This document shows positions 1 through 32,460 of a stretch of 32,460 bases of DNA, one piece after another; position 1 is the first letter of the stretch; each line of letters opens with the position of its first letter. A program made the translations under genes and the position numbers. The stretch spans positions 1 to 32,460 of the forward strand of contig JAFRXI010000034.1 in assembly GCA_017437755.1 (NCBI GenBank), in the 5' to 3' direction. This DNA comes from Bacteroidales bacterium. GTDB lineage: Bacteria; Bacteroidota; Bacteroidia; Bacteroidales; UBA932. Below the pieces are notes generated by a model. The model searched no databases, was not told the origin of the DNA, and saw nothing but the letters and a program-made list of their open reading frames with translations.

Positions 1-248
1 ATGCACAATGGGTTGTTGAGGATGTTTTCTGGGAGACAGATGTCCTGATGATAGCCATATTTGATGCAAAGAGATTAGACGAGAATTGGGGTGTTGGGAA
101 GATGTCAGATTATGTGATTCAAAAGTATTGGTTAAGGAAAGGGGATGTGGTTGAAGAAGATGGCAAGACCTATAAAAAGATTTCCTTTCCGCCAAATGAA
201 GGCATGAAGGATGTTGAAATGGAGCCTGCCTATGGCACATACAATTGA
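1..248 (+). CDS. C-terminal part of an unrecognised protein (5' end outside window)
   Basis: The frame is open from the left edge (codons run from base 3) through the stop at 246-248, giving about 81 residues. An in-frame ATG at 48 exists, but reading upstream of it continues as ordinary protein (AQWVVEDVFWETDVL), so this is more likely the tail of a longer gene. The sequence is charged and soluble with no membrane segment, and I recognise no domain. Base composition is AT-richer than the operon starting at 1282. A bidirectional terminator lies about 190 bases downstream. The function is unknown. Confidence 0.55.
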   Translation, partial: AQWVVEDVFWETDVLMIAIFDAKRLDENWGVGKMSDYVIQKYWLRKGDVVEEDGKTYKKISFPPNEGMKDVEMEPAYGTYN

Positions 249-433
249 TTCTTTGGGATAGTAATATTGGATAGTATATTGTCAGTTAATGCATCTCAGC
301 CTGCCACAGACTTCCCCTGTGGCTATCCAAGTTTTCGAACACGAGCGTAACTAACTGATAATAACCCGTTTACGGATGCCGCACCAAATGTTTAACAAGG
401 AAGAGTATTGAATAGATAATCAAATAGTTATGT

Positions 434-463
434 AAAAGCCGCGGGTAATTCCACGGCTTTTTT
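434..463. terminator. Bidirectional rho-independent terminator
   Basis: AAAAGCCG (434-441) pairs with CGGCTTTT (454-461), and GG (443-444) with CC (451-452) around a C/A mismatch; the loop is GTAATT. A T-run follows on the plus strand (458-463) and A434-437 gives a U-run on the minus strand. It separates the partial gene on the left from the convergent lipoprotein, whose stop codon (462-464) lies inside the T-run. Confidence 0.8.
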
Positions 464-1181
464 ATCTGTTCCAGGTAGGCTTGTTGAAATCGGATTCCAA
501 AGCATCGGACCGGGTGACTGTCCCATCATCATTAATGCGGATGAAGTAGTACCATTCCGGGCTATTACCATTCTCATCAATCATATCTACGGCGGTGTTA
601 GACACCACAAAAGTGTTCCTGGAAATCCGATTGGATTCTTTTGCATCCCACAATCCATAACCTTCACAAGCCAACTGGACCGACCCCATAGCCCTACCAT
701 TCTTGACCAGCAGAGCAAAGGCATCACAGTACCCCACCTGTTCTATATCTTCTACCGTGTATATGTAACAATCCAGCGAATCAGAAACATCAAGAGTGCC
801 ACAATACACATACTTTTCATCTGAGTCCTTAAGAGAATTCTCCCATTCACTTCTGGACTTGATCAAACGGGAATCATAATGGTTGACTTGGTCGAGGCAT
901 AGAAACTCCTTTAATGCATCCCCACTGATTCTTACTCCTTCAGGCATTGGAATCTTGGTCACTTGTTTGCCGGTGCTTCTGCATCCCCATTCCTTAAATG
1001 ACCATATCTTTAAGGACTTCGCATTTTGGGAAAGAAAGGCTTGAAGAGTCTCCCCTAAAAGGTTGCAGTTATCTTCGCTAATCACTTCAACATTATTTGT
1101 CTTCTCATGCTTCTTAGTTCCACAAGAATAAGCACAAGAAAACACAATGGTCAATAGTATGAGGATGATTCTTCTAAACAT
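462..1181 (-). CDS. Hypothetical lipoprotein, 239 aa
   Basis: The protein starts MFRRIILILLTIVFSCAYSC, a basic N-terminus, a hydrophobic core and a cysteine in a Bacteroidota-style lipobox, so it is probably exported and lipid-anchored. The mature part is about 215 residues, mixed polar with many aromatic residues, and matches no family I know. The frame stays open further upstream (to 1361), but that extension overlaps the ACT gene and would bury the signal peptide, so the ATG at 1181 is chosen. An inverted repeat, ATCTTTACAAAGAT at 1182-1195, abuts the start codon. Codon use is AT-richer than in the operon upstream, which suggests accessory or acquired origin. The function is unknown. Confidence 0.7.
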   Translation of the reverse strand: MFRRIILILLTIVFSCAYSCGTKKHEKTNNVEVISEDNCNLLGETLQAFLSQNAKSLKIWSFKEWGCRSTGKQVTKIPMPEGVRISGDALKEFLCLDQVNHYDSRLIKSRSEWENSLKDSDEKYVYCGTLDVSDSLDCYIYTVEDIEQVGYCDAFALLVKNGRAMGSVQLACEGYGLWDAKESNRISRNTFVVSNTAVDMIDENGNSPEWYYFIRINDDGTVTRSDALESDFNKPTWNR

Positions 1182-1281
1182 ATCTTTACAAAGATCTTTT
1201 CCTGACGGGAATATGGAAACAGTGTTACCTCGTCCCGTATTGACTTGAGAACAGACGGTACTCGTTAAGTTGAAGGATTTC

Positions 1282-1713
1282 TCAAACAGCCAGTTTCGAG
1301 AGGTCCTTCTCGCGAATAATATCCATTTTTCCGCGCTGGAGCGCCTCCAGGGCGCGTTCATTGTTGTCGGTGCGGAACACCAGTACGCCCTTTCCTCCCA
1401 GCAGGAATGAATACAGGTAGGCGATGCTTATGCCTTCTTCCGAAAGTATGCCGATGGCGTCGGCAGCACGGCCGGGCTCGTCATCGAGGGCAACGGCTAT
1501 GACTTCGCAGAGGGAAACGGCCACTCCGGCATCTCTCAGGGTCTCAAATGCCCTGACGGGCTCGCTGCATATGATTCTGCAGATCCCGTAGTCGACCGTA
1601 TCGGAGATGGTGGAAGCTATCAGCTGGATTCCAGCCTCTTTCAGTTGGCGGAGTATGACCACGAGGGTACCGGCCTTGTTCTCTATGAAAATGGAAAGTT
1701 GATGTATGGTCAT
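1282..1713 (-). CDS. Tandem ACT-domain protein, last gene of the arylacetate operon
   Basis: This 143-aa soluble protein starts MTIHQLSIFIENKAGTL, the first strand and ligand-loop signature of an ACT domain. A second ACT unit begins near residue 70 (VIAVALDDEPGRAADAIGIL). ACT domains bind amino acids and act as allosteric sensors. It has no fused enzyme or DNA-binding domain, so it is a stand-alone sensor. It begins 11 bases after the stop of the first paaK and is the last gene of the iorA-iorB-aminotransferase-paaK-paaK operon. From that context I infer sensing of an aromatic amino acid or regulation of the operon's enzymes; no target can be read from the sequence. The fold is confident, the ligand is inferred. 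Confidence 0.85.
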   Translation of the reverse strand: MTIHQLSIFIENKAGTLVVILRQLKEAGIQLIASTISDTVDYGICRIICSEPVRAFETLRDAGVAVSLCEVIAVALDDEPGRAADAIGILSEEGISIAYLYSFLLGGKGVLVFRTDNNERALEALQRGKMDIIREKDLSKLAV

Positions 1714-1724
1714 GATACTATTGG

Positions 1725-3035
1725 TTATTGGTATTGTTTCCTGTTGTCTTTGACCCTCACGGCTTTACCCTCACTCTGGGGGATGCTGCCTTTGGGGAGG
1801 AGTTTCACCTTAGGGGTCACCAGTATCTCGTCCCTGAGCATTCTGGTGATGTTCCTTTCAAGTGTCTGCAGGGCGGCGTAATCGTCGATATTGCTGCCGG
1901 CAAGTTCCACTTCAACGGTCATGTAATCGCTTCCGTCCACGGTGTCCAGGGTGATGAGGTAATCGGAAGCCAGTTCCTTGAACTGCACCAGTACCTGTTC
2001 CACCTGGATCGGGAAGATGTTGACTCCCTTGAGGATGATCATGTCGTCACTGCGGCCTTTGATACGGTCGATGCGCTTGTGGTGCCGTCCGCAGGGGCAT
2101 TCGCCCGGCAGTATTCGGGTCAGGTCCCTGGTCCTGTAGCGGAGCAGGGGCATGGCTTCCCGGTTGATCGTGGTGAGTACCAGCTCTCCAACCTCTCCTT
2201 CCGGAACAGGCTTCAAGGTTACAGGATCGATGATCTCTACTATGTAGTAATCCTCCCAGATATGCATTCCGTTCTGCTCGGGACACTCAAAGGCCACGCC
2301 CGGGCCGCACATCTCCGACATGCCGAAGGAATTGTAGGCTTTCACCCCGAGCATATTCTCGATGCGTCTGCGCGTCTGGTCGCTGTGGGGCTCGGCTCCG
2401 ATGACGAGTGTGCGCAGTTTTGTGTCCCGGCGCGGATCCACGCCCCTTTCGCACATCACCTCATGCAGGCGTGCGGCATAAGACGGGATGGCGTGTACGA
2501 CGGTGGTCCCGAAGTCGGTGAAGAATTTGATCTGGCGGAGGGTGTTTCCGGCCGCGGCGGGAACCGTAAGCATCCCAAGAAGCTCGGCTCCGTACTGGAA
2601 GCCGAGTCCTCCGGTGAACATCCCGTAGCCCGAGGTATTCTGGAACACGTCCTCAGGCCTGCAACCCACCATCCAGAGGCACCTGGCCACGGCATTGGCC
2701 CACTGCTCCAGGTCTTTCTGCGAATGCAGGATCACCGTAGGATTTCCGGTCGTCCCGCTTGAAGAATGCAGCCGGGTGCACTTTGACAGCGGGATTGATG
2801 CCATACCGAAAGGATAGGTGTCCCTCAGGTCCTGCTTGGTGGTGAAGGGTATCTTCTGAAGGTCGTCCAGGGTCTTGATGTCTTCGTGAGACAAACCTAT
2901 GTCCCTGAAGCGTTTCCTGTAGAATCCGGAGCCCATGCAATGAGCCACCGTGCTGCGAAGACGTTCCGCCTGCAGCCTTTCGATACCTTCACGGTCAAGG
3001 GTCTCTTCCGGATTGAAATAGTTACTGTAAGCCAT
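1725..3035 (-). CDS. paaK: Phenylacetate-CoA ligase family, copy 1
   Basis: This 436-aa adenylate-forming enzyme matches the usual PaaK length. The P-loop SSSGTTGNPT is at residues 91-100. The C-terminal half carries YRTRDLTRILPGECPCGR and GRSDDMIILKGVNIFP, the hinge and lid signatures of PaaK. PaaK converts phenylacetate, ATP and CoA to phenylacetyl-CoA, AMP and PPi in the cytoplasm. The gene starts one base after the stop of the other copy (3037-4347). The two share the same architecture but differ in many residues, so they are old paralogues and may prefer different arylacetates (phenyl-, hydroxyphenyl- or indoleacetate). With IOR next door the acid can be activated for reductive carboxylation, or the CoA ester from oxidation can be released; the direction cannot be read from sequence. 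Confidence 0.92.
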   Translation of the reverse strand: MAYSNYFNPEETLDREGIERLQAERLRSTVAHCMGSGFYRKRFRDIGLSHEDIKTLDDLQKIPFTTKQDLRDTYPFGMASIPLSKCTRLHSSSGTTGNPTVILHSQKDLEQWANAVARCLWMVGCRPEDVFQNTSGYGMFTGGLGFQYGAELLGMLTVPAAAGNTLRQIKFFTDFGTTVVHAIPSYAARLHEVMCERGVDPRRDTKLRTLVIGAEPHSDQTRRRIENMLGVKAYNSFGMSEMCGPGVAFECPEQNGMHIWEDYYIVEIIDPVTLKPVPEGEVGELVLTTINREAMPLLRYRTRDLTRILPGECPCGRHHKRIDRIKGRSDDMIILKGVNIFPIQVEQVLVQFKELASDYLITLDTVDGSDYMTVEVELAGSNIDDYAALQTLERNITRMLRDEILVTPKVKLLPKGSIPQSEGKAVRVKDNRKQYQ

Positions 3036-3036
3036 A

Positions 3037-4347
3037 TTATTTCAGCACTCGGTTGTCTATGACATATTTGCCTTTGCCCACGCTGCGTTCCAGGGAACCC
3101 GGCTGGCGGATATGAACCAGAGCGTTTATACTCAGGACACTGCGTAGCCTGTGAGCCACCTTCTTGGCAAGTCCGGTAATGGCATCGATGGTGTCGGCTC
3201 CGGAGAAATACTCGGGCCGCATCTCCACCTGGACGGTAAGCGTGTCGAGGTTGTCCACCCTGTCCACGACCAGGAGATAGCGGGGGGCGCATTCCGGAAT
3301 GTCCAGGATGACAGCCTCGACCTGGGACGGGAACACGTTGATACCACGGATTATGAGCATGTCGTCGCTTCTGCCCATGACCGGGCTCATCCTCACCAGC
3401 GTGCGGCCGCAGGGGCAGTCGTCTCCTTCCAGCAGGCTGCAGAGGTCCCTTGTGCGATAGCGCAGCAGGGGCATTCCCTGTTTTGTAAGGGTAGTGAAAA
3501 CGAGTTCTCCCTGCTGCCCCCGTCCAAGGGGCTCAAGTGTCTGAGGATTGATGATTTCCGGGAAGAAATGGTCTTCATTGATATGTGAACCGTGCTGGCA
3601 TTCACATTCGAAGCTGACGCAGGGACCCATGATTTCGCTCAGGCCATAGAGGTTGTAGCCCTTCAGCCCCAGCCTGCTTTCGATTTCCTGGCGCATGTTC
3701 TCGGTCCATGGCTCCGCACCGAATGCTCCGATCCTCAGGCGGATCTCTTTCTTGTCGATGTTCAGCTTTTCCATGACCTCGGCCAGATGCAACGCATATG
3801 ACGGGGTACAGGCTATGCCGTCGATGCCAAGGTCACGGATGAGACGGATGTGCTTCTCCGTATTTCCAGTGGATGCAGGCACAACCGCGCCTCCCACTTT
3901 TTCCACACCGTAATGGGCGCCTAGTCCTCCTGTGAACAGCCCGTAACCATATGAAACTGAGAATGTATCGTCCCGAGTCATGCCATATGCCGTAAGGCAG
4001 CGGGCCATGCATTCCGCCCAGATCTCGATATCGCGGCGGGTGTAGCCCACGATGGTGGGATTCCCTGTCGTCCCGGATGAGGCATGGATGCGGATGATTT
4101 CACTCTTAGGGGCTGCCTGGAGGCCAAATGGGTAATTGTCCCTCAGGTCCTGCTTTGTAGTGAAGGGAAGTTTTACGATATCCTCGATCGTTCGGATATC
4201 GTCGGGGATGAGGTCCATCGCCTGCAACTTCTTCCGGTAGAAAGGGACATTGTGGTAGAGATAATCCACCATCTTATGAAGACGATGTCCCTGCATCGCG
4301 CTCAGATGATCGCGCGACATGGTTTCTTTGTGTTCGTTCCAAATCAT
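3037..4347 (-). CDS. paaK: Phenylacetate-CoA ligase family, copy 2
   Basis: This is a second 436-aa PaaK-type ligase, with ASSGTTGNPTIVG from residue 89, YRTRDLCSLLEGDDCPCGR and GRSDDMLIIRGINVFPSQ in the C-terminal lid region. Its ATG overlaps the stop of the upstream aminotransferase by four bases (ATGA), and it is followed after one base by paaK copy 1, so translation is coupled across the cluster. Both ligases keep the nucleotide-binding and lid motifs, so neither looks dead. Two adjacent intact paralogues suggest that more than one aryl acid is handled. Substrate preference cannot be assigned without a comparison to characterised enzymes. Confidence 0.92.
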   Translation of the reverse strand: MIWNEHKETMSRDHLSAMQGHRLHKMVDYLYHNVPFYRKKLQAMDLIPDDIRTIEDIVKLPFTTKQDLRDNYPFGLQAAPKSEIIRIHASSGTTGNPTIVGYTRRDIEIWAECMARCLTAYGMTRDDTFSVSYGYGLFTGGLGAHYGVEKVGGAVVPASTGNTEKHIRLIRDLGIDGIACTPSYALHLAEVMEKLNIDKKEIRLRIGAFGAEPWTENMRQEIESRLGLKGYNLYGLSEIMGPCVSFECECQHGSHINEDHFFPEIINPQTLEPLGRGQQGELVFTTLTKQGMPLLRYRTRDLCSLLEGDDCPCGRTLVRMSPVMGRSDDMLIIRGINVFPSQVEAVILDIPECAPRYLLVVDRVDNLDTLTVQVEMRPEYFSGADTIDAITGLAKKVAHRLRSVLSINALVHIRQPGSLERSVGKGKYVIDNRVLK

Positions 4348-5660
4348 AGGTTGGAATGATCTGTATTAAATGCTTTCACGCGTTCCTCCAGGACAGGGAA
4401 AAGATCTTCCCGCATCCGGCTTACGCAGGCCCGCACTCCGTCCTGAAGGCTGCCCGTGGTCCCGAGTGAGATGCTGCTGATTCCGTAATACATAAGTTCT
4501 ACCACCAGTTGTTCTCCGGACATGTCACCGTAGCCGACGGTGAAGAAGAAGCCGTCCCCAACCGGTTCCGTCACGTCCATGTCGTAAACGATACGGAAGC
4601 CGTGACTGCAGAATATGTCCTTCATCCTTCTGGCCCTGCGCTCATATTCCCGGGTGTCCTCCACGAAATCGATCGTTCCGTCAACGGAGCGGCGGAGCAT
4701 CTCGGCATATCCGTATTGTGTGGTTGCGGTGCATCCGCTGGTTATCATATACAGTATCGATGCCGTCAGGGTCTGCCCGAATATTCCAGCATCCTGGTAA
4801 CGTGCCGCAAGTGCCGGATAGCAGGTGTGGAACAGAGTGTCGCTGATGCAGCAAAGCGCTATCCTCTGGCCTGCATAACTGAAAATCTTGGACGACGACA
4901 GCATGAGGATATAACGGTCGGTGTAGCGGGCCACGGTCCTGATGTACGGAGGAGTGTACGGGTGGCCGAAATCGTGGCGGTAATCCATTCCGAAGTAGGC
5001 AAGGTCTTCCAGTACGATAACGTCGCGGCTTGTGGCGACTTCACCGATGACGCGAAGTTCCTCCTCTTCCAGGGATATCCATGCGGGATTGTTGGGATTG
5101 GAGTAGATGATAGCAGCCACGTCTCCGTCTTTCATCATCTCTTCAAGTTTCCGCTTCAACGGTCCGGCACCGCGATGCGAGTATATGTCGAACTGTTTCC
5201 ACTGGATGCCCAGGACCCTGAGCTGAGATTTCTGGATGGGAAACCCGGGATCGATGAATATGACCTTGTCCTTCCCGGGTACGCGCTGCGTGCAGGCGAT
5301 GAAACTCGCGAAAGAAGCTGCCACCGAGCCGGTTGTGGGCACGCAGTTCAACGGGGGGATGTCCACGTTGATGAATGCCTTGATGAATTCGCTGGCCGCC
5401 TGCTTTAGTTCCGGGACGCCTGCGGCCGGGGGATACTGGCTTCCCACCCCTTTGTCCAGAGCCTTCTTTTCAGCCTCTATCCCGTAACGGTTCGTCGGGA
5501 GGCCCGGAGATCCCTGGTCCATCCTGATGAATGGGATTCCCGTCTCCTCCTCAAGGAACTGGGAGACCAGAAGGACCTCCCCTATGGTGGCATGGGAAAG
5601 GTCGGTGACGGCGCACTCCCGGCAGGCCCGAGCAACGGCATCTTCAGTAAAGACTCTCAT
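4344..5660 (-). CDS. Class I/II PLP-dependent aminotransferase, probably aromatic
   Basis: This 438-aa fold-type I aminotransferase has YSNPNNPAW near 186-194, the cofactor aspartate in VLEDLAYFG (D219) and the Schiff-base lysine in SSSKIFSYAGQR (K258). It is an unusual branch rather than AspC or TyrB, and Bacteroidota often carry such a gene beside IOR. It would interconvert phenylalanine, tyrosine or tryptophan and the aryl-pyruvate used by IorAB. The start overlaps the iorB stop by four bases and the stop overlaps the next paaK start by four bases, so it is embedded in one transcription unit. The aromatic substrate is inferred from neighbours, the transaminase activity from motifs. Confidence 0.85.
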   Translation of the reverse strand: MRVFTEDAVARACRECAVTDLSHATIGEVLLVSQFLEEETGIPFIRMDQGSPGLPTNRYGIEAEKKALDKGVGSQYPPAAGVPELKQAASEFIKAFINVDIPPLNCVPTTGSVAASFASFIACTQRVPGKDKVIFIDPGFPIQKSQLRVLGIQWKQFDIYSHRGAGPLKRKLEEMMKDGDVAAIIYSNPNNPAWISLEEEELRVIGEVATSRDVIVLEDLAYFGMDYRHDFGHPYTPPYIRTVARYTDRYILMLSSSKIFSYAGQRIALCCISDTLFHTCYPALAARYQDAGIFGQTLTASILYMITSGCTATTQYGYAEMLRRSVDGTIDFVEDTREYERRARRMKDIFCSHGFRIVYDMDVTEPVGDGFFFTVGYGDMSGEQLVVELMYYGISSISLGTTGSLQDGVRACVSRMREDLFPVLEERVKAFNTDHSNL

Positions 5661-6244
5661 GCCGTCCTCCTTTCCGCCGCAGCCATTCCCATGTCGAATG
5701 CCGACAGGTTGGCCTCCACCACTTTTTCACCTTTTGCGGAGAAGACCCTTGCTATCGCTTCACGAAGTCCGTCAGGCGTCACGAGTCCTATGCGGGACGC
5801 AGCCATGCCCAGGAGGACCATGTTGGCGCTCCTGGCATTTCCGCTTTCGAGCGCAAGGGAGCCGATGTCACACATGGTGACGTCGGGCAGGGCCTGCAAC
5901 TCGGAGAGAAGTGCCTCATGGTCAGGATAATCCGGGATGTTGACCAAAGGCTCCGACGCCGTGATGACGGCTCCGTCCGGGGCCAGATATTTGAGGTAGC
6001 GCAAAGCTTCCATCGGTTCCATCGAGAGTATGATGTCTGCCGTTCCTTGGGCGATCAGGTCGCTGTTCACCGGTTCCGTAGACAGGCGCAGGTCGCTTTC
6101 CACGTCACCGCCCCTCTGGCTCATCCCATGGACTTCGGCTTGTTTGAGATGCAGGCCCGATGCAGTGGCCGCTTCCCCTATGACGGTTGCGATCGAGAGG
6201 ATACCCTGACCTCCCACGCCGCAGAGTATGATGTCCTTTTTCAT
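5657..6244 (-). CDS. iorB: Indolepyruvate:ferredoxin oxidoreductase subunit beta
   Basis: This 195-aa protein starts MKKDIILCGVGGQGILS, with the glycine motif GVGGQG of the 2-oxoacid:ferredoxin oxidoreductase gamma/beta-type domain, followed by EVHGMSQRGG at 37-46, diagnostic of IorB. The reading frame is open to 6283, but the ATG at 6244 gives the family N-terminus and a four-base ATGA overlap with the iorA stop, so it is preferred. With IorA it catalyses ferredoxin-linked oxidative decarboxylation of aryl-pyruvates to arylacetyl-CoA, or the reverse. It also overlaps the downstream aminotransferase by four bases. Confidence 0.93.
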   Translation of the reverse strand: MKKDIILCGVGGQGILSIATVIGEAATASGLHLKQAEVHGMSQRGGDVESDLRLSTEPVNSDLIAQGTADIILSMEPMEALRYLKYLAPDGAVITASEPLVNIPDYPDHEALLSELQALPDVTMCDIGSLALESGNARSANMVLLGMAASRIGLVTPDGLREAIARVFSAKGEKVVEANLSAFDMGMAAAERRTA

Positions 6245-7827
6245 GATTTCCTTGCATTGTGCCTTTTCAGAGACTGGATGCATTCACGCCGTGCGATGAT
6301 GACGGAAACGCCGTGGTAGGCGATTTCCCGGCGGATAGTCTCCCTGATTTCCGCAATCTTTGCCGACAACGGGACCACCACCTTGACATGTGACGGGTCA
6401 ACTCCGAGGCCAATGCATATGCCTTCGTACTTGCTTGTGCCGGCGGAGTCCTGTCCTCCGGTCATAGCCGTGGTAAGGTTGTCGGAAATGAGTATGGTTA
6501 CGTCGGCGTTTTCGTTCACTGCATCCAGAAGGCCCGTCATGCCGCTGTGGGTGAAGGTGGAGTCGCCGATGACGGCGATTGCCGGATAGAGCCCGGCATC
6601 TGCAGCGCCTTTTGCCATGGTGATGGACGCACCCATGTCAACGCAGCTGGAGAGGGTGCGGAACGGAGGAAGGGCTCCAAGCGTGTAGCAGCCGATATCT
6701 CCGAATACCCGTGCCTCCGGGTAATCAGCGATCACCTCGTTGAGAGCCGTGTAGACATCCCTGTGTCCGCATCCGGGGCAAAGCTGAGGGGGACGTGGCG
6801 CCATGTTCAGCGCATCCGGGAAATGGCGGAAGTTCGGTTTCCCGACGGCCCTTCCGACGCTGTCGGGAGTCAGTTCCCCGGTACGTGGAAGGGTTCCTGT
6901 CAGTCTTCCTTCTACGGGATAACCTGTACCCAGGATTGCCCTGACCTCGTGTTCGACAAACGGCTGCCCGTCCTCGATGACCAGGATCTTGTCGCTCGCG
7001 GCGGCAAGGGCCCGGATTTTTTCCTGCGGGAGCGGATAGTGTGAGAGTTTCAGGATGCCGCTGACCTCGGGACCGGCCTCTTTCACATAATTGTATGCTA
7101 TGCCACAGGCAATGATGCCCGTGCCTTTTTCTCCGGTCAGGGTCAGGGCATTGAAAGGCGAGGATTCGCTTTCACCGAGCATGAGGGGCTGTTTGTCAAT
7201 GAGTTTGAGATACTGCTTCCTGGCAATTGCCGGCAGCAGTATCCATCCACGGTCATTCGAGGGATCAAGCCTGTTTTCCTCCCGCAGGGTGCCGCGTTCC
7301 ACTTCGGCGCGGGAATGGGCAAGCCGGGTGACCAGGCGCATCATGACCGGAACGTGCAGTTCCTCCGAAAGGTTGAAAGCACTGCCGACCATGTCATACG
7401 CTTCCTGCTGGTTGGAAGGTTCGAACATCGGGATCATGGCAAAATTGCCATAGAACCGGGAATCCTGTTCGTTCTGGGAGGAATGCATCGACGGGTCGTC
7501 GGCAGCCAGTACTATGAGTCCGCCACTCACTCCTGTCACCGCGCTGTTTATGAAAGGATCGGCACATACGTTCATCCCTACATGCTTCATGCAGACCAAG
7601 GCCCTTTTCCCGGCATAAGACATGCCCAGGGCGGCTTCCATGGCCGTTTTTTCGTTGGTGCACCAACGGCTGTGGACTCCGCGCTCCCTGGCGGAAGAAT
7701 CTTTCTGAATGAATTCGGTTATTTCAGTGGACGGTGTTCCGGGGTAAGCATAGACCCCGGAGAGCCCGCTGTCGATAGCGGCGAGGGCCACGGCCTCATC
7801 GCCCAGCAATAATCTTTTCGCTTCCAT
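6241..7827 (-). CDS. iorA: Indolepyruvate:ferredoxin oxidoreductase subunit alpha, without C-terminal ferredoxin domain
   Basis: This 528-aa thiamine-diphosphate enzyme has an N-terminal pyrimidine-binding domain (AYPGTPSTEI near 27-36), LCPGCGHRDV at 349-358, and TPP/Mg contacts GDIGCYTLG (376-384) and GDSTFTHSGM (421-430) with N450 of the GDG-N type motif. In many IorA proteins a domain binding two 4Fe-4S clusters follows. Here the protein stops soon after IIARREC, with no CxxCxxC pattern, so electrons must pass to a separate ferredoxin. It is the first gene of the operon. A -7 box, TATATTTG, lies at 7847-7854 on the minus strand, about 20 bases before the ATG. It uses TPP, and a TPP-riboswitch receptor gene lies elsewhere in the window. 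Confidence 0.94.
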   Translation of the reverse strand: MEAKRLLLGDEAVALAAIDSGLSGVYAYPGTPSTEITEFIQKDSSARERGVHSRWCTNEKTAMEAALGMSYAGKRALVCMKHVGMNVCADPFINSAVTGVSGGLIVLAADDPSMHSSQNEQDSRFYGNFAMIPMFEPSNQQEAYDMVGSAFNLSEELHVPVMMRLVTRLAHSRAEVERGTLREENRLDPSNDRGWILLPAIARKQYLKLIDKQPLMLGESESSPFNALTLTGEKGTGIIACGIAYNYVKEAGPEVSGILKLSHYPLPQEKIRALAAASDKILVIEDGQPFVEHEVRAILGTGYPVEGRLTGTLPRTGELTPDSVGRAVGKPNFRHFPDALNMAPRPPQLCPGCGHRDVYTALNEVIADYPEARVFGDIGCYTLGALPPFRTLSSCVDMGASITMAKGAADAGLYPAIAVIGDSTFTHSGMTGLLDAVNENADVTILISDNLTTAMTGGQDSAGTSKYEGICIGLGVDPSHVKVVVPLSAKIAEIRETIRREIAYHGVSVIIARRECIQSLKRHNARKS

Positions 7828-7846
7828 ACCTATGGTAGATGAACTT

Positions 7847-7854
7847 CAAATATA
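7847..7854 (-). promoter_or_regulatory. -7 promoter box for the iorA operon
   Basis: The minus strand reads TATATTTG, a perfect TAnnTTTG, 19 bases upstream of the iorA ATG. No convincing -33 TTTG is visible at the usual spacing. It sits back to back with the SusD -7 box. Confidence 0.55.
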
Positions 7855-7898
7855 TGGTTTTTCTCCCAAATTCACTCATGTGGAATGAGAAAATTTTA

Positions 7899-7906
7899 TA
7901 TCTTTG
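7899..7906 (+). promoter_or_regulatory. -7 promoter box for the susD-like gene
   Basis: TATCTTTG matches TAnnTTTG exactly and would give a leader of roughly 50 bases before the ATG at 7966. The -33 element is weak. Confidence 0.5.
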
Positions 7907-7965
7907 TATGGCAGAGGTTTACCCCCCGGCATAGATTCACCATAAGCTTATAAACTATTTGCACC

Positions 7966-9843
7966 ATGAAAAAGATATTAAAGTATACTTTCGCCATGGT
8001 CCTGAGCCTTGGACTGATTTCCTGCAACAAGCAATCCAATGACGATATTCCCTTGACCCGGGCCGGTTTGGAGCGGTTCATTTCGGAAATGTACGATTTC
8101 ATCCCCATGGACGCTTTCAATACCAAGGACCAGCACACGATGCTGGCAACATACTCGAAGGCCAATGACTACACCGTCAACGTGACCGGTTTCTGGGATT
8201 ACTCCAAGATAGGATCGATCAACCGTTTCCTCGCCAAACTTGACGAGGCCTTGAACAAGGGGGTGATCAGCGATGACACTTACGGCCAGATGCGGGGCGA
8301 AGCCATTTTCGCGCGCGCCTACTGCTATTTTGCCATGGTCCGTCGCTACGGCGGAGTACCTATAGTAACCGAGCCGGGGGACGAAAAGCACATCAGCGAG
8401 CGCAGCACCGAGAAGCAGACCTGGGATTTCGTGATCTCCGAACTGGACAATGCCGCCGACCTGCTGCCCGAATGGCCGTCAGGTGGAATGTCCCGAGCCA
8501 CAAAGTGGGCCGCACTCGGACTGCAGTCCCGTGTGGCCCTGTACGCAGCCACCCTGAGCAAATACTGGGCAAAGGCAGGAATCCCGTCCAGTTACAAGGC
8601 GGTAACGGAAAAACTCACATACATGGAGTCTTCCTATGCAGATACCTATTTTGCCAAGTGCATCGAGGCCTGTGACCAGATCATCGATTCCCAGAGATTC
8701 TCCCTGTACGGCGGCGCCACCACCTCGGTCACCAAGGCTCAGGAACACCTCACGGAACTGTTCCTGGGCTGGCATGACGAAGAGTTCATCTTCGGCAAGT
8801 CCTACAATACCAGCACTGTGATGGGCGGGGACAACGGCTTTGACCTCATCAATTCTCCCAACCAGAAGCACGGTACCGGGTCCGGCGCCGGCTGGGGTAA
8901 TTACTCCATAACGTCGGACTTCGTGGATGAGTTCGACAATTACAATTCGGCCGGCGGACGCGCAGACGGTACGATAAGGACCCGTAACGACGGCAAGGAG
9001 GAAATTTACTTCTCGGATATCGACAATTCTTCCTCCTCCTTCGACAAGACGGCGGATTTCATCAAATACGCCCACCCGTATGATCCTTTCAGCCAGAAGG
9101 ATGCCCGTTTCAAGGCCTGGGTGCTGTATCCCGGCGCCTACTTCCGTGACATCGCCATCGTGGCGCAGGGCGGCTACTGGCTTGCCGACGGAACGCTCGA
9201 GTTCTATCAGCCTAATTCCACTACCGTCAACGGCGTAACCTTTTACGAACTCGGTGCCGATACCAAGGAAGGCATGTCCGCTTTCTTCGATATCGCCAAC
9301 AAGGGAAAGAGCAACCAATCCTATTTCTGGAGCACGTCGTTCGGCCTCCGGAAGTTCCTGGATCCCGATAAGGTCCCGGACAGGTCCTCCAATCCCTGGT
9401 ACGACATCCGCTATGCGGAGATCCTGCTCAATTACGCCGAGGCCTATGCCGAGAGCGGAAAGGGCAATTCCACCAAGGCGAAGAAGGCCCTGAACGACAT
9501 CCGTCGCCGTGCCGCATTCACCGACGAGATCTATCCCACGCTAGAGAATATCCTCCATGAGCGCCGGGTGGAGTTTGCGTTCGAAGGCCATGAGAGCTAC
9601 ACTCTCTGGCGCCGCCGCGAATACCTTGCCACCCGTACGGAGAATCCATACCGCAAGCACACCCTGGTGCCCGTTCTTGACCTCCGGAGCAGTACTCCAA
9701 AGTACATCTTCCCGCGCGCCAACGCTTACTGGAGCGATGTCAAGAACTCCCCGGAAGGTGTAGGCATCGACCCTCTGGACTACTACGCTCCCATCCCCAA
9801 CGCATCAAAGAGCCGCCTTACGGTCAATCCTTGCCAGGAATAG
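7966..9843 (+). CDS. SusD/RagB-family outer-membrane lipoprotein (orphan)
   Basis: This 625-aa protein has a lipoprotein signal (MKKILKYTFAMVLSLGLISC, lipobox LISC with Cys20). It has SusD features: an N-terminal helical region, GEAIFARAYCYFAMVRRYGGVPIV near 110-133, and a C-terminal block with WYDIRYAEILLNYAEAYAESG and ILHERRVEFAFEGHESYTLWR. SusD proteins cap a SusC-type TonB-dependent transporter at the cell surface and bind the glycan or peptide ligand. No SusC gene is adjacent: upstream is the divergent iorA and downstream, 11 bases away, the convergent purU. It has its own -7 box, so it is expressed alone and must pair with a SusC encoded elsewhere or act without one. The ligand is unknown. 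Confidence 0.93.
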   Translation: MKKILKYTFAMVLSLGLISCNKQSNDDIPLTRAGLERFISEMYDFIPMDAFNTKDQHTMLATYSKANDYTVNVTGFWDYSKIGSINRFLAKLDEALNKGVISDDTYGQMRGEAIFARAYCYFAMVRRYGGVPIVTEPGDEKHISERSTEKQTWDFVISELDNAADLLPEWPSGGMSRATKWAALGLQSRVALYAATLSKYWAKAGIPSSYKAVTEKLTYMESSYADTYFAKCIEACDQIIDSQRFSLYGGATTSVTKAQEHLTELFLGWHDEEFIFGKSYNTSTVMGGDNGFDLINSPNQKHGTGSGAGWGNYSITSDFVDEFDNYNSAGGRADGTIRTRNDGKEEIYFSDIDNSSSSFDKTADFIKYAHPYDPFSQKDARFKAWVLYPGAYFRDIAIVAQGGYWLADGTLEFYQPNSTTVNGVTFYELGADTKEGMSAFFDIANKGKSNQSYFWSTSFGLRKFLDPDKVPDRSSNPWYDIRYAEILLNYAEAYAESGKGNSTKAKKALNDIRRRAAFTDEIYPTLENILHERRVEFAFEGHESYTLWRRREYLATRTENPYRKHTLVPVLDLRSSTPKYIFPRANAYWSDVKNSPEGVGIDPLDYYAPIPNASKSRLTVNPCQE

Positions 9844-9854
9844 TCTATGTTTGA

Positions 9855-10721
9855 TTACCCGAAGATGACCGTACGGTTCTTGTAGGTCAGGATCTTCCGC
9901 TCGATGTGCCGGGTTACGGCACGGCTGAGGACGATCTTTTCCAGGTCGCGTCCCTTAAGCATCAGGCTCTCAGGGGTGTCCTTGTGGGTAATCCGTACAA
10001 CATCCTGTTCGATAATGGGGCCGGCGTCCAGTTCCCGGGTAACGTAATGGCTGGTGGCACCGATAATCTTGACTCCCCGCTCATAAGCCTGGTGATAGGG
10101 CCGTGCCCCGACGAATGCGGGCAGGAAAGAGTGGTGGATGTTGATGATGTGGTGCGGATAGCGTGCAATCATCCCATCGCTTATAACCTGCATGTACCTA
10201 GCGAGCACAATAAACGTAACGCGCTCGCGCTCAAGCAGTTCCATTTCCTCCCGTTCCACCTCTTCGCGATTGGACTTGTCCGGCGCGATGCTCCATACAT
10301 AGAACGGTATGCCAAACTGCTCCGCCACTTCCCGGAGGTCCTCATGGTTGCTCACGATGCAGGGGATGTCCACCTCCCACTCTCCGGCATAGTAGCGGGC
10401 CAGAAGATCGTAGAGGCAGTGGCTCATCCGGCTCACGAAAATAGCCATCCGCGGCTTTTCTTCACTGAAAGACACGCTTGAGTACATATCATAACGGTCG
10501 GAGAATGCGGCGTCCACCTCCTGTTTGATACGCTCCCTCGGTATGGAGAAACCGTCCAGCTCCCATTCTATCCGCATGAAGAGCCGCTTATCAAGGGTGT
10601 CCACATATTGGTCGAGATAAACTATATTGCCCCCGTTCCGGGTGATGAACCCCGTCACTTCCGTGATGATGCCCTGGCGGTCAGGACAGTGAAGGAGGAT
10701 GATGGCCTTGCCTGTTGACAT
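9855..10721 (-). CDS. purU: Formyltetrahydrofolate deformylase
   Basis: This 288-aa protein has an N-terminal ACT domain (residues 5-85, HCPDRQGIITEVTGFI) and a formyltransferase-like hydrolase domain. The catalytic Asn-His-Asp set is visible as N194 and H196 in INIHHSFLPAF and D232 in RELDAGPIIEQD. PurU hydrolyses 10-formyl-THF to formate and THF, which balances one-carbon pools and can supply formate to PurT. The frame is open to 10784, but a perfect -7 box at 10744-10751 lies inside that extension, and the ATG at 10721 gives the normal PurU N-terminus and length. It converges on the SusD gene. Confidence 0.94.
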   Translation of the reverse strand: MSTGKAIILLHCPDRQGIITEVTGFITRNGGNIVYLDQYVDTLDKRLFMRIEWELDGFSIPRERIKQEVDAAFSDRYDMYSSVSFSEEKPRMAIFVSRMSHCLYDLLARYYAGEWEVDIPCIVSNHEDLREVAEQFGIPFYVWSIAPDKSNREEVEREEMELLERERVTFIVLARYMQVISDGMIARYPHHIINIHHSFLPAFVGARPYHQAYERGVKIIGATSHYVTRELDAGPIIEQDVVRITHKDTPESLMLKGRDLEKIVLSRAVTRHIERKILTYKNRTVIFG

Positions 10722-10743
10722 GATGCATTGACTGTTTTCGGTA

Positions 10744-10751
10744 CAAAGATA
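10744..10751 (-). promoter_or_regulatory. -7 promoter box for purU
   Basis: The minus strand reads TATCTTTG, 22 bases before the ATG at 10721. It decides the start: an ATG at 10784 would lie upstream of the transcript. Confidence 0.6.
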
Positions 10752-10823
10752 AGCCTTTTTCCGGTAATTGTATTTTTCAGGCAAAATGAGGAATTATGAA
10801 GCAGGAATCAATTTGGAATGAGT

Positions 10824-10853
10824 TTTGCGGGCAATCAGATGCCGTGCAATTTG
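10824..10853 (+). promoter_or_regulatory. Possible -33/-7 promoter of the 160-aa lipoprotein
   Basis: TTTG at 10824-10827 and GCAATTTG at 10846-10853 are 18 bases apart, close to Bacteroidota spacing, but the TA of TAnnTTTG is missing. It would give a leader of about 30 bases before the ATG at 10892. Confidence 0.35.
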
Positions 10854-10891
10854 TACGATTAAAATGGAAGAATGACAATAAACCATTTATC

Positions 10892-11374
10892 ATGAAAAAG
10901 TTGTTATTATTAGCTGCAGTAGCTTGTACTGCCCTTTTCACATCCTGTGACAAGATGGGCGTTTCACACACAGGGGACGTTACCGGAAATCTGTACGGTG
11001 TCTGGGCGCTTGACACCAAAACTGTTCAGACCACGGCCTCGGACGGTTCCGTAACCACCAATGAAGCGGATTATACCAATGTCCATTACTACCTTGCCTT
11101 CAGCGATTTCCCCTTCCCTCACGCATTTGTCAAAGAAGGCAGTTTCACCGATGCGGATCTTGATGATGTGGACGTGGACTATTCTAAGTACTCCTACAAT
11201 GCCGACGAAAAGAAAATCAGTTTCCTTTCAGCAAGCCTCGTCCTCACAACCGGATTGAAGAATATGTCGTTAATCGGTACTTTCGATGTGGTTGAACTGA
11301 GTAAAAACAAACTGGTTCTCAAACAGACTCTATTCAACACAGCTACCATTTATTCTTTCACCAAAAAGAAGTAA
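10892..11374 (+). CDS. Hypothetical lipoprotein, 160 aa
   Basis: The signal is MKKLLLLAAVACTALFTSC, with lipobox FTSC, so the mature protein is a lipid-anchored domain of about 140 residues. It begins with VTGNLYGVWALDTKT and alternates beta-strand-like stretches (KISFLSASLVL, LSLIGTFDVV-like, KLVLKQTLF), which resembles lipocalin-like small Bacteroidota lipoproteins. I cannot name the family. The longer open frame from 10796 has no signal peptide and runs through the probable promoter, so the ATG at 10892 is chosen. A strong terminator follows, so the gene is monocistronic. Confidence 0.75.
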   Translation: MKKLLLLAAVACTALFTSCDKMGVSHTGDVTGNLYGVWALDTKTVQTTASDGSVTTNEADYTNVHYYLAFSDFPFPHAFVKEGSFTDADLDDVDVDYSKYSYNADEKKISFLSASLVLTTGLKNMSLIGTFDVVELSKNKLVLKQTLFNTATIYSFTKKK

Positions 11375-11394
11375 AGATATCACAGACCATCCGG

Positions 11395-11426
11395 AAGGCA
11401 GGCTTTTGAGCCTGCCTTTTTCTTTA
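11395..11426 (+). terminator. Rho-independent terminator after the 160-aa lipoprotein gene
   Basis: AAGGCAGGCT (11395-11404), loop TTTG and AGCCTGCCTT (11409-11418) form a perfect 10-bp stem followed by TTTTTCTTT. It insulates the next gene cluster. Confidence 0.92.
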
Positions 11427-11518
11427 AACCGGCATTCCTACTGTCCTTCCTGCTCCTTTGTGCCCGCGCTGGTCAGTCGGTTATCCATAATATTGCATGC
11501 TTTGTATCCAATTATTGT

Positions 11519-11526
11519 TATATTTG
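11519..11526 (+). promoter_or_regulatory. -7 promoter box for the 175-aa protein / RT cluster
   Basis: TATATTTG matches exactly, 38 bases before the ATG at 11565. The upstream TTTG at 11501-11504 is closer than usual, so the -33 element is uncertain. No terminator is seen between here and the reverse transcriptase gene, so the transcript may include the RNA segment and the RT. Confidence 0.5.
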
Positions 11527-11564
11527 CCAAAGTGAATATTTAAGTAACTAAATACAAACCGATT

Positions 11565-12092
11565 ATGGGTATCCTGAAATCTCTACTCAACCTTGCCGTA
11601 AAGACTGCGGAGACTGCCATCAGGCAGCAGCAGAATCAACAGCGGCCCCAGCAGAACCACAATCCGGCACCTGCGAACAGCACGCCTTCATACGCCGCCT
11701 CATCTGCCGCCCAGGCTGCTCCCGCTGACTGGAATGCCTATTTCGCCGAGATCCTCAGCAGTGCTTTCCCTCAGTTCGGCGTACGCAGGAACGTTCCCGT
11801 CACCGACCTTGCAGGTTATGCCACAGACAATTTCCAGCTCTACTCAACCCGGCCCATGCAAGCTTACAAGGCCGAATGGGGTGCGCCCTATACCTTCGTC
11901 CTCGAGCGTAGCGGAGTGCCTGCCGGAATAGTCATGCTGGGCTCCGGCCATAGCCACGACAGCAATGTCAAGTATCTGATTGCCAGGATGTATGCAAAGA
12001 AACTCGGACTTCCATACATCAACTTCTACACCCAGATGCCCAACGAGCGGCAGTACGTCATCGGGCGTATCCGCAAGTTCATGGGCGAATAA
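11565..12092 (+). CDS. Conserved-looking hypothetical protein, 175 aa, upstream of the RT
   Basis: The N-terminus (MGILKSLLNLAVKTAETAI) is an amphipathic helix, followed by a Gln/Pro/Ala-rich low-complexity linker (residues 21-55) and a compact C-terminal domain of about 120 residues. That domain ends in YLIARMYAKKLGLPYINFY, then a helix. The strand-helix-strand order after FVLERSGVPAGIVML recalls restriction-endonuclease-like (PD-(D/E)XK) folds, but the usual acidic and lysine residues are not evident; this is an impression, not a match. There is no signal peptide. It lies 152 bases upstream of the RT start on the same strand, with the possible structured RNA between them. The function is unknown. 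Confidence 0.72.
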   Translation: MGILKSLLNLAVKTAETAIRQQQNQQRPQQNHNPAPANSTPSYAASSAAQAAPADWNAYFAEILSSAFPQFGVRRNVPVTDLAGYATDNFQLYSTRPMQAYKAEWGAPYTFVLERSGVPAGIVMLGSGHSHDSNVKYLIARMYAKKLGLPYINFYTQMPNERQYVIGRIRKFMGE

Positions 12093-12095
12093 AAC

Positions 12096-12235
12096 AGAAG
12101 GCAGAAGGGGATGCGCCTCAAGCGCGCCTGCGAAGGATGCAGCGCCGCCCTACTATGGTTTTGCAGGCAACCGGGCTCCGTACCATCCCGTGAACAGCAA
12201 TTTTGCTGATTCAAACCCCCTCCCCTTCTCCTTCT
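12096..12235 (+). ncRNA. Candidate structured RNA upstream of the reverse transcriptase
   Basis: AGAAGG (12096-12101) pairs with CCTTCT (12230-12235) and AGAAGGGG (12103-12110) with CCCCTTCT (12222-12229), a 14-bp closing stem with a single bulged C at 12102; A12111-T12221 can extend it. Inside are hairpins 12112-12126 (stem TGCGC/GCGCG), 12128-12142 (CTGC/GCAG), 12172-12190 (CGGG/CCCG) and 12195-12208 (CAGCA/TGCTG). GCCTGC (12126-12131) can alternatively pair with GCAGGC (12163-12168). The layout resembles the a1/a2-flanked RNA of retrons and the upstream RNAs of some defence RTs. The arms are purine- and pyrimidine-rich, so chance pairing is possible. It could instead be a leader controlling RT translation. 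Confidence 0.42.
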
Positions 12236-12244
12236 TTCCAAAGT

Positions 12245-13471
12245 ATGTCAAGCATACTCCAAGAACTTTCCGGGCAGCAAGCATGGGAAGAGTTCCTTGC
12301 CTACAGGCTTAAGAAGGGCCGCTTCAACTGGCATGGGTTTGAAGAGGCTGATTCCTACGTAGCTTCAAAGGCATTTGCCGCCATCGCCGGGAAGCTGCTT
12401 GCCGGAGAGAGCCCAGGAATCCCCGAAAAGCACCTTGTGAACAAGATGGGGACCGGTCGCAAGCGGGTGGTTTACAGTTACCCGCCCGAGAGCCAGCGTG
12501 CACTCAAACTCATCGCCCATCTCCTCTATAAGTACGACCATACCCTTCCCCGGAACTGCTATTCGTTCCGCCGCGGGCTCACTGCGCAAAAGGCCGTGCT
12601 GAGGCTCATCCGACAGGTTGGAGACTCCCCCTTCTGGGCATACAAGCTTGACATCCACGACTACTTCAACTCCATTTCCGTTCCCCTGCTGCTGCCGGTC
12701 CTGAAGGAGACCCTGTCGGACGACGAGACTCTCTACGGTTTCTTCAGGGAAATGCTCTCCGACGACCGCGCCCTGTTCGACGGCGCCATCATCAGGGAGT
12801 CCAAGGGGGTGATGGCGGGAACCCCTACGGCCCCGTTTCTTGCCGACCTCTACCTGTCCGAGGTCGACCGCCATTTTGCCGCCGCAGGAGAGCCTTACGC
12901 ACGATACTCCGACGACATGATCCTCTTTGCACGCACCTGTGAAGAGTTGCAAGGCCATATCGAAACGCTTAAAGACTTCCTCGCCAAGTACCGCCTCCAG
13001 CCCAATCCGTCCAAGGAAAGGATATACTTCCCCGGCGAGCCCTTCGACTTCCTGGGCTTCAAGTGCCTGGGGCGCAGGATCGACATCGCGGATTCCTCAA
13101 AACGCAAGATGAAAGACCGGATAAGGCGAAGGGCACGCGCGCTTAACAGGTGGCGGAGCATCAATGGAATAGAGCCCGCCAGGGCCATGAAGGCCCTCAT
13201 CAACAGTTTCAACCGGAAGTTCTTCGAGGGAGACGACCCGCATGACCTCACATGGTCCAGATGGTTCTTCCCCATTATCAACAGCACCGGGGGGCTGAAG
13301 GAAATCGACCGGTGCCTGCAACGGAACCTGCGATACCTTGCAACGGGCAGGCACAACAAGGCCAACTACCGTGTAAGGTACAAAGACCTGAAGGCCCTTG
13401 GATACAAGAGCCTGGTTCATGAATATTACATTTACATGAGCAGAAAAACACTAAATTTGCAGTTGCCATGA
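12245..13471 (+). CDS. Stand-alone reverse transcriptase, unassigned clade
   Basis: This 408-aa protein has RT motifs in order: YSFRRGLTAQKAV (106-118), motif A YKLDIHDYFNSI with D136, motif B GVMAGTPTAPFLAD (188-201), motif C YARYSDDMILFA with Asp223 and Asp224, and motif E-like FDFLGFKCLG (267-276). A basic thumb-like region follows (KRKMKDRIRRRARAL) and a C-terminal block GYKSLVHEYY. Catalytic aspartates are intact. There is no intron-maturase X/HNH domain, no NAxxH or VTG retron signature and no partner typical of diversity-generating elements. The open frame extends to a TTG at 12203, but that would run through the pyrimidine tract of the RNA stem, so the ATG at 12245 is chosen. No Shine-Dalgarno is present. 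It overlaps the next gene by four bases. GC and codon use match the neighbours. Confidence 0.93.
   Translation: MSSILQELSGQQAWEEFLAYRLKKGRFNWHGFEEADSYVASKAFAAIAGKLLAGESPGIPEKHLVNKMGTGRKRVVYSYPPESQRALKLIAHLLYKYDHTLPRNCYSFRRGLTAQKAVLRLIRQVGDSPFWAYKLDIHDYFNSISVPLLLPVLKETLSDDETLYGFFREMLSDDRALFDGAIIRESKGVMAGTPTAPFLADLYLSEVDRHFAAAGEPYARYSDDMILFARTCEELQGHIETLKDFLAKYRLQPNPSKERIYFPGEPFDFLGFKCLGRRIDIADSSKRKMKDRIRRRARALNRWRSINGIEPARAMKALINSFNRKFFEGDDPHDLTWSRWFFPIINSTGGLKEIDRCLQRNLRYLATGRHNKANYRVRYKDLKALGYKSLVHEYYIYMSRKTLNLQLP
13452..13459 (+). promoter_or_regulatory. Possible internal -7 box at the end of the RT gene
   Basis: TAAATTTG is a perfect TAnnTTTG within the last RT codons, nine bases before the ATG at 13468. 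It would give the lipoprotein its own nearly leaderless transcript; chance occurrence is possible. Confidence 0.3.
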
Positions 13472-13986
13472 AACGTATTTTAACCTTAGCATTTGCCATT
13501 GCGGCCATTGCAGCCGCCGTATCATGCGGGCAGTCAGCCGGCAACGCCCCGGCGGTCGTCCCGTCAGAGTATCAGAGTTCAAATCCGGAAAATATGCAAC
13601 AAGTAAGGGATTTCCTGCATAAGGCGGGAGTATACTACCTTGCCACCGTGGACGGGGACCAACCCCAGGTCCGCCCCTTTGGCACGGCGGAAATCATAGA
13701 AGGCAAGCTATACATCCAGACTGGGCACGTAAAGAAAGTGGCAAAGCAGATTGCGGCCAACCCCAAGGTGGCCATCTGTGCCTTTGACGGATCGGAGTGG
13801 CTGAGGATCACCGCAACCCTCGTGGAAGATTCCCGGGTAGAGGTCAAGAAGGCCATGCTCGATGCCAATCCCGGGCTCAGGTCTATGTATGACGAGAACG
13901 ACGACAATACCGCCGTATACTTCCTGAAAGACGCAAAGGCCACTATCAGCGCCTTCACCCACGAGCCGGTAGAGATTGATTTCTGA
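13468..13986 (+). CDS. Exported pyridoxamine-5'-phosphate-oxidase-like flavin-binding lipoprotein
   Basis: This 172-aa protein has signal MKRILTLAFAIAAIAAAVSC and Cys20 in a lipobox. The mature domain reads MQQVRDFLHKAGVYYLATVDGDQPQVRPFGTA..., the split-barrel fold of the PNPOx-like family that binds FMN or F420-type cofactors, with IQTGHVKKVAKQIAANPKVAIC in the core. These proteins are usually cytoplasmic, so export on a lipid anchor is notable. The start overlaps the RT stop by four bases (ATGA), suggesting coupling to the RT, although a -7-like box just upstream could give independent expression. The substrate and any link to the RT are unknown. Confidence 0.85.
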   Translation: MKRILTLAFAIAAIAAAVSCGQSAGNAPAVVPSEYQSSNPENMQQVRDFLHKAGVYYLATVDGDQPQVRPFGTAEIIEGKLYIQTGHVKKVAKQIAANPKVAICAFDGSEWLRITATLVEDSRVEVKKAMLDANPGLRSMYDENDDNTAVYFLKDAKATISAFTHEPVEIDF

Positions 13987-14053
13987 ATGCGGCCGGGCAA
14001 CAGCGCCGGTCCCGCCGGATACTGGAAGGTTGTCCTGAGAGGAGACAGGCTGA

Positions 14054-14242
14054 TTACATCCTGTAACCGCCCTTTGTCACGATGGGCTTGCCGTCGGAGT
14101 CAAGGAGCGGCGTGAGACCTCCGCCGTATCCACGGCATATGTAGAGGTAGTTGACACCTGTTTCCTTATCCACTATGACCACTGCATCGGTCATGAAGCT
14201 GAGGCCTTCCCTCTCCTGGATGTCAAATCTGTCTTTCTTCAT
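14054..14242 (-). CDS. DUF6440 family small protein
   Basis: This 62-aa protein has the core VVIVDKETGVNYLYICRGYG followed by GGLTPLLDSDGKPIV, which I recognise as the DUF6440 pattern (a short beta-rich protein widespread in gut Firmicutes and Bacteroidota, function unknown). It begins two bases after the thrC stop and so is the third gene of the thrB-thrC operon. There is no signal peptide or membrane segment. The convergent lipoprotein gene ends 67 bases beyond its stop; that gap holds short GC hairpins but no T-run. Confidence 0.8.
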   Translation of the reverse strand: MKKDRFDIQEREGLSFMTDAVVIVDKETGVNYLYICRGYGGGLTPLLDSDGKPIVTKGGYRM

Positions 14243-14244
14243 AA

Positions 14245-15561
14245 TTATAGCGATTTCTTGGAACTGCAGTTCAGAAGCAGGTACTCTTTGAAAGAAGCGA
14301 AATCCCGCGGCAGGTCGACCGCCCGCTTCCGGCCGTTGATGAAAGCGGCAAGCCTGTCTGGAACGGCAACCGGTTCACCTATGATTTTTTCTACCGTATC
14401 CTTGAACTTGGCGGGATGGGCCGTCTCGCAGAAGAAACCCGTCTCGCCGGGGCGCAGGCCCTCCTTGAGTGCACGGTAGCCGCAGGCTCCGTGAGGGTCC
14501 AGAAGGTAGCCTGTACGCTCGTAACAATCCTTTATTGTCCAGGCAATCTCCGAATCCTTATACGTAGCGCCGGAGATGTCGGAGCGGACGGCCCGGGCGT
14601 CACGGCCATACAGGTCCCATATCCGGGCAAAGTTGCTGGGGTCGCCCACGTCCATGGCATTGGCGATAGTAGCCAGCGACGGCCTCGGCATGTACCGCCC
14701 GGTCTGAAGGAATTCGTAAAAGACGCTGTTGGCATTGTTGGCGGCGATGAAACGCTTGATCGGCAGTCCCATGCGCTTTGCCACAAGGGCCGCACACAGG
14801 TTGCCGAAGTTCCCGCTGGGCACACAGCATACCACATCGCGGGCCTTGCCTGCGGCCTGCAGCCCGGCATAGGCCTGGAAATAATAGAACGCCTGAGGAA
14901 GGAAACGCGCCACATTGATACTGTTTGCCGACGTAAGCCGCATCCGTCCATTCAGTTCCGAATCCATGAAGGCTGCCTTCACAAGGGCCTGGCAGTCATC
15001 GAAAGTACCGTCCACCGCAATGGCCGTGATATTCTTTCCGAGGGTTGTGAACTGGCATTCCTGTATGGGACTGACCTTGCCCTTGGGATATAGCACGAAT
15101 ACCCTGATGCCCTCGACGCCAAGGAAACCGTTGGCCACCGCACTTCCGGTATCGCCCGAAGTGGCCACCAGCACGTTGATCTCCCCTTCCCCGCCGGTAA
15201 GGTAACCCAGCAGCCTGGCCATGAAACGTGCGCCCACGTCCTTGAAAGCCAGGGTGGGGCCGTGGAACAGTTCCAGTGCGTATATCCCGGGTTCCACCTC
15301 GTGAACCGGACAATCAAAGGTAAGGGCCGAACCGACGATACGGCGAAGTTCCTCCGACGGGATATCTTCCCCGAAGAAAGCCTCGGCCACCACCGCGGAA
15401 TTCTCAACCAACGACCTGGTACACAGCGTATTGATAAAATCTTCCGGCAGGGTGTGGATGGTCTCGGGCATGTAAAGCCCGCGGTCCTCGGCAAGTCCTC
15501 TGGCTACCGCCTTGGGCAGGGCGGCCGAGGGTGCCTTGCCGTTTGTACTGTAATACATCAT
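14245..15561 (-). CDS. thrC: Threonine synthase
   Basis: This 438-aa PLP enzyme starts MMYYSTNGKAPSAALPKAVARG, with the cofactor lysine in ELFHGPTLAFKDVGARF (K107) and the phosphate-binding stretch VATSGDTGSAVANGF. It converts O-phospho-L-homoserine to threonine. The frame is open to 15615, but the ATG at 15561 overlaps the thrB stop by four bases and gives the family N-terminus; a second ATG follows immediately. It sits directly after homoserine kinase, as expected for thrBC. No thrA (aspartokinase-homoserine dehydrogenase) is next to it in this window. Confidence 0.96.
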   Translation of the reverse strand: MMYYSTNGKAPSAALPKAVARGLAEDRGLYMPETIHTLPEDFINTLCTRSLVENSAVVAEAFFGEDIPSEELRRIVGSALTFDCPVHEVEPGIYALELFHGPTLAFKDVGARFMARLLGYLTGGEGEINVLVATSGDTGSAVANGFLGVEGIRVFVLYPKGKVSPIQECQFTTLGKNITAIAVDGTFDDCQALVKAAFMDSELNGRMRLTSANSINVARFLPQAFYYFQAYAGLQAAGKARDVVCCVPSGNFGNLCAALVAKRMGLPIKRFIAANNANSVFYEFLQTGRYMPRPSLATIANAMDVGDPSNFARIWDLYGRDARAVRSDISGATYKDSEIAWTIKDCYERTGYLLDPHGACGYRALKEGLRPGETGFFCETAHPAKFKDTVEKIIGEPVAVPDRLAAFINGRKRAVDLPRDFASFKEYLLLNCSSKKSL

Positions 15562-16484
15562 TGTGCAAGCAGTTTGGCGCCCTTGTTGGTGACCTTCACC
15601 ACATATACATCGCAATGGATTCCCCGGGCGGAGAAATGCTCCTTCATTATTTCCCCGGCTTTGTGGGCTATTTCCCGCTTGTCGGAAAGGGAGAATACGG
15701 AAGGTCCCGACCCTGAGATATTCATGGCCATGGAACCGGTTGCCAGGATTTCCTCACGCAACAGGTCGAAATCCGGAATGAACTGCTTACGGTAAGGTTC
15801 CGCCACGGAATCCTTCATGGCGCGGCCCACCAGGCCGATGTTCCCGGAATACAGGCCGGCGACCAGCCCGCCCACGTTGCCCCACTGGCTGATGGCGTCG
15901 TGCATGGGAACAGCCTTGGGAAGTATGCTCCTGGCCGCCTTGGTGGACACCACTATCTGCGGATGCACCACCGCGCAATAGAAATTGCCGGGAATCGGCA
16001 GCTGGATCATGTCCAGCGGCTCATAGCCCCTGATCAGGATAATGCCGCCCAGCAGTGCGGGAGCGGCGTTGTCGGCATGGTACCCGCCGCTGGCAAGGTT
16101 TTCCCCTTCCATTGCGCAGATCACCATTTCCTCGTCGGACAGGGGGCAATCGAACAGTTCGTTCATCCCGTAGGCCGCAGCGGCACTGGAAGCGGCGCTG
16201 GAACCGATTCCCGAACCCGGATAGATCTTCTGGCATATCACCACGTCGATATGTCCGGTCAAGCCGGTAATCTCAAAGAACTTGCGGATCACCGGCGTAA
16301 TGACGTTATCCTCAATGTCCTCGGGCAGGGGCACGCTGGTCCTGTTGGTGATGGTTATCCCTTCTCCCTCAGTAGCAGTCATATCCAGGATATCCCCCAC
16401 CTCGTCCAACGCCAGTCCCATTACGTCAAAACCGCATCCCAGGTTTGCTATCGAAGCCGGGGCGAAAACTCTTACCTTTTTCAT
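15558..16484 (-). CDS. thrB: Homoserine kinase
   Basis: This 308-aa GHMP-superfamily kinase starts MKKVRVFAPASIANLGCGFD, with the ATP loop PGSGIGSSAASSAAAAYG (89-106) and the C-terminal NISGSGPSVFSL motif. It phosphorylates homoserine for threonine synthase, whose gene overlaps its stop. The upstream region is shared with the divergent rhaA. A weak -7-like sequence, TTACTTTG on the minus strand at 16545-16552, would give a leader of about 60 bases. I see no leader peptide rich in threonine or isoleucine codons. Confidence 0.96.
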   Translation of the reverse strand: MKKVRVFAPASIANLGCGFDVMGLALDEVGDILDMTATEGEGITITNRTSVPLPEDIEDNVITPVIRKFFEITGLTGHIDVVICQKIYPGSGIGSSAASSAAAAYGMNELFDCPLSDEEMVICAMEGENLASGGYHADNAAPALLGGIILIRGYEPLDMIQLPIPGNFYCAVVHPQIVVSTKAARSILPKAVPMHDAISQWGNVGGLVAGLYSGNIGLVGRAMKDSVAEPYRKQFIPDFDLLREEILATGSMAMNISGSGPSVFSLSDKREIAHKAGEIMKEHFSARGIHCDVYVVKVTNKGAKLLAQ

Positions 16485-16588
16485 AACATCAATTCTGCTT
16501 CAAGTGAACATCCAGCTGCAGGGGATCGATCAACATAACACAAACAAAGTAAATACAACATCTGCTTACAAAGTTATAAAAAATACAT

Positions 16589-16596
16589 TATCTTTG
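16589..16596 (+). promoter_or_regulatory. -7 promoter box for rhaABD
   Basis: TATCTTTG matches TAnnTTTG, 35 bases before the rhaA ATG. No clear -33 TTTG. The 147-base gap to thrB holds both divergent promoters. Confidence 0.5.
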
Positions 16597-16631
16597 AGTA
16601 TTGTAATCTTGCCACGTAACTTTTTTTAGAA

Positions 16632-17882
16632 ATGAAAGAATCACAGATCATCCAGGCCTACCAGATTGCCCGCGAGCGTTATGCGGCGCTGGGCGTGGAC
16701 ACCGACAAAGCCGTTGAAATACTTGAGAAGACCCCGATATCCCTCCACTGCTGGCAGACCGACGACGTGGTGGGTTTCGAGCGCAACCAGGCCCTTTCCG
16801 GCGGCATCCAGACCACCGGAAACTACCCCGGGCGGGCACGCAACATCGATGAGGTCCGCGCCGACGTCAAATTCGCAAAGAGCCTGATAGCAGGAAGCCA
16901 CCGCCTCAACCTGCACGAGATCTACGGTGATTTCGGCGGCAAGTTCGTAGACCGTGACGAGTGCGGTCCCGAGCATTTCCAAAGCTGGATAGAGTGGGCT
17001 GCCGAGAACGGCATGAAACTCGACTTCAACTCCACCTCGTTCTCGCATCCCAAGAGCGGCGACCTTTCGCTCTCCAATCCCGATCCCGCGATACGGGAAT
17101 TCTGGATCGAGCACACAAAACGCTGCCGCCGGATCGCCGACGCCATGGGCCGTGCCCAGGGAGACCCCTGCATCATGAACATCTGGGTACACGACGGTTC
17201 AAAGGATATGACTGTGGAGCGGAAGCGCTACCGCGAGATTTTCGCCCAGAGCCTTGACGAGATACTCAAAGAGGACCTTCCCGGCATGAAAACCTGCCTG
17301 GAGGCAAAGCTCTTTGGCATAGGCCTGGAAAGCTATACCGTTGGTTCTCACGACTTTGTGGCCGGCTACTGCGCCACCCGCAAGCTAATGTACACCCTTG
17401 ACACGGGTCACTACGAGATGACCGAGAACGTCTCCGACATGGTGGCTTCCCTGCTTCTCTTCGTCCCCGAACTGATGCTCCACGTCAGCCGCCCCATCCG
17501 CTGGGATTCCGACCACGTGACCATCATGAACGACCAGACGCTGGACCTCTTCAAGGAGATCGTCAGGGCCGGCGCCCTGGACCGCAGCCACATCGGCCTG
17601 GACTACTTCGACGCCGCCATAAACCGCATCGGAGCCTATGTCATAGGCACCAGGGCAACGCAGAAATGCCTGCTGAGCGCCCTTCTGGAGCCCCTGGCAA
17701 TACTCCGCGAATACGAGGACGCCGGAAAGGGGTTCCAGAGGCTCGCGTTGCTGGAAGAGGCCAAGACGCTCCCGTTCGGGGCCGTTTTCGACTGGTTCAA
17801 TTTCAAGAACGGAGTTCCAGTGGGCGAGGCCTTCATACCGGAGATAGAGCGATACGAACGCGAGGTAACCTCCAGACGGTAA
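16632..17882 (+). CDS. rhaA: L-rhamnose isomerase
   Basis: This 416-aa enzyme matches RhaA in length and throughout: ARERYAALGVDTDKAVEIL at the N-terminus, PISLHCWQTDDVVGFE (35-50), and metal and substrate residues in CLEAKLFGIGLESYTVGSHD (near 220-240), TLDTGHYEM (near 256) and HVSRPIRWDSDHV (near 283). It converts L-rhamnose to L-rhamnulose with Mn2+. It is the first gene of rhaA-rhaB-rhaD, with 17 bases to rhaB. The ATG follows a T-rich leader without a Shine-Dalgarno, which is usual for the phylum. Confidence 0.97.
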   Translation: MKESQIIQAYQIARERYAALGVDTDKAVEILEKTPISLHCWQTDDVVGFERNQALSGGIQTTGNYPGRARNIDEVRADVKFAKSLIAGSHRLNLHEIYGDFGGKFVDRDECGPEHFQSWIEWAAENGMKLDFNSTSFSHPKSGDLSLSNPDPAIREFWIEHTKRCRRIADAMGRAQGDPCIMNIWVHDGSKDMTVERKRYREIFAQSLDEILKEDLPGMKTCLEAKLFGIGLESYTVGSHDFVAGYCATRKLMYTLDTGHYEMTENVSDMVASLLLFVPELMLHVSRPIRWDSDHVTIMNDQTLDLFKEIVRAGALDRSHIGLDYFDAAINRIGAYVIGTRATQKCLLSALLEPLAILREYEDAGKGFQRLALLEEAKTLPFGAVFDWFNFKNGVPVGEAFIPEIERYEREVTSRR

Positions 17883-17899
17883 TCTGAAACAAACCGGAA

Positions 17900-19324
17900 A
17901 TGAGCAGGATATACAGATTCCTGGCCTTTGACTGCGGGGCCACCTCGGGACGCGCCGTATTGGGCACCCTGTGCGGAGATTCGTTCTCGATGGAGGAAGT
18001 TTACCGTTTCCCGTCGCAGATGGTCAGGGAACACGGCAGGATGTACTGGGACGTAAATGCCATGTACGGGCACTTTGAAGCCTGTCTGAGAGAGCTTGGC
18101 AGAAGGGGCATAAGACCAGATTCCATAGGTACTGACACCTGGGGAGTAGACTTCGGCTGCATCAGGGCCGACGGCTCCCTTCAGGGACTCCCCCGCTGCT
18201 ACCGCGACCCGTACACCCGCGGCATCCCCGAAAAGGTTTTCCGGCAGATTCCACGCGGAGACCTGTATGCACGTACGGGCATCCAGATAATGGATTTCAA
18301 CACCATCTTCCAGCTTTATGCCCAGACCATGGAGGGCGATGCATCCCTGGCCGCGGCGGAGAGCATACTGTTCATGCCGGACCTCCTCTCCTACATGCTT
18401 ACCGGTAAAAAGGTCTGCGAATATACCGACGCCTCCACCTCCGGCATGATGGACCAGCGCACCAGGCGGTTCGACAAGGCCCTGCTGGAAGGACTCGGCA
18501 TCAGGACCGACATCCTGCTTCCGGTAATCCAGCCCGGAACCGTCGTAGGGACGCTCAAGCCTGAGCTTGCGGAATCCACGGGGCTGGGGCCGGTGCCCGT
18601 GATCGCCGTGGCAGGCCACGACACCGCCTCCGCCATAGTTGCAGTCCCGGCCGGGGACAGTCACTTTGCATACCTCTCCAGCGGCACGTGGAGCCTGATG
18701 GGGATCGAGGCGGATTCGCCCATCATGAACGCCCGGTCCGCTTCCCTCAACTTCACCAACGAGGGAGGGGTGGAAGGTACCACCCGCTTCCTCAAGAACA
18801 TCACCGGAATGTGGTTGCTGGAAGAATGCAGGAAGGTCTGGAAGGCTGAGGGGAAAGGCTATGACTATGCACGTCTGGAGGCCATGGCCCGCTCCGAGGC
18901 CGCCTTCGCGGGACGCATCGATCCCGACGACCCCCTCTTTGCCGCACCGGAGAGCATGCCTGATGCGATAAAGGCCGCGCTCGGTACGGAAGCAACTGAC
19001 GCCCAGATAGTAAGCTGCATCTACCATTCCCTTGCACAACGTTACCGCGAGGTCTTGGAAATGCTCAAGGGGTTTGCCTCCTTCAGCATAGACAAGCTTC
19101 ATGTCATAGGCGGGGGCAGCGCCAACGCCCTGCTCAACCAGTGGACTGCCGACGCCATCGGTATCCCCGTCGTCGCCGGCCCAACGGAAGCCACCGCCAT
19201 AGGGAACATCATGATGCAGGCACGCTCGGCCGGAGTTGTTTCCGACCGGTGGGAAATGCGCCGGATAGTGGCAGAATCGTTTGACTTAAAGACATTTATC
19301 CCCAATGAACAGCATCTTGGATAG
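17900..19324 (+). CDS. rhaB: Rhamnulokinase
   Basis: This 474-aa FGGY-family sugar kinase has the phosphate-1 motif FDCGATSGRAVLG (10-22), GTDTWGVDFG (near 75), LSSGTWSLMG (near 260) and the adenosine motif GGGSANALLNQW (near 403) followed by GPTEATAIGN. It phosphorylates L-rhamnulose to rhamnulose-1-phosphate. Its last 20 bases overlap the start of rhaD, so translation is probably coupled. Confidence 0.96.
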   Translation: MSRIYRFLAFDCGATSGRAVLGTLCGDSFSMEEVYRFPSQMVREHGRMYWDVNAMYGHFEACLRELGRRGIRPDSIGTDTWGVDFGCIRADGSLQGLPRCYRDPYTRGIPEKVFRQIPRGDLYARTGIQIMDFNTIFQLYAQTMEGDASLAAAESILFMPDLLSYMLTGKKVCEYTDASTSGMMDQRTRRFDKALLEGLGIRTDILLPVIQPGTVVGTLKPELAESTGLGPVPVIAVAGHDTASAIVAVPAGDSHFAYLSSGTWSLMGIEADSPIMNARSASLNFTNEGGVEGTTRFLKNITGMWLLEECRKVWKAEGKGYDYARLEAMARSEAAFAGRIDPDDPLFAAPESMPDAIKAALGTEATDAQIVSCIYHSLAQRYREVLEMLKGFASFSIDKLHVIGGGSANALLNQWTADAIGIPVVAGPTEATAIGNIMMQARSAGVVSDRWEMRRIVAESFDLKTFIPNEQHLG

Positions 19325-20126
19325 CAGGCCGGACCTGAAAAGCCGGATAGACGCCGTGGCCGAGGTCGCCGGTTACCTCTGGAGCAAGGGCTGGGCGGAA
19401 CGCAACGGCGGTAACATAACCGTCAACATAACTGAATGCGTGGATGCCCGGATGGAGGCTCTCACATCACTTATGCCGCCCCTTCCCATAGGCAGGGTGC
19501 TTCCCCACCTGAAGGGATGCTGGTTCTACTGCAAGGGTACAGGGAAGCGGATGCGCGACCTCGCCAGGTACCCGATGCAGAACGGATCCATAATCCGGAT
19601 CGCTCCGGACTGTGCATCCTACGAGATAGTGGCCGACCTTCCGGTTCTCCCCACATCTGAACTACCGTCTCATCTCAGCGTGCATAACTATCTGACAGGT
19701 AAAGGCTTGCCGTACAAGGCCTCCCTCCATACGCATCCGATAGAACTGGTGGCCCTCACCCATGACAGGAAATGGATGGAGAAGGATGCCGCCACCAGGA
19801 TGCTGTGGTCGATGATTCCGGAGACCAGGGCATTCTGCCCGCGCGGGCTGGGAATGGTACCTTACATGCTTCCTTCCAGCCAGGAACTGGCCCAGGCCAC
19901 CCTGGAGGAACTCTCCCGTGGGTACGACGTGGTAATGTGGGAGAAGCACGGCGTCTTTGCCGTGGACACCGACATCATGAACGCCTTTGACCAGGTGGAC
20001 GTACTCAACAAATCAGCCCAGATCTACATAGCCGCCAGGAACATGGGGTTCGAGCCGGAAGGGATGACCGACTGCCAGATGGATGAACTGGCGCGGGTAT
20101 TCAACCTGCCTCGTCAGAAGGCGTAA
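19305..20126 (+). CDS. rhaD: Rhamnulose-1-phosphate aldolase
   Basis: This 273-aa class II aldolase has RNGGNITVNIT (near 31), the phosphate-binding KGTGKRMRD (near 77), zinc histidines in SLHTHPIEL (His142/144 region) and a third in WEKHGVFAV (near 213). It cleaves rhamnulose-1-phosphate to DHAP and L-lactaldehyde. The first 20 bases lie within rhaB. Its last 13 bases overlap the 3' end of the convergent TonB-dependent receptor gene, so no space remains for a terminator. No rhamnose permease or AraC-type regulator is present next to the trio. Confidence 0.96.
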   Translation: MNSILDSRPDLKSRIDAVAEVAGYLWSKGWAERNGGNITVNITECVDARMEALTSLMPPLPIGRVLPHLKGCWFYCKGTGKRMRDLARYPMQNGSIIRIAPDCASYEIVADLPVLPTSELPSHLSVHNYLTGKGLPYKASLHTHPIELVALTHDRKWMEKDAATRMLWSMIPETRAFCPRGLGMVPYMLPSSQELAQATLEELSRGYDVVMWEKHGVFAVDTDIMNAFDQVDVLNKSAQIYIAARNMGFEPEGMTDCQMDELARVFNLPRQKA

Positions 20127-22402
20127 TACACCTTGAACATAAAGTTGAACGGGGCCTGCGGATATACATAGACCCCGGAGACAACCTCTCCGGTTTCCTT
20201 CACAAAGTTCTTCCAGGCGCCGCCGTCGGCATAATACAGCTTGTTGAAAATGTTGTACAGGTAGGCCGAGAGGCCGATTTTCCCGCCCTTGACCTTGAAT
20301 TCATGGGACGCAGTAAAGTCTGCCGTAAACCGTCCCGGAGCCATTCGGGAATCGTCGCCGGTATTGTCAAGATACTGTTTTCCCACCCACTTGCCGGATA
20401 TGGTGAAAGCGGTGGTCCCGAGCGACGAAGTCCGGCCGGCCCACGGCCTGAAGCTAAGGCCGGCCATCCCTATCGTGGAAGGTGAAAGCAGTATGGGGGT
20501 ATTCTTGAAACTCTTGTACACCACCGAATAACCCAGTTCGTTCCATCCGTTCTCACCGGTATTGTCTATTACCGGGGCGGAGTCATCATACACGGGTATT
20601 CTGTTGATACTCAATGTCATATTCCCCATTACCGAAAGCCATGCGGCAGGATGCCATCCTGCCTCAAGTTCCACTCCCCTGCGATATGCCCTGGAAACGT
20701 TGTCCTTGACCGGGAAGCCGCTGGATGAAAGCCTTCCGGTTTCCAGCAGCATGTTCCGGTATTCCATCATATATATGTTGGCCGAGACGGAGAACTTCTT
20801 GGAATAGTAGCCGTAGCCGGCCTCCACGTCCAGCATCGACTCCGGCTTCAACTCGCTGTTCTCACCTCCGAAAGAGATGCTTTCCAGCACTTCCTTGATG
20901 TCACTCTTGCCAGGTTCCCGGTTTCCCCAGGCCACTGACAGATAGGCCCTGTGCCCGCGTCCCCAGGCGGCGGTGAGTCCGCCCCTCGGATTGAAGAAAT
21001 CCCATGGCTTTCCGTAATCCAGTCTGGCCGCGATGTCGCTTACGCCGGAAACCACGTATCCCACATGGCGGTACTGGAGGTCCGCATAGCCGGTGAGCCA
21101 TGGCAGGATAAGCGCCTCGGCACGGACGAACACGTTCATATCCAGTTTGTTACCACCATAGAAATACCACTGGTTGTCCTTGTCATTCGGGAATCTGGGG
21201 GAATAATCGAAGCTGTCGCCGAGGACATCCGACCAAAGGACCTTGCCAAAGTGGCGGCCCATGTAGTATCCTCCATACACACCCCCGGTAACGTCCAGCC
21301 TGCGCCCATGGTACCTGAGGTCGCTGCTGAGCACCCAGTAGTCGTTGGACATCTGCTTCCGTATTATGAAATCACCGCTGGCAGTCTCTGACACGGAAGG
21401 GTCAAACCCGTAGGCGGTGAATTTCTTATCGCTCTTGTAATACTCGTCATAACCGTCTCCCCTCGTGTAATTGACGGTGGTGGTCCAGCTGAGGCGTGGC
21501 GAGAAGGCCCTGGAATAGTTCAGCTGAACATGGTGCTGGGCGTAGTTGTCGGTCTCGCCGGGATAGTACCGGTGATTGCCGTACTTGTCCTTGTACTCCC
21601 CTGCACTGTTGTAACGGCGGTCCTTGGCATAATCGTCAAGACCAATTCCATTCCAGGTTATCCCGGTCTTCTGCTTGCCCATCAAATAGGTGAGCCTCAG
21701 GGAATTGCGTCCGCTCAGCCAGCCCAGGACCGCAAAGGCGCTCCCCACGTTGGCATCCGCCCGGCGGATATATCCGTCGGTCCGGCCCCTGGAAACCGCG
21801 GCACTGGCATAGAATCCGCCCTTCAACAGTCCGGTGGAAGCCGAAACGGTGGTGATGGCGGTACCGTAGCTTCCGGCCGATGCCTCGAACCTGCCGGAGG
21901 GATCGGCCTCCACGAATGCGGTATTCATGTTGATGCTGGCGCCGAACGCCCCCGAACCGTTGGCCGACGTTCCAAGCCCCCTCTGCACCTGGACGCTGGA
22001 AAGGATCGATGTCAGCGCGGGGATGTTCACCCAGAAAACCTCCTGGCTTTCAGAATCGTTGAGGGTTATGCCATTGAGGGTTACGTTGATCTGGGAGCCC
22101 TTTACTCCACGTATGGTGAGCTTGGAGTTGCCAAGCCCCGTACCGCCCTCGTTGGAGGAAACCACCGACGGCATAAGCCCCAGCGTCATGGGGACCGACG
22201 ACGAAAGGTCGGCCCTGCGGAGCCGGCCCTTGTCCATGGTTGAATAAGTGACAGGGGTATAAAAGCCCGCCCTGGTGGATGAAACCACAATGCTGTCAAG
22301 GCGTTCATTGCTATCCGTCGAAGCCTCCTGGGCCATGACGTGGACAGCGGGCAGCATGGCTGCCATCAGGAAACAAAAAAACCGCATAACTATAAACTGC
22401 AT
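20114..22402 (-). CDS. TonB-dependent outer-membrane receptor under a TPP riboswitch, probable thiamine importer
   Basis: This 762-aa protein has a signal peptide (hydrophobic to VMAQ, about residue 25), a TonB-box-like LDSIVVSST, a plug domain (about 50-165, with SKLTIRGVKGSQINVTLNG) and a 22-strand-type barrel to a terminal phenylalanine (MFKVYYAF). There is no CarboxypepD-like N-terminal extension and no SusD partner, so it is a vitamin- or siderophore-type receptor rather than a glycan SusC. A TPP riboswitch directly upstream indicates thiamine or a precursor as cargo, as in the thiamine-regulated receptors known from Bacteroidota. The ATG at 22402 or the in-frame ATG at 22387 could be the start; both keep the signal peptide. 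No thiamine kinase or PnuT gene follows. Confidence 0.93.
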   Translation of the reverse strand: MQFIVMRFFCFLMAAMLPAVHVMAQEASTDSNERLDSIVVSSTRAGFYTPVTYSTMDKGRLRRADLSSSVPMTLGLMPSVVSSNEGGTGLGNSKLTIRGVKGSQINVTLNGITLNDSESQEVFWVNIPALTSILSSVQVQRGLGTSANGSGAFGASINMNTAFVEADPSGRFEASAGSYGTAITTVSASTGLLKGGFYASAAVSRGRTDGYIRRADANVGSAFAVLGWLSGRNSLRLTYLMGKQKTGITWNGIGLDDYAKDRRYNSAGEYKDKYGNHRYYPGETDNYAQHHVQLNYSRAFSPRLSWTTTVNYTRGDGYDEYYKSDKKFTAYGFDPSVSETASGDFIIRKQMSNDYWVLSSDLRYHGRRLDVTGGVYGGYYMGRHFGKVLWSDVLGDSFDYSPRFPNDKDNQWYFYGGNKLDMNVFVRAEALILPWLTGYADLQYRHVGYVVSGVSDIAARLDYGKPWDFFNPRGGLTAAWGRGHRAYLSVAWGNREPGKSDIKEVLESISFGGENSELKPESMLDVEAGYGYYSKKFSVSANIYMMEYRNMLLETGRLSSSGFPVKDNVSRAYRRGVELEAGWHPAAWLSVMGNMTLSINRIPVYDDSAPVIDNTGENGWNELGYSVVYKSFKNTPILLSPSTIGMAGLSFRPWAGRTSSLGTTAFTISGKWVGKQYLDNTGDDSRMAPGRFTADFTASHEFKVKGGKIGLSAYLYNIFNKLYYADGGAWKNFVKETGEVVSGVYVYPQAPFNFMFKVYYAF

Positions 22403-22431
22403 GCGGAGATTCCGGAAATCCGGTTCTAATG

Positions 22432-22518
22432 CCTTCCCTACGGCGGTATTGACCGCATCAGGTTCAGTGGGACTCTCTCAACCCTCGGGCCCAAACGGCC
22501 TCCGGATACCCCCGCATA
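22432..22518 (-). promoter_or_regulatory. TPP (THI-box) riboswitch
   Basis: The minus strand contains the THI-box core elements in order: GGGGTATCC at the 5' side, GGTTGAGAGAG (CTGAGA-type element), CTGAACCTGATGCGG, CAATACCGC and CGTAGGGAA at the 3' side. ATGC and GCAT at the ends can close P1. The variable arm (GGAGGCCGTTTGGGCCCGAG) is a short hairpin. A CCGG-loop-CCGG hairpin at 22412-22423 lies between aptamer and start codon and may be the expression platform acting on ribosome access. In this class TPP binding normally lowers expression. Confidence 0.94.
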
Positions 22519-22530
22519 TATTTCTGGTTA

Positions 22531-22538
22531 CAAATATA
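22531..22538 (-). promoter_or_regulatory. -7 promoter box for the TPP riboswitch transcript
   Basis: The minus strand reads TATATTTG, ending 13 bases before the riboswitch 5' side and starting directly after the stop of the symporter gene (22539). It indicates a transcript separate from adh-agcS. Confidence 0.6.
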
Positions 22539-23876
22539 CTATTTATTTTCGTAATTCCGAAATTCTTTTATCACCCTTGGTGAAAGCCTCAGAACGGCGA
22601 ACATCGTGGGAACCGACATCAGGGCGAAGCAAAGGTCCAATATGCTCACTGCCACGTCGAGGGTTATAACGCTCGCCACCAGAAGCGAAAGCAGGTAGAA
22701 AATATCGTAGTACCCGGCCTTATCCTTTCCCCACAGATACTCGGCGCATGCCCGTCCATAATAGGAATAGGAGAACATGGTGGAGAACGCAAAAACCGCA
22801 ACCATGGCCATCAGGAAGTATTTTCCGACATAGGGAATCAGGGTGTCGAACGCACCCAGGGCAACCGTAAGGCCCTGAACCCCTTCCACATGATAGCAGT
22901 CCGCCATTATTATGGGGATAGCCGTCAGGGTGCAGACAAGGCCCGAGTCGATCGCCGGGCAGAGCATGGCCACGAACCCTTCCCGAACCGGGACCTTGTT
23001 GCCCGAGGCACCGTGCATAAGCATCGCCGTTCCCACTCCGGCCTCGTTCACATACATAGCCCGCCTGGCGCCGGTGACGGCCACTCCAGCGAGGCCTCCC
23101 AGCCCGGCCTTGAGGCTGAAAGCCCCGGAGATAATCTGTCCGAACACCCTGGGGACCTCGCCCAGATTTGTAACGATTATGAACAGGACCAGTAGGAAAT
23201 ACATCGACACCATGGCCGGAACCATCTTGGTGGCGACATTCGCGATACGGGTAAGACCTCCCAGTACCACAAGGGTAACCAGACCTGTCAAGACGATTCC
23301 GCAGATGAATTTCATACCCAATTCAGGCATGAGGGTCTGCTGCGGGATGAAAATGGTAACAATCGCTTCCACAAGCTGGTTGGCCTGCAGGAGGCACAGG
23401 CAGCCGACCAGTCCCACGCACGCGAACATGATTGCCAGAGGTTTGAATCTGGGACCAAGGCCCTCGGTAATCACGTACATGGGGCCGCCCTTGACCTCGC
23501 CTTCCCTGTTCCGGCCCTTGTACATGATGGCCAGGGTTCCCTCGAAAAACTTGGTAGCCATGCCCACCAGGGCGCTCACCCACATCCAGAAGATGGCACC
23601 GGGGCCGCCCACGACCAGGGCGATTGCCACACCCGCAATGTTTCCCATGCCCACTGTGGCGCTGATCGCGCTCATCAGGGCCTGGAACGAACTGATCTGT
23701 CCTTCACCGGAATTCCTTACCCTGAGGGCCCGTATTGCGGAACCGATCCTCCTGAGAGGGATCGCCCCGGAATACACAAAGAGGAACAGCCCGCCCCCGA
23801 TGAGCCAGAAGAACAATGGATAACCGCAGAAGAAATCGGTTATGCCAACAATCAGGTCGTGAAGGAAAGACATCAC
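22539..23876 (-). CDS. Alanine/glycine:cation symporter (AGCS family)
   Basis: This 445-aa inner-membrane protein has about 11 hydrophobic segments and the family signatures GMGNIAGVAIALVVGGPGA (76-94) and KGGPMYVITEGLG (129-141). AGCS carriers import alanine or glycine with Na+ (sometimes H+). The start overlaps the stop of the upstream alcohol dehydrogenase by four bases, so the two are co-transcribed and probably coupled. The reason for pairing an amino-acid symporter with an ADH is not evident. Substrate preference (Ala or Gly) cannot be read. Confidence 0.94.
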   Translation of the reverse strand: MMSFLHDLIVGITDFFCGYPLFFWLIGGGLFLFVYSGAIPLRRIGSAIRALRVRNSGEGQISSFQALMSAISATVGMGNIAGVAIALVVGGPGAIFWMWVSALVGMATKFFEGTLAIMYKGRNREGEVKGGPMYVITEGLGPRFKPLAIMFACVGLVGCLCLLQANQLVEAIVTIFIPQQTLMPELGMKFICGIVLTGLVTLVVLGGLTRIANVATKMVPAMVSMYFLLVLFIIVTNLGEVPRVFGQIISGAFSLKAGLGGLAGVAVTGARRAMYVNEAGVGTAMLMHGASGNKVPVREGFVAMLCPAIDSGLVCTLTAIPIIMADCYHVEGVQGLTVALGAFDTLIPYVGKYFLMAMVAVFAFSTMFSYSYYGRACAEYLWGKDKAGYYDIFYLLSLLVASVITLDVAVSILDLCFALMSVPTMFAVLRLSPRVIKEFRNYENK

Positions 23877-25048
23877 CTGGCGAGTCTGTACACTGCTTCC
23901 ATGTCCTTCTGATACAATACCTTGAGGTTACCGACAGTGATGGCCCCACCGTGGCTGCACCGACGCGCGAGCTCCGATATCTCGGCATCCGTTATCTCCC
24001 GGCCCAGCAATTCGCCGATGGTAACCGGCATCCTGATGTCGCGATAGAACCGCTCCATGGCCTCGATGCCGCGGATGGCGGTACCTTCCGGATCGGAGAA
24101 GTCATTCCGTACACCCATGACGTTAACGGCAAACTGGACAAAGCGCTGGATGTTCTCCTTATATACATACCGCGCCCAGGAGGGCCAGATGGCTGTAAGG
24201 CCGGCCCCGTGGGTCACATCGAACATTCCGCTGAGTTCGTGTTCCATCTTATGGCAGGCCCAGTCGCGCTGCAGGCCGCACTCGGTGAGGCCGTTATGGG
24301 CGAGGCTGCCGCCCCACATTATCTGCGCCCTGGCCCTGTAGTCGCAAGGGTCGGCCAGAACCTTATAGGCATTGTCCTTCATGGTACGAAGCAGGGCCTC
24401 GGCGAGGCTGTCGGTAAGGTCCATGTCCATGTCGTGCGAGAAATACCGTTCCATGGTGTGCATCATGATATCCGCAACACCGGCTGCTGTCTGGTAAGGA
24501 GGCAGCGTGAATGTAAACTCGGGATTGGAAACGGTGAACCTGCAACGGCCAAGCGGGCTTGAATAGCCCCGTTTATCCTCTATGTTCGTGATTACGCAGG
24601 AGTCGCTCATCTCGCTTCCGGACGCCGGATTGGTGACCACGCAACCAACAGGCAACGCCTTTTCAGGCTTTGCCTTTCCGCAGAAGAAATCCCATACGTC
24701 ACCGTCATAAGGGACCCCGTACGCTATGGCTTTGGAGGAATCCATCACGCTCCCGCCGCCAACCGCAAGTATCATGTCCACCCCCTCCTTCCTGCACAGA
24801 GCAATCCCCTCGCGTACCAGTTCCAGACGCGGATTGGGAACAACTCCGCCCATCAGGATGTAATCGATTCCCCGGGCGGAAAGCAAGTCGCATACCTGGT
24901 CAAGCAGCCCTGACCGCCTGACGCTTCCGCCGCCGAAATGGACCAGCACCTTGTGGCCGCCGTACTTCTTCACAAGGACGGCAACCTGCCCAAGGGCATC
25001 GCGTCCAAATGCCACCTCCGTGGGAGCATAATAAGTAAAATCCTTCAT
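23873..25048 (-). CDS. Iron-containing alcohol dehydrogenase, butanol-dehydrogenase (BDH/YqhD) type
   Basis: This 391-aa protein starts MKDFTYYAPTEVAFGRDAL, the BDH-type N-terminus. It has the nucleotide motif GGGSVMDSSKAIAYG, NPASGSEMSDSCVITN, and metal-site histidines in DIMMHTMERYF and VTHGAGLTAIWPSW. It reduces aldehydes to alcohols with NAD(P)H. The frame is open to 25108, but the ATG at 25048 gives the family start and length. A 16-bp palindrome lies four bases upstream. It could reduce lactaldehyde from rhamnose breakdown, but it is on the other strand, away from rhaABD, and is not FucO-like, so that role is only a possibility. Confidence 0.92.
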   Translation of the reverse strand: MKDFTYYAPTEVAFGRDALGQVAVLVKKYGGHKVLVHFGGGSVRRSGLLDQVCDLLSARGIDYILMGGVVPNPRLELVREGIALCRKEGVDMILAVGGGSVMDSSKAIAYGVPYDGDVWDFFCGKAKPEKALPVGCVVTNPASGSEMSDSCVITNIEDKRGYSSPLGRCRFTVSNPEFTFTLPPYQTAAGVADIMMHTMERYFSHDMDMDLTDSLAEALLRTMKDNAYKVLADPCDYRARAQIMWGGSLAHNGLTECGLQRDWACHKMEHELSGMFDVTHGAGLTAIWPSWARYVYKENIQRFVQFAVNVMGVRNDFSDPEGTAIRGIEAMERFYRDIRMPVTIGELLGREITDAEISELARRCSHGGAITVGNLKVLYQKDMEAVYRLAR

Positions 25049-25052
25049 AACC

Positions 25053-25068
25053 AGATATTTAAATATCT
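25053..25068. promoter_or_regulatory. 16-bp perfect palindrome before the ADH start
   Basis: AGATATTTAAATATCT is fully self-complementary and ends four bases from the ATG at 25048, within the 5' UTR or as an operator. It contains no loop, so a DNA-binding dimer site is as likely as a hairpin. Confidence 0.4.
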
Positions 25069-25209
25069 TCATACTCGATATCCTTAGTGGAGCCATCTTC
25101 ACTGACAAGCAAATTGGTTTCAGGCGCCATCAGGATAATCTAGCACGACGGGACTTCGTATGGAAATAATTCCCTCTTCATCAATCAAAAAGTATTATCC
25201 GTTAAAATT

Positions 25210-25247
25210 GATAAAAATATTTAACAAATGCAAGGGCCGGGCCCTGC
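25210..25247 (-). terminator. Possible terminator of the antiporter gene
   Basis: On the minus strand GCAGGG and CCCTTGC pair with one bulge around a CCCGG loop (25247-25230), followed by ATTTGTTAAATATTTTT. The U-tract is interrupted, so this is weak. It lies 27 bases past the antiporter stop. Confidence 0.35.
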
Positions 25248-25274
25248 TGCGTTCCGCCAAGTCCCGATGAACTG

Positions 25275-26870
25275 CTATTTAGTCCTCAGGAGGACCAATC
25301 CATCCCCGGCGTGGAGGACGGTGTCGCCATTGGGGATGAACTCTTCCTTCCCCCTTCTTACAAGCAGGACAAGTCCTTCTCCGGCAGTTTCCCCGATGGA
25401 GCGGCCGTCGCGTTTTCCGCCTTTCTTGACCTTCTTTTCAACAAGATACGTCTCTGTATCCTCAAAGGTCTTTGTCACTACTATGGCCTTGTCGCCGCCC
25501 CTGAGCATCGTGTCGCCGTGCGGGATTATACGCTCTCCATTGCGGATCACCAGTGCCAGGAGCACGTTCCTGGGAATGTTGAGTTCCTTCACCATCTTTC
25601 CGTCCCAGTTGCTTTTGGGAGTGATGTCTATGCTGCCGAACTGTATCTGTGTCGCTTCGGAATAGTCGTTGAAGGTCTTCATGACATCTGTTTTAGCATC
25701 CACCATGTCCAGTTTGCGGGACACCCAGGGAAGGAGCGAGCCCTGCAGGGAGATGGAGATGAGGACCAGGCAGAATACGATATCGAAGAAGTCGTTTTCC
25801 AGCAGAACACTGTCGGTCATGGCCATGATGGCGAACACGATCGATGCCGCACCTCTCAGCCCCACGAATGATACGAGCGCCTGCTGCCTGAACGGATACT
25901 TCCGAAAAGGGGTCAGGATACCCATCACGGAGAGCGGCCTGGCCACAAGGGACATGAATGCAAAGATAGCCAGGGCCGGAAGGATGGCGCGGGGGAACAG
26001 TTCGGGCCGGGCCAGCAGGCCCAGCAGGAAGAAGATGAGCACCTGCATCAGCCCGGTGATACCGTCGAAGAAGTTCACCAGTGCCTTCCTCCCCTGGAAA
26101 TCGCTGTTTCCCAGCATGATGCCGACTATATATGTACTCAGGTAGCCATTCCCGCCGATAATTTCAGGCACGGCATACGACAGGACCACGACTGACAGTA
26201 TGAAAAGCGAATCGTACCCTTCCCCCTTGATATTGAAACGGTCCAGGACCCAGGATGCGAGTTTGGCGATGCCAACGCCGCACAGGGCTCCGAACGCCAG
26301 CTGGGCAAACAGCATCCAGGACACGCCCAGCGCTGTCGCCTTGCCATTCATTATACTGAGCATCAGCACAGTGAGCATATGTGCAAAGGGGTCGTTGCTG
26401 CCACTCTCCATCTCCAGCATCGGAGCGGTATTGTTCCTCAAGCCCAGCTTCTTGGACCGCAGTATTGAGAAAACGGAAGCGGCGTCGGTGGAACTCACAA
26501 CGGAACCCAGCAGGAAACTCTCCACCCATCCCCAACGCAAGGCAAAGTGGCAGAACAGTCCTGTCAGGCCTGCCGTAAGGATGACACCCAGGGACGCGAG
26601 CAGCGTCGCCTCCCGAACCACCGGCTTGGCGGTGTCCCACCTTGTGCCGAATCCACCGTAGAACATGATGAAAACCAGCGCTATGGTGCAGATGTCCTTG
26701 GCAAAGGCGTAATCATCGAAATGCAGCGGCACCAGGCCATTGTTGCCGAAGACCATTCCCAGCACGATGAACGCAAGGAGGGTCGGAATGCCGATCCGGG
26801 ATGAAACATTGTTCAGCCAGATGCACATCAGGATGATGATGGCGCCAAGGATAAGGAAAAGGGTTGTCAT
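25275..26870 (-). CDS. K+/H+ antiporter, CvrA/NhaP2 type (CPA1)
   Basis: This 531-aa protein starts MTTLFLILGAIIILMCIWLN, with about 12 membrane segments, FYGGFGTRWD and SVVSSTDAASVFSIL (the ion-site STDAA region) plus MESGSNDPFAHMLT (the ND motif of CPA1 exchangers). A cytoplasmic TrkA-C-type regulatory part follows from about residue 410 (SNWDGKMVKELNIPRN, RGGDKAIVV), with a second RCK-like stretch to the end. It exports K+ or Na+ in exchange for H+. The longer ATG at 26891 is rejected because a perfect -7 box at 26896-26903 would place the transcript start at or below it. Confidence 0.93.
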   Translation of the reverse strand: MTTLFLILGAIIILMCIWLNNVSSRIGIPTLLAFIVLGMVFGNNGLVPLHFDDYAFAKDICTIALVFIMFYGGFGTRWDTAKPVVREATLLASLGVILTAGLTGLFCHFALRWGWVESFLLGSVVSSTDAASVFSILRSKKLGLRNNTAPMLEMESGSNDPFAHMLTVLMLSIMNGKATALGVSWMLFAQLAFGALCGVGIAKLASWVLDRFNIKGEGYDSLFILSVVVLSYAVPEIIGGNGYLSTYIVGIMLGNSDFQGRKALVNFFDGITGLMQVLIFFLLGLLARPELFPRAILPALAIFAFMSLVARPLSVMGILTPFRKYPFRQQALVSFVGLRGAASIVFAIMAMTDSVLLENDFFDIVFCLVLISISLQGSLLPWVSRKLDMVDAKTDVMKTFNDYSEATQIQFGSIDITPKSNWDGKMVKELNIPRNVLLALVIRNGERIIPHGDTMLRGGDKAIVVTKTFEDTETYLVEKKVKKGGKRDGRSIGETAGEGLVLLVRRGKEEFIPNGDTVLHAGDGLVLLRTK

Positions 26871-26895
26871 TTCACAAGTCAGCAGTTGCAACCTG

Positions 26896-26903
26896 CAAAT
26901 TTA
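26896..26903 (-). promoter_or_regulatory. -7 promoter box for the antiporter gene
   Basis: The minus strand reads TAAATTTG, with a TTTC 20 bases upstream as a possible -33 element. It is 25 bases before the ATG at 26870 and decides that start. Confidence 0.55.
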
Positions 26904-27000
26904 GTAAAAATCCGATTCCTGCGAAACGATAATTTGCCCATATCCGCATTACAGGGCACGCCGGCAGTAAAGATAGTGATGCTCATTTATTAAATATTTT

Positions 27001-27013
27001 TTGATATTATCAA
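27001..27013. promoter_or_regulatory. Inverted repeat upstream of the purF-like gene
   Basis: TTGATA-T-TATCAA is a perfect 6-bp inverted repeat with a one-base centre, 51 bases before the ATG at 27065. Such a site suits a dimeric repressor; no regulator is known. Confidence 0.3.
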
Positions 27014-27064
27014 GGAAATGCTTAGATTCACGCTTCTTTTTGAAAACCGATAAAAAAGAATAAC

Positions 27065-28492
27065 ATGGGCGGGTTCTTCGGGACTATTTCAAAACGCGAA
27101 TGTGCCACCGATCTGTTTTATGGCACTGACTACAACAGCCATCTTGGCACGCGCAGGGGCGGACTGGCCACCTTTGACCCCAAGAAGGGTTTCATGAGGG
27201 GAATCCACAGTCTTGAGAATGCTTACTTCCGCAACTGCTTCCAGGACGAACTTGAAAAATTCACAGGCAACTCGGGAATAGGGGTTATCAGCGACACGGA
27301 TGCCCAGCCCATGCTGGTGAATTCACATCTCGGGCGTTTTGCCATTGTTACGGTGGCGAGGGTCAACAATGCCGATGAACTGGCCCGGAAGTGTCTTGAT
27401 GAAGGGATGTACCTTACGGAGTTCAGCAGCGGGAAAATCAATATAACCGAGCTCATTAGCCTGCTGATAGTCAAGGGAAAGGACTATGTGGAAGGGATTG
27501 AGAACGTTTACCGCGAGGTCAGGGGTTCCTGCTCCATGCTGATCCTGACGGAGGACGGGATCATCGCCGCCAGGGATTCCTGGGGACGCACCCCCATAAC
27601 GGTGGGCGTCAAGGACGGTGCAATGGCGGTGAGTTCCGAGAGTACGGCCTTTGCCAACCTCGGCTTCGAGACTTTCGCCTACCTGGGTCCGGGAGAGATA
27701 ATACGCCTTCGTGCCGACGGGATGGAGCGGCTCCGCCCGTCCAACCCACGGAAGCAGGTATGCTCCTTCCTTTGGATCTATTATGGCTTCCCCACCTCAT
27801 GTTATGACGGTAAGAATGTGGAGGAGGCGCGCTTCAATTGCGGCAGGGAGATGGGTGAGAATGACGATGTGGACGTGGATTGCGCCTGCGGCGTCCCCGA
27901 CAGCGGAATAGGGATGGCGGTTGGCTATGCCGTGGGGCGCGGGGTCCCTTATATCAGGTCCGTCGCCAAGTACACACCCACGTGGTCCAGGTCGTTCATG
28001 CCGTCATTCCAGAGCACCAGGGACCTGGTGGCAAAGATGAAACTGGTACATAACACCGCCATACTCCCCGGGAAGAAACTGCTCTTCTGCGACGACAGCA
28101 TCGTCCGCGGGACCCAGCTCCGCGACAACGCCAGGCAGCTTCACGAGTGCGGTGCAAAGGAGGTACATATGCGCATCGCGTGCCCTCCACTCGTATTCGG
28201 CTGCCCGTTCCTGAACTTTTCGGCCAGCAAGACCGAACTCGAACTTATTACCCGCAGGGTCATCCGGGACCTGGAGGGCGATATGGACCGTAACGTGGAC
28301 AAATACACCGACTCAAGTACCCCTGAATACGCCAGGATGGTAAGCGAAATAGCGCGGCAACTGAACCTTGACTCGCTGAGATTCAGCACCAGGGAAGCCG
28401 TCGTAAAGAGTATCGGCCTTCCCCGCGAGGACCTTTGCCTTCACTGCTTTGACGGATCTTCCGAATTCACCCTCCACAAGGAGAATAAATAA
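27065..28492 (+). CDS. PurF-like amidophosphoribosyltransferase paralogue lacking the catalytic cysteine
   Basis: This 475-aa protein has an Ntn-glutaminase-like domain (1 to about 230) and a phosphoribosyltransferase domain with CGVPDSGIGMAVGYA (275-289) and the PRPP loop LFCDDSIVRGTQ (340-351). Cysteines 233, 373 or 380, 458 and 461 (CLHC) match the 4Fe-4S ligands of Bacillus-type PurF. PurF normally begins Met-Cys-Gly, Cys being the glutaminase nucleophile; here it is MGGFFGTISK. The usual HNGN stretch is also replaced (VARVNNADEL). It may use free ammonia, or a different substrate or role. It has its own upstream region and lies 15 bases from a convergent gene, not in a pur operon. Confidence 0.9.
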   Translation: MGGFFGTISKRECATDLFYGTDYNSHLGTRRGGLATFDPKKGFMRGIHSLENAYFRNCFQDELEKFTGNSGIGVISDTDAQPMLVNSHLGRFAIVTVARVNNADELARKCLDEGMYLTEFSSGKINITELISLLIVKGKDYVEGIENVYREVRGSCSMLILTEDGIIAARDSWGRTPITVGVKDGAMAVSSESTAFANLGFETFAYLGPGEIIRLRADGMERLRPSNPRKQVCSFLWIYYGFPTSCYDGKNVEEARFNCGREMGENDDVDVDCACGVPDSGIGMAVGYAVGRGVPYIRSVAKYTPTWSRSFMPSFQSTRDLVAKMKLVHNTAILPGKKLLFCDDSIVRGTQLRDNARQLHECGAKEVHMRIACPPLVFGCPFLNFSASKTELELITRRVIRDLEGDMDRNVDKYTDSSTPEYARMVSEIARQLNLDSLRFSTREAVVKSIGLPREDLCLHCFDGSSEFTLHKENK

Positions 28493-28507
28493 CCGCTCCG
28501 CCGGCAG

Positions 28508-31459
28508 CTATTCCTTCACGCAGCGGACACTGCAGGCGTTGTCGCGGTAGGTGCCGTAATAAAACCAGGGTGAGACAAGCAGGTCTTGATCATAGTCATA
28601 CAGACCGGCAAAGTTTCCACCGGCGAAGTTGTTGCCTGACGCCGAGTCGTTGGGTTTGAGCGAATCCCGCCATAGGATGCCGTCGCTGCACCAGACGCGG
28701 ATGTAAGGATTGTCGCCCCGGTGTTGGAGTATGCCTTGTCCCTGAATATAGACACTGCTTCCATTCTTCGTGGGCGCACCCTGCCGGTATGCCACACTGG
28801 GATACCAGGTATTAGCGGAGCCGCAATTGACATAGACGCCATCCGTGGTCGTGCCCAGATTAGAGAAATTAGACATGAATGTCGTTCCAAAGGATGATTT
28901 CGACGGCACTTTCCAACCCGGCGGACAAGGATCGAAAATCGTTTTGGCGCCATCCCAGAAAGCGATATCCTTTTCTCCGTCCACCATCCAGGGCGTATTG
29001 TTGTAGGTGAACGGGAAATCGGTCGGATGCTGGATGGTCTCCGCCATAGTATAAAGTTGGTTCTTCGCCGTGATCGTCGCGCCGTAAACGGCAGGTTCCG
29101 TAGCGGAATATGTAGTCCTGTCCGGAGCGCTCAGGAACGGATCTTTCCGGCCCCATTGGTACAGGAGTCCATAATCGGCAGCGGGAACATCAGAAGGATT
29201 AGTCTGTACCTGGTTGTGTGATGCACCCAGGTTCCGGTTCATAAATGTTCCGCCCCCCGTATAATCATGCCCGGAGGTCAGATAATCCTCTTCAAGCCAA
29301 ATGTGCCAGCTCCAGATGATATTGCCAAAGTAATCGCGGATGGCGATGACCGCATTTCCTTCATAGATTCTCGAGCCATTGCGATTGACCGTGAAGCAGA
29401 CATAACCATCTTTATAAAAGACATCCTTGATCAGGGCATCGGCGGCAGGTGCGGTCGATGTGCCATAGCTCGCCCACAGGAGTTCCGCCTTGAAAATGCT
29501 GTTGGGATCCGTGTCCTTGCTTATGCCGGCCAAATCTGCTGCACCATTTCCCTTAACTGTCGCCGGGAACTTGTATTTGCAAAATGACGCACCGGTGCCT
29601 GTCTTCTGTACTTGATAGCAGTTCGCCGTCCCTCCGGTACTCAGATCTTGATAGACGCTTATATCTATGTCTGACGAACCGACGTCATCCCGCACACAGC
29701 GTACGGAGCAGGCCCAATAAGAGTCTTTGGCCTGCATGCTGCCGTGTATGCTTGAGGTTATATCAAAGGACCGTGAGTATGAAGAGGTCGTCGTATACAT
29801 GTAAGCGCCTTCTCCTTGATAAAAATGCTGGAGATGCCCGTGACCATAGGTACCGGCTGCCGGGAACCAGGCCGTAGCGTTTCCCAGATTGATTGTTCCT
29901 CCTTGGCCTGAAGTCCAGGTCGCCGTATTTGTGACGCCACTGAAAACGCTCGGTGCGGGAACTTTCCAACCCGGAGGACAAGGATCGAAAATGGTCTTTT
30001 CATCGCTATCCCAGGTCGCCCCGCTGATTCCTCCAGAAGAAATCATGGTCGGGTGGGCGGCCGTTCCGGCAATATCCAGGCTCCCTAATGTAATGGCCTG
30101 CCCCCGTATTCCCGCATCTACAAATGTCGGGGAACCGTTCAAATGTATGCGGGCCTTGTTCGGGAACGGATCCTTGCGGCCCCATTCGTACAACAAACCG
30201 GCATCCAGGAAATTGTATTGACTGTATTCGGTCCTTGTGGCACCGAGGTTACGGTCCATCATCACTGCATTGCTGGTCGGATAAGTTTGGGCCAGCTGAT
30301 TCAGATTGTCGCTCTCGAACCAGATATGCCAGCTCCACAAGATGTTGTTGGAAGCATCGCGGACAGCAATCAAGGCATTTCCTTCTTTAAAGGTTTCTCC
30401 CGTATCGAAGTACACATAACCATCACTGCTGTTGTACCGGACATTCTGGATTAGTTCATTCGACGCCGGCGCCGTGTCGGTCCCAAAAGTCGCCCATAAA
30501 AGAGCGGCCGAGGCTACGGAAGGGGTGGTGGCGCTGATTCCACTCAAATCCGCCATACCGTTGCCCTTGATCGTCCCACGGAATTTGTACGAATCTGCTG
30601 TAGAAACGATATAGGAATTAGCTGTTCCATTTGCACTCAGATCGATGGCATCACTGTTTATATTATTAAAACTCAATGTTATGGGCGTTATTTTACTGCG
30701 TGTGACGCTGATGGTTTTGTTCGCAACTTTCGACTGCCTGGCGCCATCGGTCGTAACGACTTTGATCCTTAAATTAGTGTAATCCCTTTGCGGGACCGAC
30801 AGATAGAAGGGCGTTGGTTCGGAGCCGATGGCGACACCGCTGCCGCAGTCCAATGTAACACCGGCTGCTGTACTTGATGTAATGGTCGCCGTATTATTAT
30901 TTATGGAGAAATAGCCACTCATCGGCTGATCTGCGGTGAGGATGATTTTACTGACAGTGATTCCACTCTGGGTTGTGCTCAGATTCAACCGGATGATGCC
31001 GCAGAGATTCTTGAAATCCAGGTTCGTGGTGGAACTGTAAGCATACATGGGGGCTTGGGCGACATTCCCGGCCACATACTGCTGTGTTGCGGGGAACTGC
31101 AAACTCATATAGCTATTATTGCGTGGAAGTGTCGCCGGATAAAAGGCCCTATAATCGGGATTCTTCGGACCGGATCCAGACGTAAGTGTGAAATTGCCGC
31201 TCGAGGTGGTGCTTTCGGTCGTAAACACACCGTATGTGCTCTGAGCTCCGAAGATCATGATCTGGTCTCCATTCTGCCAGTTGACCTCATAGCCCTGTTC
31301 ATCATTCCCCGACAGCGCCGTCTTCGTGGCCGGTTCCGTCGTCGCCGTGAACGTCGGCGAGGTGATGGTCTGACCTTCCGGTTCCGTAAGGACGGTCTCT
31401 TTGACACAGGCCGCCACGGCCACCAGGCCGAGGACGGCTAACATACTGATTCTTCTCAT
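28508..31459 (-). CDS. Large fimbrillin-like lipoprotein with two tandem FISUMP-type modules
   Basis: This 983-aa protein has signal MRRISMLAVLGLVAVAAC (lipobox VAAC). An N-terminal Mfa1/fimbrillin-like domain (about 30-265; TKTALSGNDEQGYEVNWQNG) is followed by two long modules (about 272-591 and 597-983). Each holds GNALIAVRD-type, ILWSWHIW, RNLGA, GLLYEWGRKDPF, IFDPCPPGWKVP and ACSVRCV motifs, the Fibrobacter-succinogenes-major-paralogous pattern. It is probably surface-exposed, for adhesion or ligand binding. AGGAGGG at 31467-31473 is a rare strong Shine-Dalgarno; its spacing favours the ATG at 31459 over the adjacent one at 31462. The preceding 49-aa gene overlaps this site. Confidence 0.88.
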   Translation of the reverse strand: MRRISMLAVLGLVAVAACVKETVLTEPEGQTITSPTFTATTEPATKTALSGNDEQGYEVNWQNGDQIMIFGAQSTYGVFTTESTTSSGNFTLTSGSGPKNPDYRAFYPATLPRNNSYMSLQFPATQQYVAGNVAQAPMYAYSSTTNLDFKNLCGIIRLNLSTTQSGITVSKIILTADQPMSGYFSINNNTATITSSTAAGVTLDCGSGVAIGSEPTPFYLSVPQRDYTNLRIKVVTTDGARQSKVANKTISVTRSKITPITLSFNNINSDAIDLSANGTANSYIVSTADSYKFRGTIKGNGMADLSGISATTPSVASAALLWATFGTDTAPASNELIQNVRYNSSDGYVYFDTGETFKEGNALIAVRDASNNILWSWHIWFESDNLNQLAQTYPTSNAVMMDRNLGATRTEYSQYNFLDAGLLYEWGRKDPFPNKARIHLNGSPTFVDAGIRGQAITLGSLDIAGTAAHPTMISSGGISGATWDSDEKTIFDPCPPGWKVPAPSVFSGVTNTATWTSGQGGTINLGNATAWFPAAGTYGHGHLQHFYQGEGAYMYTTTSSYSRSFDITSSIHGSMQAKDSYWACSVRCVRDDVGSSDIDISVYQDLSTGGTANCYQVQKTGTGASFCKYKFPATVKGNGAADLAGISKDTDPNSIFKAELLWASYGTSTAPAADALIKDVFYKDGYVCFTVNRNGSRIYEGNAVIAIRDYFGNIIWSWHIWLEEDYLTSGHDYTGGGTFMNRNLGASHNQVQTNPSDVPAADYGLLYQWGRKDPFLSAPDRTTYSATEPAVYGATITAKNQLYTMAETIQHPTDFPFTYNNTPWMVDGEKDIAFWDGAKTIFDPCPPGWKVPSKSSFGTTFMSNFSNLGTTTDGVYVNCGSANTWYPSVAYRQGAPTKNGSSVYIQGQGILQHRGDNPYIRVWCSDGILWRDSLKPNDSASGNNFAGGNFAGLYDYDQDLLVSPWFYYGTYRDNACSVRCVKE

Positions 31460-31471
31460 CATACCGCCCTC

Positions 31472-31621
31472 CTATGAAAAATCTGAGTCGTTATACGTAT
31501 GTTCATCGTCAACGCTGAACTTCTCGCCCCCGTTGCCTCCGGAAAACTGGAGCAGCGCGCTCTCGATAAGAACTTCATAAAGTTCGGCCTCCGGGGCCAA
31601 GTAATGCTGTTTTCGGATCAT
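31472..31621 (-). CDS. 49-aa small protein leading the surface lipoprotein gene
   Basis: The frame runs from the ATG at 31621 to TAG at 31474-31472 and encodes MIRKQHYLAPEAELYEVLIE, then SALLQFSGG and an acidic tail (VDDEHTYNDSDFS). The Tyr-x-x-Pro-Glu-x-x-x-hydrophobic pattern with a final Ser-Gly-Gly stretch resembles small genes often found just before fimbrillin or Mfa-type lipoprotein genes in Bacteroidales. It has no signal peptide. Its stop codon overlaps the Shine-Dalgarno of the lipoprotein gene, so translation is probably coupled. A promoter with both -33 and -7 elements lies upstream. The function is unknown; a leader role or a co-expressed small protein are both possible. Confidence 0.72.
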   Translation of the reverse strand: MIRKQHYLAPEAELYEVLIESALLQFSGGNGGEKFSVDDEHTYNDSDFS

Positions 31622-31673
31622 GGCCAATAACGGTTATTCGTGAATTCTAATATAAGTGCAAAACCTCAAAAGC

Positions 31674-31705
31674 CAAAGATAATTAATTGTTTACAATCTT
31701 CCAAA
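31674..31705 (-). promoter_or_regulatory. Bacteroidota promoter of the 49-aa gene / surface lipoprotein operon
   Basis: On the minus strand TTTG (31705-31702) and TATCTTTG (31681-31674) are separated by 20 bases, the standard -33/-7 arrangement. It gives a leader of about 45 bases. This is the most complete promoter in the window. Confidence 0.7.
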
Positions 31706-31787
31706 AACGTCTTGAAACCGAGTGCTTGTATCCCATCCGATGTCGCTTTTATGACAGTAAAGATATTCTGTCAGGCTTCAAGGCGTT

Positions 31788-31976
31788 TCACGTCAGAAAA
31801 GAATAATATTTCTCCTTCAATTCCGCCTTTTTCTCCTCAGTCTGATGGGTGAAGTAGTTTTTCCAGCCGGGACAGAAGTTGATATGCCATCTCCAAAGCC
31901 GGCCGAGGAAGGATTTGGGATTCTTGTCGTACTGAGCCCGGAATTTACAGGTCTCGCAGGGATAGTGTTCAGGCAT
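31788..31976 (-). CDS. Conserved small cysteine-containing protein, 62 aa
   Basis: The protein starts MPEHYPCETCKFRAQYDKNP and continues KSFLGRLWRWHINFCPGWK. The CxxC near residues 7-10, a third Cys at 35 and the aromatic core WRWHINFCPGW look like a conserved family of small proteins seen in Bacteroidota, possibly metal-binding; I know no function. The C-terminus is a charged helix. It is cytoplasmic by sequence. It lies between the surface-lipoprotein operon and the truncated FISUMP gene, on the same strand, 85 bases after the latter. Confidence 0.75.
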   Translation of the reverse strand: MPEHYPCETCKFRAQYDKNPKSFLGRLWRWHINFCPGWKNYFTHQTEEKKAELKEKYYSFLT

Positions 31977-32061
31977 TGTGTAATTAATTGTTTGGAACTA
32001 TATACGGTAGACTCCTACAGATGTTGGTGAAAACGGGTAGTCGTGAGAATCATAAGCATTA

Positions 32062-32460
32062 TTAATCTATGGAGAAGACAGCACGGACGGGGGCGCCCAC
32101 GTAGTATTCTTCCTCGCGCTCGTTCACATAGCGATGCGTGAATATGAAGGTATAGCCCGTTTCGTACTCACCCGAGGTGGCGCTCCAATAGGTGCCGCTG
32201 CTCCCCATATAGGTGTATTCATGGGCGTTGCAGTAGCACAGGGAGCCTGCGGTTGGGAGGAACAACTCCGCTCCGTTGATCTTGCTGATAAAGGGCATTC
32301 CGCCTTCTTCCGTCCCTACATCGACGTCTCTTTCGCCGTCGTCGCCGAATCCCTCGGTGTTCTCCAGAAGAGATGTGAATTCATCGATTACAGGCATGCG
32401 CCAAAGGCCCTTGAGGTTCACGTGGGCGGCGTCGTATTCGGGTTTGAGTCTCGGAGGCAT
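32062..32460 (-). CDS. C-terminal part of a FISUMP/DUF1566-type surface protein (5' end outside window)
   Basis: 132 residues run from the right edge to the stop at 32062. An ATG happens to sit exactly at the edge, but the sequence begins inside a domain, so the gene is taken as truncated. Motifs LWRMPVIDEF, LFLPTAGS, GTYWSAT and a final PVRAVF match the last part of FISUMP/DUF1566-like domains. This relates it to the modules of the 983-aa lipoprotein, although it is a different branch (YWSAT rather than WYP ending). It is probably another secreted or surface protein. Confidence 0.75.
   Translation of the reverse strand: MPPRLKPEYDAAHVNLKGLWRMPVIDEFTSLLENTEGFGDDGERDVDVGTEEGGMPFISKINGAELFLPTAGSLCYCNAHEYTYMGSSGTYWSATSGEYETGYTFIFTHRYVNEREEEYYVGAPVRAVFSID

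Follow-up and report, generated by a model that had tools for sequence, protein, structure and literature searches.

The analysed window, a stretch of 32,460 nucleotides, carries a reverse transcriptase (RT) gene of the UG26 group that is directly preceded by a compact, pseudoknotted RNA and, before that, by the gene of a small companion protein. Taken as a whole, these three parts are read here as a UG26 retro-system, an RNA-dependent RT of the "Class 2" UG type that would make repetitive cDNA, and we give this reading a probability of about 0.6. As in Class 2 UG/DRT systems, a conserved structured RNA is encoded beside the RT.

The RT gene extends on the forward strand from the ATG at 12245 to the stop at 13471 and encodes 408 aa, as originally predicted. 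The protein matches the PADLOC model RT_UG26 (PDLC03764) over its full length (residues 3-398, 495.8 bits, E 1.8e-149), 395 bits ahead of the runner-up PADLOC model (100.5 bits); judged by these profile scores, it is a UG26 RT and hence not an unclassified one. The catalytic core, D136 and YSDD (Y221-S-D-D), had rightly been called intact and is invariant in all 93 aligned UG26 RTs, the window's included. Two C-terminal residues were looked at as candidates for a priming hydroxyl of the DRT10 kind. Y379 is kept in 92 of the 93, the exception (L073) stopping before that position. Residue 389 is serine in 87 and proline in five, the proline marking a distant clade, so that serine at this position is not general to UG26 RTs. 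The AlphaFold model has a mean pLDDT of 91.0, and the folds of the RT and of the companion were read solely from predicted secondary structure. In locus L073 (6001-7008) the RT frame ends early, at 336 aa, by a truncation that may be real or an assembly error; the RNA is present there. At E 0.001, the Pfam RT profile matches nothing else in the source genome (2,877,287 bases in 76 contigs, 84.87% complete).

Below UG26 and the generic RT model, PADLOC ranks UG27, UG4, UG17 (DRT10), Cas1_IIIb, Drt9 and Drt3a. According to the consulted portions of the sources, UG17 is DRT10, and DRT9, DRT10 and DRT3a copy an RNA partner (PMC12632851, PMC13174585, PMC12483538, PMC13213688). As UG17/DRT10, Drt9 and Drt3a are among the top scores, UG26 lies near RNA-using groups by PADLOC score; against solved structures, however, the RT profile scores highest with group II and CRISPR-linked RTs.

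The whole structured RNA occupies 12096-12235 of the forward strand, as delimited by RNAfold, alignments and the RNA model R1 (match at 12100-12232, 126.1 bits), and comprises a closing stem, P1, a pseudoknot, P2/P3 and P4. The inverted repeat that had been noticed here is real, with 15 pairs rather than the 14 counted before: supported by fold and covariation, a 5' arm at 12096-12111, in which C12102 is bulged, pairs with a 3' arm at 12221-12235, whose end lies 9 nt before the RT start codon. The inner 102 nt (12122-12223) match the Rfam family RF03026, RT-5 RNA, with 82.1 bits, above the gathering score of 45.7; the structure line of that match contains neither the closing stem nor the pseudoknot, whereas the window RNA has both. 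RNAfold gives -58.8 kcal/mol for 12093-12244; 200 shuffles average -43.16 (sd 3.74), and not one is as stable (z -4.18). The closing stem is present in this single-sequence fold, but P2 gives way to pairing between the pseudoknot arms. The RNA lies between two genes; two mechanically called ORFs, 11980-12312 (+) and 12026-12241 (-), overlap it, as does the RT frame when extended to a TTG at 12203.

Is the structure conserved? Homologous UG26 loci were drawn from GTDB genomes, the best 80 of 190 being used; judged by title, these are largely assemblies of Bacteroidales from the ruminant gut. Of these best 80 loci, 77 carry the complete RNA (76 recognized by pattern, L065 by hand), and the other three (L030, L033, L052) are cut by contig ends, with the remaining part of the RNA present. 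The check proposed with the original prediction, for a conserved covarying stem upstream of RT homologues, thus finds a stem that is kept by compensatory change. From 78 close RNAs, ten were omitted from alignment A3, nine apparently near-identical by look and L076 for an expanded loop; because MAFFT shifted the 3' tail in 10 of the 68 rows of A3, the main structure count was made on alignment A4, which contains 58 RNAs including the window's. On A4, a seven-helix structure has 97.1% of its cells paired, compared with 86.3% after shuffling and 43.8-53.0% when slid, and 27 of its 47 pairs show double-sided changes. RNAalifold, without being told the structure, recovers the six nested helices with small differences. 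In a set of 21 RNAs including divergent ones, the closing stem is paired in 95.5% of cells, with changes on both sides in 11 of 12 pairs, a count favored by the fitting of that alignment to this stem. The stem changes sequence yet stays paired across the 58 RNAs and in UG26 groups whose RTs are 31-40% identical to the window's; in L155, for example, it reads AAACAAAGAGAAAA/TTTTCTCTTTGTTT (arms found by eye and checked by script).

The pseudoknot joins GCCTGC (12126-12131, +) to GCAGGC in the P3 loop (12163-12168, +), both arms being assigned by covariation. Among the 58 close RNAs, 99.7% of its cells are paired and three of six pairs are doubly changed; of 500 shuffles, 46 reach this number of doubly changed pairs, 428 the number of pair types and none the other three measures. 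With the 21 RNAs that include divergent ones, all 126 of 126 cells are paired and five of six pairs are changed on both sides, which 4 of 500 shuffles equal; this alignment came from a model without the pseudoknot helix, i.e., it was not fitted to it. Pair types are no more numerous than in shuffles in this set either (357 of 500 reach the observed number). The arms vary in concert, as in GCCCGC/GCGGGC, ACCTGC/GCAGGT, GCCTTC/GAAGGC and GCTTTC/GAAAGC. The pseudoknot is therefore supported, at the level of sequence, by compensatory changes.

The RNA and the UG26 RT travel together. Among 199 genomes of the family, model R1 finds the RNA in seven, and UG26 (E<1e-100) is found in the same seven; in five more, where the RT matches are all weaker (E 1e-31 to 1e-37), the RNA is absent. 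In the order, 11 of 393 genomes have UG26 (E up to 1e-60), and all 11 have the RNA. A whole-genome RNA search of these 393 under strict filters returned six, all among the 11. The other five (L157-L161) have RTs 31-34% identical to the window's: in L159 and L160 the RNA beside the RT was found with R1, and in L157, L158 and L161, which R1 misses even at E 10, model R2 finds it beside the RT at E 2e-11 to 2e-17, these loci lying outside the alignment of R2. In 14 loci with weaker RT matches the best R2 score is only E 0.56. R1 further yields antisense matches on some RNAs (best E 0.0017), and its best match across 27 loci with weak UG26-profile scores, mostly surely of other RT groups, has E 0.042 (L100). 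L162, a second RT that is truncated by its position at a contig edge, offers no sequence before the gene and stands outside the RNA count. In a sample of 395 genomes of the phylum, a UG26-level match occurs in the source genome only. The Rfam model itself matches in 16 of 20 further UG26 loci. Of the five distant UG26 RNAs, it detects at its gathering score only that of L158, and that one barely (48.1 bits), but not those of L157, L159, L160 and L161.

The RT had been described as standing alone, which does not hold: a co-oriented gene at 11565-12092 (+) is part of the unit. It encodes a companion of 175 aa which, from PADLOC and AlphaFold, consists of a low-confidence N-terminal helix, a Q/P-rich linker and a conserved C-terminal alpha/beta domain. 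In the close family, a companion of ~170 aa precedes the RNA in 78 of 78 loci (in another frame in L009 and partly on the contig in L018 and L079), and its end lies 4-36 nt from the RNA in the 77 of 78 loci measured. Apart from ORFs antisense to the companion, every other neighbor is shared by 11 of 81 loci at most. The Bacteroidetes promoter consensus is TAnnTTTG, and a promoter-like -7 element of this type, TATATTTG, lies by motif match upstream of the companion gene (11519-11526, +). Of 74 loci, 50 have the motif in the 100 nt preceding the companion start, as set mechanically (3.7 expected from shuffles), and none has it in the 200 nt before the RNA (1.9 expected). The presence of the motif before the companion and its absence before the RNA suggest that companion, RNA and RT are made as a single transcript with the RNA in the middle.

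The companion itself is hard to place. It has a weak match to the PADLOC model RTasCOG2852 (E 7e-4, residues 1-172 on 1-165 of 167); a Pfam search with the window companion matched no family, and a PDB search gave nothing convincing (best E 0.61). In its AlphaFold model (mean pLDDT 85.2), the linker is followed by a helix, five strands, a helix, a strand and a helix, an order that is compatible with a PD-(D/E)XK-type fold but is not proof of one. Inspected by eye, the two strands where the catalytic D and ExK of COG2852/Vsr-like proteins would lie read PYTFVL and IVMLG, and the residues seem to be missing. Divergent versions of the companion precede the RNA in L154 and L156, and the companion of L163, which starts with a zinc-ribbon-like CxxC motif, matches RTasCOG2852 very weakly (E 0.0094). 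Beside the RNA of the five distant loci (L157-L161) there is no companion, so it is not part of every UG26 unit. A search of the open-access literature with exact terms did not find COG2852 together with reverse transcriptase.

On the other side of the RT, a PNPOx-like gene (13468-13986) begins at the RT stop codon with an ATGA overlap. It was considered as a fourth part of the unit and rejected: around its 12 relatives from 60 other genomes of the genus, the short stretches fetched gave no match to the RT or the companion.

How might these parts work together? One promoter would drive the companion gene, the ~140-nt structured RNA and the RT, and the RNA, closed by its long stem and held together by its pseudoknot, would be processed out of the transcript. 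RT and RNA very probably form an RNP, in which the RNA would serve as scaffold and, most likely, as template; that it templates cDNA is considered probable. The RT would copy a short single-stranded stretch repeatedly, giving repetitive DNA as DRT2, DRT9 and DRT10 do. The likely purpose would be phage defense, for which we put the odds slightly better than even. For the companion, whose fold is perhaps that of a nuclease that has lost its catalytic residues, a role in sensing or protecting the DNA product is proposed with considerable doubt.

Two stretches of the RNA are candidate templates. The best guess is a conserved motif, UUCAAA, at the base of hairpin P4 and ahead of the closing stem (12210-12215, +), which could alternatively be an RT-binding motif; otherwise, the template may be the variable internal loop between P2 and P3 (12150-12156, +; A4 columns 59-72). 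All 78 close RNAs contain UCAAA, and 76 of them the full UUCAAA; near the 3' end, UCAAA is also found in seven of the eight divergent RNAs examined, the exception being the L107/L163 RNA (same genome). Its conservation has a second possible cause, as part of the motif pairs in P4 in the close family. In L076 (5803-5966) the P2-P3 loop is larger by roughly 25 nt, and the variable loop thus tolerates large insertions. An A-B-A' repeat is not enriched over shuffles in 56 distinct variable loops (3-mers in 15, 12.7 expected; 4-mers in none, 2.6 expected) or in 24 distinct linkers (3-mers in eight, 8.7 expected), so that single sequences that look repeat-like by eye are no evidence. It is conceivable, though unlikely, that the unit is a telomerase-like miniature: copying of a short, unchanging template (UUCAAA or the linker next to it) would yield long T-rich or short-repeat ssDNA, which the companion, with its degenerate nuclease fold, would either protect or recognize as an alarm signal. 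If true, this would be a further RNA-templated DRT product besides a de novo gene, homopolymers and variable or dinucleotide repeats.

Among the defense-associated RTs with RNA partners, DRT2 is the group UG2 and DRT9 the group UG28. By analogy, the nearest models for the UG26 unit would be DRT2 and DRT10. In the consulted text of PMC12632851, DRT10 (UG17) consists of an RNA of 137 nt, a small companion (SLATT) and the RT; the UG26 unit is likewise tripartite, but its order is companion-RNA-RT instead of ncRNA, SLATT protein, RT. The DRT10 companion is a SLATT protein, whereas a profile search finds no SLATT in the UG26 companion, and the UG26 RNA is without the A-B-A' enrichment of the DRT10 type. 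The position of UUCAAA, after a stable stem-loop, is the placement that DRT10 requires as far as the excerpted account describes it. The DRT2 RNA is, in the part of its description consulted (PMC12039810), pseudoknotted and encoded next to the RT, as is the UG26 RNA; it measures 280 nt with a template of 120 nt, whereas the UG26 RNA of ~140 nt is too short, which rules out a template of DRT2 size. For DRT9, the consulted passages (PMC12483538, PMC12489045) describe several stem-loops and a conserved single-stranded stretch, which the UG26 RNA also has; the template of DRT9 is a conserved U tract, while the conserved stretch in UG26 is UUCAAA. The PADLOC entry for UG26 lists proteins only, and the RNA partner is added here.

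Could the RNA merely be a leader of the RT message? The RT would then bind the leader of its own mRNA in cis and regulate translation, with no templating, and both the short distance between the RNA 3' end, as cut here, and the start of the RT match (median 10 nt) and the lack of a promoter consensus before the RNA would fit. This is nevertheless improbable. RNA and RT are ~3 kb apart in L153 (1305-5687), with two genes between them (trkA- and trkH-like by eye), a lipoprotein-like gene separates them in L154, and in L077 as much as 113 nt lies between the RNA and the opening of the RT frame. It is the companion that the RNA follows at short range, and it stays beside it in L153 and L154 as well. 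Since genes separate the RNA from the RT in these two loci, the RNA is not merely an RT leader, and a trans-acting RNA is favored. Nine further loci have 74-150 nt between the RNA and the start of the RT match; they were not counted against the leader because in-frame upstream starts may lengthen the RT. In L031, L032, L036 and L058, the interval from the RNA to the start of the RT match contains stretches resembling ACACGGGACAAAAGGTCCCTGA, which may be an in-frame N-terminal extension.

The original prediction had compared the upstream RNA to a retron a1/a2 RNA or to the RNAs of defense-associated RTs. The second comparison stands, a structured RNA preceding a defense-type RT; the first does not. 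As a retron, the RNA would be an msr-msd with the inverted repeat as a1/a2, and the RT would make msDNA, which would suit a long inverted repeat with hairpins inside directly upstream of the RT. The retron-type models, however, score far below UG26: NCBIfam retron_St85 gives 43.6 bits against a cut-off of 235, and the PADLOC models RT_I-B and RT_III-A, which we take to be retron models, give 41.1 and 38 bits against 495.8. Furthermore, what the stem encloses is a compact RNA with a pseudoknot and a match to Rfam RT-5, and the retron was rejected as highly improbable. Descent of the RT from a group II intron, with the RNA as an intron remnant, is barely credible. Group II RTs rank highest among solved structures, together with CRISPR-linked RTs, in a PDB search with the RT profile, and the group II RT/maturase family TIGR04416 is the best NCBIfam match, but at 99.8 bits the latter is below its cut-off of 300, no Rfam intron matches the window at gathering score, and the lead of UG26 over every other PADLOC model is dominant; this candidate was likewise rejected. 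A housekeeping or domesticated RT-RNA pair without a role in defense is also rather unlikely, with evidence on both sides. Those neighbors that could be recognized by eye look like ordinary chromosomal genes, with a yggS-like gene (named by eye) adjoining L158, L159 and L161, and phage and plasmid collections gave no match at E 1e-30. Against this, the distribution is patchy, with UG26 in 7 of the 199 genomes from the family and 11 of the 393 from the order, and there is a weak sign of transfer, in that a same-genus copy (L111 in genome G523) is 55% identical to the window RT and the RT copies of several other genomes are 63-66% identical in their best segment. UG26 is also listed in cold-seep viruses in the consulted part of one paper (PMC10504277).

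A viral origin was considered and rejected, as no relatives were found in IMG/VR or in the phage and plasmid collections, despite that listing in cold-seep viruses. In IMG/VR, the RT alignment and a distant RT as queries found no relative, in scans that reach mainly close relatives, and a 20-base pattern selected 53 contigs, none of which has the RNA (R2, E up to 0.1).

Both UG26, in PADLOC, and RT-5, in Rfam, are already catalogued. A search of the open-access literature with exact terms found no paper linking the two, and the link may stand in the papers that defined each. What appears to be added is the pairing of UG26 with RT-5, a closing stem and a pseudoknot for the RNA, its spread across UG26 to RTs of only about 31% identity, and an operon that includes the companion. 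An unexplained RNA family and an unstudied RT group are hereby given to each other. The defined structure, the candidate templates, the limits of the RNA and the companion are enough for a direct test of the DNA made, and the system would offer a deep comparative case for the origin of RNA-templated repeat synthesis, up to telomerase.

Elsewhere in the window, a TPP riboswitch (RF00059, 22416-22523, minus strand) scores 54.4 bits against a cut-off of 54.3 and lies before a minus-strand gene (20114-22402) that by eye resembles an outer-membrane receptor and is perhaps thiamin-related. The related locus L023 carries a cobalamin riboswitch (10398-10595, +, 101.6 bits).
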